Below are positions 1 to 45,751 of a DNA stretch of 45,751 nucleotides, piece after piece. The translations under genes and the position numbers were made by a program. How positions within the stretch are numbered: position 1 is the first letter of the stretch; every line of letters begins with the position of its first letter. The notes under the pieces were generated by a model. It saw nothing but the letters and a program-made list of their open reading frames with translations. It searched no databases and was not told the DNA's origin. The stretch spans positions 1-45,751 of the IMG/VR virus record IMGVR_UViG_3300025316_000025. One strand, written 5' to 3'. The stretch is from a virus.

Positions 1-246
1 ATAAAGGACAAAACGCCAATCTATTTCCTCCCTATTTCCCAACAGAAGAATGTGTTGTAGATATGGACAGTGTAGGAATGTCATATTTAGTTCCTGTTGA
101 GGTATTCAAAGAAAATAAATATGAGCCACCCACTGGATTCGCTACAGAACATTATTCTATTTGCCAAGCTGCAAAGAGAATGGGTTATAGAGTTTTGTGT
201 GATTTGAACATAACAATTATTCATGCTTTCTTGCCTAAGTATGGGG
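1..246. repeat. Left copy of terminal overlap (matches 45506-45751)
   Basis: These bases recur at the right end of the window. Only two differences are seen, at positions 128 (A here, G there) and 131 (C here, A there); both fall in the Pro-Pro codons of the glycosyltransferase and are silent. The simplest reading is that the sequence is circular or circularly permuted and was cut open inside this gene. True direct terminal repeats of a linear phage would normally be identical. Confidence 0.9.
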
Positions 247-260
247 AGGATTGCCATTAA
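3..260 (+). CDS. 3' end of glycosyltransferase split by the window ends
   Basis: Only the C-terminal part is here; the reading frame is open from base 3 and ends at TAA 258-260. It continues exactly from the gene beginning at 45133, because the last 246 bases of the window repeat this start. Joined, the protein has about 210 residues. A 65-residue ORF could start at the ATG at 63, but the alignment with 45133-45751 shows that this is an internal methionine. The 3' end overlaps the next gene, as is usual in this genome. Confidence 0.85.
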   Translation, partial: KGQNANLFPPYFPTEECVVDMDSVGMSYLVPVEVFKENKYEPPTGFATEHYSICQAAKRMGYRVLCDLNITIIHAFLPKYGEDCH

Positions 261-924
261 AGTTATAGCCAGCACCCACTACAATCGTCCTAAATACACA
301 AAACAATGCTTTGAGCATTTATCTAAGTGTGTTGGGATAGAAAATTACCTCTTAGTTCTTGGGGTTGAGCCTGGGAATCAAGAGGTAATAGATTTATGCA
401 GAGGAATAAACTTCTGTGATTATATGTTAAAGACCAATGAGCAACGAATGGGTTGCAATGCTAATATTGGAGATACGCTCGGTTTGGCTTTTAGATTCTC
501 TGATTATGTGATTATGTTGGAGGATGATATTCTTTTTGCTAAAGACACACTCCTTTATTTTGAGCAATTTGAGAAATATAAAAATGAAAATTTGCTAAAT
601 ATTTCCGCTTATCATAGAAAAAGCGATCCCAACGAGCCATATAAAACAACTAAAAGACGCTGGTTCACACCTTGGGGTTGGGCGACTTGGCGTAATAGAT
701 ATGAATTTTTAACTCATGCTTGGACAGCCAAACACCCATCTTGGGATTGTTTCTGGAATGATTCTAAAATGCACGAAATCTATCCAGTTTGGAGCAGAAG
801 CCAGAATATAGGTTGGGAGAACGGTACTTATTGTCCAGGCTTTCAATTCCACAGAGAGAACCAATGGGTAGAGAATTGGGCGGGCGATCAGGAATATGAA
901 ATAAAGGAGTTTATTTATGAATAA
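241..924 (+). CDS. Glycosyltransferase, GT2/GNT-I-like GT-A fold
   Basis: The protein begins with a GT-A-like strand (KVIASTHYNRP) and has the acidic metal/nucleotide-sugar site LEDDI, followed by a WGWATW segment of the kind seen in GNT-I-like bacterial sugar transferases. The expected activity is transfer of a sugar from a nucleotide sugar in the cytoplasm; the acceptor is unknown. The start is uncertain. ATG 241 lacks a spaced ribosome-binding site, while GGGGAGG at 243-248 sits 7 bases before an ATT codon at 256 that would give the compact start ATT-AAA-GTT. The gene overlaps the preceding stop and the next start (917), so it is translated within an operon. Confidence 0.75.
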   Translation: MGRIAIKVIASTHYNRPKYTKQCFEHLSKCVGIENYLLVLGVEPGNQEVIDLCRGINFCDYMLKTNEQRMGCNANIGDTLGLAFRFSDYVIMLEDDILFAKDTLLYFEQFEKYKNENLLNISAYHRKSDPNEPYKTTKRRWFTPWGWATWRNRYEFLTHAWTAKHPSWDCFWNDSKMHEIYPVWSRSQNIGWENGTYCPGFQFHRENQWVENWAGDQEYEIKEFIYE

Positions 925-1516
925 AATAGAACAAATAGAATTATCAATAAAATTAGCCGAAGAAGGTAAATCTAAATGCCCACCAGAAGTTCTTTCTATT
1001 GAAGGAATGAGTAGCCACAAGACCAGACATTTTCTTAATAACCTTTCTAAGACAAATTACCTGGAAATAGGCATCTGGAAGGGATCAACCTTTGTCGCCG
1101 CCAATTATGGGAACGACAATTATGCTGTAGGTATAGATAATTTCTCTGAGTTTGCGAATCCAATGAATGATCTGCATAGAAATTTGCAATTATTAAAAAA
1201 TAAATATCAATTTATTCAGAGTGATTGTTTTGAGGTAGACATAAGTAAGTTCCCGTTGTTTGATGTTTATTTTTATGATGGCTGTCACGATGAGGAAGCA
1301 CAATATAAAGGAATGCAGTATTATAATCCCGTTCTTGCTAATGAATTTATTTTAATTGTAGATGATTGGAATTGGGATTATGTGCGAAACGGCACTAGAC
1401 GAGCCATAAGCGATCTTAAATGGAATATAGTTAAAGAGTGGGAATTATATGCCAGATGGAATCAAGATACAGAGAATTGGTGGAATGGTCTTTTTGTTGG
1501 GTTGGTGACTAAATGA
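917..1516 (+). CDS. SAM-dependent methyltransferase, class I
   Basis: The protein has 199 residues. Motif I is LEIGIWKGST at about residues 49-58, followed by the acidic end of strand 2 (GIDNF, D74) and a YFYDGCHDEE segment at about 119-126. This resembles the Methyltransf_24/CmcI-like class I methyltransferases that often act on sugars or small molecules in glycan clusters. It overlaps both neighbours (ATG within the upstream gene's end, ATGA with the next), so it is probably co-translated with the glycosyltransferases on each side and may O-methylate the same glycan. The acceptor cannot be told from sequence. Confidence 0.75.
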   Translation: MNKIEQIELSIKLAEEGKSKCPPEVLSIEGMSSHKTRHFLNNLSKTNYLEIGIWKGSTFVAANYGNDNYAVGIDNFSEFANPMNDLHRNLQLLKNKYQFIQSDCFEVDISKFPLFDVYFYDGCHDEEAQYKGMQYYNPVLANEFILIVDDWNWDYVRNGTRRAISDLKWNIVKEWELYARWNQDTENWWNGLFVGLVTK

Positions 1517-2271
1517 TTATAGATGCTTTTATTTTTAATAATGAGTTGGATGTTCTGGATATAAGACTCCATGAAGTCCAGGCTGACAGGTATGTGCTTG
1601 TGGAGTGCGATCATACCTTTACTAATATTCCTAAGCCGCTTCATTACCAGGAAAATAAACATTTATTTAAGGAATTTGAGGATAAGATCGTTCATATTGT
1701 TCATAAATCTAAATTGCACAGCAATCCTTGGGATAATGAGCATGACCAGCGTAATGCGGTCAGAGAAGGAATGCCAGGGCATCCAGATGATTTAATTATT
1801 GTTACGGATGTAGATGAAATACCCAAGAATGAGATAATAAAAGATTATGGAGAACCCAAATGTATCCACATGGATCAAATGAACCATTACTTGAATCTCC
1901 TAAGCACCACGCCCGTTTTGGCTAAATGTACCAGACTAACAAAATATAAAGATATGCCACAGAATATAAGTGAGTGGCGATTCAGAGAGGTATTATCCAG
2001 TTACAGACTTCCTTCAATTTATGGCGGTTGGCATTTTAGTTGGTTGGGTGACGCTCAATATCTGGTGGATAAAGTGAAGTCTTATTCTCATTCAGAAGTA
2101 AATAAATATCCATTCAATGATGTTGAAGCGGTAAAAAAGGTTATTGTTGGTGGCTGCACATTTGATTTTTGGGGCAACTCGGTTACGCCGCTGGTAAAAT
2201 ATCCTATTGAGAAACTACCACAATATGTTCAGGACAATTTGGAGAAATATGAAAGATACATCTTTACTTAA
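1513..2271 (+). CDS. Glycosyltransferase family 17-like
   Basis: The protein has 252 residues with the N-terminal pattern IIDAFIFNNELDVLDIRL and the acidic TDVDEIP motif at about residues 98-104. Both are typical of GT17 proteins (the MGAT3-like N-acetylglucosaminyltransferase family), which are common in phages and large viruses. Length fits bacterial and viral members. The start ATG overlaps the stop of the methyltransferase (ATGA at 1513), and the 3' end overlaps the radical SAM gene. The donor sugar is not predictable from sequence. Confidence 0.8.
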   Translation: MIIDAFIFNNELDVLDIRLHEVQADRYVLVECDHTFTNIPKPLHYQENKHLFKEFEDKIVHIVHKSKLHSNPWDNEHDQRNAVREGMPGHPDDLIIVTDVDEIPKNEIIKDYGEPKCIHMDQMNHYLNLLSTTPVLAKCTRLTKYKDMPQNISEWRFREVLSSYRLPSIYGGWHFSWLGDAQYLVDKVKSYSHSEVNKYPFNDVEAVKKVIVGGCTFDFWGNSVTPLVKYPIEKLPQYVQDNLEKYERYIFT

Positions 2272-2947
2272 TTTTGAGATTTCTAATAAGTGTAATTTAT
2301 CAGCTTGTCACCACTTCTGTCCTGTCCATTTGAGGGAAAAAGAAACTGGCAGATCATTAACTGATGAATTGATTGTTGAATTAGCTGTAGAAGCCTATCA
2401 GAAGCACGGATTCACAGGGAAAATTGCTTGGCATTATTATAACGAGCCAATGCTTCAACAAAATAGATTGTTTCGCTTGATGAAACAAATTAAATCTATT
2501 GTCCCACAGGCTAAATTTTTACTCTGGACTAACGCTACAATTACTCCCGAAAACGAAGATATGAGTTTATTTAGCGATGTTTATTATACCAATTACGACA
2601 ACAACCCTGATTTGGACGCATATTACAAGAAATATATTGAGTCTGTCCACGAAGTAAAAGTGAATTGGTATGACAGATTATCCGTTCATAAGAATAATGC
2701 TGCTAATTATGATCGGTGCCTTAGACCCTTGGTAGAAATGATTATTACCAGCTTTGGCGATGTTAGATTATGCTGTGTGGATTGGAGAGGGAATATAAAA
2801 ATGGGGAATGTGTGGGATGATCCATTGTGGCTCATTTTAGAACAGCGTAGAAAGATAATAAATAGTATGATAAACGGTATGAATGAAAATACGCCTGAAT
2901 GGTGCTTAAAATGCAAAAATAAACAATGCGGAGTTATAACATTATGA
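2249..2947 (+). CDS. Radical SAM/SPASM-type iron-sulfur protein
   Basis: The start is ATG 2249 behind GGAG at 2241, inside the end of the GT17 gene; the 232-residue product begins MKDTSLLNFEISNKC. Residues 14-23 hold a cysteine cluster (CNLSACHHFC) with spacing C-X4-C-X3-C rather than the usual C-X3-C-X2-C. The C-terminal part looks like a SPASM auxiliary cluster domain: GDVRLCC, a GNV segment, then CLKCKNKQC. Family members do radical chemistry on peptides, sugars or nucleosides; the substrate is unknown. It sits between sugar genes and a thioredoxin that could supply electrons or reduce thiols. The odd N-terminal spacing lowers certainty about the active cluster. Confidence 0.75.
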   Translation: MKDTSLLNFEISNKCNLSACHHFCPVHLREKETGRSLTDELIVELAVEAYQKHGFTGKIAWHYYNEPMLQQNRLFRLMKQIKSIVPQAKFLLWTNATITPENEDMSLFSDVYYTNYDNNPDLDAYYKKYIESVHEVKVNWYDRLSVHKNNAANYDRCLRPLVEMIITSFGDVRLCCVDWRGNIKMGNVWDDPLWLILEQRRKIINSMINGMNENTPEWCLKCKNKQCGVITL

Positions 2948-3183
2948 TTGAATTATTAGTTTTTTCCAGTAATTCTTGCACTCCTTGCAAGAAATTGAAG
3001 GCATTGTTGAATAAAAATTTAATTGACTTCACGGAGATTGATGTAGATATTGAGCCAGAACTTACTTACACCTACAACATATCAGCTTTGCCCACTTTGG
3101 TTTTGGTTAAAGACGGAGAAATATTAAAGAAAGAAGTGGGTCTAATCTCAAAGGCGGCACTTGATGAGTTTCTTAAAGTATAA
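2944..3183 (+). CDS. Small thioredoxin/glutaredoxin-like protein
   Basis: The 79-residue protein begins MIELLVFSSNSCTPCKKL, so the redox motif is CTPC near residues 12-15. A thioredoxin-type cis-proline segment (SALPTLV) follows, and a glycine (EVGLISK) sits near the end. The fold is complete though minimal. The start is ATG 2944, overlapping the TGA of the radical SAM gene, which fits co-expression; it may reduce that enzyme or serve ribonucleotide reduction in the host. It differs from the longer exported thioredoxin at 36675. Confidence 0.85.
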   Translation: MIELLVFSSNSCTPCKKLKALLNKNLIDFTEIDVDIEPELTYTYNISALPTLVLVKDGEILKKEVGLISKAALDEFLKV

Positions 3184-3457
3184 AGAATGGTGCAGATGGG
3201 TTAAAAATAAATATCCTGAGCTAAGAATCCAGCGTAGAAGATGCAGTAAGAAATGCTATGGATGGTACAAAGACAATTTAATTGTTGTAGATAAGAACGC
3301 TGATGAGGATTTAGCCATTTGGATCGTTATACATGAAGTTGGACACCATTTATGTAAGGATAAAGAGAAGGTAGAACATGATAAAGCCTTTGGAGTTGGG
3401 TATTATAAAGCCTATCAATTATATTTAGATTGGGCGAATGAACGGGAGAAAGAATGA
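3164..3457 (+). CDS. HExxH zinc-metallopeptidase-like protein
   Basis: The 97-residue basic protein has the zinc-binding motif HEVGHH in its second half (IVIHEVGHHLCKDKEK), followed by a conserved-looking helix (AFGVGYYKAYQLY). This pattern is shared by ImmA/IrrE- and SprT-like proteins. The start is ATG 3164, inside the end of the thioredoxin gene, with AAAGGCGG upstream. It overlaps the terminase gene by ATGA. A peptidase role during infection is possible, but the third zinc ligand and substrate are not obvious. Confidence 0.6.
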   Translation: MSFLKYKEWCRWVKNKYPELRIQRRRCSKKCYGWYKDNLIVVDKNADEDLAIWIVIHEVGHHLCKDKEKVEHDKAFGVGYYKAYQLYLDWANEREKE

Positions 3458-4821
3458 CAGAAGAAGAACTAATGGAAGAATACTTAAAAAATAAGTATAT
3501 CCAATTTGAGCCTAGACCAGACGATCCAGACAATGGCGACGAGCAAACTACCTATATTACCGATGAATTTTCTGGTATTAAATGCGTAATTGGTGGAAAC
3601 CGTTCTTCTAAGACTTACGGCACCGCTTGGCTCTTTGCCCACGAACTTTATACAAGAAAAGCACCGCAACCTAATACTCCCTGCTGGATTGTATCAAAAA
3701 CTCTTGAATTAGCTGGAATGATATGGTCACAAGCCCTCTGTTTCTTTATTCCACAGGATCAAATAGAACATATCCGTTGGCGACAAGCTGGTATATTTCC
3801 AGAAACTATTATTCTTAAAAAGGATGCAGACGGTAATAACTTTATAATTAAATTCTTGTCGTCAGAAATGGGGCGTGAAGCCCTGCAAACCGCTGGCTTG
3901 TATATGGTGTGGTGCGACGAACAATGCCCACAGGCGGTCATTGAGGAACTTTATACCCGTCTTTCTAACTGGACTCACCCTAATTGTTTTTTATATTCTC
4001 TCACGCCTCTCAAGCCAGATGCCTATTTAAGTGAGAAATATGAGCGTAGGAATGAACCAGAAATTGCCAAAATGTGGCGATTTTATTCTCTCAACACTAT
4101 AAAAAACGATTTTATTAGTGAAGAATGGAAAGATAATTTCCTTAATTCTTTGAGTCCAGAACAAAGAGCCACCCGACAATTTGGGCATTTTTCTAATTAT
4201 GCTGGTAGTATTTACAAGGAATTTAAGAACGATCATTGTATTAAACCTTTTGATATTATCTCCCAAGTTAAGAAAATATACATTGGAATTGACTTTGGAT
4301 GGCGTTTTAATGCTGCCGTATGGGTTGCTGAATTAAATAATAAATATTATGTGTTTGATGAACTTCAACTCCAAGAGGTAATGACAGAGGATTTCTGCTC
4401 GGCTATTGTCGCCAAGGGATATGACCACAGATACAGGTGCTACGCTGACTACGAAGACCCAATGGCTATTAGAAGAATGAATATTGGTGGTTTAACCGTA
4501 TCCAATGCCTGTAAAGATGTATTTGATGGTATTGAGAGTCTTAGAAGTCTATTTCATCAGAATAGATTATTTATTTTTGATAATTGTAAAACAACTATTA
4601 TTCAAATGAAGAACTATGTTTGGGAAGAACTAAAAGAAGGCAAAGAAGAGAAGCAAATGCCCAAGAAAACTAACGATCACTGTTGCGATGCTCTTAGATA
4701 TGCTATTTATACAACAATTAAGTCAGATATTAAACCTTGGGAGTCCACAGTGGGTAATAGACCTATCCAATTAGTCAGACCTACTCAAAACCCCCTGTTA
4801 CAACCACAAAGAAGAAGATAA
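3454..4821 (+). CDS. terL: Terminase large subunit
   Basis: The 455-residue packaging motor ATPase-nuclease. The ATPase part has a Walker A-like GGNRSSKT at residues 47-54 and a Walker B hydrophobic strand ending in DE (MVWCDEQ, D155-E156). The nuclease part has the RNase H-like acidic residues GIDFG (D280), YADYED (D332) and NDHCCDA (D408, D412). It would cut concatemers and drive DNA into proheads at the portal. The start ATG overlaps the upstream TGA. No small subunit precedes it; the best candidate lies far away at 34469. Confidence 0.93.
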   Translation: MTEEELMEEYLKNKYIQFEPRPDDPDNGDEQTTYITDEFSGIKCVIGGNRSSKTYGTAWLFAHELYTRKAPQPNTPCWIVSKTLELAGMIWSQALCFFIPQDQIEHIRWRQAGIFPETIILKKDADGNNFIIKFLSSEMGREALQTAGLYMVWCDEQCPQAVIEELYTRLSNWTHPNCFLYSLTPLKPDAYLSEKYERRNEPEIAKMWRFYSLNTIKNDFISEEWKDNFLNSLSPEQRATRQFGHFSNYAGSIYKEFKNDHCIKPFDIISQVKKIYIGIDFGWRFNAAVWVAELNNKYYVFDELQLQEVMTEDFCSAIVAKGYDHRYRCYADYEDPMAIRRMNIGGLTVSNACKDVFDGIESLRSLFHQNRLFIFDNCKTTIIQMKNYVWEELKEGKEEKQMPKKTNDHCCDALRYAIYTTIKSDIKPWESTVGNRPIQLVRPTQNPLLQPQRRR

Positions 4822-4844
4822 TTTCCACAATTCACCACAAGGGA

Positions 4845-4852
4845 CTATATTA
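4845..4852 (+). promoter_or_regulatory. CTATATTA element before portal gene
   Basis: The octamer CTATATTA lies in the 79-base gap between terminase and portal, 49 bases before the portal ATG. The same octamer lies in the gaps before several other rightward transcription units (9525, 12872, 33786, 35230, 43907). No consistent -35 hexamer is seen upstream, so it is proposed as a phage-specific -10-type promoter core. Confidence 0.5.
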
Positions 4853-4900
4853 AGTTGTGATGGTATATACCTTGATGATAGACAAATTAGTAGGTAAATA

Positions 4901-6433
4901 ATGGCAACAAAATCAGAAGTAGCAAAGACGAAACCAAGACAGAATGGGAAGTTTGTTAAATATCAGGCTGGTGGTAATCTAAAGCAAGGATTAGGTGGTT
5001 TCCAATCTGCTGCTAATAGTTCTTTTATTGCAATGCCAGAAAACAATCCTCCTGTTCCACATAATCCTGCTATTACACCAATGGCTCCTGGTGTATTTCA
5101 TGTAAATACTTATCGTTCTATCGCCTCAACTCCTGGTGGAATCTATAGAAACCTTGATGAAGCCCTCAGAGCCTCACCAGAGACAGCCAAAGCAATGTTA
5201 AATGACATTACTATAACTGGCCCTCTATTCCAGCGTTGGATGACCCTTTGCTCTTACAATGACGGTGTGACACCAGAGGATGAGAACGATCAAAGAGCAT
5301 TAGATATTTGTGAAAAGATTAAACAAGACCTTGAATCCATTCCCAGGTGGCACGAATTTAAGAGAAATCTAATGTGGGCAGCTTGGTATGGTAAAACTAC
5401 CAATGTCATTGATTGGGATTTTGAGTGGAATAAAGGACAAAGAAAATTAAAAGCCCGTAAATGGTTTAATATTATTGGTGATAAACTTGTTTTTAGAAAC
5501 AATGGTAGAATGGGCTATTTAGTACACATGCCGACTGGATTCAGGGATGTAGTTTATTCTGATCGTGGTATGGCTGAGTTATTTATGCCAGAAGATCAAG
5601 ATTCTATCGTTCATCACAAATATTTTATTACTGATACAAGTTGGGATGAGTCAATGTTGGCGATTGGTATGGAAGGTTTTGGATACAGACATTACCTCTA
5701 CTGGATTTATTGGCTCAAAATGCAACTCCTTGAGTGGGCATTAAATGCGTTCCAAATCTTCGGTGCTGGCGGTATTCGTGTAGGTTACTTTGAGCAATCT
5801 AATCCAGCGTCCGAACAAGCCGTAGCAACTGCTTTGGCTAATGCTAATAACACTAATATTATTCTATTCCCAAGACCTATTGGTGATCCTGGTGAGAATC
5901 AGGGTGCGGGATTAGAAATTATAAGTCCTAATGGTATTGATTTAAGTCACTTCAAGAACTTTATTGATGATTATTTTGGCAAACAAGTAGAGAAGATGTT
6001 GCTCGGTTGGGATTTTGATACTGAGAGAAACGACTACTATCGCTTACAGCAATATGACGCTACGGGATTAAGTGAAACAATTACTAATGATTTGGTAAAT
6101 GTAATCATTAAATACAATTATCCAGAAGCTATGGATATGGGCATTAAATACAACATTTCGGTGCCGATTCCTGATACTCAAAAGTATTTGGAAGGCGTAC
6201 AGAGAATGTATGAGGTTGGATTGCCTTTGGCGGAATCTGAAATTTATTCTTCTATGGGATTTACTAAGCCTGGGAAGAACAAGAAGGCACTTATTAAACC
6301 AGCACCTACGCCTGGAATGGGAATGCCTGGGGAAGAAATGAATGGCCCAATGTCACAAAACAACGATGGAAACGACCAGACTATTCGCAAGCCTAAAGTG
6401 GGCATTGGGAATTTAGGTCAAAATTTATCATAA
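4901..6433 (+). CDS. Portal protein (DUF935/Mu gp29-like)
   Basis: The 510-residue protein directly follows the terminase, where a portal is expected. A low-complexity N-terminus precedes an alpha/beta core. The segment LLGWDFDTERNDYYRLQQYD and the following helices resemble the C-terminal stem and crown region of DUF935-type portals. It would form the dodecameric channel at one capsid vertex through which DNA enters and to which the tail attaches. The C-terminal 40 residues are rich in Pro, Gly, Met and Asn and likely flexible. The assignment rests on order, size and weak motif resemblance. Confidence 0.8.
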   Translation: MATKSEVAKTKPRQNGKFVKYQAGGNLKQGLGGFQSAANSSFIAMPENNPPVPHNPAITPMAPGVFHVNTYRSIASTPGGIYRNLDEALRASPETAKAMLNDITITGPLFQRWMTLCSYNDGVTPEDENDQRALDICEKIKQDLESIPRWHEFKRNLMWAAWYGKTTNVIDWDFEWNKGQRKLKARKWFNIIGDKLVFRNNGRMGYLVHMPTGFRDVVYSDRGMAELFMPEDQDSIVHHKYFITDTSWDESMLAIGMEGFGYRHYLYWIYWLKMQLLEWALNAFQIFGAGGIRVGYFEQSNPASEQAVATALANANNTNIILFPRPIGDPGENQGAGLEIISPNGIDLSHFKNFIDDYFGKQVEKMLLGWDFDTERNDYYRLQQYDATGLSETITNDLVNVIIKYNYPEAMDMGIKYNISVPIPDTQKYLEGVQRMYEVGLPLAESEIYSSMGFTKPGKNKKALIKPAPTPGMGMPGEEMNGPMSQNNDGNDQTIRKPKVGIGNLGQNLS

Positions 6434-6445
6434 AGGATAAATATT

Positions 6446-6625
6446 ATGATGGGTCAATTAGTGGGTGGTAGTTTAGACGGACTTACGATTGATTATAAAA
6501 AAGATCAATATATGTTTGTTATTGGGAAAGAAGCGTGGTTAAAAGAGGAAAAACGAAAGGGAGCAGTAGCTTTCTTTGTATTAGAATCATTAAAAAAGAA
6601 GAGGGAAAAGAATGCCATTAAATAG
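6446..6625 (+). CDS. Small protein between portal and head genes
   Basis: The 59-residue ORF starts at ATG 6446 (a second ATG follows directly), with AAAGGAT upstream. It begins MMGQLVGGSLDGLTIDYKKD and ends in a very basic helix (LKKKREKNAIK). It overlaps the next gene by 14 bases, which supports translation. No family is recognised; a head assembly role is suggested only by position. Confidence 0.6.
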   Translation: MMGQLVGGSLDGLTIDYKKDQYMFVIGKEAWLKEEKRKGAVAFFVLESLKKKREKNAIK

Positions 6626-8183
6626 TAAAGTTCATCATTTGTATCAGCACCTTTTGGATAAAGGGTTTAATAAGGCATCTGCTGCCAAGATTGCTCAAAA
6701 GAAAACTGGTGAAGCATTAGCTACTGGTAAAGCACCTAATAAAAATGATGCCAAGGCTCATCCTATTCCTGGTGGCAATCAAACGATGATTTCTTATTTT
6801 GGCAAGGATGCACCAATAATTGAAGAAGGTACTACAACTGGTCAAAATATTAGAGTTGATCCAAGAAATCAACCAGTTGGTGATATGCCTCCCAAGCCAC
6901 AAAAGAATAGTATTCCCGAACCCGAACCTGAGAAAACTTTTGAGGATATGGAAAGAGAAGCTAGAGCTAATTTTGAGTATCCACCTGATCCTAATACCGA
7001 GCATGTGCAGAATTTGACAGAGAAATCCAAAGATTTATTCTCTGAAAAGATTGAAAGAGCCGATCCAGGTAGAAATGACTTGAATCCCAATGCTCCATTA
7101 AATGTTGGCAAAGAACTATTAGATCAACATAATGCTGATTTACCTATTTTAATACAAGAAGCAGAAATTCAGGTTCAACCTCATCCCAAAGGATTACCGC
7201 CAGAAGGCACGGTGGGGCCAGAGCAAAAGAATAGTTTATTTGATTATATGAAGAGTTGGTTTAGTTCTAATCAGCCTCCGCAGGGAGAGCGATTAGGACA
7301 AGCTATTGATAATGCAGCCGCAGGTAAAAGGGGCGTTCCTATTGGTGGCGGGTATTCAGTTACAAGCCACGATCCTATGCCAAAATCCACACTACCTGAT
7401 ACTACACAACAGCCACTAGATACATCTGGTGAGAATCCACAGAAATTAGATTGTATGCATTTACCAATACATTATTCTATGCGTCCTGATATGAAGATTG
7501 ATGCTCACTGTAATGTTTGTGACCACGATTGGCAACCTAATTTAATGCCCGAACCTGGGTCTGTGGGGCCAACTGGTGAAGGTTTGACGGGTAGATTACT
7601 TTGTCCTAATTGCTTAAAAAATGCTGGACACCCTGCTTATGCTAATTATCCAGAGGTTGATCCTGCTAATCCGCAGCCAGAAAAGAATGATCTTACGCCA
7701 GCAGATAGAGAAATTAGAGGGCTGGATGGAGCTAATCCTGATCCACTGAGTCCATTACCAGGAGAAGCAGCAGCGGTTCAGGGTAGTTATTTATTCAAGC
7801 ATCATCCAACTGATCCAGATGCATATACAGTACAACATATAGACCCGAATGATTATAAATTTGTAAAAGACAAATATCAGAAGTTGGGATTAAATGAAGA
7901 ACAAGCCCATAAAGCAATGAAATATGCCGCAGATAAGAAAAGCAAATGGGATGATCCAATTTATACTGATCCAAAGTCTCCATTTTACATGAAACCTGAT
8001 CCAGAACCAGCCGTTCCAGAGGTTCAACCGAGCAAAGATGTTGGTGCATTTGTTGGAGAAGATGTTGCTCCTACTGTAGAAGAATTAAAAAAGATTGAGA
8101 AAAATGATTGTTGTGCTGGTGCAGCACCGATTACTGCTGGAATGGACAATAAAGGACTCATTAAAAAGAAGGTTAAAAGATGA
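6612..8183 (+). CDS. Large Pro-rich head-region protein with zinc-ribbon-like cysteines
   Basis: The 523-residue hydrophilic protein has many Pro, Asn and Asp residues and repeated PxP/EPE segments, so much of it is likely disordered. The first 45 residues form a lysine-rich helical region (HHLYQHLLDKGFNKASAAKI). Cysteines C281, C300-x2-C303 and C331-x2-C334, with nearby histidines, look like a zinc-binding insertion. It lies between portal and scaffold genes and overlaps both neighbours, so it is probably an internal head or minor capsid protein, but no family is recognised. The coding frame is supported by length and by the flanking overlaps. Confidence 0.7.
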   Translation: MPLNSKVHHLYQHLLDKGFNKASAAKIAQKKTGEALATGKAPNKNDAKAHPIPGGNQTMISYFGKDAPIIEEGTTTGQNIRVDPRNQPVGDMPPKPQKNSIPEPEPEKTFEDMEREARANFEYPPDPNTEHVQNLTEKSKDLFSEKIERADPGRNDLNPNAPLNVGKELLDQHNADLPILIQEAEIQVQPHPKGLPPEGTVGPEQKNSLFDYMKSWFSSNQPPQGERLGQAIDNAAAGKRGVPIGGGYSVTSHDPMPKSTLPDTTQQPLDTSGENPQKLDCMHLPIHYSMRPDMKIDAHCNVCDHDWQPNLMPEPGSVGPTGEGLTGRLLCPNCLKNAGHPAYANYPEVDPANPQPEKNDLTPADREIRGLDGANPDPLSPLPGEAAAVQGSYLFKHHPTDPDAYTVQHIDPNDYKFVKDKYQKLGLNEEQAHKAMKYAADKKSKWDDPIYTDPKSPFYMKPDPEPAVPEVQPSKDVGAFVGEDVAPTVEELKKIEKNDCCAGAAPITAGMDNKGLIKKKVKR

Positions 8184-9433
8184 TAATTAAACAAAAGAAA
8201 GTATATATGGTGAATCCCGACTGTGATATTTTACGGTTACAGGAGATTGCCAGAGTTAATAATGCCCGTTTAGCGGCAGGAGAAGAAACTACGCTTACGC
8301 TTGGACATACAAGTGACGCTGATCCCGAATTGATTACTATTCCAGTGGGTCACGCCGAAAACTTTATGTGCATGGGTGATTCTTTATATTGTGATTTGGT
8401 AATTGATGATGAGTGGGCAAATCAAATTACCAAGTATAATAAGGTCAGTTGTGAGTTGTGGGCTGATAATGTAATCACACCAATCGCCCTTTTAGCCAAG
8501 AATAGACCAGCCTTGGAGGTTGGTTTAATTAAGTATGATATGCCTAATCGTGGCGATTTAGAGCATAAACCCTATATTACAGAAGAAGAACAAATTGAGG
8601 TAGAAAATATGTCTCCACAAGAAATCCAGCAATTATTTATAGAAACCATGAATCACAGTGAAGTATTCGGTAAATTCACTGATTTAATGGAAAATATTAT
8701 TCCAAAACTCCAAGAAACTGTTAAGCACATGGAGGATACACTTGCACCATTACTCGCAGAAGAAGTTGAAGAACATCCCGATTTGGCTGGACAACTTGAA
8801 GGTGAGGAAGAAGCTGTTGGTGAAGTTCCAGCGGAAACAGCCGAAGAAGCACCTGAAAAGGTTGAGGGAGAGGGTGACGGAAAAGACCCCGCAGAAGAAA
8901 ATGCGTTAGTAGAAGAGGAAAAAGAGCATCCTGAATTGCCTGAACAAACTGTGGAAAAAATTGTGGAAGATCACGAAAAAGAAGGCAAAGTGGAAGATAA
9001 ACCAAAAGAAGAGGTAGAAAAGAACGATGCTATGGCTTCTGCTAATGACGGTTATATTGCTGGTCTTGAGAATGAAAAGAAGAAAGTAAAGAAATATCAA
9101 ATGGATTTGATTAAAGCCACAGAAGAGAAGAATGAATTGGTTAAGAAATATCAATTAGAACTACGCAAGAACGAATTAAATGATTTGAGCAAGACTTATT
9201 TCTTTGATCCGAAAGACGAAGTGGAAATTGTAACTAATATGGACGACGAACAATGGGAAATGCACAAAAAGATAATTAAAACTAAATATCAAAAAGCACC
9301 TGTTGGACGAGTTGTTAGTGTTGCGGCTGATGTAGAAGATCGTAATGTTAAGTCGCCAGATAAAGTCCAGAGAGCTATTAAAGTAGCTTTAGACAAGGGA
9401 ATTAGCTTTAAGGAAGCACTAGACGCTGTTTAA
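8180..9433 (+). CDS. Prohead protease/scaffold fusion (Mu gpI-like)
   Basis: The 417-residue protein has two parts. Residues 1-140 contain the pattern LTLGHTSD, then IPVGHAENFMCMGDSLYCDLVIDD, KVSCELW and related strands, like the N-terminal protease-like domain of Mu gpI-type scaffolds. After about residue 144 comes a highly acidic Glu-rich stretch and then a Lys/Glu coiled coil ending in a basic, compact C-terminus, as in scaffolding proteins that bind the capsid. It would nucleate procapsid assembly and be degraded before packaging. A second product from an internal start (8609) is likely. Confidence 0.72.
   Translation: MIIKQKKVYMVNPDCDILRLQEIARVNNARLAAGEETTLTLGHTSDADPELITIPVGHAENFMCMGDSLYCDLVIDDEWANQITKYNKVSCELWADNVITPIALLAKNRPALEVGLIKYDMPNRGDLEHKPYITEEEQIEVENMSPQEIQQLFIETMNHSEVFGKFTDLMENIIPKLQETVKHMEDTLAPLLAEEVEEHPDLAGQLEGEEEAVGEVPAETAEEAPEKVEGEGDGKDPAEENALVEEEKEHPELPEQTVEKIVEDHEKEGKVEDKPKEEVEKNDAMASANDGYIAGLENEKKKVKKYQMDLIKATEEKNELVKKYQLELRKNELNDLSKTYFFDPKDEVEIVTNMDDEQWEMHKKIIKTKYQKAPVGRVVSVAADVEDRNVKSPDKVQRAIKVALDKGISFKEALDAV
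8609..9433 (+). CDS. Nested in-frame scaffold protein (internal start)
   Basis: ATG 8609 is in frame with the protease/scaffold gene (its residue 144) and has GAGG at 8597-8600, a well-spaced ribosome-binding site. The octamer CTATATTA lies 30 bases upstream (8572-8579). The start is at the boundary between the folded protease-like part and the acidic scaffold part, giving a 274-residue stand-alone scaffold. Lambda C/Nu3 and related protease-scaffold genes are known to use this arrangement. Usage here is inferred. Confidence 0.5.
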   Translation: MSPQEIQQLFIETMNHSEVFGKFTDLMENIIPKLQETVKHMEDTLAPLLAEEVEEHPDLAGQLEGEEEAVGEVPAETAEEAPEKVEGEGDGKDPAEENALVEEEKEHPELPEQTVEKIVEDHEKEGKVEDKPKEEVEKNDAMASANDGYIAGLENEKKKVKKYQMDLIKATEEKNELVKKYQLELRKNELNDLSKTYFFDPKDEVEIVTNMDDEQWEMHKKIIKTKYQKAPVGRVVSVAADVEDRNVKSPDKVQRAIKVALDKGISFKEALDAV

Positions 9434-9471
9434 GTTACGCCACGGGGATTACCCGAAAGGCTTTAGTGAAT

Positions 9472-9507
9472 AACCACGGAATTAAAACCTCCGTGGTTAT
9501 TTTTTTC
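9472..9507 (+). terminator. Rho-independent terminator after scaffold gene
   Basis: A perfect 9-bp stem AACCACGGA (9472-9480) pairs with TCCGTGGTT (9490-9498) around a 9-base loop, followed by a run of T at 9500-9507. It ends the head-assembly transcript just before a new CTATATTA element, so capsid genes can be made from a separate and stronger transcript. Confidence 0.9.
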
Positions 9508-9524
9508 ACTTTTTCAACAAACAG

Positions 9525-9532
9525 CTATATTA
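9525..9532 (+). promoter_or_regulatory. CTATATTA element before capsid operon
   Basis: CTATATTA sits between the terminator at 9472-9507 and the decoration/capsid genes, 52 bases before the first ATG. Placement directly after a terminator and before the most highly expressed virion genes makes this the most convincing promoter copy of the octamer. Confidence 0.6.
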
Positions 9533-9584
9533 CATTAGAGAGAAAGATTATTTTCTTTAATTCATTTTTTAAGAGGAAAAAACT

Positions 9585-10031
9585 ATGCCGTACTTTAATG
9601 GGCCATCTTTGAGTGCCTTTATCGGTTCGGGTACAGTTGCACCTTGCCGCTTCGTGATGTATTCAACTGCGGTTGCTTCGTCTGCTGCGAATCCTGGTCA
9701 TGGAAATTATGCCGACTTTTTAGTACAGGCATGTGCTTCTGGTGGGACTCCTTGCGGCATTAGCGAACAGGGACAGCAACTTCCGCCAACCGATGAAAAT
9801 TATGGAACCACAACTTGGGCTAATGGACAGTTAATTGGAATCTATGGCGTTGGTCGTACCACGCTCCTAGAACTTGGCTCAACTGTGACCGCTGGAACAG
9901 CTTTGTCTGCCGCTTCTGATAATAGTGGCAAGGGCGTTCCGTGCTTGGGTTCTGCTTATCCTATTGGAGCTATTGCGAAACAGGGCGGTGTTTCGGGTGA
10001 TTTAGTCCAAGTAGTAGTGGAGATCAACTAA
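9585..10031 (+). CDS. Capsid decoration/head-fibre-like protein (DUF2190-like)
   Basis: The 148-residue, Gly/Ala/Thr-rich beta protein lies immediately before the major capsid gene. It has the layout of small capsid-binding proteins: an early segment VAPCRFVMYS, a central GIYGVGRTTLLELG, then TVTAGTAL and a late PIGAIAKQGG before a short hydrophobic end. Such proteins bind HK97-fold shells from outside. RBS AAGAGGAAA precedes ATG 9585. The protein at 44628 shares the general plan (short beta strands, an ITVGKFL-like and a final V-x-V element) and may be a relative. Function is inferred from position and composition. Confidence 0.65.
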   Translation: MPYFNGPSLSAFIGSGTVAPCRFVMYSTAVASSAANPGHGNYADFLVQACASGGTPCGISEQGQQLPPTDENYGTTTWANGQLIGIYGVGRTTLLELGSTVTAGTALSAASDNSGKGVPCLGSAYPIGAIAKQGGVSGDLVQVVVEIN

Positions 10032-10032
10032 T

Positions 10033-11097
10033 ATGAGTCAAAATTTTACTTTATCTGCTGCTAATAATGTTTACATTCCCACCTTTAATGCGGAAGCATC
10101 GGGTGCGTTGATTGTAAGCTACGCCCGTGATCCCAAGAGATTTGCGGTTAATCGTTATTCACAAGTTACTAAAGTTGATAAACAACAAGGTAAATATATT
10201 CGTCTAAATCCTTATGACCAATCCAGATTGCTCACCACGAATGGTGCAGATGTGGTTTGGGCAGACGGTGCTGATCGTCCTATCAACAGCGATGTTGGTT
10301 TTGAATATCCCGCTTATAGCACAAATCGCTATACAATGGGCTTCTATGTTGGCGATTTGGCTGCAACTCAGGCTGCTTGGGATGTTGTTGCTGCGAAGGC
10401 TGCTGTTGTAGCTTCTCGTATGATGGCTCTCCAAACTGCCATTGCTTTACAATCTGCTGTTGATGGTTTGAAGGCTAATGTCAATGGTACAACCACTGAC
10501 TCGGCTACTGGCATTAGTGGTGGAAAATGGGATGTTGGCTTTACGGCTACTGGTGCTGCTAATACGGTGACTTATCTCCGTAAAGGCGTTCAGACTGTTC
10601 TAAGCCGCATTACCGTTGCAAGCAATGCTGTTGTAGATGCAAGCGATATTACGATTGTTATGAATCCTAATACTGCTAAAGCTATTGCTAATTCTCAGGA
10701 ATTGGTATGGCAATCTGCTCAGTCTCCGTATGCCTTGGACACTCTCAAATTGGATAAGAACTTCCAAACTTGGGGTCTTCCTTCCATGTTGTTCGGTGTT
10801 GGCGAAGTTATTGTTGAGCCAACCGTTAAGACAACGACTAATCCAAATGCAACTGGAAGTGGAACTGCTTCTTATGTTTTGGGTGATGGAAACATCTTGT
10901 TCTTGGCTCGTCCAGGGGCTTTGGAAGGTCAGATGGGTTCTTTCAGCACTCTTCACGGATATTTCAAAGAGGAAATGTCGGTTGAGACTTGGAATGATCC
11001 AGTCAATCGTAGAGAAATTGGTAGTGTAACCAGTGACTTTACCTATGTGGTTGCGGCTCCGCAAACGGGTTACTTAGTAACTGAAGCTACTGGCTGA
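10033..11097 (+). CDS. Major capsid protein, HK97 fold
   Basis: The 354-residue protein follows the decoration gene after only one base, behind its own terminator/promoter pair, and is followed by a second terminator, the usual setting of a major capsid gene. The sequence lacks low-complexity segments, and it has an early extended arm, a long helix rich in Ala (about residues 110-150, the HK97 spine-helix position) and beta-rich A and P domain-like stretches ending in AAPQTGYLV. Residues are well conserved-looking, but no specific capsid subfamily is claimed. Confidence 0.85.
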   Translation: MSQNFTLSAANNVYIPTFNAEASGALIVSYARDPKRFAVNRYSQVTKVDKQQGKYIRLNPYDQSRLLTTNGADVVWADGADRPINSDVGFEYPAYSTNRYTMGFYVGDLAATQAAWDVVAAKAAVVASRMMALQTAIALQSAVDGLKANVNGTTTDSATGISGGKWDVGFTATGAANTVTYLRKGVQTVLSRITVASNAVVDASDITIVMNPNTAKAIANSQELVWQSAQSPYALDTLKLDKNFQTWGLPSMLFGVGEVIVEPTVKTTTNPNATGSGTASYVLGDGNILFLARPGALEGQMGSFSTLHGYFKEEMSVETWNDPVNRREIGSVTSDFTYVVAAPQTGYLVTEATG

Positions 11098-11125
11098 TCT
11101 GCATAACAATTAGTTAAAAATATAA

Positions 11126-11165
11126 ATAGCCCGCCTTTCCGAATGGGTAGGCGGGCTATATTTTT
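11126..11165 (+). terminator. Terminator after major capsid gene
   Basis: An 11-bp stem, ATAGCCCGCCT (11126-11136) with AGGCGGGCTAT (11149-11159) and a 12-base loop, is followed by ATTTTT. It falls between the major capsid gene and the connector gene, whose ribosome-binding site AGGGG follows directly. It probably lowers expression of downstream tail genes relative to capsid. Confidence 0.88.
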
Positions 11166-11176
11166 AGGGGAAATGA

Positions 11177-11677
11177 ATGGCTACACTACTTACAAATGCT
11201 GATCTATTAGAAAGATTTGACTATCGGTTAATTGACCAACAGTTAAGCGATAATAATACGGTTATTGGTAGTACAGCATTACAGAGTAGCACACAATTAT
11301 CGGACATAATTACAGATGCGGAAGGTTTGGTTTTATCAGCACTTTATACTGCTTATAAATATACATCCGACGATCTGACGAAACTAGACACCGATTCTCT
11401 TTTTGTATTAAAGCGAATCATAGCCGATATAGCCTTTATATATATTTGTGGTCGTAGAGGATATGACTACAAGAACAAAATGCCGCTTGTAGAGGATTCG
11501 TATAATCAACTACAAAAATTAAGAAATGGAGAAAGAGTATTAAACTTTCCCGATAATGAGGCGGCTGGCAATACTTTCAGTCAAAATGTTAGTTTTGCAA
11601 CTCAGGTTCAGGCGGGATTAGTCACTACAGTAACAAGATATTTTCCCGAACCAATGTTCACACAAAATAGATTTTAA
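11177..11677 (+). CDS. Head-tail connector protein (gp6/DUF1320-like)
   Basis: The 166-residue mostly helical protein begins MATLLTNADLLERFDYRLIDQQL and has long helices around ITDAEGLVLSALYTAYKY and LKRIIADIAFIYICGRRG. This matches the helical-bundle adaptor proteins that form the ring below the portal in many siphophages and Mu-like phages. Position after the capsid gene and before tail-tube-like genes agrees. The RBS is AGGGGAAATGA before ATG 11177. Confidence 0.65.
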   Translation: MATLLTNADLLERFDYRLIDQQLSDNNTVIGSTALQSSTQLSDIITDAEGLVLSALYTAYKYTSDDLTKLDTDSLFVLKRIIADIAFIYICGRRGYDYKNKMPLVEDSYNQLQKLRNGERVLNFPDNEAAGNTFSQNVSFATQVQAGLVTTVTRYFPEPMFTQNRF

Positions 11678-11689
11678 GAGGAAATAAAT

Positions 11690-12238
11690 ATGGCATTAGA
11701 ATTTCATGTAAATGGTCTAGCCAGTCTTTGGGTCAGTATGCTTGGTTCAGTTGCTAATCTAGGCTACTCTCAGGATGGAGTCACCATTGAACTACATTAT
11801 GAAACTGATGATATTCATACAGATAAATGGGGTTCTAAGATTCCAGAAGATGTAATGAATCTCGGTCAGTGGGCAACAATTAAAGCAAACCTTATTAAAT
11901 ATGATAAGGCTACTATGGAGTGGTTGGAAGGTCGTTTAGCAGAAGCTACTACGGTTGGTTCTGCTCCTAATATTCTTTCTAATCAAGGTGGATGTACCAA
12001 TGCGATTGGACGCTTAATGGGACAATGCACCGATATGGGCAAACTTTGGATTCAACGCTGTAATCCAGCTTGTGAAGTTGGAATTGAAGGCGGTTGGAAG
12101 TTTAATGCGGCTTATTTGGCTGATGTGGATTCGTTCAAAGTCGGCACCAGAGTCACTATCCATGATTTGACTTTTAGAGCCTTACCAGATGCCAGTGGTA
12201 TTCTTTATACTACGATTGGCACAGCAACTCCGAGCTAA
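11690..12238 (+). CDS. Tail-tube-like protein, copy 1
   Basis: The 182-residue protein is about 60% identical by eye to the next gene product. Shared blocks include MALEFHVNGLA, GYSQDGVTIELHYETDDI, GQWATIKANLIKYD, RCNPACE and GTRVTIHDLTFR. The gene lies between the connector and the tail chaperone, where the major tail tube protein is expected, and its beta-rich composition fits a tube or tube-terminator fold. Whether this or copy 2 forms the main tube is not clear. Confidence 0.65.
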   Translation: MALEFHVNGLASLWVSMLGSVANLGYSQDGVTIELHYETDDIHTDKWGSKIPEDVMNLGQWATIKANLIKYDKATMEWLEGRLAEATTVGSAPNILSNQGGCTNAIGRLMGQCTDMGKLWIQRCNPACEVGIEGGWKFNAAYLADVDSFKVGTRVTIHDLTFRALPDASGILYTTIGTATPS

Positions 12239-12247
12239 GGAATTATT

Positions 12248-12802
12248 ATGGCACTAGAATTTCATGTAAATGGTTTAGCAAGAATATATATCAATGTAAC
12301 TGGATCGCCTACAGAATTGGGCTATTCCCAGGATGGTGTAACTATTGAGTTGCACTATGAAACAGAAGATATTATGACTGATAAGAGTGGTGCTAAGATT
12401 CCAGAAGATATTCAGAATATGGGTCAGTGGGCTACAGTTAAATGTAACCTAATTAAATATGACACAAGTTTAATTGAATATTTGCAAAATAGATTGAATG
12501 AAGTAGATGTGGCGGGTAAATTGCCCAATGTAAGAAGTAATATTACTACAGGTTGTCCTAACGCTATTGCGGAATTGATGGGACAATGTAATGATTTTAG
12601 CGATCTTTGGATTAGGCGTTGTAATCCAGCTTGTGAAGGCAGTATTGAGGGTGGGTGGCATTTTTATAATACCTATCTTGCCGATATTGATACTTTTAAG
12701 GTTGGAACACGGGTTACGATCCATGATTTAACTTTCCGTTGTCTCCCAGGATCAAGCGGTATTTTATATACCACCATTGGAACAGCCGCACCATCTGTTT
12801 AA
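12248..12802 (+). CDS. Tail-tube-like protein, copy 2 (tandem paralogue)
   Basis: The 184-residue paralogue of the previous gene lies 9 bases after it. The identical opening MALEFHVNGLA, the GYSQDGVTIELHYET block and the closing FR-LP-(D/G)(A/S)SGILYTTIGTA show a tandem duplication. Divergence is greatest in the middle (residues about 75-110). A strong terminator follows. One copy may form the tube and the other a tip, end-cap or decorated ring; the sequence does not decide. Confidence 0.65.
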   Translation: MALEFHVNGLARIYINVTGSPTELGYSQDGVTIELHYETEDIMTDKSGAKIPEDIQNMGQWATVKCNLIKYDTSLIEYLQNRLNEVDVAGKLPNVRSNITTGCPNAIAELMGQCNDFSDLWIRRCNPACEGSIEGGWHFYNTYLADIDTFKVGTRVTIHDLTFRCLPGSSGILYTTIGTAAPSV

Positions 12803-12825
12803 TATTTATCAAATTTCTTTCTCCG

Positions 12826-12858
12826 AGCCTATTAGTTCGTCACTAGTAGGCTTTTTTT
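12826..12858 (+). terminator. Terminator after tail-tube-like genes
   Basis: The 10-bp stem AGCCTATTAG (12826-12835) pairs with CTAGTAGGCT (12843-12852, one G-T pair) around a 7-base loop and is followed by seven T. It closes the connector/tube transcript directly before another CTATATTA element. Confidence 0.9.
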
Positions 12859-12871
12859 ATTGGCATTGTAC

Positions 12872-12879
12872 CTATATTA
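12872..12879 (+). promoter_or_regulatory. CTATATTA element before tail chaperone
   Basis: The octamer sits 14 bases after the T-run of the preceding terminator and 35 bases before ATG 12915. This is the second case of a terminator followed directly by CTATATTA, which argues for promoter function. Confidence 0.58.
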
Positions 12880-12914
12880 GTATGAGGCAATAATGCTGTT
12901 AAAGGAAAATTATT

Positions 12915-13349
12915 ATGTTTAGTGAGAAAGAAACCCAAATTTACCGTTATTGGAATGGTTGCACAAAAGACGGAAAGCAAGTTTTCCAGTTTGTTGATCC
13001 TGTGGAAGTCCAAATCAACTTGGAAGAACACGATCCTAATTATCAGTCTAATTTTAAGACTTTGTTTGATTTAGTTCAAATTAGTAAGGATGCAGATGCG
13101 GCTAAAGAAATTGTGGATTTGGGAAGAATTATGTTCAAATTACCTGAACCTTTTGACGATGGCGAGAGAGTCCAGGGACATACGACTTTGGGTGTTATGC
13201 GGGTGGTATTAGATTATATTAACTGGATGAGCGACTTAAAAAAAAATATAGACGATACGCCGACTTTGTTGCCACTTACGGGTTCGGAGGAAGAGAAGTT
13301 GGATATGAATGTTTCTGTGGACTCTGGCTCAACATCCCAAGAGAAATAA
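12915..13349 (+). CDS. Tail assembly chaperone, short (G-like) form
   Basis: The 144-residue acidic protein is encoded just before the tape measure gene, the conserved site of tail assembly chaperones. It is largely helical (TLFDLVQISKDADAAKEIVD, VMRVVLDYINWMSDLKKNIDD). Near the 3' end the mRNA has nine A residues (13238-13246), a slippery run that allows a -1 shift into an overlapping open frame. RBS AAAGGAAAATT precedes ATG 12915. Chaperones of this type bind the tape measure protein and promote tube polymerisation. Confidence 0.75.
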   Translation: MFSEKETQIYRYWNGCTKDGKQVFQFVDPVEVQINLEEHDPNYQSNFKTLFDLVQISKDADAAKEIVDLGRIMFKLPEPFDDGERVQGHTTLGVMRVVLDYINWMSDLKKNIDDTPTLLPLTGSEEEKLDMNVSVDSGSTSQEK

Positions 13350-13504
13350 CCAGACAGGAAATACCTGTGTATGGTGCTATTGGGTTGGCGTTGTGCAAAG
13401 ATGCAGATGTTGAGAACTTAAATATGGCTTATTCTAATACACCAGAGAGTTATTATAAGCGGCAAACAGAAGCATTGAATAATCTTGGAGAGTTAAAAAA
13501 ATGA
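12915..13504 (+). CDS. Tail assembly chaperone, frameshifted (GT-like) form
   Basis: After a -1 slip at A-AAA-AAA (13238-13244), ribosomes enter a frame open from 13223 to the TGA at 13502-13504. The fused product has about 196 residues. The extension reads plausibly as protein (WLNIPREITRQEIPVYGAIG, then a helix ending NNLGELKK) and fills the otherwise noncoding 151 bases before the tape measure gene, whose ATG overlaps its stop. This matches the G/GT frameshift logic conserved in long-tailed phages. It is inferred from the sequence; no measurement is available. Confidence 0.72.
13238..13246 (+). promoter_or_regulatory. Slippery A-run for -1 frameshift
   Basis: Nine consecutive A residues follow TT. 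In the zero frame they read TTA AAA AAA AAT, so A-AAA-AAA is a classical X-XXY-YYZ heptamer. The -1 frame stays open for 87 further codons after the site. Confidence 0.72.
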
Positions 13505-15378
13505 GCGTTTTTGATGATATGGTGGCTATTCTTAGCCAAATAAACGAGAAGTTGGGCGACAATGCTGGCAATAAAGCTGGTGCCGTATTGAATCCGCAAG
13601 CACAACCAAAACCAAAAGAAGATAGTTTTAAGGATAATAAAAACTACAATGAATTGGTTCGTGGGTTCAAAGATGCTCTAAACTCCGTTCCTATATTTTC
13701 CAAAATTGCCGCTGCCCTTACAGGTTTATCTCCTGTGCTTCGTGACATTGTTGGTGGTGGAGTTCTATTAAAAGCATCTAAATATTTAGAAGCTAAAGTT
13801 GATAAATTAGATATATTAGATAAAGCATTCAAATCTGTAACGGGTAAAGGGGTTAAAGATGCGAATGTTCCTTATGCGTCAGACCCCGATTTCTTGAGTG
13901 AGGTAAGTGATAAGCAAAAAAGTCTAATGGCTATTTTGGCTATGTATCACGATTCTGGAATGGCTGTAGAGGACGCTTATAAAAATGGCGGGCCAAAAAA
14001 TCCTCTAAATGAAATTATGCTCAAATTCCATGATTTGCTACAACAAGCGGAACATCCTGGGGTTTATAAAGCTAAACAAGTCACAGGTTTTGCTGAATGG
14101 GAAAAGTTATTTGATAATGTAAAAGAAGGATTAAAAAATCTCGCATTCCCAATGAAATACGCTGGTAAAGGTATTTTTAATTTTTACAAAGGAGTTATTG
14201 GTTCTACGATTGGCGGCAGCGGCAAACCAATGGGCGAGGTATTTAGAAGTTTATTTGGCGATCTTGGTTTTGCATTCAAAAATACCAATCTTACAGGAGG
14301 AATGGGGCCAGTAAGTTTGATGGGACTATTAAAACTTCCTACTCTTTTAATTTCCATTGGTGCTGGACTTATTAAATTAGGCAAATCTATTGCAGACGCT
14401 CAAAGGAGTATATCTGGATATAGCGGTTCAATGGCGGTTGCTTTTGCCATGTCTGATGTTCGTGGTATGTTTAGAGATATGCACCAAGCCAATGCCACCG
14501 CCGAAGCAACGGCTAAATTTTTAGATGCTTGGAATGATATGGCAGATAAATTTCAACCTATAAAAGAACAGTTAATAAATGGCTTCTTAGAATTAGCTAC
14601 AGCTTTAACTAAATTAGTTACAGGCATAATGGAAATATATAATTCTCTGCCAGAGTGGGCTAAGAGAACAGTTATTGGCATTTTGACATTAGGTGGATCG
14701 GAACTTAAAAAATTCAAAGAAGAAATTGCTAAAGAGCAAGCTGTTGCAGAAGGTAAAGGTTTAGATCATTCCAACCGAGTAAAACAAGCTGAAGAAGGGT
14801 TGCGTCATGGTGATAAAGAAACTTATGAAGCTGGAATGAAAAAACTTCTTGACCATAAAGCCGAACTTCAAGCCCAAATGGATGCAATAACTGGTGAAGA
14901 AAAAGAAAATATTTGGGGAGAAAAAGTTAATGTTTATCAAAAACTAAAAGCTAGATCGGAAGATAAATCATTTTTTGGTGGATTTAATGGCCCTGATGAA
15001 ATGGACAGATGGAGCGTAATTAAACAAAATTTAGATAGATTAAATGCCGACATGATGCAAACTGATACTGGCATTCAAGCTATGAAGAATTTGGAAAGTC
15101 AATTAAAAGAAAATCCAAGTTTAATAGAAAAAGATAAACTTACACCAGAGAAGAAACAAGAATTAGAGAAAAATAATCAATTTTCTAATGCTATGGCGGC
15201 TGTTAAAAAAGCGGCAGATGAAGCCTGGACATTCTATAATAAAGGTGGCGAAGGTGCTGGTGACTTTATGTTGTCAGCCGCTACTTGGAACTATGATCCA
15301 GACCACCCAAGAGCAAGTGAAGCCAATCAAGGGTTGTGGGATGCTGGTGTTGCTCGTATGAGACATGGAGCTAAATAA
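13501..15378 (+). CDS. Tape measure protein
   Basis: The 625-residue protein directly follows the chaperone pair (ATGA overlap). It is helix-rich with heptad-like stretches in the last 230 residues (KEEIAKEQAVAEGKG, LLDHKAELQAQMDAI) and has central hydrophobic Gly/Leu-rich segments at about residues 255-310 (SLMGLLKLPTLLISIGAGLI). The latter are typical of the membrane-interacting part of tape measures. At this length the tail would be fairly short for a siphovirus. It sets tail length and passes through the tube during DNA ejection. Confidence 0.78.
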   Translation: MSVFDDMVAILSQINEKLGDNAGNKAGAVLNPQAQPKPKEDSFKDNKNYNELVRGFKDALNSVPIFSKIAAALTGLSPVLRDIVGGGVLLKASKYLEAKVDKLDILDKAFKSVTGKGVKDANVPYASDPDFLSEVSDKQKSLMAILAMYHDSGMAVEDAYKNGGPKNPLNEIMLKFHDLLQQAEHPGVYKAKQVTGFAEWEKLFDNVKEGLKNLAFPMKYAGKGIFNFYKGVIGSTIGGSGKPMGEVFRSLFGDLGFAFKNTNLTGGMGPVSLMGLLKLPTLLISIGAGLIKLGKSIADAQRSISGYSGSMAVAFAMSDVRGMFRDMHQANATAEATAKFLDAWNDMADKFQPIKEQLINGFLELATALTKLVTGIMEIYNSLPEWAKRTVIGILTLGGSELKKFKEEIAKEQAVAEGKGLDHSNRVKQAEEGLRHGDKETYEAGMKKLLDHKAELQAQMDAITGEEKENIWGEKVNVYQKLKARSEDKSFFGGFNGPDEMDRWSVIKQNLDRLNADMMQTDTGIQAMKNLESQLKENPSLIEKDKLTPEKKQELEKNNQFSNAMAAVKKAADEAWTFYNKGGEGAGDFMLSAATWNYDPDHPRASEANQGLWDAGVARMRHGAK

Positions 15379-15554
15379 TGGAAAACAAACCAACAGATCA
15401 AAAGTTTCTAAAAGAGTTGGAAAAATCAGCGGATAATATTCGTGAATATTTTCAGAAATTTGGAGCAATCGGGGCGGCTGATTTTATTAAACAGGCAGCG
15501 GCTTGGAATTTTGATTCTCCACAAAGACCATCACAGAGGAATATAATTAAATGA
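15378..15554 (+). CDS. Small protein after tape measure, similar to its C-terminus
   Basis: The 58-residue ORF starts at ATG 15378 sharing one base with the tape measure stop (TAATG) and ends at TGA overlapping the next ATG. Its end (FIKQAAAWNFDSPQRPSQ) echoes the tape measure C-terminus (FMLSAATWNYDPDHPRAS), so it looks like a duplicated tape-measure tail module. It could compete for, or add to, the tail-tip contact made by the tape measure C-terminus. That role is inferred. Confidence 0.65.
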   Translation: MENKPTDQKFLKELEKSADNIREYFQKFGAIGAADFIKQAAAWNFDSPQRPSQRNIIK

Positions 15555-17740
15555 GTTCAACATTAACATATAATGGCATTAGTTTACCATTTGTAAAAAC
15601 TGAGAAGTTTGACCAGGAAGTAGTTTATAGTACAGATGGCGTGGATAATTTATACACCAAAGTTACTATTGGTGTTGGTTGCGTTCTCTCTCCATGTTTA
15701 TTCAATGGAATGAGTGTATCTTCTTGGGTAAATGCCGTTAAGCCTAATTTAATGGTTCGTGGCGGGCAGCTTTATTATATGGTGGATGGTTGTTATGTTA
15801 TGCAACCTAATGTCACAGCCGTTGGATCAACCACTTATAATGCCACTATTGATTATAGTTATACGCCTGATGGACACGCCGCTACAACCTCTCCAAATAC
15901 ATCTACGCTTGGTGTTGCCTTTGCAGCACCCGCAGACGCTAAACTTGGGCCATTTCCTCAAAGATTTGATGTGCGAAGAATTGAGGGCAACACTTGGTTG
16001 GCTTATTATGAAATTGTAACTTATTTGCCTTATTGTAGAACTAGTGCTGCACCGCCTTATGTTTTGTCCAATCGTTGGGGTACTACGGTTAATATTGATG
16101 AAGATTATTATTTAACAAGAATAATTGATGGCACTCTTGTCATTAACGGGCAGTATGCCAATCAAACAAAACAATGGGGAGGCACAGAAGATTTCCCTAT
16201 TGATGTGACAATGGAGAGAATTGTTGGGCAAAATATTATTCTTCCACCTTGTCCTCATCGTTGGAAGCGTGAGTCTATTGATATTATTAGGAGTTCTGAC
16301 GGTTTGACTCTTACTTATAAAATCACCGACAAACAACTTTATACGGCTATTCCACGACCAGCTACAAGAATTGATGCTCAATATACCGAGACAAGTGGAA
16401 CTAAAGATTTCGCTCTTATGAACATGATGGTGTGCGAAATCCAAGTTACAGTTTATGGAGAACCAAACGCTAATTGGAATCCAAAAGGAACAATAGATAA
16501 TAGTGGTAATGTAACCTGGGACGCAAACGGTGGATTGGATTATAATAAATACAATCTAATGACGCTTATGTTCCAGGTAGTTCTGAGCAGAATACCATTC
16601 CCATTCTTATTGTCGGATGCAAAACAAGGATTTGATGATGGTAATTTTAATAAATACATTATTCAATATTTTCAAATGAAGGAAGATGTATTTAAGCCAA
16701 TCGTTGGCTGCACCGTCAGAGCATTGCGTCCAAGACTTTATAATGCCCAAACGATTGCTAATATAACCAAAGTAGGAAATCCTCAAGGTATTTATGGTTT
16801 AACCACCATTGGCAGCACGATTCTATTGGCTGATTGTATCAATGATATAGCAAGACAGCCTGAGAATATGTTGAATTATGGTCAATTCTTATTGGCTGCA
16901 CAGAGCCTTAATACGGTTGGTGGTTCTGGTGTAGGGACGGATAATCCATTTAGCACTTTAACTCCTTCTCAATTAGCTTCGGCTATTATGTATCCCTGCG
17001 ATGAAACTGGAAGAAATATAAATGTTTCTTTGGCTTCTTCTAATACGGCACTTGGCAGCACAGCTATTTCTGTTCAACAAGTTACTTATGCTGCACCAGG
17101 GAAACAAGATGCTAATGCTGCGGCTATGAAAGATATTACAAATGAAGGAAGATATTATTCCAAAGAACAATATAAGAATCCATTTACTGAATACACGATT
17201 GATGTGCAATATCTAACTAATAATGGATATATCCAGCTTCCCATTATGTATGACGCTTATCCTATTGGATCAACGCCAGCTACGGGTTGTGTGATTGCTC
17301 AAACTTCGGCTGGATATACTAAGAAAGTATGCCACTGGAAAGCATCCAGACTTAATCAATGGCCCATGATTCCACGACCAGATGATATTGAGCATGGTTA
17401 TGGGAAACTCGCTGGTGACACTGTTGCTTCGGCTGTAACCGATAAGCTATTAGATTATCATATTACTTTTGCTGATTCATTCTTGATGCAGGATGGTATT
17501 AGTAGAAAATATGAAGTTGCTGGTGTTTATGAATGTGCTATGAAGAAACGACTACAGTGGGATCAAAGTCAATTCCACTTACCAACCTGCGTTAATCCCA
17601 TTACATCTGATGTGTGGGAAACGACAACGGCATCTGTCAGTATTGGTTCTGCTTCCGCTTTCCCGAATACATTGTTTGTCAGCGGTGTTGTGGGATATAG
17701 TGCGAGTGGCCCAGGTGGTGGAAACCCGAATACACCTTAA
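15551..17740 (+). CDS. Large tail/baseplate protein
   Basis: The 729-residue beta-rich protein opens MSSTLTYNGISLPFVKTEKF, resembling the start of phage tail proteins that wrap the tube (SLPFV/TKT-type openings). It continues with many Thr, Tyr, Asn and Pro and no membrane segment. Position after the tape measure fits a distal tail or baseplate hub component. A specific family (Dit, Tal) is not recognised. RBS AGAGGAAT lies within the preceding gene's end. Confidence 0.65.
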   Translation: MSSTLTYNGISLPFVKTEKFDQEVVYSTDGVDNLYTKVTIGVGCVLSPCLFNGMSVSSWVNAVKPNLMVRGGQLYYMVDGCYVMQPNVTAVGSTTYNATIDYSYTPDGHAATTSPNTSTLGVAFAAPADAKLGPFPQRFDVRRIEGNTWLAYYEIVTYLPYCRTSAAPPYVLSNRWGTTVNIDEDYYLTRIIDGTLVINGQYANQTKQWGGTEDFPIDVTMERIVGQNIILPPCPHRWKRESIDIIRSSDGLTLTYKITDKQLYTAIPRPATRIDAQYTETSGTKDFALMNMMVCEIQVTVYGEPNANWNPKGTIDNSGNVTWDANGGLDYNKYNLMTLMFQVVLSRIPFPFLLSDAKQGFDDGNFNKYIIQYFQMKEDVFKPIVGCTVRALRPRLYNAQTIANITKVGNPQGIYGLTTIGSTILLADCINDIARQPENMLNYGQFLLAAQSLNTVGGSGVGTDNPFSTLTPSQLASAIMYPCDETGRNINVSLASSNTALGSTAISVQQVTYAAPGKQDANAAAMKDITNEGRYYSKEQYKNPFTEYTIDVQYLTNNGYIQLPIMYDAYPIGSTPATGCVIAQTSAGYTKKVCHWKASRLNQWPMIPRPDDIEHGYGKLAGDTVASAVTDKLLDYHITFADSFLMQDGISRKYEVAGVYECAMKKRLQWDQSQFHLPTCVNPITSDVWETTTASVSIGSASAFPNTLFVSGVVGYSASGPGGGNPNTP

Positions 17741-17747
17741 TGGAGAA

Positions 17748-17954
17748 ATGAAATTGGATTTTTTAGAAAAACAAGAAATAAACGATTTAATTAAAAAGTA
17801 TCAATGCGAGAGGGATTCGCAGATTATTTTGGATAATTTATGTAGCTCTGGAAGGGTGAATAAAGCCAAAATGAACCGATCTGGATTAAATGATAAAAAT
17901 ATTCAAGCGGCTATGACTAGATTACGCTTGGCACTACACCCTTATAAGGATTAA
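17748..17954 (+). CDS. Small hydrophilic tail-region protein
   Basis: The 68-residue protein starts at ATG 17748 behind TGGAG. It is helical and charged (MKLDFLEKQEINDLIKKYQC) and ends with TRLRLALHPYKD. The upstream extension of the ORF belongs to the shadow of the preceding gene, so the short start is preferred. No family recognised. Confidence 0.6.
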   Translation: MKLDFLEKQEINDLIKKYQCERDSQIILDNLCSSGRVNKAKMNRSGLNDKNIQAAMTRLRLALHPYKD

Positions 17955-17956
17955 AT

Positions 17957-18466
17957 ATGGACACAAATAATTTGTTAAAAGGCTTTTTGGGAGCATTGAG
18001 AACTTCCATCGTAACGGGTGGTTTATTCAAAGATATTTGTTGCCAGTTGAGTCTATGGGAAGGCGATGATACACAATACCCACAAGGAAGTCCTATCTTA
18101 GAGATTATCCCAGGACAATTTAATACTTTGTCTTGGGACGAAGGTGGCGGGGTATATGATACGGCTCTAAGAGGGGAAATCCAATTCAGGATCATCGTTA
18201 TGAATGTTCTGGATTTTGTTCAGACTGATAGTAATGTTATGACTTCTACCAGTCAGACGCTCGGTATTTATGAACTTGGCGATCAGTTAATTGCCGAATT
18301 GCAGATGTTAAATCTTTGTGATAATGCTGGAAACAGTTATTTAGTAGAGCCTTTTAGAATTAAATCTATTGGTAAACCACAAAGATTAGAGAAGCATCCA
18401 GAGTGGGTAATATTAAATCTAAGGTTTGAAGCTACGATCTGTCAGACGATTATTGGAGTAACCTAA
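17957..18466 (+). CDS. Tail-region structural protein, unknown
   Basis: The 169-residue protein begins MDTNNLLKGFLGALRTSI. It has mixed alpha/beta character with conserved-looking segments LEIIPGQFNTLSWDEGGGVY and VILNLRFEATIC. It lies between baseplate-size genes and shares a base with the next start (TAATGAG), so it is translated in the tail operon. A tail-completion or baseplate wedge role is a guess from position. Confidence 0.55.
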   Translation: MDTNNLLKGFLGALRTSIVTGGLFKDICCQLSLWEGDDTQYPQGSPILEIIPGQFNTLSWDEGGGVYDTALRGEIQFRIIVMNVLDFVQTDSNVMTSTSQTLGIYELGDQLIAELQMLNLCDNAGNSYLVEPFRIKSIGKPQRLEKHPEWVILNLRFEATICQTIIGVT

Positions 18467-20424
18467 TGAGTCTCAACTGTCTTTTATCTTATGGGGATTA
18501 TCCCGCCGTACTCCCAACCAAAGAACTTTTGGATTGGATTGAGAAAAATAATTGCTTGCGGGATATGGAATGGCAGCAACCGCCAAGAAGTTTTCCTGGT
18601 GCGGCTACAGATACTACATTTGAGCTATTTACCAAAGATTTACCTCCTATTGAATTAAATAAACTTTATTATCCTTCTTCTGGTATTTTGAATTGGGGTT
18701 ATGTTTATCTGGTATTTGATGGCAAAACATTGGAGGCTATGAAGAAAGCGTCCATACCTAATGCCATTACAATGATGCCCGCTGATGATAATGCTATTGT
18801 TTTCCAAAATATGTATCTTCTTGTGTCTATGCCATTGGTAGATGTGGGTAAAGGGCAAAGCGGAAGAACCACAGGAGATATTAAAAATACAAATTATAAA
18901 GACGATGAAACGCTTCATATTTGTTTATTTGTAGATGAGCGTTGGTATTACGCACAATACGCCAGGGCTGTAGAAGTAAATAATATTCCTACCAGTTGGC
19001 GGGCTTTGTTAGATAGTCTGTTGGGTGCTTGCGGTATTACTATTCCACCAGCTAATTATCCTACCATTAAAACCGAGTATGGATTCCCTTCTCAATATGC
19101 CGACTGGATGGAAATATTTCAATATAACTCTGCGGTCATGTTAAATGCTGCTTTGTATAATTGCGGTTTAATTTTAGTAAGGCATATAGATGGCTATTAC
19201 AGCTTAAATACATTGGAAAAGGCTATAGAAATAGAATCTCTAATTACTTATGATAATTATTATCTTCGTGCTGGCGGTGATTGGAGTAGGAATGGAAGGG
19301 CTAATTATTTTCTTACAATGGTGCCATCCAGTGTGACTTGTTGGTTTCCTATTTGGGATCAAAATATTGAATATTACAACAATACAGCATTTGGCCCTCA
19401 ACCATCTAATTTATTCCCGCCCGCTGCTCCTGGTTGGTTACAGCAATATTCTAATGTGGAAGGATTATACCATTTAAGAAGTCCCATTGGAGAAACATAT
19501 TATTATCCAGTTACAGTCAGTGTTAATGATGCTTTAGTATCTATTAACGATGGTGATGCGACAACCGCTATTACAGCCAGTGGTGTAGGCAATAAAGTAT
19601 TTCGTTGTATGGCACGGGCATATCAAGTGGATTATGACCATGAACATGATAAATATAATGCCACTAATAAGGATTGTTTGACCAAACTAGCCTCCCAAAT
19701 AACGATTGATTATGTCAATCGTAGAATGTGGAGTATGAACCAAGAAGTTTGGAACTTAATGGTGCCGCCTTATGACCAAGCCGACACTTACCACGATAAA
19801 ATAAGTGGTTGGAACTCATATATTTATTATATGGGCTATGACGATGCCTGGACTAAGATTGTTGGTAATCCTTCCAATGTAGAATACGAACAAATGATGC
19901 AGGATATTGACTGTGGAAGTTCTTCTTCCAGCAGCAGTTCTTCTTCAAGTTCAAGTAGTTCAAGTAGCTCGTCAAGTTCATCCAGTAGTTCTTCGTCAAG
20001 TTCTGGTGGCTGTCAAACAGTCTGCGTTGTGTGGGCTGATTATCACAAATCTTATCCTTACAACCCGCCTGGGACATATACCAGTACCGATTGTAAAACA
20101 TGGACAAGATTGGATGGTAATTATACGATCACTGGTTCTGGCGGAGTTTGGACTTTAACCACCGTTTGCGATCCTACAAAGACTTGGATTGGAACAGGTG
20201 CGGGAACGCCTTACTATGGAGTTTATACCAGCACTTTTGGTTCAGCTAATGTAAGCATTGGTTCTTGTAACAATAATGCTTGTTCCTGTGCAATTAAAAT
20301 GACCACTACTGGCATCTGTGGATTTTGTTTTGACGCTTATGGAAGGATGGTAGGAATGTGGCAGGGATCAAATTGGGTGCCAGTTTTGAACCCATGTTGT
20401 CCTGATCCTGGCTTCCCAAGTTAA
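18466..20424 (+). CDS. Large tail protein with 29-residue poly-serine linker
   Basis: The 652-residue protein has an N-terminal domain of about 480 residues, rich in Tyr, Trp and Asn, that resembles a receptor-side baseplate or fibre protein. Then come Ser485-Ser513, 29 serines in a row, and a Cys-rich C-terminal domain of about 135 residues (CSCAIKMTTTGICGFC, PCCPDPGF). The serine tract uses all six serine codons, so it is kept at protein level and is not a DNA slippage product. It may be a flexible or O-glycosylated linker; three glycosyltransferase-type genes follow directly. Confidence 0.7.
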   Translation: MSLNCLLSYGDYPAVLPTKELLDWIEKNNCLRDMEWQQPPRSFPGAATDTTFELFTKDLPPIELNKLYYPSSGILNWGYVYLVFDGKTLEAMKKASIPNAITMMPADDNAIVFQNMYLLVSMPLVDVGKGQSGRTTGDIKNTNYKDDETLHICLFVDERWYYAQYARAVEVNNIPTSWRALLDSLLGACGITIPPANYPTIKTEYGFPSQYADWMEIFQYNSAVMLNAALYNCGLILVRHIDGYYSLNTLEKAIEIESLITYDNYYLRAGGDWSRNGRANYFLTMVPSSVTCWFPIWDQNIEYYNNTAFGPQPSNLFPPAAPGWLQQYSNVEGLYHLRSPIGETYYYPVTVSVNDALVSINDGDATTAITASGVGNKVFRCMARAYQVDYDHEHDKYNATNKDCLTKLASQITIDYVNRRMWSMNQEVWNLMVPPYDQADTYHDKISGWNSYIYYMGYDDAWTKIVGNPSNVEYEQMMQDIDCGSSSSSSSSSSSSSSSSSSSSSSSSSSSSSGGCQTVCVVWADYHKSYPYNPPGTYTSTDCKTWTRLDGNYTITGSGGVWTLTTVCDPTKTWIGTGAGTPYYGVYTSTFGSANVSIGSCNNNACSCAIKMTTTGICGFCFDAYGRMVGMWQGSNWVPVLNPCCPDPGFPS

Positions 20425-20426
20425 TT

Positions 20427-20975
20427 ATGAATATACAAGTTTATGTAATGAGTAGGGGCGAACCACCTTGTCATAATTTAGCTCGGTGGTTGTCTCAATT
20501 CCCTGATTGGAAATACGGAAGTCAAGATTATGGTATAGATCACGCCCGTAATCAAAATATACGCAGATTCTTGACTGAGGATGTTTCTAATGGGAAAGAT
20601 TATTTATTGATGGTGGATACGGATATGGTGCCATGTCCTACAACAAATAATATTTTAACCAGTATGGGCGAACTTATTTATTGTGGATATGTAGATCGTC
20701 ACGGCACTACTGGACACGCTGGTAATGGAGATTTTGGTGCGGCTTTCTTTCGTGTTGGTAAAAATTTATTACAAACTATGCCCGATCCTTGGTTCAAGAT
20801 GGAATATAAAGATGGGAAAAGGGTGGAATGTGAATGTAATTACTTTAGGAAAGCAGCAGAGAGAACGGGTATTTACTCTAAAATGGTAGGAGTGGTAGGA
20901 CACCAACAAACTTGTGTTTTAATACCACAGGCAAATGAAGCTGGATATGAATTAGCCTGGGAAGAATATTTATGA
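20427..20975 (+). CDS. Glycosyltransferase-like, GT-A fold with DTD motif
   Basis: The 182-residue protein has an N-terminal strand (MNIQVYVMSRGEPP), a DHARNQNIRRFL segment and the metal-binding motif LLMVDTDMVP, typical of small phage GT-A enzymes. The closing half has GDFGAAFFRV and several cysteines. It begins two bases after the poly-serine tail gene and overlaps the GT25 gene by ATGA, so the three are probably one translational unit. Donor and acceptor are unknown. Confidence 0.7.
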   Translation: MNIQVYVMSRGEPPCHNLARWLSQFPDWKYGSQDYGIDHARNQNIRRFLTEDVSNGKDYLLMVDTDMVPCPTTNNILTSMGELIYCGYVDRHGTTGHAGNGDFGAAFFRVGKNLLQTMPDPWFKMEYKDGKRVECECNYFRKAAERTGIYSKMVGVVGHQQTCVLIPQANEAGYELAWEEYL

Positions 20976-21625
20976 GTTTTTTTGATCGTATTGTTTTAAT
21001 AAATCTGCCGCAAAGACTTGATAAAAGAATGTCGGCATTACAACAAACGGCATATTGGGGATTACCTCAACCAACAATATTCCCTGCTATTTGGGGCGAT
21101 GGATTAAAAATTCCCGATTGGTGGAAAGAAGGCGGGCCAGCTTTTGGATGCCGAGCAAGTCATTTGGCTATTTTAACAAAAGCCATTGATGATGGAATAG
21201 AAAAGTTATTTATTGTTGAAGATGATCTGCTTTTATGCAGAAATTTTGAGAATAAATTCACGCATTTCATGGCGAAGGTCAATCAGTTTCATTGGGATTG
21301 TTTGATGATTGGCGGTCAGCACTATGAGTCAGAACCAGAGCCAATAATGGAGGGGGTGGTTAAATGTACGAACACTCAACGAACTCACGCCTATGCCGTT
21401 CAAGGTGAATTTATAAAACTGCTCAGAGATATGTGGGCAGAGGAAAAGACTGGTCATATAGATTGGAGAATGGGGCCATTTTGTGCCAAATATAACACTT
21501 ATGCTCCAAATCCTTTCTTAATTGGTCAGTCTGGTGGTGTTAGTGATATAACTAATAGGGATGATGGAAATAGATTCTGGAATCCTGTATCCAGACCAAA
21601 ACATATTTTAGCGAGGCAAACATAA
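20972..21625 (+). CDS. Glycosyltransferase family 25 (LPS type)
   Basis: The 217-residue protein shows the ordered GT25 signatures: IVLINLPQRLDKR at residues 7-19, GCRASHLAIL at 59-68, the acidic IVEDDLLL at 81-88, and a THAYAV-type segment in the second half. These enzymes transfer sugars, often galactose, to lipopolysaccharide or protein glycans. It lies between two other GT-like genes and ends with TAATG overlap, indicating coupled translation. Confidence 0.85.
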   Translation: MSFFDRIVLINLPQRLDKRMSALQQTAYWGLPQPTIFPAIWGDGLKIPDWWKEGGPAFGCRASHLAILTKAIDDGIEKLFIVEDDLLLCRNFENKFTHFMAKVNQFHWDCLMIGGQHYESEPEPIMEGVVKCTNTQRTHAYAVQGEFIKLLRDMWAEEKTGHIDWRMGPFCAKYNTYAPNPFLIGQSGGVSDITNRDDGNRFWNPVSRPKHILARQT

Positions 21626-21879
21626 TGCCACATTTACCACCACCAAAAACAACCATAGTTATAGATGATCGGGTGACTCTGCCTCCTGTGGAAGAACCAG
21701 TGAAGCGTAGGTTTGAAATTAAAAGATTGATTCAGACCCCAGGTTTTTTAAGTACGCTTCCAGAGGAATTGGCACAGAGGGTTAGAGATATATTTAGTGG
21801 TTGCGGCTGTCATACCGAGCCTAAAGTGACCGCTATATTACCCGAAATTCAGGGGTATATAGATGCACTTACCAACTAA
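21625..21879 (+). CDS. Small hypothetical protein in glycan cluster
   Basis: The 84-residue protein has a Pro-rich N-terminus (PHLPPPKTTIVIDDRVTLPP), a basic middle and a CGCH cluster (SGCGCHTEPKV). Start and stop both overlap neighbouring genes. Its end contains the octamer CTATATTA at 21833-21840, 23 bases before the next gene's ATG. No family is recognised. Confidence 0.55.
   Translation: MPHLPPPKTTIVIDDRVTLPPVEEPVKRRFEIKRLIQTPGFLSTLPEELAQRVRDIFSGCGCHTEPKVTAILPEIQGYIDALTN
21833..21840 (+). promoter_or_regulatory. CTATATTA copy inside coding sequence
   Basis: The octamer occurs within the preceding small gene, 22 bases before ATG 21863, with AGGGG between them. The distance would suit a promoter for the following gene, but the bases also encode amino acids (AIL), so chance is possible. 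Confidence 0.25.
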
Positions 21880-22585
21880 AAAAATAAAAATTGATCCCTA
21901 TGAGCGTATTAAAACCGATAATTGGTTCTGCGATGAGGTTCTACATCGCAAAAGAACGCCTGTTAAATCATTAGAAGTCTGGTGGCATTGTGCTAATATG
22001 CCAGGATCAGCCCATATTATTGAAGAACAATTAGCTCTAATCAATAAAATTCATCTTCCTAATGTCCACGCAGTAGTCTTGGGTGAGAATATAATCAAAG
22101 ATTCTAAGATCAAAATAGAATATCATTCTAATGATTTTGGATTATATGAGAACCCAACGCTGCAAAGGTTATGGGAATCAGCAAGAAATGATCCCGACAA
22201 GGGATTCATTTATTTCCACACCAAGGGGGCTAGTTCGCCGTTTGACGCTGTTAAAGCTAATTGGCGTAAAGTTATGACCGAAGCATTGATAATGCCTTGG
22301 CGGGCTAATTATGAAGCCCTGAATGAGAATGATTTAATTGGCTGCAACTGGCAAAATAACTGCCACTTCCCAGGAAACTTTTGGATGGCAAGAGGGGATT
22401 GGATCAGCCATTTAGATAGTCCAGAGCAATACCGAGCAGAGCATCAATATATGTGGTTCGCTGGACAGCCCTGGAATCGTATGCACGCTGAGTGTTGGAT
22501 TGGGAGTCGCCATTACCACGCAGTTAAATCTTTATTATGTATGTATGAATGGTGGGAATCATTCGCTCGTAGAGGAATGAAATAA
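21863..22585 (+). CDS. Glycosyltransferase-like protein (rhamnan-synthesis type)
   Basis: The 240-residue protein has the pattern FIYFHTKGASSP followed by a GNFWMARGDWI segment. These features are shared by a group of bacterial and phage sugar transferases with HTKG and FWxAR motifs. The start ATG 21863 lies within the preceding gene behind AGGGG. It is the last rightward gene before the leftward block; the leftward terminator follows its stop directly. Donor and acceptor are unknown. Confidence 0.65.
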   Translation: MHLPTKKIKIDPYERIKTDNWFCDEVLHRKRTPVKSLEVWWHCANMPGSAHIIEEQLALINKIHLPNVHAVVLGENIIKDSKIKIEYHSNDFGLYENPTLQRLWESARNDPDKGFIYFHTKGASSPFDAVKANWRKVMTEALIMPWRANYEALNENDLIGCNWQNNCHFPGNFWMARGDWISHLDSPEQYRAEHQYMWFAGQPWNRMHAECWIGSRHYHAVKSLLCMYEWWESFARRGMK

Positions 22586-22616
22586 AAAACGGTGTAGGAA
22601 TCCATCCCTACACCGT
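22583..22616 (-). terminator. Terminator of the leftward block
   Basis: A perfect 10-bp stem (22589-22598 with 22607-22616, 8-base loop) is followed on the minus strand by a T-run (22584-22589). No T-run follows on the plus strand, so it mainly ends leftward transcription, immediately beyond the stop of the converging rightward gene. Confidence 0.88.
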
Positions 22617-22632
22617 CCAGAAAGGAACACGC

Positions 22633-22833
22633 TTACAGTAATCCTTTTTTTCTATCTTCCATCAATTTCTGCTTCCATTCGCTGAATGACATTGAGCAAC
22701 GCTTCTGGTGTTCCTCATCCTCTTTTCTTGCTCTCTGTTGAAATTCATAATAAAGTTTCCGTTCATCGTCCGTCATAGGTCTGTCCATTCGTTCAACTCC
22801 TGCAACCAAAGGTATAAATATCTCAAAGATCAT
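22633..22833 (-). CDS. Small protein, hydrophobic start and charged tail
   Basis: The 66-residue ORF is read from ATG 22833 (MIFEIFIPLVAGVERMDRP); an upstream TTG is less likely. The remainder is a highly charged helix (ERKLYYEFQQRARKEDEEH). It overlaps the end of the small membrane protein upstream by six bases. It is the last gene before the leftward terminator. Function unknown. Confidence 0.5.
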   Translation of the reverse strand: MIFEIFIPLVAGVERMDRPMTDDERKLYYEFQQRARKEDEEHQKRCSMSFSEWKQKLMEDRKKGLL

Positions 22834-22837
22834 GGTA

Positions 22838-22942
22838 TTATCCAAAAATTAGCCATAGGACTAAAATTAACAATCCAATAGGTGGGCAAATAATTACCCA
22901 AAGAATAACCATAATAAACATGAATCCATCATTGCCGTTCAT
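22838..22942 (-). CDS. 34-residue membrane protein
   Basis: A very small ORF starts at ATG 22942, sharing a base with the upstream stop (TAATG) behind AGAAAGGA. After MNGNDGFMF the rest is almost entirely hydrophobic (IMVILWVIICPPIGLLILVL), giving one long or two short membrane spans. The overlap and RBS support translation. Its role could be toxic or regulatory at the membrane, but this is unknown. Confidence 0.55.
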   Translation of the reverse strand: MNGNDGFMFIMVILWVIICPPIGLLILVLWLIFG

Positions 22943-23301
22943 TATTGATCCTTTCTATTAAGAAGTTCAATAGTCTCTTGTGGTGCGTTATGCTCACGCA
23001 TAAATTTCAACAAGAATGTATGATCTTCATTGGGCTTTTCAGCGATTATCTTTCTGGCAAATATACAGCTTTCAATCACAGCATTATGCGATTGGTCAGT
23101 CCCAAGACTGGCATCTTTAATTACCTGGAAGTGGGCAATAGCTTCATCTAACCGAGCAACGGTCAAAAGATTTTTATCTTTTAATGTTGTTATTTCAATT
23201 CCTGAGACTCCAATCTTAAAAGCGGGACTACCATCTTTGTTTTTTGCAGATGCCAAAACATAAATGACAATGATTATAATGAGAACAATAATAATCCACA
23301 T
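22942..23301 (-). CDS. Membrane-anchored small protein
   Basis: Reading from ATG 23301 (RBS AGAAAGGT) gives 119 residues: a membrane segment at residues 1-18 (MWIIIVLIIIIVIYVLAS), then a soluble domain with helices. The longer ORF from 23355 would translate the intergenic hairpin and is not favoured. A single N-terminal anchor with a cytoplasmic or periplasmic domain is expected. No family is recognised. Confidence 0.6.
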   Translation of the reverse strand: MWIIIVLIIIIVIYVLASAKNKDGSPAFKIGVSGIEITTLKDKNLLTVARLDEAIAHFQVIKDASLGTDQSHNAVIESCIFARKIIAEKPNEDHTFLLKFMREHNAPQETIELLNRKDQ

Positions 23302-23327
23302 TTTATTGACCTTTCTGTTAAGACCAC

Positions 23328-23349
23328 AAGGGAGAATCCATTCTCCCTT
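23328..23349 (-). other. Intergenic hairpin
   Basis: A perfect 9-bp stem (AAGGGAGAA with TTCTCCCTT) and 4-base loop lies between 23364 and 23301. There is no T-run on the minus strand, so it is more likely an mRNA-stabilising or processing hairpin than a terminator. Confidence 0.6.
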
Positions 23350-23363
23350 TTCCAACGCCCACC

Positions 23364-23819
23364 CTACACAACCGCATCATATTCGGTTTGACGGGGAACA
23401 TACTGATAGAACGGCTTGCTAATCTGTCGGCTATGCAACTTCATATAACCGTCACCAACACGGAACACACCAATGATCCCAATGAACCCATCAGAGACAC
23501 CCTCTGCGATCAATTCATCAAGCACATAGGTTTCATAGGGCATCGGCTGGCGAATCTCCAACTCTGCCTGGACGACCTCAAACCGCACTCCACCCAATTT
23601 GAGGCTGCTGTAGCACTTCTCCAAGATCAACTCAAAGAAGCCCTCAAAGTCACCGTTGGGAAATTCTTTGTTTCCCTTACGGTACTGTTCCTCCGCATAG
23701 GTATAAGGCGACTCACCCTTCCAGTGAGCCAGAAGCACAGTCCTAAAGTTCTGGATCAATGCCTCTCCAAAAACTGCCTTCATACTCTCCAAATCCACCA
23801 CTTTCTTCAACTTACTCAT
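23364..23819 (-). CDS. Hypothetical early protein
   Basis: The 151-residue protein begins MSKLKKVVDLESMKAVFGEA. Its codon use appears richer in G+C than neighbouring genes. It has mixed alpha/beta character (GGVRFEVVQAELEIRQPMPY, DGFIGIIGVFRVGDGYMKL). It is the first gene behind the consensus promoter at 23872-23900 and so is probably well expressed early. No family is recognised. Confidence 0.6.
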   Translation of the reverse strand: MSKLKKVVDLESMKAVFGEALIQNFRTVLLAHWKGESPYTYAEEQYRKGNKEFPNGDFEGFFELILEKCYSSLKLGGVRFEVVQAELEIRQPMPYETYVLDELIAEGVSDGFIGIIGVFRVGDGYMKLHSRQISKPFYQYVPRQTEYDAVV

Positions 23820-23845
23820 CTTTCGTTCCTTTCCTGATTGAACTC

Positions 23846-23862
23846 AGCACAACCATTGTGCT
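23846..23862. promoter_or_regulatory. Palindromic operator candidate
   Basis: AGCACAA-CCA-TTGTGCT is a perfect 7-3-7 inverted repeat that covers the expected transcription start region of the promoter at 23872-23900. A half copy (AGCACAA) lies at the same distance downstream of the related promoter at 25255-25283. A repressor, for example one of the ribbon-helix-helix proteins encoded here, could bind. Confidence 0.5.
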
Positions 23863-23871
23863 TCTACATAT

Positions 23872-23900
23872 ATTATAGCATGATTACACTGTAATGTCAA
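23872..23900 (-). promoter_or_regulatory. Consensus sigma70-type promoter (leftward)
   Basis: On the minus strand -35 TTGACA (23900-23895) is separated by exactly 17 bases from -10 TATAAT (23877-23872). Both hexamers are perfect. It reads into the gene at 23819 and thus can serve the last part of the leftward block independently of phage factors. Confidence 0.92.
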
Positions 23901-23946
23901 CTGGTTTTAGGTGTCAGAAAAAAGAAAATAGATTGTGGCTATTTTT

Positions 23947-24312
23947 TTACCGCTGATAGTGGGGATTGTCTGGATCAACCAACTGCAAGCCTGTGACCGT
24001 TTTACCCAAATCGTCACTGGTATATACGGATACGGGTTCGCTCGGTTGTGTCTCTGGCACCAGCCTCATAGAGTAATGAGGTTGGCTACGCAGACGATCC
24101 AATTCATAGGTTAGTTCTGTTTCCAGCGGCGTTAAAGTTTCCATACAAAATCGTTTTACGCCGTAACCAGACTGAGCCACCAACATTTTGCGGCAAACTT
24201 CCGCCATTGATACTGTCCGATTTTCTATTTTGCTCTGGACGCTCGCCATAGTTTCCAAATGGTTACGCAAACCATCGTCCATAGGAATATTGATTGTTTT
24301 CTTCTTAGCCAT
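23947..24312 (-). CDS. Ribbon-helix-helix-like DNA-binding protein
   Basis: The 121-residue protein begins MAKKKTINIPMDDGLRNHLE, the short strand plus helix of a ribbon-helix-helix domain. A second helix (VSMAEVCRKMLVAQ) follows after a linker. The C-terminal half is Pro/Asp/Thr-rich and probably binds a partner. RBS GGAGAAAAT precedes ATG 24312. It is a plausible dimeric repressor of early promoters nearby, including the palindrome at 23846. Confidence 0.6.
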   Translation of the reverse strand: MAKKKTINIPMDDGLRNHLETMASVQSKIENRTVSMAEVCRKMLVAQSGYGVKRFCMETLTPLETELTYELDRLRSQPHYSMRLVPETQPSEPVSVYTSDDLGKTVTGLQLVDPDNPHYQR

Positions 24313-24327
24313 ATATATTTTCTCCGA

Positions 24328-24570
24328 TTATCTGAATCCTTCTTTTGTTTTGTCGCAAACTAATGTTGCGTTTTCTTTATTGATTAAAGCCTTACACAGC
24401 TTTAATTGAGTTGCTTTAATTACGGCGGCAACATCTTCGCCTTCGGTGATCTCAACCTCTGCGGTTATATCACCTTTCCACAGATTAAAATTACCAAGAT
24501 TAACTTGGTTTCCGCACCGTACAATTATCTTAGTGATCTTCGGTTCTTTTCTTTTCAGTATTTCAATCAT
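24328..24570 (-). CDS. Small hypothetical protein
   Basis: The 80-residue protein starts at ATG 24570 (MIEILKRKEPKITKIIVRC) behind GGAGAAAG; the upstream part of the longer ORF overlaps another gene. It alternates strands and helices (VNLGNFNLWKGDITAEVEIT) and ends basic. The ATG overlaps the preceding stop. No family is recognised. Confidence 0.55.
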   Translation of the reverse strand: MIEILKRKEPKITKIIVRCGNQVNLGNFNLWKGDITAEVEITEGEDVAAVIKATQLKLCKALINKENATLVCDKTKEGFR

Positions 24571-24724
24571 TTTCTTTCTCCGAGCAAATTTCGTAGCGGA
24601 TTTCTCCACCTTCGCCAATTACTGCTTTAGCGATTCCCTCCCGAATCATCAAGTCCAGCAGTTCCATCACTTCCAGTTCCAGTTCGTCCATGAGCAACGC
24701 CACTTCCAAGTCTGTTTCTTGCAT
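24563..24724 (-). CDS. Small acidic protein overlapping the RHH gene
   Basis: The 53-residue acidic protein reads MQETDLEVALLMDELELEVM and so on, with regular helix-forming composition. It starts at ATG 24724 behind AGGA and shares 98 bases with the end of the ribbon-helix-helix gene in another frame. Its product looks more protein-like than the RHH gene's Gly/Thr-rich end, so the overlap is real or the RHH gene is shorter in practice. An acidic partner next to a DNA-binding protein suggests an antirepressor or antitoxin-like pair, which is inference. Confidence 0.5.
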   Translation of the reverse strand: MQETDLEVALLMDELELEVMELLDLMIREGIAKAVIGEGGEIRYEICSEKEND

Positions 24725-24875
24725 CTTGATTGTCCTGAAAAACAAGTTCTGAAATAGCCTCACGCACAACTTCGCTGATTGACCTGTGCTTTGAATTGCA
24801 GTAGGTCAGTAGTTCTTGATATAGACCATCCTTCATTTTAACGATGATCTGTTTTGTATTTTTTTCTTGTACCAT
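24627..24875 (-). CDS. Ribbon-helix-helix protein (CopG/Arc type)
   Basis: The 82-residue protein starts at ATG 24875 with RBS AGAGGT. The first 45 residues form a clear ribbon-helix-helix: strand KQIIVKMKDGLYQELLTYC, then RSISEVVREAISELVF. The last 35 residues are Gly/Ser/Asn-rich and coincide with the out-of-frame gene at 24563-24724, so the tail's sequence may be constrained by that overlap. Expected to bind DNA as a dimer and regulate early or middle promoters. Confidence 0.72.
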   Translation of the reverse strand: MVQEKNTKQIIVKMKDGLYQELLTYCNSKHRSISEVVREAISELVFQDNQDARNRLGSGVAHGRTGTGSDGTAGLDDSGGNR

Positions 24876-24905
24876 AATATTACCTCTTTTAAGTTTTATA
24901 TTGCT

Positions 24906-25220
24906 CTATTTCTTTATTTTGAATCCAAGTCGTTTGTAATACTTCTTCAGTCGTGTGGTAGTTGGCTCTACCCACAATTCCAATTTTAATTCTTTCGCCA
25001 AATCCAAACATTGCTGTAAATATTTAGTTGCTATGCCCTTTCCTTTTTCACCAGATAAAATTGATCGGAGTAATGCCTTCCCATCCCATTCCATCCAACA
25101 TGCCCATATCTGCACACCATTCACTTCTACTACGCTTGTCGGCATTCGCATTGGAACTTTACCGATTACTGGCAGCAGGTATTCATTCACCTTCACTTTT
25201 TTCAAAAACTCGTTAATCAT
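24906..25220 (-). CDS. GNAT-family N-acetyltransferase
   Basis: The 104-residue minimal acetyltransferase has the acetyl-CoA pyrophosphate loop SGEKGKGIATKYLQ and ends in the typical ELWVEPTTTRLKKYYKRLGF helix-strand pair. The first strands of the usual fold are short. RBS GGAGAAAG precedes ATG 25220, directly behind a near-consensus promoter, so it is probably expressed early. Phage GNATs may modify host proteins or tRNAs; the target is unknown. Confidence 0.78.
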   Translation of the reverse strand: MINEFLKKVKVNEYLLPVIGKVPMRMPTSVVEVNGVQIWACWMEWDGKALLRSILSGEKGKGIATKYLQQCLDLAKELKLELWVEPTTTRLKKYYKRLGFKIKK

Positions 25221-25254
25221 TTCTTTCTCCTATATTGCTTTGTGCTTCTACTAT

Positions 25255-25283
25255 ATTATACGCCGACTTACCCTGTATGTCTA
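25255..25283 (-). promoter_or_regulatory. Near-consensus sigma70-type promoter (leftward)
   Basis: On the minus strand -35 TAGACA (25283-25278), a 17-base spacer and -10 TATAAT (25260-25255). It reads into the acetyltransferase gene. The bases after the -10 (GTAGAAGCACAA) match those after the promoter at 23872-23900, suggesting duplicated control regions. Confidence 0.88.
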
Positions 25284-25443
25284 GTGTATCATAAAGATTT
25301 TTCCAAAAGAATTATGTCGTCAGATTGAATACACAATGATTAGAATGATTATCCATATAGTAGCGATTCGTAGGACGCATTCTGGCGGCTCTGCGTGGCG
25401 GGACGACCAAAACTACATCTTTTATAATTAAATGGCTTAAACA
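25284..25443. other. Noncoding gap after polymerase-like gene
   Basis: This 160-base stretch separates the polymerase-like gene from the promoter at 25255. It includes a GC-rich patch (about 25365-25415) unlike its surroundings. No convincing terminator, tRNA or ORF is seen. A replication signal or a small RNA is possible but not supported. Confidence 0.4.
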
Positions 25444-26643
25444 TTAAATTAGAGCCTCTATCTTTAATGCTGGTTTGACTTCCAGGCAGTTGAATTGCCA
25501 CCGCATAGTATGTTCTACAAAAGCCAAGTTCTCAGGCTCACAAATAATACTGTCGTGAATGGTTGCCAGGAACATATCAGGATGTTGTTCTTTTAATGAC
25601 TGGCAGACCTTATTAAACATGAAGCTGGATTCTTCTCTTTGCATATTATGAGCTAATTTCTCATAACCAGACTTTCTAACCTCCAATGTATAAGCCATTA
25701 TGTCTGGATATAATTCATTCATAGCTTCTATTATTTGTTTCATTTCAGGAGATTTCCTTTTCTCTGGATCACAGTAAAATGAAGCAAGAACCTTATGTTT
25801 AACTTCTTCTCTTGTCTTACCTATTAAATCAGCAATTCTCTGGTAAATCTGTCCTGATTCACAGTCTTTTTGATACTCACTAATTTGTCTATCATCAAGG
25901 TATATAACATCACACATAATGAAGGTGGATGGGTCTTGATTGTACTTGAATTGATTGTTGTAAATAATAGAAAGAAATAGAGGCTGAGAATTACTTATAT
26001 CTACTCCTGATAAGTGTTTATTCTTTACTTTAATAAACTTTCTACAATCAGTAGGAAGATTAGTAAGATTAGTATGTATTCTACCGTAATCATCCACATG
26101 AAAGAACCATTGTTTATTTGATATAGCAATACACTGATTGGCAAAAATGTCATAATGTTCATCTCCATCTAAATATTCTAATGCAGCTTCTAAATCAATT
26201 TCTATTTTAAGTAAATTATTATAAAGCCATTGTTGTAGTTCTGTTCGTTCTTGTTCCAGGTGCTTAAACCATTTATCCAAAGACTTCAAAAGGAATTTAC
26301 TGATAATTGGAATTGATCTAAATTTAACTCCCTCAAATATCTTACCTATCTTATAACCTTTGGCTTTTACTTTTGGGATATAGAAGTCGTCACAAATAAT
26401 CATTTTCGCCTTGAGCATTTCGTTCAAGAGTAGGCGGGCTTTTTTGTGACAATGAAGAATTATTTGTAAATATTGGAGTTTAAGGTGCGTCCAAGAATTT
26501 TCGGATTTACGCTGGTCGTGGGTAAATCTCATTAACCGAGTGAAGTAAATATGGGAAAGTATGAACCTACAGTCGTCAGCGTACTTGTGACACCATTTCG
26601 GTAAAACTTTCACATCAAATGTTTCTGGAACAAATATATTCAT
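25444..26643 (-). CDS. Divergent single-subunit nucleic acid polymerase-like protein
   Basis: The 399-residue protein is read from ATG 26643. Palm-type motifs of the family A DNA polymerase/T7 RNA polymerase superfamily appear in order: motif A VDISNSQPLF with D215; a motif B-like helix REEVKHKVLASFYC (residues 278-291, K282/K284, Y290); motif C TIHDSI with H363-D364. Motifs A and C (DxSxSQ, IHDS) look closer to T7 RNA polymerase than to Pol I. No exonuclease domain is seen, and the protein is less than half the size of T7 RNA polymerase. It may be the phage replicase or a minimal RNA polymerase; no other polymerase, primase or helicase was found. Translation starts right after an unusual leader RNA. 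Confidence 0.6.
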   Translation of the reverse strand: MNIFVPETFDVKVLPKWCHKYADDCRFILSHIYFTRLMRFTHDQRKSENSWTHLKLQYLQIILHCHKKARLLLNEMLKAKMIICDDFYIPKVKAKGYKIGKIFEGVKFRSIPIISKFLLKSLDKWFKHLEQERTELQQWLYNNLLKIEIDLEAALEYLDGDEHYDIFANQCIAISNKQWFFHVDDYGRIHTNLTNLPTDCRKFIKVKNKHLSGVDISNSQPLFLSIIYNNQFKYNQDPSTFIMCDVIYLDDRQISEYQKDCESGQIYQRIADLIGKTREEVKHKVLASFYCDPEKRKSPEMKQIIEAMNELYPDIMAYTLEVRKSGYEKLAHNMQREESSFMFNKVCQSLKEQHPDMFLATIHDSIICEPENLAFVEHTMRWQFNCLEVKPALKIEALI

Positions 26644-26649
26644 AAAAAT

Positions 26650-26733
26650 AGCCCTCTTGGTGGAGTCACGCCTGGACAGCAATGATGAACCCAAGAGGGC
26701 TTTAATTTGATCTAATTGTTATGCTGTCCAGGC
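26650..26733 (-). ncRNA. Leader RNA with interleaved inverted repeats, polymerase-like gene
   Basis: Minus-strand order: B1 GCCTGGACAGCA (26733-26722), A1 AGCCCTCTTGG (26701-26691), B2 TGCTGTCCAGGC (26681-26670), A2 CCAAGAGGGCT (26660-26650), then ATTTTT-ATG. A1:A2 is a perfect 11-bp and B1:B2 a perfect 12-bp pairing, arranged A-B-A'-B' so that they form a pseudoknot or compete. A2 contains the ribosome-binding site (AAGAGGG) of the polymerase-like gene, so A1:A2 would hide it, and it also resembles a terminator stem. The expected transcript start (about 26736) lies just before B1, so the leader consists almost wholly of this structure. Confidence 0.75.
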
Positions 26734-26742
26734 ACTTCTCTT

Positions 26743-26771
26743 ATTCTAACATAGTATCTATGCAGCAACAA
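26743..26771 (-). promoter_or_regulatory. Candidate promoter for polymerase-like gene leader
   Basis: On the minus strand -35 TTGTTG (26771-26766), 17-base spacer, -10 TAGAAT (26748-26743). The predicted start falls at about 26736, a few bases before the first strand of the structured leader. Confidence 0.55.
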
Positions 26772-26779
26772 TAGAAAAT

Positions 26780-27388
26780 TTATGAAAAATTTTTCTTCTT
26801 GTAGTTTTTAGGAACTTTTCTGGTTTTTGGTGGATCATCAGGACTTCTACCTTGAATAATTTTTTGAGAAACCCTTTTGACTGATATTCCCAACTCAGCC
26901 GACCATTGTTTCATTGTTTTCCCAAAGTATAACTTACCAGTCTTAATACTTTTCTTTCTGGTTTTCTTGCCAGCTAAAATATCTTCATCTGTCCATTCTT
27001 TAAGTCTTTGGAAAAATTGTTTTTTTGTAATTCCAAGAATATTAGTCCATTCTTGATACGAATGGGAAATATTTTTTATCAAATACTGCTTTTCTTGTTT
27101 GATTGTATTATTTTGATTAACTTTTCGGGTCACGAAGCGGCAATTTTCAGGACAATAATTTCCATTATTATCAATACGATCAATTTCTAATCCTTTTTTA
27201 TAAATAGGCAATGCCCAATTATAAAATGCTAAAAAATCGGTTTTCCACACATCCTCTACGATAATTCCTCTGCCGCCGTAACGATGGTAATTCGGGAATG
27301 TCTCGTCATAACACCGCTGCTTCATAGCGTGCCAAATATGATATAGAGGATGTGTGGATAAACCATGCTTAAATAGAGGGTGATTCAT
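26780..27388 (-). CDS. HNH endonuclease with extra DNA-binding repeats
   Basis: The 202-residue protein starts at ATG 27388 (MNHPLFKHGLSTHPLYHIWH) behind AGGTGGA. The N-terminal part has the phage HNH pattern WHAMKQRC, YGGRGI, LEIDRIDNNGNYCPENCRFV. The C-terminal half has two helix-turn-helix-like repeats (YQEWTNILGITKKQFFQRL; MKQWSAELGISVKRVSQKI), typical of homing-type nucleases. It overlaps the upstream gene by 20 bases. It may be a free-standing homing endonuclease rather than a core replication gene. Confidence 0.75.
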   Translation of the reverse strand: MNHPLFKHGLSTHPLYHIWHAMKQRCYDETFPNYHRYGGRGIIVEDVWKTDFLAFYNWALPIYKKGLEIDRIDNNGNYCPENCRFVTRKVNQNNTIKQEKQYLIKNISHSYQEWTNILGITKKQFFQRLKEWTDEDILAGKKTRKKSIKTGKLYFGKTMKQWSAELGISVKRVSQKIIQGRSPDDPPKTRKVPKNYKKKNFS

Positions 27389-27566
27389 ACCATCCACCTG
27401 TTCCGAACCAAAATTCGTCACAAAACCGATCATATTGTTCGTTTATTTCTTGTAGTTCCCATTCCAATTGATCTTCTGGAATAAGATCATATAAATAATC
27501 AAAATATTCGGCTGTCTCAAAACCATATAGATTCTCAGCTTGAGCTAATTCGTATTCATTAAACAT
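27369..27566 (-). CDS. Small acidic protein
   Basis: The 65-residue protein starts at ATG 27566 (MFNEYELAQAENLYGFETAE), rich in Glu, Asp, Tyr and Phe, and could mimic DNA or bind a host regulator. It overlaps the end of the upstream gene by eight bases, with GAGG upstream, and the next gene by 20 bases. No family is recognised. Confidence 0.55.
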   Translation of the reverse strand: MFNEYELAQAENLYGFETAEYFDYLYDLIPEDQLEWELQEINEQYDRFCDEFWFGTGGWYESPSI

Positions 27567-28149
27567 TAGAAGCCTCACATTTTCCTAATTCTTTCAAGAA
27601 GTCAGCTTCATCGTCAGCGGTAGGTGAGGCAACGCAGGTTTTAATATCATTCAAAAAATCAACATCGCTCTCAAGAGGCTTATATTTTTTCAACCACTCT
27701 TCTTTGCCTTTGGCATACCATTCACAATATTCTTTTTCGGTCAAAAAGTTGCCAGGATTTATCTCATTCAGTAAATCTTCTAAAATAGAATCTTCTAATT
27801 GGTTTTCGGGTTTTAGAAGCTGTAGTCTTTCCCAACATTTGATTATGGCTTGTTTATCGCCACTATCTTTTACCACTTCAACTATATCAGCAAGAAAACT
27901 CCAAGAAACCTTCACATCCTCCATGAATGGCGGGTTATTAAAGTATTTCCAGGCGTTAATCAGTGTGGACATAGATTCTTCAATAACTTGAATTTGGGCA
28001 TGGATATGCCACCAAGACACATCACACTGTCCAGGTTCGGGCTTGTAATCAACTGGAAATTTAGCCAATTCCAACTTTTCTGCTTTTAACATTTCTCCAA
28101 GTTCTTTGATTTCTGCTTCTAAACCCACACACATTTCTTTTTTATTCAT
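27559..28149 (-). CDS. Hypothetical early protein behind attenuator-like leader
   Basis: The 196-residue acidic, helical protein begins MNKKEMCVGLEAEIKELGEM. It has a predicted coiled coil in the first 35 residues and a Trp-rich middle (CDVSWWHIHAQIQVIEESM). RBS GAGGAAG precedes ATG 28149, directly after the terminator arm of the leader at 28172-28237, so expression likely depends on that element. Function unknown. Confidence 0.6.
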   Translation of the reverse strand: MNKKEMCVGLEAEIKELGEMLKAEKLELAKFPVDYKPEPGQCDVSWWHIHAQIQVIEESMSTLINAWKYFNNPPFMEDVKVSWSFLADIVEVVKDSGDKQAIIKCWERLQLLKPENQLEDSILEDLLNEINPGNFLTEKEYCEWYAKGKEEWLKKYKPLESDVDFLNDIKTCVASPTADDEADFLKELGKCEASNV

Positions 28150-28171
28150 AATTTCTTCCTCAAAAAAAGAA

Positions 28172-28237
28172 AAGCCCGCAATATCCTCCCCAGGAAATGC
28201 GGGCTTCTCAAAATTTTATGTTAGTCCTGGGGAGGAT
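28172..28237 (-). ncRNA. Leader RNA with interleaved inverted repeats and terminator
   Basis: Minus-strand order: B1 ATCCTCCCCAGGA (28237-28225), A1 AAGCCCGCA (28206-28198), B2 TCCTGGGGAGGAT (28195-28183), A2 TGCGGGCTT (28180-28172), then TTCTTTTTTT. A1:A2 is a 9-bp terminator-type hairpin with a T-rich tail; B1:B2 is a perfect 13-bp pairing between upstream RNA and the terminator loop. Only two bases separate A1 from B2 and B2 from A2, so both stems can hardly form together: a terminator/antiterminator switch is implied. The topology is the same as at 26650-26733, but the sequences differ. Confidence 0.75.
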
Positions 28238-28267
28238 TCTTTAATTGTATCATATCTACATATAGAA

Positions 28268-28774
28268 TCAATAGGGAAATTCTGCCAGAATCTTTTTATA
28301 TGCAAGTTCTGTGATCTGCCGCACCCTCTCCCGACTGATGGATAGTTCGGTGCCGATTTCTTCTAATGTACGCCCATCTGCCCTCTGACGCAATATATAT
28401 TGAGAACGATTATCCAGAACCGCAAGAAATTTATCGGCATCTTCATTAGCGGCAAATTTATCCAAAATTCGCTCGTCATAGGCTAATAAATCTTCATTTA
28501 TATTCCCATCCTCATAATGGATGCCCGCCCGTTCTTTCTTCCTGCGGCTAAATTCCTTTTTTCTCCAACGCCAACAAGTTTTATTTATTGTGGCGTAAAG
28601 GTAGGTAATAAATTTAATATCTTTGTCGGGATCAAATAATTCAGCCGCCCGCATAAACTTCATACAGCACTCTTGGTACAGATCGGTGTCCGTAACGGGT
28701 CTTTCATCCGTATATTTCCCGACAATCTTACAAATTAGCGGAATCCAGTTCTCTATGATGTGTTCTTTCTCCAT
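28268..28774 (-). CDS. Phage sigma70-family factor
   Basis: The 168-residue protein starts at ATG 28774 behind GGGAG. Region 2 spans about residues 30-80 (DLYQECCMKFMRAAELFDPD, FITYLYATINKTCWRWRKKE) and region 4 about 115-165 with the helix-turn-helix TLEEIGTELSISRERVRQI. Regions 1 and 3 are missing, as in ECF-type and phage sigma factors. It heads the leftward block and is a strong candidate to redirect host RNA polymerase to phage promoters such as the CTATATTA elements. Its own promoter region contains CTATATAA, hinting at autoregulation. Confidence 0.85.
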   Translation of the reverse strand: MEKEHIIENWIPLICKIVGKYTDERPVTDTDLYQECCMKFMRAAELFDPDKDIKFITYLYATINKTCWRWRKKEFSRRKKERAGIHYEDGNINEDLLAYDERILDKFAANEDADKFLAVLDNRSQYILRQRADGRTLEEIGTELSISRERVRQITELAYKKILAEFPY

Positions 28775-28799
28775 TATTACTCCCAACTTATATAGTAAT

Positions 28800-28808
28800 A
28801 TCATACCA
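28800..28808 (-). promoter_or_regulatory. Extended -10 promoter for sigma gene
   Basis: On the minus strand TGGTATGAT gives an extended -10 (TG-n-TATGAT) with no good -35, about 26 bases before ATG 28774. The related CTATATAA follows directly. It fits early leftward transcription by the host enzyme. Confidence 0.5.
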
Positions 28809-28850
28809 GAAAAATAATTTCTAAAAATCCGTTTATTTTCTTATAAAAAA

Positions 28851-28919
28851 TTGCGAACTGCTGCTTATATAAAGTAGGGAAAAAAGTCAAGCCCTAAATT
28901 ATAAAAAGGAGATTCGCAA
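28851..28919. promoter_or_regulatory. Divergent control region with TTGCGAA inverted pair
   Basis: The gap between the leftward sigma gene and the rightward gene at 28920 holds TATATAAAG (28866-28874, plus strand) as a likely -10 region. TTGCGAA (28851-28857) and its complement TTCGCAA (28913-28919) flank it, the second abutting the start codon. A regulator could bind both halves and switch the two directions. The -35 is not evident. Confidence 0.4.
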
Positions 28920-29426
28920 ATGGATCAACATTATTTAGACCCAAATGGTCTTGCAACAAGTCGTGGGAATTACACAGAAGATCAGTATGAATTAAGATTG
29001 AAACGCAAAAAGCTGGAATACAGACCAGCCAATCGTTTTGAGCAAAGGTTACATTGGGACTTCCTTGTAGGAACAGTCAAAATAGAAACCAAAGCACCCA
29101 AGAGAATAAATAGATATGACGACAAGCCAAGATATGATCTGCTCGTCTTAGAACTTCATGGCTTCCAACCGTATAACACTGGCTGGCTTCATGGTTATGC
29201 AGACTTTATTGCATTCCAGCAAGAGGATGGATCATTTATTCATTTTAAGAGAGAACAACTTTTAGCCTGGATTGAAGAAAAGAAACTCAAGACGGACAAA
29301 ATGGAATATGACCATAATCCCGTCATGTATCAAGAATATCACCGCTGGAACAATAAACTTGAGAGTTTTATCTATGTTCCTCTGGCAGATGTATTACAAG
29401 ATTTGCGTTCAATAACCCTTAAATAA
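28920..29426 (+). CDS. Putative PD-(D/E)XK nuclease-like protein
   Basis: The 168-residue protein has the pattern HWDFLVGTVKIETKAPKR at residues 45-62: an acidic residue on one strand (D47) then ExK on the next (E56-T-K58), the core of PD-(D/E)XK nucleases. It ends with helices and a segment YVPLADVLQDL. RBS AAAAGGAGA precedes ATG 28920. It is the first gene of the rightward early/middle block, consistent with recombination or host DNA breakdown. The fold assignment is tentative. Confidence 0.5.
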   Translation: MDQHYLDPNGLATSRGNYTEDQYELRLKRKKLEYRPANRFEQRLHWDFLVGTVKIETKAPKRINRYDDKPRYDLLVLELHGFQPYNTGWLHGYADFIAFQQEDGSFIHFKREQLLAWIEEKKLKTDKMEYDHNPVMYQEYHRWNNKLESFIYVPLADVLQDLRSITLK

Positions 29427-29444
29427 CTGGCGGAAATAATTAAA

Positions 29445-29780
29445 ATGAGCTATAATAATGCAATGAAGAAGAAACCCAAGAAGAAGTCTAAAGCTAAATT
29501 AGCTTCTATCGCCAGGAGAAAGAAACTGGCAGAGTTAAGTTTATTCGTGAGGGATCGGGACAAGTGCTGTCAAATTTGCGGCAGCACAAAAGTCCTACAA
29601 AACCATCACATTCTACCCAAACTTCTTTATAAACATCTAATGTATGATCCAGGTGTTTGTATCTGTCTCTGCCGAAGTTGCCATTTTACCAAAGCCGAAG
29701 CGAATGGTTTTTGGTTCACAAATTGGTTAATGAAAAATAAATTGGATCAGTATAACTATTGTAAAGATAGGATGGGATAA
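29445..29780 (+). CDS. HNH endonuclease-like protein
   Basis: The 111-residue basic protein has a Lys-rich N-terminus and then the zinc-HNH pattern: VRDRDKCCQICGSTKVLQNH, HHILPK, GVCICLCRSCHFTKA. The four cysteines (CQIC, CRSC) probably bind structural zinc. It could be a homing-type or packaging-associated nuclease. It shares its stop with the next ATG (TAATG). Confidence 0.8.
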   Translation: MSYNNAMKKKPKKKSKAKLASIARRKKLAELSLFVRDRDKCCQICGSTKVLQNHHILPKLLYKHLMYDPGVCICLCRSCHFTKAEANGFWFTNWLMKNKLDQYNYCKDRMG

Positions 29781-29947
29781 TGGATATTCAATTAGAACTA
29801 CCGTTTGATGTAGTAGAAGTCACCAGCAGTATGACCCTCAAGGAAATGATTGATTTCTTTGAGCAAAAGTTAAATGACAAAAGTAAAACCCTCAAAGAAC
29901 ATTATGAGGACATGACCAATACGGAGAATCTATGGACGCAGAACTAG
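29780..29947 (+). CDS. Small acidic protein
   Basis: The 55-residue ORF MDIQLELPFDVVEVTSSMTL and so on is helical and acidic, with start overlapping the preceding stop and stop overlapping the next start. Tight overlap on both sides supports translation. No function can be assigned. Confidence 0.5.
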   Translation: MDIQLELPFDVVEVTSSMTLKEMIDFFEQKLNDKSKTLKEHYEDMTNTENLWTQN

Positions 29948-30084
29948 AAGCACTTATTAAAAAACTAAAAGATGAACCAACAGAGGACGGTAAAGCCGAG
30001 GCTCTGTTAGAAGCATTAAAAAAACTGAGAGACAACCTGGAACGAATTGAACAGAAAATGATTAGGTTCGGAGAAAGAAAATGA
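29932..30084 (+). CDS. Small coiled-coil protein
   Basis: The 50-residue ORF MDAELEALIKKLKDEPTEDG and so on is almost entirely charged helix with heptads. It overlaps its neighbours at both ends and ends in ATGA with the methyltransferase gene. It may oligomerise; function unknown. Confidence 0.5.
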   Translation: MDAELEALIKKLKDEPTEDGKAEALLEALKKLRDNLERIEQKMIRFGERK

Positions 30085-31037
30085 TTATCAATAATGACGC
30101 ATTATCCGCATTAAAAGAATTGCCAAGCGAAAGCCACGATTGTTGTGTGACCAGCCCACCTTATTTTAATCTTCGTGATTATTCATGTGGAGAAAAGGAA
30201 ATTGGGCGTGAGAAAACAATCAAAGAATATATCACTAATCTTGGAGATATATTTGACGAGGTTAAGAGAACGCTTAAATCCAAAGGAACTTGTTGGATTG
30301 TAGTTGGTGATTCTTACGGCGGTAAACACGCCAGCAAAGAATCTGATTATAAATCAACCAAAGGTGGAATTGGACATACAGATAGTAAAATTATTTCTCC
30401 TAAATCCCTTTTGCTCATTCCGCAAAGATTAGCCATTGAATTGAGCGATAGAGAGTGGCTAATACGCAACCTCATCGTATGGCACAAGCCAAGTTGTATG
30501 CCTAATTCGGTCAAAGATAGATTTACGGTGGATTACGAAATTATAATTTTCGCCACCAAAAACAAGAAATACTTTTTTGAACAACAATTTGAGCCGTTAA
30601 AAACTACGAGCGTGGAAAGATTAACTAGAGCCGTATCGCCAGAACACAAAAATCTTCATGTTCCTGGGCAAACTCCACACGGACTCCATCAAGCCAGAGT
30701 TAATGCTAAAAAATGGCAAAATAATCAAGGTAATCATCAAGATGCTCTATTTGGCGGAATGACAAACTCTTTTGCCCATTTGTTAGACACTGGCAGGAAT
30801 ATGAGAACCGTTTGGTCAATCAATCCACAACCATTCAAGGGTTCTCATTTTGCTACATTTCCCACTAAATTAGTAGAGCGTTGTCTAAAAGCTGGTTGTC
30901 CAGTTGGCGGCAAATCTTTAGACCCTTTTGCTGGATCAGGAACAGTGGGTTTAGTCGCCAAAAAATTAGGTATGGATTTCACAGGAATAGAACTTAATCC
31001 AGAATATGTGAAAATAGCGGAGGCAAGAATAGGATGA
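30081..31037 (+). CDS. DNA N4-cytosine/N6-adenine methyltransferase (beta class)
   Basis: The 318-residue protein has the catalytic motif TSPPYFNLRDY (SPPY at residues 25-28) near the N-terminus and the AdoMet motif DPFAGSGT (about 281-288) near the C-terminus, the beta-class order. SPPY is more usual in N4-cytosine enzymes. It probably methylates phage DNA to evade host restriction; no cognate restriction enzyme is adjacent. Start and stop overlap neighbouring genes. The specificity cannot be read from sequence. Confidence 0.9.
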   Translation: MIINNDALSALKELPSESHDCCVTSPPYFNLRDYSCGEKEIGREKTIKEYITNLGDIFDEVKRTLKSKGTCWIVVGDSYGGKHASKESDYKSTKGGIGHTDSKIISPKSLLLIPQRLAIELSDREWLIRNLIVWHKPSCMPNSVKDRFTVDYEIIIFATKNKKYFFEQQFEPLKTTSVERLTRAVSPEHKNLHVPGQTPHGLHQARVNAKKWQNNQGNHQDALFGGMTNSFAHLLDTGRNMRTVWSINPQPFKGSHFATFPTKLVERCLKAGCPVGGKSLDPFAGSGTVGLVAKKLGMDFTGIELNPEYVKIAEARIG

Positions 31038-31582
31038 TACATTTTATTTCACCCGCCTATAAGACTTACCCAATACTTGTGCCAAGTTTGTTGTTACAAA
31101 GTTGCCCTGGTTGGACGCTCCATATCTGTCACGATGGCCCTGATGATAATTTTTATAAGACTATGGAAGGATTCGGTGATCCAAGAATCTTTGCGGGAAC
31201 AAGCCCTGTTAAAACGGGTGATTGGGGGCATCATATCCGTGCCAGCCTACTCAGGGAATTAGAAATGAATGATGAGGATTATGTAGTCGTAACCAACCAC
31301 GACAACTATTGTTTGCCTCATTTAGTACAGAATTTAGTAGTAAATAAAGAAGATATGTTAATTTTTAATTGTCTTCATAGCTATTATAAATACATGGAAT
31401 TAAAGAGTAAAATTCAATTTGGCTCTATAGATTGTGCGAGTGTGGCAGTAAAAGCCCGAATAGCCAAGAAAGTAGGCTGGAAGTCCAATCTGGAAGCCAG
31501 CGATTTCTTATATATACAGGAATGTTGGCAAGAGGCGGAAAGCTACAACTTCATTCCCAAAACCCTTTTTATACACAATTAA
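31034..31582 (+). CDS. Glycosyltransferase GT2-like
   Basis: The 182-residue protein has a GT-A-like start (MIHFISPAYKTYPILVPSLL), a GDWGHHIRASLL segment seen in small phage GT2 relatives and an acidic-site equivalent VVTNHDNYCLP. It overlaps the methyltransferase by ATGA and is followed by a GT-B gene. The donor and acceptor are unknown. Placement far from the other sugar genes suggests several glycan modifications rather than one pathway. Confidence 0.68.
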   Translation: MIHFISPAYKTYPILVPSLLLQSCPGWTLHICHDGPDDNFYKTMEGFGDPRIFAGTSPVKTGDWGHHIRASLLRELEMNDEDYVVVTNHDNYCLPHLVQNLVVNKEDMLIFNCLHSYYKYMELKSKIQFGSIDCASVAVKARIAKKVGWKSNLEASDFLYIQECWQEAESYNFIPKTLFIHN

Positions 31583-31585
31583 ATT

Positions 31586-32548
31586 ATGAAAAAGATATTA
31601 CAATTATTGTCTGGACACCCAAGTTACGATCAAATAAGGATTATCCAGCCGTTCCTCAAAGTCAGAGATATGCTTAAAGTGGAGAATATTGCCGTTCAAT
31701 GTACTCCTATGCAACAAGCAACCACCGAATTATTACAGCAGTTTGATATAACTTGCGTTCATGGCTGTTGTAACTTGGCGATCTATCCTACCCTAAAGCA
31801 AGTAAAATTCTCTATATGGGTGGATGATCTTATGACTAATCTACCAGAATGCAACCCCGCCAAGCCTACAGAAGAAGAAGTAAGAGGCTTGAAGTGGTGT
31901 CACGAAACCGCCAACTCGGTTGTTTGCACCACGCCTTATCTACAAAATACATTTAAGAGGGATAAGGTATTGGTCGCTCCCAACCTAATTGATATTAAAA
32001 GGGCTGAAAGTAAATCACCCAATGTCCTATATTCCTTCGGGAACTCACATAATGGCGACTTAGAGCTATTGGGAGATATGCAAACAAAAAGAAATATGTA
32101 TTTCTTCGGTCATTCTCTCCCAAATAAGTTTTGTAATTATCAAAAGGATAAGACTGGACAAATAGAATTATTTCCTAATCAAGAAAATATATTGTATGTG
32201 CCGTTACAGAGGGATTATGAGAAATACCAAGTTTGGATGAAGAATCTTGAGTTTGGCGTTGGATTGTGTCCTTTGGAAGATAATGAATTTAATTGTGCTA
32301 AGAGTGTATTAAAGGTAGGTGAATATCTACAACATGGTGCGGTGAGTGTAGTCAGCGATGTTGGCTCATATAAGGGGATTCCAGATGAATGTGTTGTTAA
32401 AGTTAAAGAAAATGATTGGGATGCTGCTGTGGAATATGCTTTTGCTCACCATCGGACTATTTATAATGCCGCTTATGATTGGTGGATGGGTAATTTTAGT
32501 TATCAGAAACAAATCAAAAGGTGGGTTGAAGTCTACAGAAACCTCTAA
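31586..32548 (+). CDS. Glycosyltransferase GT4-like (GT-B fold)
   Basis: The 320-residue protein has the two-domain layout of GT-B enzymes. The second domain has a hinge-like VLVAPNLIDIKRAES, then LEFGVGLCPLEDNEFNCAKS followed by VLKVGEYLQHGAVSVVSDVG, corresponding to the nucleotide-sugar binding EX7E region of GT4. It ends in an amphipathic helix. It lies three bases after the GT2-like gene and is probably co-expressed. Confidence 0.75.
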   Translation: MKKILQLLSGHPSYDQIRIIQPFLKVRDMLKVENIAVQCTPMQQATTELLQQFDITCVHGCCNLAIYPTLKQVKFSIWVDDLMTNLPECNPAKPTEEEVRGLKWCHETANSVVCTTPYLQNTFKRDKVLVAPNLIDIKRAESKSPNVLYSFGNSHNGDLELLGDMQTKRNMYFFGHSLPNKFCNYQKDKTGQIELFPNQENILYVPLQRDYEKYQVWMKNLEFGVGLCPLEDNEFNCAKSVLKVGEYLQHGAVSVVSDVGSYKGIPDECVVKVKENDWDAAVEYAFAHHRTIYNAAYDWWMGNFSYQKQIKRWVEVYRNL

Positions 32549-32564
32549 GGTTGAGGAGGAAACA

Positions 32565-32903
32565 GTGAAGAAACACAAAAGAAGGAATCCTGAATTACAA
32601 CTTGCTACTCTTACTGAAATTATGAATGAATTAAAACATAGAGGTTATAATTTTGTATGGGCAGGAGAATGTCAGTGGGGAAAACCTCAAGAAAAGGATG
32701 ATGTTAAGGTATTTCTTGGATCAGACGATTTGGCGGTAGGATTAAGATTGAGTGGAGAAGTTATTGATTGCATTTTAGCAATATGTAAAAAGTGTGGAGC
32801 GAATGATCCTTTTACAAAAACGCTGCAATCCATACTATTACAATTAGAGATATTATTTGGCCCTAAACCAGATAATAACCAGGATCACGGAGCAAAATTA
32901 TGA
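32565..32903 (+). CDS. Hypothetical protein, GTG start
   Basis: GTG 32565 has the strongest ribosome-binding site around (GAGGAGGA). The longer frame from 32358 is a shadow of the GT4-like gene, so the GTG start is preferred. The 112-residue product is basic at the start, has a central alpha/beta segment (DDVKVFLGSDDLAVGLRLS) and ends with a helix. It overlaps the next gene by four bases. No family is recognised. Confidence 0.6.
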   Translation: MKKHKRRNPELQLATLTEIMNELKHRGYNFVWAGECQWGKPQEKDDVKVFLGSDDLAVGLRLSGEVIDCILAICKKCGANDPFTKTLQSILLQLEILFGPKPDNNQDHGAKL

Positions 32904-33277
32904 TGAAATTAGGTGTGCAGAAGAATAGATTTAGTCCAGGTTGCGACAAATGGACAGACGAAGATTATTATATCTACCTCTCGCCCAATGCTGAGTTAAT
33001 GACCAGCCCTGTTTATTTGGTGGAATTTCGTATGATGGAGAGCGTTTGTTGCACTCTTGTAGCTATTAAAAATGTAGAAGGAGATAAAGAATGGTCAAAT
33101 GATTGTGTTATTTTTAGAAATAATGAAGTCGGTAGGGATATATATAATAGGTTTATGGAATGCGAAGATATAAGCAAGGCACTCAAAGATGGCAATGTAG
33201 AGCCTTTACCAATGGTGCCAGTGGTAAAAGTTCATGTAGACGAGAACGATAAACCTGTAATCGTCAAGGCGAGGTAG
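32900..33277 (+). CDS. Hypothetical protein
   Basis: The 125-residue protein begins MMKLGVQKNRFSPGCDKWTD. It is beta-rich, with a strand-rich centre (YLVEFRMMESVCCTLVAI) and a charged helix in the second half. It ends one base before the sigma-like gene. No family is recognised and nothing in the sequence indicates a role. Confidence 0.55.
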   Translation: MMKLGVQKNRFSPGCDKWTDEDYYIYLSPNAELMTSPVYLVEFRMMESVCCTLVAIKNVEGDKEWSNDCVIFRNNEVGRDIYNRFMECEDISKALKDGNVEPLPMVPVVKVHVDENDKPVIVKAR

Positions 33278-33278
33278 G

Positions 33279-33608
33279 ATGAAGGTTAATGATAAAGTCT
33301 CCATAGCTGCGGAAATTAAAATATGGCGTAAAACCCATGAGTGGAATACTTTGCTCTATAATTATTTTAATGAAATCATTGAGGCAGTAGTTAGTACGCA
33401 TGGAAGTGACCTGGATAGAGAGACAGCCATTCAAGAAGGATGGCTGTTTGTTATTAAACTAATACCCAAAGCCAAGCTGAAAAAGAACTTCGGTGCTTAT
33501 TTCTATACCTGTTTGAGACATTATATCAGCGATTTGAGAGAGGATAAGATCAAGCATACCTACACCAGCTTACAAGATATAAAAGAACCAGAGGCAAAAA
33601 ATGGGTAA
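33279..33608 (+). CDS. Short sigma-like protein (region 2 only)
   Basis: The 109-residue protein resembles a lone sigma region 2: ETAIQEGWLFVIKLIPKAKL followed by NFGAYFYTCLRHYISDLRED. The latter parallels FITYLYATINKTCWRWRKK of the sigma factor at 28268. No region 4 helix-turn-helix follows, so it could recognise only a -10-type element, which fits promoters lacking a -35. The final segment (TYTSLQDIKEP) is like the start of region 3 in sigma factors. An alternative is an anti-sigma or sigma-remnant role. Confidence 0.6.
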   Translation: MKVNDKVSIAAEIKIWRKTHEWNTLLYNYFNEIIEAVVSTHGSDLDRETAIQEGWLFVIKLIPKAKLKKNFGAYFYTCLRHYISDLREDKIKHTYTSLQDIKEPEAKNG

Positions 33609-33765
33609 TATTCATCCAGTTATAGGCGATTTATCATTAGAACAGGTTAAGGCTATTAAAAAATTAGCGGAAAGAATTTTATGTTTTTTCTCTGATAAAG
33701 AAGAAATAGAGAGGTCTGCTAAAGAAATATTGAAATATTTAAGCGATCAGCCTCCTAAAGAATGA
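33601..33765 (+). CDS. Small hypothetical protein
   Basis: The 54-residue ORF begins MGNIHPVIGDLSLEQVKAIK and is helical and charged. It overlaps the sigma-like gene by eight bases and ends just before the palindrome and CTATATTA element. Function unknown. Confidence 0.5.
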   Translation: MGNIHPVIGDLSLEQVKAIKKLAERILCFFSDKEEIERSAKEILKYLSDQPPKE

Positions 33766-33769
33766 TTGA

Positions 33770-33783
33770 TTATCTATAGATAA
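33770..33783. promoter_or_regulatory. 14-bp perfect palindrome next to CTATATTA
   Basis: TTATCTATAGATAA is fully self-complementary and ends two bases before the CTATATTA at 33786. A half-site TAGATAA also precedes the CTATATTA at 35230. It is a good candidate operator for a dimeric regulator acting on these promoters. Confidence 0.5.
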
Positions 33784-33785
33784 AC

Positions 33786-33793
33786 CTATATTA
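33786..33793 (+). promoter_or_regulatory. CTATATTA element
   Basis: The octamer lies 16 bases before ATG 33810, with GGAGG between them. The preceding palindrome suggests regulated use. Confidence 0.5.
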
Positions 33794-33809
33794 AATGGAG
33801 GTATAAACT

Positions 33810-34184
33810 ATGGCATCTATTGGACATAACCCAGGAATTACAGAGTGGATTGAAGTCACCCAAGGAAATCAGGTAGAAGTTCCTGATTTTATGGCTGGAT
33901 ATAAACTGCAAAAAGCCACTAAACACGCACCAGATCACGGGCCACAAGGCGGTTGCAGACACCCAAATACTAAATCTTCTTGGGTAGAACGCATTGCTTT
34001 AGTCATATTAGACACAGGTGAATTTGGTATTTATTGCCATTTCTTTGAGGGTGGAGAAATAATTTATGTTGGTTGGAAGAATTTTGACGACATTGTAGGC
34101 ATTTATAAGATGTGGAAAGGTCACTTCTCCAAAGGTAAATTTATTCATAATTTGTTGTGGGAACAAAATTATTACGATATGTAA
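33810..34184 (+). CDS. Hypothetical protein
   Basis: The 124-residue protein starts MASIGHNPGITEWIEVTQGN. Its first third is Gly/His/Pro-rich, and its second half is aromatic-rich with a strand-like run (TGEFGIYCHFFEGGEIIYVG). It is the first gene behind a palindrome/CTATATTA pair with RBS GGAGG, so it is probably well translated. No family is recognised. Confidence 0.6.
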   Translation: MASIGHNPGITEWIEVTQGNQVEVPDFMAGYKLQKATKHAPDHGPQGGCRHPNTKSSWVERIALVILDTGEFGIYCHFFEGGEIIYVGWKNFDDIVGIYKMWKGHFSKGKFIHNLLWEQNYYDM

Positions 34185-34205
34185 ATTTTAGTTATGGCAT
34201 TTACC

Positions 34206-34213
34206 CTATATTA
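34206..34213 (+). promoter_or_regulatory. CTATATTA element before membrane protein
   Basis: The octamer occurs 4 bases before ATG 34218. If it is a promoter core, this gene would be nearly leaderless; the proximity weakens the promoter reading. Confidence 0.3.
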
Positions 34214-34217
34214 TTAT

Positions 34218-34469
34218 ATGGAAGCACTAATAGGTTTGATTATCATAGTCTTGGGAACACTTGGAATGTGTAATATTTTACGCTTTTCTGAGTTGCTGAC
34301 ACCAATACGATCCCGCAGTCCTTTCATTGATTCCTTGTTGGAATGTTCAATGTGTTGTGGATTCTGGTCTACAATACTGGTGTTTATTTTAATTCATATC
34401 CACCCAATCATAATCGCACCTTTTGCGGGATCATTTATTTGTACTTTATTTGTGAGGAAGAGAGACTAA
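34218..34469 (+). CDS. Membrane protein, DUF1360-like
   Basis: The 83-residue protein has an N-terminal membrane span (MEALIGLIIIVLGTLGMC), a loop with the pattern LLECSMCCGFW and a second span. The C-x2-C-GFW pattern between two helices is that of DUF1360 proteins, found in many phages and bacteria. A start at ATG 34194 is possible but would place the octamer inside the gene. It shares a base with the next start (TAATG). Confidence 0.6.
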   Translation: MEALIGLIIIVLGTLGMCNILRFSELLTPIRSRSPFIDSLLECSMCCGFWSTILVFILIHIHPIIIAPFAGSFICTLFVRKRD

Positions 34470-34807
34470 TGGTAGATGCAGCATTACCAGTGATACTTGA
34501 TAATGACCCAAAAACAGGGCGTTTTGTCAAAGGTAAAAAAGGCGGGCCAGGAAGACCCAAGGGAAACTCCGCAGAACATTGGAATGGTTTATTCAGAGTT
34601 AAGTGCGGCAGGGACTTCAAACGCCTCTATTATGCTTTATTAAATAAAGCCCTACAAGGCGATACTAAAGCTATTACTTATATGCTTGACAGACTTATGG
34701 GCAAACAAGGTGAGACATTAACTGTCAAAACCGAGCAAGAAGTGAAGAATCCTGATGAGTTGAGAGCAGAATTTGACCGTCTTTTCAGAGGTAAAAATGT
34801 CAACTAA
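34469..34807 (+). CDS. Terminase small subunit-like protein (DUF5681-like)
   Basis: The 112-residue basic protein has VKGKKGGPGRPKGNS, the AT-hook-like signature of DUF5681 proteins, followed by helices around FKRLYYALLNKALQGDTKAI and LDRLMGKQ. DUF5681 genes often precede the large terminase in phages, so this is the best small-terminase candidate although terL is far away on the map. ATG 34469 overlaps the upstream stop and has TGAGGAAGAG upstream; the longer frame is a shadow. Confidence 0.6.
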   Translation: MVDAALPVILDNDPKTGRFVKGKKGGPGRPKGNSAEHWNGLFRVKCGRDFKRLYYALLNKALQGDTKAITYMLDRLMGKQGETLTVKTEQEVKNPDELRAEFDRLFRGKNVN

Positions 34808-35219
34808 AGAATATCAAAAGAAATGGCGTGAAGAAAATAAAGAACGCATTAAGAAATATTCAAAAGATTGGCGTGAAGAAAATGCTGATTATCAGAAATA
34901 TCAGAAAGATTGGCGAGAGAAAAACGCAGATCATAAGAAAAGATATGCTAAAAAATACCATATTGAAAGAAAATACAACATTTCTTGGGAAGAATATCAA
35001 GAAATGTTGTCTAAGACAAATGGTGTATGCCCATTGTGTTTGAATGAATTTATATTAACAGAAGGGCAGGGATGCAGAAAAAACATGCCAGTTTTAGATC
35101 ATTGTCACAAAACAGGTGTAAATAGAGGTATTATTTGTCAAAGTTGCAATTTGACGATTGGAAAAGTTAATGAAGATGTAGAAACATTGCAAAGAATGGT
35201 GGAATATCTACGGAAATAA
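34797..35219 (+). CDS. Recombination endonuclease VII-like nuclease
   Basis: The 140-residue protein starts at ATG 34797 behind AGAGG. Near-repeats of DWREENAD form the basic helical N-terminus. The catalytic part has C-x2-C (VCPLCLNEF), then the endonuclease VII pattern VLDHCHKTGVNRGIICQSCN. Members resolve branched DNA (T4 gp49) before packaging. It overlaps the small-terminase-like gene, linking resolution and packaging. Confidence 0.85.
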   Translation: MSTKEYQKKWREENKERIKKYSKDWREENADYQKYQKDWREKNADHKKRYAKKYHIERKYNISWEEYQEMLSKTNGVCPLCLNEFILTEGQGCRKNMPVLDHCHKTGVNRGIICQSCNLTIGKVNEDVETLQRMVEYLRK

Positions 35220-35229
35220 TAGATAAAGA

Positions 35230-35237
35230 CTATATTA
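35230..35237 (+). promoter_or_regulatory. CTATATTA element before 35.2-kb unit
   Basis: The octamer directly follows the endonuclease VII gene and is preceded by the half-site TAGATAA found in the palindrome at 33770. It could serve the small genes and structured RNAs at 35.2-35.8 kb and the lysis/fibre genes beyond. Confidence 0.55.
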
Positions 35238-35241
35238 GATT

Positions 35242-35364
35242 GTGGACAAGAAACAAAGAATTATTCCAGAAATAAAGGAATTATTGGAGAAAGTCACTGT
35301 GTTGGTGGAAACTCTCCAAGTAATTGCTACAGATATTAAACTAATTGTTGAAAAGGTTAAATAA
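35242..35364 (+). CDS. Possible 40-residue helical peptide (GTG start)
   Basis: An open frame begins at GTG 35242, five bases after CTATATTA, and ends two bases before the next ATG. It encodes an amphipathic helix (VDKKQRIIPEIKELLEKVTV and so on). No ribosome-binding site is seen, so translation is uncertain. Confidence 0.35.
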   Translation: MDKKQRIIPEIKELLEKVTVLVETLQVIATDIKLIVEKVK

Positions 35365-35365
35365 A

Positions 35366-35596
35366 ATGGATATTGGGAAGCTAATCGCAGACATTATGAA
35401 GTTGGTTAAGGATGTTCAGGCTAGTGGTATTATTGGCGATATTGAAGCTATTATCGCTGATCTAAGACCCGCACCCGCCGCAACAGCCGAAGAACTACAG
35501 GCTAATGGCGAATACTTGAAGAAGTTGTTAGAACTTGCAATGAAACTATTGCCAGTTATTTTGCCATTGCTCATGGACAAAGACAATAGAAAATAA
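35366..35596 (+). CDS. Small protein with hydrophobic C-terminus, holin-like
   Basis: The 76-residue protein has an acidic amphipathic N-terminal helix (MDIGKLIADIMKLVKDVQAS), an Ala/Pro-rich turn and a hydrophobic segment (LLELAMKLLPVILPLLMDK). One membrane span and small size suit a holin or holin-like protein near the possible lysis genes, but this is not diagnostic. The start is ATG 35366. Confidence 0.5.
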   Translation: MDIGKLIADIMKLVKDVQASGIIGDIEAIIADLRPAPAATAEELQANGEYLKKLLELAMKLLPVILPLLMDKDNRK

Positions 35597-35661
35597 AACA
35601 AGTGAGTAGACATGATTCCCTGGACTACATACGGGGATGATTGATATGTAGCCACTTGTTT
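35596..35661 (+). ncRNA. Candidate structured RNA with pseudoknot
   Basis: An outer 9-bp stem AAACAAGTG (35596-35604) with CACTTGTTT (35653-35661) encloses two interleaved stems: ATTCCC (35615-35620) with GGGGAT (35633-35638), and CTACATA (35625-35631) with TATGTAG (35645-35651). Connecting loops of 4, 1 and 6 bases would allow a compact H-type pseudoknot. No known RNA class is recognised. It directly precedes two hairpins and a tRNA-like gene. Confidence 0.5.
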
Positions 35662-35669
35662 AATTCATG

Positions 35670-35707
35670 CCAACTACGGTAGTTGGGAGTGCGGGACTCT
35701 AACCCGT
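35670..35707 (+). ncRNA. Two adjacent hairpins, partial tRNA-like geometry
   Basis: CCAAC-TACGGTA-GTTGG (35670-35686), four bases, then GCGGG-ACTCTAA-CCCGT (35691-35707): two 5-bp stems with 7-base loops, spaced as an anticodon arm, variable loop and T arm would be. Invariant bases (T33, TTC) are missing and no acceptor partner is found, so it is at best a tRNA remnant or mimic. Confidence 0.35.
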
Positions 35708-35711
35708 TTAT

Positions 35712-35785
35712 AGCAGATGGGAGGTAGTAGCTTATCTCACAAGCCTCATAAACTTGTAAAACAGGTGCGACTCCTGTATCTGCCA
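35712..35785 (+). tRNA. tRNA-Met-like (CAT anticodon), atypical
   Basis: A cloverleaf can be drawn: acceptor AGCAGAT (35712-35718) with ATCTGCC (35778-35784), a D arm (GAGG/TCTC), anticodon arm CAAGC-CTCATAA-ACTTG with CAT at 35747-35749, a 4-base variable loop and T arm ACAGG-TGCGACT-CCTGT. Odd features are an A1-C72 mismatch, G at position 8 in place of T, no GG in the D loop, and G for T55. CAT could be methionine, initiator or lysidine-modified isoleucine. It may be functional, degenerate or a mimic. CCA is not encoded in full. Confidence 0.65.
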
Positions 35786-35805
35786 CTAACCTAAAGGAAA
35801 GAAAA

Positions 35806-36672
35806 ATGAGTGATAAATTGACGGGAGCAATTCCAAGCCGACATAAATTAGCAGCCGCCAAACCATTTGTTGCGGCTGGTTCTATTCCAGATAATTATTT
35901 AACTCCCATTCGTAAGTGGAGTCCTTGGCTCAACAATCAATATGGCGTATGTGTCACCAGTGAAGAATGTTGCAATATTGATGCGGCATTTGCTCATATA
36001 ATTGATGATAAAACAATGTATGCGTGGTGTAGGAAACACGGTCTATTAAATGGTGCCGAACTAACCGAAGTAATGGAACTAATGGTTAGTGACCCAATCA
36101 ATGATGGCGATAAGTGGTCTGATGGTTCTTATTTATCTGTAGATTGGACAAATGAGGCGTTGCTGAGAGCCGCTATATTCCAATGCCAAGCCAGTGTTAA
36201 AATTGGCGTAGCGGCTGATGCACTAAAAGGAACGCCTGCTGGTAGTCGGGATGGATGGGTTTTAGCCTCTGCAAGAAAAGATAGAAACCTTGACCATTGT
36301 GTAGGATTGGTTGGTTATGGCACAGCTAAATTTATTTTAGAATCGCTCGGTGCTTCTATTCCAAGTGGCGTTGATCCCAATATGAGAGGATATGCTTTAT
36401 TCACTTGGGGAACAGTAGGATTTATTTCTCAACAGGCACTTGATGCGATCTGTGGTGAAGCGTTTGTTCGCAATCCCACCAGTCTTAAAAATGGTGTAGC
36501 ACCAGCACCCACGCCAGAGCCTACACCAGTTCCATTTCCCGTGCCTGTCCCGCCCACGCCCGATCCTATTCCCACTCCAACTCCTACTCCCGTTCCTCAA
36601 ATAGATTGGGCAGTAATAATTCAATTTATTATTAAATTGATTGAAGCGTGGCTAAATAACCAGAAGAAATAA
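35806..36672 (+). CDS. Papain-like (C1-type) cysteine peptidase, Pro-rich linker
   Basis: The 288-residue protein has the papain-like order: Q45 and C49 (NQYGVCVTSEEC), H164 (NLDHCVGLVGYG) and a late FTWG (T200-W201-G202) where papains have NSWG. Residues about 231-262 are a (TP/VP)-rich linker, followed by a hydrophobic C-terminal helix (WAVIIQFIIKLIEAWL). It may be an endolysin-like peptidase, a virion protease or a host-targeted protease; the C-terminal helix suggests membrane or partner anchoring. It lies next to exported and membrane proteins. RBS AAAGGAAAG precedes ATG 35806. Confidence 0.7.
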   Translation: MSDKLTGAIPSRHKLAAAKPFVAAGSIPDNYLTPIRKWSPWLNNQYGVCVTSEECCNIDAAFAHIIDDKTMYAWCRKHGLLNGAELTEVMELMVSDPINDGDKWSDGSYLSVDWTNEALLRAAIFQCQASVKIGVAADALKGTPAGSRDGWVLASARKDRNLDHCVGLVGYGTAKFILESLGASIPSGVDPNMRGYALFTWGTVGFISQQALDAICGEAFVRNPTSLKNGVAPAPTPEPTPVPFPVPVPPTPDPIPTPTPTPVPQIDWAVIIQFIIKLIEAWLNNQKK

Positions 36673-36674
36673 TT

Positions 36675-37283
36675 ATGAATAAATTTATTTTTGTATTTAT
36701 CGTTTTATTTGCGACTCCTTTATTTGGAAGTATTATGTTGCCAGATAAATGTGATTGTCCAGATGGTGTATGCCCTGTTTCAGTTTTCTCTATGCAAGTA
36801 AGCGGTGGAATTATTGATACAGTTACAGCGACGATGGACGCAATTAAATTAGATGCAAGTAATTTGACCAAAGCCAACAACGACAAGAATGCGGCACAAA
36901 AGCTATTAGATCAAGCTAATGCAGATATTAAAACTTATTCAGATAAACTCGCAACGGATAGAGTTAATTTGAATAAGTTGCTGGATGATATAAATAATAA
37001 TAAGCCAGCACCGAAACAGAAAGTAATTGAATTGGTAGAAATCGCTAGTTCAACCTGTGATCCATGCAATAAAATGCAGCCAATCGTGGATGAATTGAGC
37101 AAGAACGGAGTGAATATAAGGAGATTGAATACAGATAAAGAAACCTGTCCATACGCACATAGCGTCACCCCGACTTGGATCATGCTCGTTGATGGGAAAG
37201 AAGTAAGCCGAGCAGAAGGCATGTATGATAAGAAAAGATTACAAGCATGGTGGGAGGAGATGGTAATATGGGCCAAGAAGTAA
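36675..37283 (+). CDS. Exported thioredoxin-like protein with coiled coil
   Basis: The 202-residue protein begins with a signal peptide (MNKFIFVFIVLFATPLFGS), a short Cys-rich stretch (C26, C28, C33), a coiled coil at about residues 45-112 and a thioredoxin domain with CDPC (C128-C131) and cis-proline TPTW (P166). It would act in the periplasm or cell envelope, perhaps making or breaking disulfides in the Cys-rich tail and fibre proteins or in host envelope proteins. It follows the peptidase gene after two bases. A membrane protein gene comes next. Confidence 0.75.
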   Translation: MNKFIFVFIVLFATPLFGSIMLPDKCDCPDGVCPVSVFSMQVSGGIIDTVTATMDAIKLDASNLTKANNDKNAAQKLLDQANADIKTYSDKLATDRVNLNKLLDDINNNKPAPKQKVIELVEIASSTCDPCNKMQPIVDELSKNGVNIRRLNTDKETCPYAHSVTPTWIMLVDGKEVSRAEGMYDKKRLQAWWEEMVIWAKK

Positions 37284-37294
37284 AAGAGGAAGCT

Positions 37295-37600
37295 ATGCAC
37301 GAACAAGAATGTTTGTTTGATGAGAAGGCTTGTGAAGCCACCCACCGAAGTATTGAAAGTAGATTCAGTACAGTTAATTGGGTTTTTGGAATTATTATTA
37401 CTATTCAATTAGCCTTTTGTTCATTTGTGGGTTATTTATCTACAAAAGTAAATACGGTGGAAGTTAATATTGCCAACCACACAACGCAGCTTACAAATAT
37501 AGATAGAATCCAACAACAAGTTCTTGTTAAGTTAGATAAGAACGGCGATAAACTGGATGAAATAAACAATAAGATCGCCAACTTTCCAAAGAAACCATAA
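37295..37600 (+). CDS. Membrane protein with coiled coil (lysis-associated?)
   Basis: Read from ATG 37295 behind AGAGGA, the 101-residue protein has an N-terminal charged part with two cysteines, a membrane span at about residues 29-49 (VFGIIITIQLAFCSFVGYL) and a coiled-coil C-terminus. The layout is like holin/haemolysin XhlA-type or spanin-like proteins. It follows the exported thioredoxin and precedes the fibre gene. An upstream start at 37268 is possible. Confidence 0.6.
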   Translation: MHEQECLFDEKACEATHRSIESRFSTVNWVFGIIITIQLAFCSFVGYLSTKVNTVEVNIANHTTQLTNIDRIQQQVLVKLDKNGDKLDEINNKIANFPKKP

Positions 37601-37611
37601 GAGGAAATTAA

Positions 37612-39786
37612 ATGAGTAGAAGTCAATTATATACAATTATAGCAAGCAATCTTCCTACTAATGGTAGTGGACAGATCACGGCGGCAAATCTTAGAAGCAC
37701 ATTAAATACTATTGTTGCCTCTGCTGATATGCAGGATGATACTAATACAAATATTATTACTCAGTATGAGAATGCTTCTAATGGAACATTAAAACTTGGT
37801 TCTAGCACAACTGCTGGTTCTCTTGGGTCTAGTGTTGTTATTGGACAAGGTGCTGTAGCATTAAATGGTAAAGGCACAGTTGTTGGTTTTGGAGCATATT
37901 CTTATCTTCTTGGTGGTGTTTCTGTTGGCTATGGTGCTACAAGTAATAATAACGGTTGTGTTGCCATTGGATCGGCTGCTCATGCTGCTAAAAATAATTC
38001 TATAGCAATAGGAATTAACTCATCTGTATCTTCTTATAGTTCTACTGGTGGCGGAATTGCCATTGGTAAAAATGCTCTTGTAAATAGCGAAGGCGGAATC
38101 GCTATTGGAGAAAATAGTAATAGTACAAATCAGTATGGTGATAGTGGGATTGCTGTTGGAAATCTTGCATCATGTCCTTTTGGTGCAGGGGTGGCAATAG
38201 GAAGAGATGCAATGGCTGGAATGTATGGAGTAGCCATTGGTGATGGTGCTATAAATTTAGACAACTCACAAACAGCCGTTGGTTATTACGCAGATGCGAC
38301 AGGAAATAATGCTACAGCAATCGGTATGAGTTCTAAAGCTAATGGTTATTTTACAACTGCCGCTGGTACTTATTCAACTGCATCTGGTTATTATGCAATC
38401 GCTATTGGATATAATACTACTGCGTCTGGTTATGGTTCTATAGCTATTGGCCCTGCTGTTTATGCTTATGGCGATTATCAAATTGCTATTGGTCATAGTG
38501 CTAATTGTGCTGGAAACAATTCAATAGTTATGGGAGAGAGTTCTGAGGCTGGTTGTAATTCAATAGCTATAGGAGCCGATACAGCGGCAGCACCAGCAGC
38601 GACATCGGGTACTATGGGGGCTGGTGGTTCTATTGCTATTGGGCAAAGTGCTGTTGCATTAAGAAATAATGCCGTATCCATCGGTTACGGAGCAACAGCA
38701 TGTAATGATGGCTCAACTGCTATAGGACAAGGAGTTAAAGCTGGTAAAAATAGCACAATGATTGGTCAAAGAATGACTTTAAGTGGTGGTTATACGGAAC
38801 GGACAACAGATGATTCAACAGTTGTTGGACAAAGTATAACTGTCACTGGAAATCAAGTAATTGCTCTTGGACAAAATATAGGAGCAAAAGAACAATCTGT
38901 TGTCATTGGTACTAATGCCAATGGTAATAGCACGAACTCTGTTATTATTGGAACAAATTGCCAAACAGCATCAGGTTGTGTGGGTCAAGTTGGAGTTGGT
39001 TATTATGCTCATTGTGACGGAAATAATTCTGTTTCAGTTGGCCCTAATTCCTACGCTAATGAAAATACTGCTGTTTTAGGTGCGGGTGCGAGAGCCATAA
39101 ATCCATATACAATCGCTATTGGTAAAGATTCATTAGCAAATGATGCACAGACTATTGCTATTGGTTATTCTGCAACAGCAGATAATTCTGGTGCTGGTTT
39201 ACCTGGTGCTGTGGCTATTGGAACACAAGCACAAGCACGGGACGGAAGCGTTTCGGTTGGTCGGTATTGTTTTTCATATGACCAATCTATTGCTATTGGA
39301 CAATCAATTCTTGCCAGTGGTGGTTCTGTAGGTATTGGAACTAAAGCTGGAAGTCATAATAGCGTAACACTTGGTATTGGTGGAAATCTACACGACAAAG
39401 AAGATTGTGTTTTAATTGGTAAAGGCGTTTCTATTAACGCCAATTATGCAATGGCATTTGGAAGTTATTCTAATGTTAATACTGGTGCTGATAGAGGCAT
39501 CGCTTTTGGCCCTAGTTCGTCAGCTAATGCTTATGAAGGCATTGCTATTGGTGCTTCTACAACTGTTGCTTCAACTGCTACAAGTTCTGTAGCCATTGGT
39601 GCTGGTACATCGGTAAGTACGCCACAAACTATTGTTCTTGGTAAAGGTGGATTTGTTGTTGATATTCCTGCTAAAGCTGATCCTGCACCGACTTATCACG
39701 AAGGAGCATTGTATTATAGTTTGACGACTCACGCACTATATTATGGTGGTGCCGCTGGTTGGGTGAGAGTAGCCAGCACAGTTTAA
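37612..39786 (+). CDS. Tail fibre 1 with YadA-head-type repeats
   Basis: The 724-residue protein has an N-terminal module SQLYTIIASNLPTNGSGQIT then NLRSTLNTIVAS, a phage fibre attachment-type start. About 600 residues follow of roughly 14-15-residue units of the form (A/S)(I/V)G-x-x-A/S-x-A, the left-handed beta-roll repeat of YadA and other trimeric autotransporter heads. A C-terminal cap reads TYHEGALYYSLTTHALYYGG. Such repeats trimerise into long rigid stalks, so this is very likely a host-binding tail fibre. RBS AGAGGAAAT precedes ATG 37612. Confidence 0.82.
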   Translation: MSRSQLYTIIASNLPTNGSGQITAANLRSTLNTIVASADMQDDTNTNIITQYENASNGTLKLGSSTTAGSLGSSVVIGQGAVALNGKGTVVGFGAYSYLLGGVSVGYGATSNNNGCVAIGSAAHAAKNNSIAIGINSSVSSYSSTGGGIAIGKNALVNSEGGIAIGENSNSTNQYGDSGIAVGNLASCPFGAGVAIGRDAMAGMYGVAIGDGAINLDNSQTAVGYYADATGNNATAIGMSSKANGYFTTAAGTYSTASGYYAIAIGYNTTASGYGSIAIGPAVYAYGDYQIAIGHSANCAGNNSIVMGESSEAGCNSIAIGADTAAAPAATSGTMGAGGSIAIGQSAVALRNNAVSIGYGATACNDGSTAIGQGVKAGKNSTMIGQRMTLSGGYTERTTDDSTVVGQSITVTGNQVIALGQNIGAKEQSVVIGTNANGNSTNSVIIGTNCQTASGCVGQVGVGYYAHCDGNNSVSVGPNSYANENTAVLGAGARAINPYTIAIGKDSLANDAQTIAIGYSATADNSGAGLPGAVAIGTQAQARDGSVSVGRYCFSYDQSIAIGQSILASGGSVGIGTKAGSHNSVTLGIGGNLHDKEDCVLIGKGVSINANYAMAFGSYSNVNTGADRGIAFGPSSSANAYEGIAIGASTTVASTATSSVAIGAGTSVSTPQTIVLGKGGFVVDIPAKADPAPTYHEGALYYSLTTHALYYGGAAGWVRVASTV
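39736..39743 (+). promoter_or_regulatory. CTATATTA copy in end of fibre 1 gene
   Basis: The octamer occurs in codons of the fibre's C-terminus (ALYYGG), 60 bases before the sulfotransferase ATG. It may be a promoter for the following genes or chance coding sequence. Confidence 0.25.
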
Positions 39787-39803
39787 GTTTATTTGGAGAA
39801 AGA

Positions 39804-40601
39804 ATGAAACAATTTTATTTTCTTGGTGGAATGCCAAGAAGTGGATCAACCCTTTTATGTAATATATTAAATCAAAACCCATCCATATACGCCACACAGA
39901 CGAGTGGTTGTATGGATGTGATGTTTGGGGTGAGGAATACTTGGGAGCAACTTATAGAACATAAGGCTACTCCCAATCCCGAAGGATTAAAAAATGTATT
40001 AAATGGAATTATCAATAATTATTATAAAAATATAGAAAAACCAATAATTATTGATAAATGTCGTGGTTGGGTTAGTTTAATAGAAATGGCAGAATATGCC
40101 TTGGGACATAAAATAAAAATAATTGTTCCTGTTAGAGATTTAAGAGATATATTATCCAGCTTTGAACTATTATGGAGGAAGAAGGCAAGCACGGGTCAGA
40201 TTCCAGGGGAACAACAAAATTATATTCAATTCCAAACAGTGGAAGGCAGATGTGATTTTTGGTGTAGGGCTGACCAACCTGTAGGAATTGCATATAATAG
40301 AATTAAAGATGCGATCAATAGAGGATTAAAAGATAGAATGTTATTTGTTCATTTTGAGCGATTAACAAACAGTCCTGAGACAGTTATGAGTAAAATTTAT
40401 AAGTTCTTGTAACTTCCTGAATTTATTCATAATTTTGATTATGTAGAACAAGTGACGAAAGAAGATGATGCGGTCTTTGGGTTTGACGGATTGCATACAA
40501 TTAAAAATAAAGTTGAACCAATACCATCCAGACACCCGATTGTTTTGGGAAGGGTGGCAGACAAGTTTGAACAAGCAAATTATTTATGGAGCAATTTATG
40601 A
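39804..40601 (+). pseudogene. Sulfotransferase interrupted by in-frame TAA
   Basis: The protein opens FYFLGGMPRSGSTLLCNIL, the 5'-phosphosulfate binding loop of PAPS-dependent sulfotransferases (P11-T16), and has the 3'-phosphate binding pattern PVRDLRDILSSF. The frame stops at TAA 40410-40412 after KIYKFL, but continues in the same frame for 62 more codons (LPEFIHNFDYVEQ and so on) typical of the family's C-terminus, ending at TGA 40599-40601. That TGA overlaps the next gene's ATG (ATGA), which shows the full frame was the original gene. Either the gene is inactivated, the stop is read through, or the base is an assembly/strain variant. The ATG-stop product would be 202 residues. Confidence 0.8.
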
Positions 40602-40960
40602 ATCCTTTTATTAAAGTAGAACCAACTCCTCTTACTCCCGAAGAAATGAGAGTTAAGAGATTGGAACAACTAATCGCCTCACTAAACAGGGATGGACAAT
40701 CGCTTTTAGAGCAATCGGTTAATACGATTGAATCTAATTGGAATAAAGTTTGGGAGAATGAATTATTTACTCCCGCCGAAGTTCTTGAACAGATGGGAAC
40801 AAGTGCGGTGGAAATTTTTAGAACCTCTGCTTTATTTACTGCGGCTGTTTATCAGATTGGTGCGGGTGCTACGCCTCCTGTGGTTATATTAGACGAGAAG
40901 TATTTGTCGGCTAAACTGCCTTGGGTTGGACATGAAGATGGCACTATCACCTTAGCCTAA
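40598..40960 (+). CDS. Hypothetical protein between the fibres
   Basis: Read from ATG 40598 behind GGAG, the 120-residue helical protein begins MNPFIKVEPTPLTPEEMRVK and later has WNKVWENELFTPAEVLEQMG. It overlaps the sulfotransferase stop by ATGA. It lies between two fibre genes and could be a fibre chaperone or virion protein. No family is recognised with confidence. Confidence 0.6.
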   Translation: MNPFIKVEPTPLTPEEMRVKRLEQLIASLNRDGQSLLEQSVNTIESNWNKVWENELFTPAEVLEQMGTSAVEIFRTSALFTAAVYQIGAGATPPVVILDEKYLSAKLPWVGHEDGTITLA

Positions 40961-40970
40961 GTAGGTAAAA

Positions 40971-43889
40971 ATGAGCGAAACAAGAAGTCAATTATTATCC
41001 GATGTAGCTATTAATTACCCTGATAATACTAATTGGGGTATATTACCAGTTAATCTACGCACAGTAGAAGATAATATAATCAATAATGTTTTAATGCCAG
41101 AAGATATTGTTGCTGGTACAAATATTACTATTGGGACTTCTGGCACACAAATTACCATCAATTCTACTGGTGGTGGAACGACTCCTGGCTCGTCCGTAAT
41201 TGCCTCTGCTTTTGTTCCTTATGTGGGAGCAACGGCTGATGTTAATATTGGTGGATATAATTTATTTACTACTGGCGGATCAATAAATATTGATGGCTCA
41301 GTAGGTTTAAGTGCCAATCAAGATTCTACAAGCGTTGCTGTTGGTGGCTTTGCTGGTGGTGGCGGTAATAGCGTAGCAGTTGGATATTATGCTGGTGCAA
41401 ATACTATTGGACAAACTTCATTGATTGCCGTAGGAGATCACGCTACAGCAGTTGGTAATAATGGTATAGCGATTGGACAAGGTGCGAATGCCAGCACAGA
41501 CTCAATCGCTATAGGTAAAACTGCAAATTCTAATTTTTCTAATTCTGTTTCCATAGGCACAATAGCTACAAGTGGCAAGAATAGTATCGCTATTGGTCTT
41601 GGTGCTAATGCAAATATTGCTGCTTTAACTTTTCCACAAGCAACATCTATTGCGATTGGATCAAACGCCCAAGCATCAAATAATAATTGTATTGTTATTG
41701 GTCATGGATTAACGCCAGCTAATAATAATTCTATTTTAATTGGAATCAATTCTATTTCTGGCGGAAATAATTGTGTTTTAATTGGTATTGGGGCGAATGG
41801 TTTATGTTCGGGAAATAATACAGTAGCTATTGGATTTTCTTCTAATGCTTCTGGCCCTGCTACAACTGCTGTTGGTGCTGGTGCTAATGCCAATGCTGCT
41901 TTAGGATATGCTACAGCGATTGGTGGTGGTGCTAATGCTGCACAAAATAATGCAACTGCCGTGGGTGGTGGTGCGGTTGCATCTGGAAATGGAACGGCTA
42001 TTGGTTGTAATTCTAATGCTAATGCGGCAGGAACTCCCACAGCCGTTGGTGCTGGTGCTAATGCTGGTTCTAATAACGCTACAACGGTTGGTGCTGGTGC
42101 TAATTCTGGAAATAATTCTGTCGCCATTGGTGCTGGCACAAATGCTGGTAATCCTACTGCAAATAATATGACCGCTGTTGGACAAGGTGCTAATGCTTCT
42201 GGCCCCAATATTACAGCGATTGGACAAGGTGCTAATGCAAATAATGCAACAGGATTTAGCGTAGCCGTTGGAGCATTGGCTTTTGCTAATTCTTCTAATG
42301 CTACAGCAATCGGTGCTGGTGCTAATGCCTCTGCAACTTATGCTACAGCCGTGGGTAATTCTGCTAATGCTGCAAATGCTGGAAGCACGGGTTGTGTGGC
42401 AATAGGTTATGCAGCAAATGCTAATTATAATAATTCAACTGCTGTAGGTGGTTCTACCCAAACTGGTAATAATTCAGTAGCCATCGGACACACAGCTAAT
42501 GCCAATTCCGCCTCCCTTAATAATATGACCGCTGTTGGACAGGGGGCTAATGCTTCTGGTGCTAATACCACAGCTATTGGTAAAAGTGCCAATGCAAATA
42601 ATGCCACAGGATTAAGCACAGCCGTTGGTGCTGGTGCTTCCGCTAATGCTGCATGTTCTACAGCATTAGGGGCAAGTGCTAATGCTTCTAATACTCAAGG
42701 AACAGCCCTTGGATATTTAGCTAATGCTGCTGCAAGTTCTGGAACAGGAACGGCTGTAGGTTATACAGCTAATGCTAATTTTAATAATTCAACTGCTGTA
42801 GGCGGTGGAGCAACGGCTGGTAATAATTGTGTTGCTATTGGACAAGCATCCATTGCTAATGCCTCTGGTATAAATAATATGACAACGGTGGGACAAGGTG
42901 CAACCGCCGCTGGTGCTAATGCTACAGCTATTGGTAAAAGTGCTAATGCAAATAATTCTACTGGATTAAGCACAGCCGTTGGTGCCGCTGCTGCCGCTAA
43001 TGCTGCATATTCTACAGCATTAGGGGCAAGTGCTAATGCTTCTACTACACTTGGAGTGGCAGTTGGATACGCAGCTAATGCTTATAATGCATCAGGAACA
43101 GGCACAACATCGGTAGGAACAAGTTCTAACGCCAATGGATTTAACGCCACTTCGCTCGGCTATTCCGCAAGTGCAACAGGCAATAATTGTGTTGCTATTG
43201 GTCAAGGAGCAGTAGTTGGGGCGACCAGTCATAATTCTGTGGCTATTGGACAAGCTGCAAACGGTGCGGGTGCGAGTGCAATTTCTATTGGTATGACAGC
43301 TAATAGTTCCATTGGTGGTGTTTCTGTAGGTTATGCAGCTAATACAAATACTGGTGGAACTGGTTATTCTGTAGCCATTGGTAATAATGCACACACTTTA
43401 ACTAATGGAAACAATGCCGTTTCTGTAGGTAATAACGCCACAGCAAGTAATAATGCCGTTGCTATTGGTAATAATGCTCAAGCAACTGGTGCCAATTCTG
43501 GTGCATTTGGTGCAGGTGCTTCTACTTCCACAGCAAATCAAATTGTTATTGGTGTAGCGGCAAGTAATGTTTATATTCCAGGCAATTTAAGCATTGGTGG
43601 ATCATATACAAATGTAATCGTAAATCTTACAGCAAGTGGGTCTGTAGGTGCTAATGAACAGACTGTTGTTGGTAATAATGCCTCTGTAACGGTTGCAGTT
43701 GCTTTACCTGCTGCTTCTGGCAATATAGGAAGAAGTATTAACTTCAAGAATATAGGTGCAGCTTCTATGACGGTTGCTGCTGCTGGCGTGGATACTATTG
43801 ACGGTAGTAATCCTGGCACACAAACTTTAGCACAATGGGGTAAATTAACTTTACAAGGAATTACCTCAACTGGTTGGGCTATTGTATAA
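40971..43889 (+). CDS. Tail fibre 2 with YadA-head-type repeats
   Basis: The 972-residue protein has an N-terminal module related to fibre 1 (SQLLSDVAINYPDNTNWGIL, then NLRTVEDNII). A run of about 780 residues follows of short units such as TAVGQGANAS and ATAIGAGANA, the YadA-like beta-roll, with many Asn and Ala. A C-terminal domain of about 85 residues (GSVGANEQTVVGNNASVTVA, then a GWAIV end) is non-repetitive and may bind the receptor. A higher-order repeat of 118-119 residues occurs at 42162-43220. It probably forms a long trimeric fibre of about the same build as fibre 1 with a different tip. Confidence 0.82.
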   Translation: MSETRSQLLSDVAINYPDNTNWGILPVNLRTVEDNIINNVLMPEDIVAGTNITIGTSGTQITINSTGGGTTPGSSVIASAFVPYVGATADVNIGGYNLFTTGGSINIDGSVGLSANQDSTSVAVGGFAGGGGNSVAVGYYAGANTIGQTSLIAVGDHATAVGNNGIAIGQGANASTDSIAIGKTANSNFSNSVSIGTIATSGKNSIAIGLGANANIAALTFPQATSIAIGSNAQASNNNCIVIGHGLTPANNNSILIGINSISGGNNCVLIGIGANGLCSGNNTVAIGFSSNASGPATTAVGAGANANAALGYATAIGGGANAAQNNATAVGGGAVASGNGTAIGCNSNANAAGTPTAVGAGANAGSNNATTVGAGANSGNNSVAIGAGTNAGNPTANNMTAVGQGANASGPNITAIGQGANANNATGFSVAVGALAFANSSNATAIGAGANASATYATAVGNSANAANAGSTGCVAIGYAANANYNNSTAVGGSTQTGNNSVAIGHTANANSASLNNMTAVGQGANASGANTTAIGKSANANNATGLSTAVGAGASANAACSTALGASANASNTQGTALGYLANAAASSGTGTAVGYTANANFNNSTAVGGGATAGNNCVAIGQASIANASGINNMTTVGQGATAAGANATAIGKSANANNSTGLSTAVGAAAAANAAYSTALGASANASTTLGVAVGYAANAYNASGTGTTSVGTSSNANGFNATSLGYSASATGNNCVAIGQGAVVGATSHNSVAIGQAANGAGASAISIGMTANSSIGGVSVGYAANTNTGGTGYSVAIGNNAHTLTNGNNAVSVGNNATASNNAVAIGNNAQATGANSGAFGAGASTSTANQIVIGVAASNVYIPGNLSIGGSYTNVIVNLTASGSVGANEQTVVGNNASVTVAVALPAASGNIGRSINFKNIGAASMTVAAAGVDTIDGSNPGTQTLAQWGKLTLQGITSTGWAIV
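42162..43220 (+). repeat. Three 354-357-base higher-order repeats in fibre 2
   Basis: The codons for NNMT(A/T)VGQGA recur at 42162, 42519 and 42873, giving units of 357 and 354 bases that keep frame. Within each unit the same order of shorter repeats is seen (TAIG, ANANNATG, TAVG, STAVGG). Recent in-frame duplications of a block of about eight beta-roll coils explain this, so fibre length probably varies between relatives by recombination. Confidence 0.8.
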
Positions 43890-43906
43890 AAAATAAATTA
43901 TTAAAG

Positions 43907-43914
43907 CTATATTA
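43907..43914 (+). promoter_or_regulatory. CTATATTA element after fibre 2
   Basis: The octamer lies in the 49-base gap between fibre 2 and the glycosyltransferase at 43939, with GATAGG immediately after. Same class as the copies at 4845, 9525, 12872 and 35230. Confidence 0.55.
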
Positions 43915-43938
43915 GATAGGAGACTTTAGGAGAAAGAA

Positions 43939-44628
43939 ATGAAGAAACAGATAGTGACGATGCGTATTGGCGATTATGAGCCAGAGATTTGCAGACTTAC
44001 AATGCCCACTATTGAGCATTTTGCAAAAAAGAGTGGCTGTGAGTATAAAGTAATAACAGAACCAGTTTTTAATGCACCGAGCGTAACCTATGAGAAGTTC
44101 CAATTATATCAAATAAGTAAAGGATATGATTGGACGATGTTTTTAGATGCGGATACTTTGGTGCATCCCGATTGTCCTGATTGGACTGAAATGATAAGCA
44201 AAGACACCGTTTTATTTAATGGTGTTGATCTTAATTTGAATAGATTCAGAGCGAATGATTGGACAAGGAGAAGTAATAATAAAAATGGTGCTTGCACTTG
44301 GCATGTGTGGTTCAGTGATTGGTGCCGTGATATTTGGCATCCAATGATGGATATGACCTGGGATGAATGTATGGATAATATATTCCCTACAGTCAATGAA
44401 CTCGCCAGTGGAACTTGCTCCAAACAACATTTAATTGATGATTATTTAGTCACGCAGAATATAAGTCGCTTTGGATTGAAGGTGACTACGGTTGGAGATT
44501 TGTTGAGACAGATTGGGAGAGGGCAAGACGGTTATTATTTCCATTTGTATGCTTGTTCCTCAGAGCATAAATTAAATGAAATTAAAAGAGTATTGGGAAC
44601 TTGGGGAATTAAGATAGAGGGAACATAA
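43939..44628 (+). CDS. Glycosyltransferase, GT8/GT34-like DxD enzyme
   Basis: The 229-residue protein begins KQIVTMRIGDYEPEICRLTM and has MFLDADTLVHPDCPD, the DxD metal/nucleotide-sugar motif of GT-A enzymes resembling families 8 and 34. The second half contains conserved-looking WHVWFSDWCRDIW and HLYACSSEHK. It shares a base with the next ATG (TAATGAG), so it is coupled to the decoration-like protein that follows, a possible acceptor. Confidence 0.75.
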   Translation: MKKQIVTMRIGDYEPEICRLTMPTIEHFAKKSGCEYKVITEPVFNAPSVTYEKFQLYQISKGYDWTMFLDADTLVHPDCPDWTEMISKDTVLFNGVDLNLNRFRANDWTRRSNNKNGACTWHVWFSDWCRDIWHPMMDMTWDECMDNIFPTVNELASGTCSKQHLIDDYLVTQNISRFGLKVTTVGDLLRQIGRGQDGYYFHLYACSSEHKLNEIKRVLGTWGIKIEGT

Positions 44629-45056
44629 TGAGTGATTCAAGATATTTCGTCCATGTAGATCAGATTCAGGTTAAAGACCCTGTTGTTAGAGCAAGATTTA
44701 TATTTTCTAATAACAATGGTCAGTCTTTAATTGCATCATCTGCTACTGGACAGTACCCAATAGGAATATCTTATTTTACTCAAATCCCAACAGCCTGTGG
44801 TGGCTATGCTAAGTATTATAATATGGGAGTGACGCTTCCAGTTAGATTAGAACTTGCTGAATCTATTACGGTTGGTAAATTTTTAACCTTTGATGGGTTA
44901 GGTAGAGGCGTAAAAGCCATTCCTGGCAATACAGCTTATGCTCAATCCATTCAGGGTGGTGATAGTGGAGATTATGTTTGGGTTCATCCGAAGGTAATGA
45001 CGGTTAAATACATGGGTGACTTCAATAATGATTTTAGTTCTGACTTTTCACAATAA
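44628..45056 (+). CDS. Second capsid decoration-like protein
   Basis: The 142-residue beta-rich protein begins MSDSRYFVHVDQIQVKDPVV. Segments QYPIGISYFTQIP, ESITVGKFLTFDGLGRG and GDYVWVHPKVMTV have the plan of DUF2190-like head proteins, as does the gene at 9585, though by eye they share little identity. Its separate location with a glycosyltransferase suggests an accessory, perhaps glycosylated, virion surface protein. A terminator follows. Confidence 0.55.
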   Translation: MSDSRYFVHVDQIQVKDPVVRARFIFSNNNGQSLIASSATGQYPIGISYFTQIPTACGGYAKYYNMGVTLPVRLELAESITVGKFLTFDGLGRGVKAIPGNTAYAQSIQGGDSGDYVWVHPKVMTVKYMGDFNNDFSSDFSQ

Positions 45057-45095
45057 AGGAAGTAAGCTGGACTATGTGAGCCAGTAGTGCCTTTT

Positions 45096-45118
45096 CCCCT
45101 GTGAGAGCAGGGGTTTTT
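45096..45118 (+). terminator. Terminator before split glycosyltransferase
   Basis: CCCCTG (45096-45101) pairs with CAGGGG (45108-45113) across a 6-base loop, followed by five T. A weaker CTGG/CCAG hairpin precedes it. It closes the fibre/decoration transcript. Confidence 0.8.
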
Positions 45119-45132
45119 AATAGGAGAAAGAT

Positions 45133-45751
45133 ATGAAAATAGTTACACTTGTAGCTATGAAACCTGATTTGAATTGGGCATTGGTTGAAAGACAATTCAA
45201 TTTATTGGGTCAAATGGCTATTTCTTGTCCCGATGTGGACATTATTATTGATCGTAAAAAGGTAGAGGGAGCTAATTTACCTCATACCGAGCGACAAAAA
45301 GCTATGTGTGAGATCAGGAATCGTATGATTTCCCGATATGTTGATTTTAATTATCATACGCATGTGCTTATTCTTGATGCGGATATAGTTGATTATCCAC
45401 CCAATCTTCCTTATTTGTTCGCAAATCACGAACACGCTGTTGTGGGTTGTGCTAATTTTTTAGAGGATCACGGGGCAAGATGGTATGACACCGCTGGATA
45501 TATTTATAAAGGACAAAACGCCAATCTATTTCCTCCCTATTTCCCAACAGAAGAATGTGTTGTAGATATGGACAGTGTAGGAATGTCATATTTAGTTCCT
45601 GTTGAGGTATTCAAAGAAAATAAATATGAGCCGCCAACTGGATTCGCTACAGAACATTATTCTATTTGCCAAGCTGCAAAGAGAATGGGTTATAGAGTTT
45701 TGTGTGATTTGAACATAACAATTATTCATGCTTTCTTGCCTAAGTATGGGG
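45133..45751 (+). CDS. 5' part of glycosyltransferase split by window ends
   Basis: RBS TAGGAGAAAG precedes ATG 45133. The protein begins MKIVTLVAMKPDLNWALVER and has the DxD motif in LILDADIVDYPPN (D82, D84) after HTERQKAMCEIRNRMI. The fold is GT-A, resembling small phage glycosyltransferases with ARN/RNRM helices. The last 246 bases match the window start, so the gene continues into 247-260 and totals about 210 residues. It begins the glycan cluster of the first 3 kb. Confidence 0.8.
   Translation, partial: MKIVTLVAMKPDLNWALVERQFNLLGQMAISCPDVDIIIDRKKVEGANLPHTERQKAMCEIRNRMISRYVDFNYHTHVLILDADIVDYPPNLPYLFANHEHAVVGCANFLEDHGARWYDTAGYIYKGQNANLFPPYFPTEECVVDMDSVGMSYLVPVEVFKENKYEPPTGFATEHYSICQAAKRMGYRVLCDLNITIIHAFLPKYG
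45506..45751. repeat. Right copy of terminal overlap
   Basis: Matches bases 1-246 with two silent differences. See the left copy for detail; together they define a circular map of about 45,505 bp. Confidence 0.9.

Follow-up and report, generated by a model that had tools for sequence, protein, structure and literature searches.

Two interleaved-hairpin leaders in an unclassified phage as candidate transcription attenuators

The window analysed here, the whole 45.75 kb of IMG/VR record IMGVR_UViG_3300025316_000025 from an unclassified phage, contains two gene leaders in which two inverted repeats are interleaved in the order A-B-A'-B' between a promoter motif and a T-tract. This leader architecture is real, rare and used twice in one phage. 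Each leader is approximately 75-90 nt long and has, in our estimate, an even chance of being a cis-acting attenuator that meters the passage of RNA polymerase through an early intrinsic terminator. The two interlocking, competing hairpins are probably a built-in on/off or dimmer switch.

Architecture of the two leaders

Element 1 is located on the minus strand before the gene of a polymerase-like protein. Its putative promoter, a sequence motif at 26743-26771, is made up of TTGTTG (26771-26766), a spacer of 17 nt and TAGAAT (26748-26743), with the extended -10 sequence TATGTTAGAAT at 26753-26743; the -35 box lies below the reach of the consensus promoter scanner and was not listed by it. Strand A (GCCTGGACAGCA, 26733-26722) begins 9 nt past the -10 box, which would put it at or near the 5' end of the transcript. 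After 20 nt it is followed by strand B (AGCCCTCTTGG, 26701-26691), the 5' arm of the putative terminator hairpin. Strand A' (TGCTGTCCAGGC, 26681-26670) sits in the middle of the B/B' loop with 9 nt on each side, and strand B' (CCAAGAGGGCT, 26660-26650), the 3' arm, runs directly into the T-tract ATTTTT (26649-26644) and the ATG at 26643. Within B' is the ribosome-binding site (RBS) of the polymerase-like gene, AAGAGGG (26658-26652), credible as such because Shine-Dalgarno matches occur at 29 of the 47 phage genes and at 11% of random positions. An earlier note on this DNA had described perfect repeats at these positions in A-B-A'-B' order, a -35/-10 pair ahead of the first strand and ATTTTT after the last, and all of these were verified in the sequence. 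The RBS is likewise inside the last strand as claimed, with a spacer to the ATG of 8 bases rather than 9. Among the perfect inverted repeats of the window (arms of at least 10 bp, spans to 130 bp), element 1 is the sole interleaved pair.

A second and slightly stronger element, overlooked by the earlier note, turned up at 28237-28169 on the same strand in a scan that tolerated G-U pairs and required a T-tract. Its promoter motif (28244-28271) consists of TTGATT, 16 nt and TACAAT, the extended -10 sequence being TATGATACAAT (28254-28244). Strand A (ATCCTCCCCAGGA, 28225-28237) begins 6 nt past the -10 box and forms a 13 bp helix with A' (TCCTGGGGAGGAT, 28183-28195), which again sits in the middle of the B/B' loop, here with 2 nt on each side. 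Strands B (GAGAAGCCCGCA, 28198-28209) and B' (TGCGGGCTTTTC, 28169-28180) form a 12 bp stem including one G-U pair, so that the successive loops measure 15, 2 and 2 nt. Directly 3' of B' is TTTTTTT (28168-28162), and the ATG of the next gene is 12 nt beyond this tract. That gene (27559-28149, minus strand) encodes a 196-aa protein of unassigned function, without a Pfam match at cut-off, and its RBS GAGGAAG (28161-28155) is outside the stems. The stem sequences of element 2 differ from those of element 1, while the architecture is identical.

The two elements are 1.5 kb apart and fill gaps between same-strand genes, from 26780 to 26643 for element 1 and from 28268 to 28149 for element 2, with both T-tracts oriented toward the downstream gene. 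Both end in a GC-rich stem followed by a T-tract, and B/B' is thus taken to be an intrinsic terminator; the simple terminator scanner missed them because it permits loops of 3-8 only. The T-tract of element 1 is broken by an A, and its terminator (an 11-bp stem, then ATTTTT) is the weaker one.

The location would also suit an overlap of ordinary parts, in which B/B' is the terminator of the upstream gene (HNH endonuclease or sigma factor), the promoter of the next gene has been squeezed in before it, and A/A' is a booster or stabiliser instead of a switch, the order of strands being incidental. Both elements do lie between the end and the start of same-strand genes, and AGCCC...GGGCT stems with T-tracts are common terminators. 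However, an ordinary terminator is expected before the promoter of the next gene and not behind it, and chance would not be expected to put perfect 12- and 13-bp A/A' arms at the same position in both elements, in the centre of the B loop; we regard this arrangement as rather unlikely. Two spaced-arm inverted repeats in an intergenic region might also act as DNA, for instance as spaced operator half-sites or recombination sites. The gene-directed T-tracts, the position after a promoter, the differing copies and the strong RNA stems point instead to RNA, and a role at the DNA level is scarcely credible.

Rarity, origin and downstream genes

Scored for the A-B-A'-B' order together with a T-tract, element 1 reached 61 and element 2 63.5. 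Dinucleotide shuffling of the genome, repeated 400 times, gave a maximum of 55 and a median of 0, and one shuffle alone reached 50. Approximately 2.25 Mb of other DNA gave at most 46.5, apart from a single contig with 52; this partly non-independent set comprised polymerase-homologue loci, much of the 595-kb phage LR756511, several other phages and GTDB neighbourhoods. A looser scan of the GC-rich locus L232 gave 53 by chance, so the score is meaningful only in AT-rich DNA like that of the window. Elements 1 and 2 are not due to chance.

The extended -10 pattern TATGNTANAAT occurs exactly twice in the window, before elements 1 and 2. The promoter-leader stretches of the two elements align over their full length as well as only 1 of 2000 mononucleotide shuffles, and over the promoter as well as 5 of 5000. 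Genome-wide, the element 1 promoter finds its best match at element 2; the reverse is untrue, several other stretches being equal for element 2. A common origin is therefore likely although not proven, the similarity of leader and promoter being suggestive, and if the two share an origin then both stems have changed by paired substitutions. A sigma-70 family factor is encoded by the phage directly upstream of element 2 (28268-28804, minus strand) and could be the reader of the unusual TATGNTANAAT promoters.

The elements matched nothing in Rfam, either at the gathering score or with E relaxed to 5, and searches for identical copies of the B/B' and A/A' arms returned chance matches only, located within genes or in GC-rich phages that are unrelated (L007, L008, L232). 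Searches of viral contigs with the polymerase, the 196-aa protein and the sigma factor yielded no close relatives. The sole close relatives of the phage to be found (L089 and L090, terminase 82%) are fragments of 5-7 kb without the leader region. Orthologous leaders that would show phylogenetic covariation were not found in these searches.

Further observations concern the record itself. Its ends (1-246 and 45506-45751) are near-identical repeats of each other for approximately 246 bp, which makes the record circular or terminally redundant, with a true genome size of about 45.5 kb. The terminase gene of the window is uninterrupted, unlike that of L089 (3876-6215) and L090 (1432-3771), in which an apparent intein with an HNH-like domain is inserted. 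Two large proteins with many GGTGCTAATGC-type repeats, encoded at 37612-43889 on the plus strand, are probably tail fibre or adhesin-like.

The gene behind element 1 (25444-26643, minus strand) encodes a 399-aa protein for which Pfam, NCBIfam and PHROG hold no matching model. Its AlphaFold model, built with 36 sequences, has a pLDDT of 90.7, and Foldseek matches in the PDB include DNA polymerase I, Bst, Taq and T7 DNA polymerase (best E 1.2e-6, TM-score approximately 0.4). The motifs DISNSQP (motif A), RxxxK and HDSI (motif C) are invariant or nearly so in homologues, with D215, R278/K282 and H363-D364 conserved. As modelled, the gene product adopts a minimal family-A-polymerase fold of about 400 aa, which bears out the label "polymerase-like" given to it from the sequence. 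Relatives of this protein were found in 182 viral-contig stretches and 37 GTDB loci, at approximately 30% identity or less in long alignments. The family spans phages from 38 kb to 735 kb as well as contigs assigned to Bacteroidota, Planctomycetes, Rhizobium and Methanosarcinaceae.

Except for one contig, homologous polymerase loci were without an element, both in the approximately 80 viral loci of a first scan and in further viral, huge-phage and GTDB loci. Nearly no polymerase relative has an element nearby, so element and gene have not evolved together. The earlier note had named relatives lacking the paired strands as grounds for giving up its reading; they do lack them, but at approximately 30% identity they are too distant to decide the matter. 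Its suggestion of a control special to the polymerase, or to replication, is not supported, since the same architecture precedes the unrelated 196-aa gene and most polymerase homologues have no element.

The exception is L092, a 3173-nt Ignavibacteriales MAG contig that carries a tmRNA gene along with a polymerase homologue sharing 28% identity with the protein of the window. Its element 3 (30-113 of the contig) has perfect stems of 11 bp (A) and 9 bp (B) with loops of 28, 8 and 8 nt; the B stem is followed by TTTT (six T in all), and CATAAT is found 9 nt before A. The score of 52 was reached by none of 4000 shuffles of the contig. Having been found by searching a large set, the element is rated as probably genuine and not as certain. 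It is the leader of an operon that encodes a Cys-rich 116-aa protein, an HTH-like protein and the polymerase. The position of A' within the B loop is exactly central in each of the three elements (9/9, 2/2 and 8/8), and all three have a GC-rich B/B' hairpin with a U-rich run, as in an intrinsic terminator. Sequence homology of element 3 to element 1 or 2 was rejected, as 420 and 500 of 2000 shuffles, respectively, aligned as well. Upstream of a homologue of the gene adjoining the third element (G261), no element was found. In L092 (30-2590), the polymerase homologue lies approximately 110 bp from the 3' side of the tmRNA gene, and the contig is possibly one end of an element integrated there.

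Folding and the proposed attenuation

The two alternative states of each leader have comparable computed energies. For the A-state and B-state these are -31.0 and -29.6 kcal/mol in element 1, -24.2 and -29.1 in element 2, and -23.9 and -27.1 in element 3. When growing transcripts were folded, in a computation without pseudoknots, A/A' was complete before B' was made. Computed in the same manner at full length, element 1 favours the A-state (0.96) and element 2 the B-state (0.999). Compared with shuffles, the terminator hairpins fold 4-5 sd better. Kissing of small self-hairpins of A and A' was considered and rejected as too weak, being indistinguishable from shuffles in element 1.

Of the functions considered for the leaders, attenuation is the most probable, a reading to which sequence and computation lend moderate confidence. 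Transcription would start at, or just ahead of, strand A, and the A/A' helix of 12-13 bp would be able to form once A' emerges. A' being the middle of the coming terminator loop, A/A' would draw that loop off and obstruct B/B', in the manner of an antiterminator. Were B/B' (11-12 bp and the U-tract) to win, transcription would stop. In element 1, B/B' would also lock the RBS, such that read-through RNA in the B-state would go untranslated. The balance might be shifted by the speed of RNA polymerase, by a factor or by antisense RNA; none of the elements revealed a ligand, a protein site or a leader peptide. We infer, then, that the promoter motifs function, that A/A' blocks termination and that some agent shifts the balance. 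The step of which we are least sure is the sign of the A/A' effect, for A/A' overlaps neither B nor B' and might help B/B' to close.

The earlier note had proposed that a choice of pairing sets the amount of polymerase-like protein, by hiding the RBS, by early termination or both. Competing pairings, a leader that starts from strand A, early termination and, for element 1, locking of the RBS are supported here; the polymerase-specific scheme is not. Masking of the RBS as the general function was rejected, given that element 2 leaves its own RBS free. For the same reason we doubt strongly that element 1 is a replication-control leader like those of plasmid rep genes, with pairing that exposes or hides the polymerase RBS under an antisense RNA. 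Such a leader would account for AAGAGGG within B' and for a gene product with a DNA-polymerase fold. Element 2, however, serves another gene, no reading frame is apparent in the leader, the promoter scan lists no antisense-strand promoter there, and nearly all homologous polymerase loci are without the element. A 36-bp segment of the polymerase gene (25879-25914, minus strand) recurs at 4856-4891 on the plus strand, in the gap just before the portal gene, with 97% identity and 28 bp exact. It is a copy of the coding strand and the two copies would yield RNA of the same sense, so this is not an antisense arrangement.

Alternatively, the elements might be stand-alone small RNAs of approximately 75-90 nt, H-type pseudoknots that act in trans or bind protein, with the 5' end enclosed in helix A, the 3' end formed by the intrinsic terminator and the downstream genes merely adjoining. 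Such an RNA would be structured over its entire length, between a promoter and a terminator of its own. By a rough estimate of pseudoknot energy, both helices together beat either single state in elements 1 and 2. In elements 1 and 3 the third loop, of 9 and 8 nt respectively, could bridge a stem of 11-12 bp and let both helices coexist. In element 2, by contrast, a 2-nt loop is too short for the 13-bp stem, and by this reasoning the full pseudoknot is sterically impossible unless some pairs open. The differing stems of elements 1 and 2 leave no common target or binding motif, the polymerase RBS within B' ties element 1 to its gene, and Rfam has no match. On this evidence we consider a small RNA rather improbable.

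Under the attenuation reading, a broader and quite tentative suggestion is that the elements represent a class of attenuators of phages and mobile elements that have no ligand pocket, in which the strand at the 5' end of the transcript invades the terminator loop through a 12-13 bp helix. Complementarity and centred geometry would be kept while sequences drift, and the switch would read polymerase speed or pausing. If true, early phage genes, including one for a replication-type polymerase, would be metered compactly and independently of sequence, by geometry alone, and the elements would offer a clean model of loop-invading antitermination beyond riboswitches. The A-B-A'-B' scan is applicable to any phage collection.

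Comparison with known systems

The pseudoknots of plasmid rep leaders (IncB/ColIb-P9 type) act at the level of translation and rely on an antisense RNA together with a leader reading frame that is translationally coupled. Like them, element 1 places a choice of pairing within the leader of a replication gene. The present elements differ in having a terminator, and neither an antisense promoter nor a leader reading frame was seen by consensus promoter scan or by reading of the leader, which is weak evidence of absence. The elements are also unlike type III toxin-antitoxin (ToxI-like) loci: they are single units, with no tandem pseudoknot repeats before an endoribonuclease toxin, and the downstream products are the polymerase-like protein and an unrelated protein without a Pfam match at cut-off.

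With transcription attenuators the elements share a leader RNA with two competing folds, one of them an intrinsic terminator. The usual antiterminators use an arm of the terminator stem. Here it is the loop that is used, and the exclusion would be topological and not through shared bases.

The SAM-II and preQ1-I riboswitches are H-type pseudoknots that occlude the RBS (PMC10907184). The elements have the two helices of such a pseudoknot in A-B-A'-B' order, and in element 1 the RBS is likewise in the 3' strand of the second helix. However, their perfect stems are much longer and have no conserved core, element 2 excludes the RBS, and neither element 1 nor element 2 matched the SAM-II or preQ1 covariance models in Rfam.

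In guanidine-IV riboswitches (GGAM-1), pairing to the terminal loop of the terminator promotes read-through (PMC10907184; PMC7736828; PMC11611296). There, too, an upstream strand pairs with the terminator loop just before a gene, in competition with the full stem (PMC7736828; PMC10907184; PMC11611296), and A/A' is such a pairing. The elements differ in that their loop pairing is a continuous helix of 12-13 bp comprising nearly all of A. Elements 1 and 2 share no conserved loop nucleotides, show no sign of a ligand pocket and have no match in Rfam, release 15 of which may or may not include a guanidine-IV model. By analogy, the elements may work like a guanidine-IV riboswitch without being members of that class.

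Follow-up and report, generated by a model that had tools for sequence, protein, structure and literature searches.

The window analysed here is the complete 45,751-nucleotide stretch of IMG/VR virus record IMGVR_UViG_3300025316_000025. On its minus strand, a sigma-70 family gene is followed by a short leader (leader 1) and a gene for a 196-aa protein with no homologue found, and then by an HNH (homing-type) endonuclease gene, a second leader (leader 2) and a gene for a 399-aa polymerase-like protein. Each leader consists of four strands in the order B, A, B*, A*, where B is complementary to B*, A is complementary to A*, and B* lies in the loop of the A:A* hairpin (Table 1). In leader 1, B and A are separated by 18 nt, and the linkers on either side of B* are only 2 nt long. 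The HNH gene also contains a 15-bp perfect inverted repeat, with arms 85 nt apart. Elsewhere in the window, two strong sigma-70-type promoters on the minus strand share the start GTAGAAGCACAA right after the -10, and one of them is followed by a small 5' hairpin.

Table 1. Features of the two leaders and their surroundings (window coordinates).
Position	Strand	Feature	Sequence or motif	Remarks
28268..28804	-	sigma-70 family gene		upstream of leader 1
28266..28271	-	-35-like hexamer of leader 1	TTGATT	overlaps the stop codon of the sigma gene; promoter scan, 9 of 12 matches with TG before the -10
28244..28252	-	extended -10 of leader 1	TGATACAAT	6 nt before B
28225..28237	-	leader 1 B strand	ATCCTCCCCAGGA	5' antiterminator strand, probable 5' end of the RNA; 13-bp perfect complement of B*
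28198..28206	-	leader 1 A strand	AAGCCCGCA	5' arm of terminator stem, 9 bp; extends to 28209 with G-U
28183..28195	-	leader 1 B* strand	TCCTGGGGAGGAT	in the loop of A:A*
28172..28180	-	leader 1 A* strand	TGCGGGCTT	3' arm of terminator stem; extends to 28169 (12 pairs, 28169-28180/28198-28209)
28162..28171	-	leader 1 U tract	TTCTTTTTTT
28155..28161	-	ribosome-binding site	GAGGAAG	for ATG 28149
27559..28149	-	gene behind leader 1		196 aa, no homologue found
27244..27258 / 27344..27358		perfect inverted repeat, 15 bp		inside the HNH endonuclease gene
26780..27433	-	HNH (homing-type) endonuclease gene		between leader 1's gene and leader 2
26766..26771	-	weak -35 of leader 2	TTGTTG
26743..26751	-	extended -10 of leader 2	TGTTAGAAT	7-9 nt before the pairing strand
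26722..26733	-	leader 2 B strand	GCCTGGACAGCA	12 bp with B*; extends to 26735 with G-U
26691..26701	-	leader 2 A strand	AGCCCTCTTGG	11 bp with A*; written 5'-3' on the + strand, RNA reads CCAAGAGGGCT complement
26670..26681	-	leader 2 B* strand	TGCTGTCCAGGC	in the loop of A:A*
26650..26660	-	leader 2 A* strand	CCAAGAGGGCT	holds the likely ribosome-binding site AGAGGG (26657-26652), then ATTTTT and ATG 26643
25444..26643	-	gene behind leader 2		399-aa polymerase-like protein; motifs YGRxHTN, DIxNSQP, HDSI
25283..25230 and 23900..23850	-	strong sigma-70-type promoters	GTAGAAGCACAA	shared start right after the -10

An earlier note, made from the sequence alone, had described the 13-bp and 9-bp perfect repeats of leader 1, the T-rich tract before the ribosome-binding site of the next gene, and a like design in the polymerase leader; we found these observations to be correct, including the positions of the repeats. 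The sequences of the two leaders are unrelated. Interleaved perfect pairs with both stems of 9 bp or more occurred 0.04 times per dinucleotide-shuffled window (maximum of 1 in 100 shuffles), in contrast to the two observed. When the T tract was included in the score, 0 of 200 shuffles of either 300-nt region reached the observed value, and no comparable T-tract-linked site was present elsewhere in the window.

We noted that each B strand begins 6-9 nt after an extended -10 promoter-like site. Such sites occur 16 times in the window, as often as chance predicts, so the point is their position rather than their number. If they are used, B is at or near the 5' end of the RNA and leader 1 need not depend on readthrough from the sigma gene. 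In leader 2 the likely ribosome-binding site lies inside A*, and A:A* would, thus, also block translation.

We next compared the stabilities of the alternative folds. The full leader 1 RNA folds as the terminator (-31.9 kcal/mol), with the B:B* form at -29.2 kcal/mol, whereas leader 2 prefers B:B* (-33.0 kcal/mol) over A:A* (-29.9 kcal/mol); in both leaders the two folds are, therefore, within about 3 kcal/mol of each other. In growing chains B:B* appears as soon as B* is out and before A* exists, being the only strong structure from about 55 to 70 nt in leader 1 and remaining the best throughout leader 2. Minimum-energy folding of growing chains is not a kinetic simulation, and the complete leader 1 RNA favours the terminator at equilibrium; the inferred default during transcription is nevertheless readthrough, with termination when B is unavailable. 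The predicted intrinsic terminator before the gene comprises a G+C-rich A:A* hairpin and a T tract in leader 1, while the T tract of leader 2 (ATTTTT) is weak, so that leader 2 may act on translation rather than termination.

No close relatives covering this region were found. The sigma, 196-aa and polymerase-like genes, used as single queries, gave no hit in viral contigs, nor did the leader sequence, and searches of phage and plasmid DNA were also negative; two relatives with 82% identity in the terminase are short contigs without the region. We therefore followed the polymerase-like protein, which has relatives of 25-30% identity in huge phages (LR756511 and others), in many IMG/VR contigs and in integrated elements, but matches no Pfam or NCBIfam family and has no PDB relative by sequence; it looks like a small family-A or single-subunit-type polymerase. 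A profile of this protein gave 117 loci, and a strict scan of about 1.5 Mb of these yielded one strong G+C-containing hit with a T tract. In this locus (L090, an integrated element on an Ignavibacteriales MAG contig), promoter-like TATCATAAT, B TGAGCGGACAC, A AACCCTTGC, B* GTGTCCGCTCA, A* GCAAGGGTT and TTTT precede a Cys-rich gene, an HTH gene and the polymerase-like gene, beside the tmRNA gene. Apart from L090, the wider polymerase-like family (80 + 80 viral and 37 genome loci, overlapping sets) does not carry the leader, so this gene is not the marker for it. One further candidate, locus L168, has two copies at the ends of an inverted duplication of about 1 kb (1500-2466 and 5020-5986, 99% identical) that flanks a polymerase-like gene, and was set aside as chance-level.

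A relative of the Cys-rich gene (63% identity) in another genome of the same order, G258, lies in an integrase-bearing element, whose leader keeps a similar A stem (AACCCTT/AAGGGTT) but has an entirely different matched pair, B GTCCCAAAC and B* GTTTGGGAC. Absence of the upstream B strand from relatives with the same terminator had been set beforehand as a test; while close relatives of this phage were lacking, in the related pair L090/L266 the A stem is similar and a different but still complementary B is present. In the L266 leader an extra strand upstream of B, TATGTTTGG, can pair with B itself (CCAAACATA), a possible anti-antiterminator. Searching with the Cys-rich gene gave only two elements, and a search with the shared A stem AACCCTT/AAGGGTTTTT gave mostly unrelated terminators. 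The first gene of the G258 operon, encoding 139 aa, proved to be the better marker. Its homologues in genomes G296 (75%), G152 (51%) and G264 (50%) all carry the layout: CTAAGACGGTT/AACCGTCTTAG with AAGCCTCTTTG/CAAAGAGGCTT; TACCAAGAGAC/GTCTCTTGGTA with GAAGCCGG/CCGGCTT; GCTGCTGG/CCAGCAGC with AGCCTTTTT/AGAGAGGCT. The layout was, thus, present in four of four family members of 50% identity or more, seed included, and shuffle tests gave 0 or 1 of 200 for each of the seven leaders tested, including the two of the window. A class-level profile search added loci L303, L305, L306, L310, L311, L314 and L317, and in total the layout recurs in at least 12 further leaders of other elements, the relatives being mostly MAG contigs.

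The 139-aa family (L266 7851-8270, L294 2869-3288, L296 4191-4616 and relatives) marks a set of small integrase-bearing elements of Ignavibacteria and is the first gene after many of the leaders. It has no Pfam hit, and its predicted model (pLDDT 79) has no convincing structural match. In loci L280-L283, L284 and L287, a second hairpin lies between the terminator and the start codon, and is kept in more distant relatives that lack B-A-B*-A*. In genome G071 a 139-aa-family gene lies next to the polymerase-like gene, though no leader was detected there.

With the seed left out, 10 of 26 upstream regions of the 139-aa family carried B-A-B*-A* plus a T tract at a score of 42 or more, against 11 of 746 control windows (Fisher test, P = 8e-11); a second control set, from polymerase-like loci, gave 5 of 1528 at this threshold. 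Sixteen of the 27 family upstream regions showed no strong element in the last 300 nt, some perhaps because the gene is internal to an operon. All eight control windows scoring 44 or more are on the coding strand and none on the opposite strand, as expected if some are leaders of neighbouring genes, and several of them (L282b, L291b, L309, L310b) lie directly before other genes with T tracts, so the control rate is probably inflated by real leaders. The B strands are no more alike than shuffled ones (best ungapped identity 0.45 and 0.45), whereas each B matches its own B* over 7-14 contiguous bases and foreign ones mostly over 3-4: complementarity is kept, sequence is not. As B and B* were found by searching for complementarity, this matching is partly by selection, which the controls address, although without the support of independent covariation. 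B does not always change; L306 and L309, in different genomes, are recognisably the same leader with the same B, and with an A-stem position that reads G-U in one and A-U in the other.

These results suggest that the leaders are bistable attenuators, a reading to which we assign a probability of about 0.62. In this view, transcription starts at the promoter-like site just upstream, and B pairs with B* before A* has been made; the B:B* duplex holds what would be the loop of the terminator and keeps the A:A* hairpin from closing, so that transcription passes into the gene. When B is occupied by something else, A:A* would form next to the U tract and transcription would end. Since B and B* differ completely between elements while staying complementary, the likeliest occupant of B is a cognate RNA, perhaps the terminated leader RNA itself, whose B* sits in a hairpin loop. 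Our analysis establishes the four strands, the T tract, the near-equal stability of the two folds, their order of formation in growing-chain minimum-energy folds, and the recurrence of the layout in other elements with unrelated but matched sequences. Promoter use, termination, switching with regulated readthrough, and the identity and trans action of any effector RNA are inferred from sequence alone.

The interpretation offered in the earlier note was, therefore, supported in part. A terminator/antiterminator-like bistable leader, one topology with unrelated sequences, and a shared leader class matched by no Rfam family were all supported. The proposed mutual exclusion of the stems holds sterically for leader 1, with its 2-nt linkers, but leader 2 (7-9 nt), where it is not strict, and several relatives have longer linkers that could allow a pseudoknot. 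Control of readthrough from the sigma gene, which the note had also proposed, is probably not the main role, because a promoter-like site lies between the sigma stop codon and B. The parallel with satellite phage P4 (see below) had not been named.

Alternatively, the switch may be read by something other than its own RNA, such as a phage or element protein, a small molecule, a translating ribosome or a host factor that binds B or the B:B* duplex and sets the terminator, in which case the sequence divergence would be neutral drift with compensation. The anatomy is the same as that of protein- or ligand-controlled attenuators, the common B of L306 and L309 speaks for this view, and a 10-codon ORF in leader 1 (ATG ATA CAA ... 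TAA; MIQLKNPPQD) would place a ribosome over B on readthrough RNA. However, a protein or ligand site would be expected to conserve some sequence, whereas B strands are unrelated even between elements whose proteins are 63-75% identical, and the leader 1 ORF, which we judged a weak candidate for a leader peptide, lacks a good ribosome-binding site, overlaps the -10 and has no equivalent in leader 2. We consider this explanation unlikely, though it is the strongest of the alternatives.

Less likely still is an H-type pseudoknot, in which B:B* and A:A* form together and the compact fold protects the 5' end or modulates translation rather than acting as an either/or switch. Linkers of 6-9 nt in leader 2, L090 and L281 could allow both helices together, but the 2-nt linkers beside the 13-bp stem of leader 1, and the 0-4 nt found on at least one side in L282, L305, L306 and L310, are too short to cross the other stem (a geometric inference), and the T tract directly after A* is a recurrent part. 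Ordinary terminators with an upstream complement that arose by chance, or as a DNA-level feature such as paired operators, are very unlikely. Terminators are common, B and B* are also inverted repeats in DNA, and their centres are 42 and 52 bp apart in leaders 1 and 2, close to whole helical turns; however, the shuffle and control rates and the confinement of the T-tract-linked pattern to the coding strand among control windows scoring 44 or more argue against this, and looping between operators was rejected because the B-B* spacing in relatives varies widely without a 10.5-bp period.

A further possibility, which we regard as tentative, is that the leaders form a hypervariable RNA self-recognition system, in which the terminated leader RNA binds B of each new cognate transcript and forces it to terminate too, so that an element silences its own replication genes and those of same-type newcomers. 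B and B* would then diversify as immunity or incompatibility types, independently of the P4 family and also in a phage. If the attenuator reading is right, this is a compact RNA switch recognised by topology rather than sequence, and so missed by sequence and covariance-model searches. It would extend RNA-based control of replication, known from P4-type satellites, to integrative elements of Ignavibacteria and to a sigma-encoding phage, and gives a rule (a terminator loop complementary to the RNA 5' end) that can be searched for everywhere and tested in a simple transcription assay.

Literature searches, limited to open-access papers, found the P4/IsrK parallel but no description of such leaders. 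Riboswitch and protein-controlled attenuators likewise have mutually exclusive folds and an intrinsic terminator before the ribosome-binding site, but here there is no conserved ligand-binding core and nearly every member has a different sequence; no riboswitch family of Rfam 15 matched at the gathering score, and a permissive scan gave only sub-threshold matches. Plasmid replication attenuators (pT181 repC, pIP501 repR) also have a leader with alternative terminator and antiterminator folds before a replication gene, with termination set by RNA pairing. In those systems an antisense RNA from the opposite strand is used and the antiterminator takes a terminator arm, whereas here the pairing strand takes the terminator loop.

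The closest known system is the immunity of satellite phage P4, itself an integrative element, where upstream seqA TTCACAGG (8651-8644) is complementary to CCTGTGAA (8463-8456) in the loop of the CI RNA hairpin (8502 to 8425), in the same four-strand order. CI RNA is reported to cause premature termination of P4 replication genes through RNA pairing (PMC4825925). Heteroimmune relatives such as phiR73 differ in these boxes. The Rfam models C4 (RF01695) and isrK (RF01394) both hit the P4 control (8420-8507 and 8615-8692, respectively) but gave no hit at the gathering score in the window or in the 12 relatives tested. P4 also has a third box, seqC; in the window alone, a list of 8-mers showed only short stretches of B elsewhere, about 10-11 bases at most and inside other genes. 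In P4 the two boxes are about 180 nt apart and the CI RNA is processed from the transcript, whereas here everything lies within about 70-130 nt and the loop-bearing hairpin is itself a predicted T-tract terminator. The leaders described here thus share the topology of P4 seqA/CI RNA and may work like it, but on the present evidence they are not members of that family.
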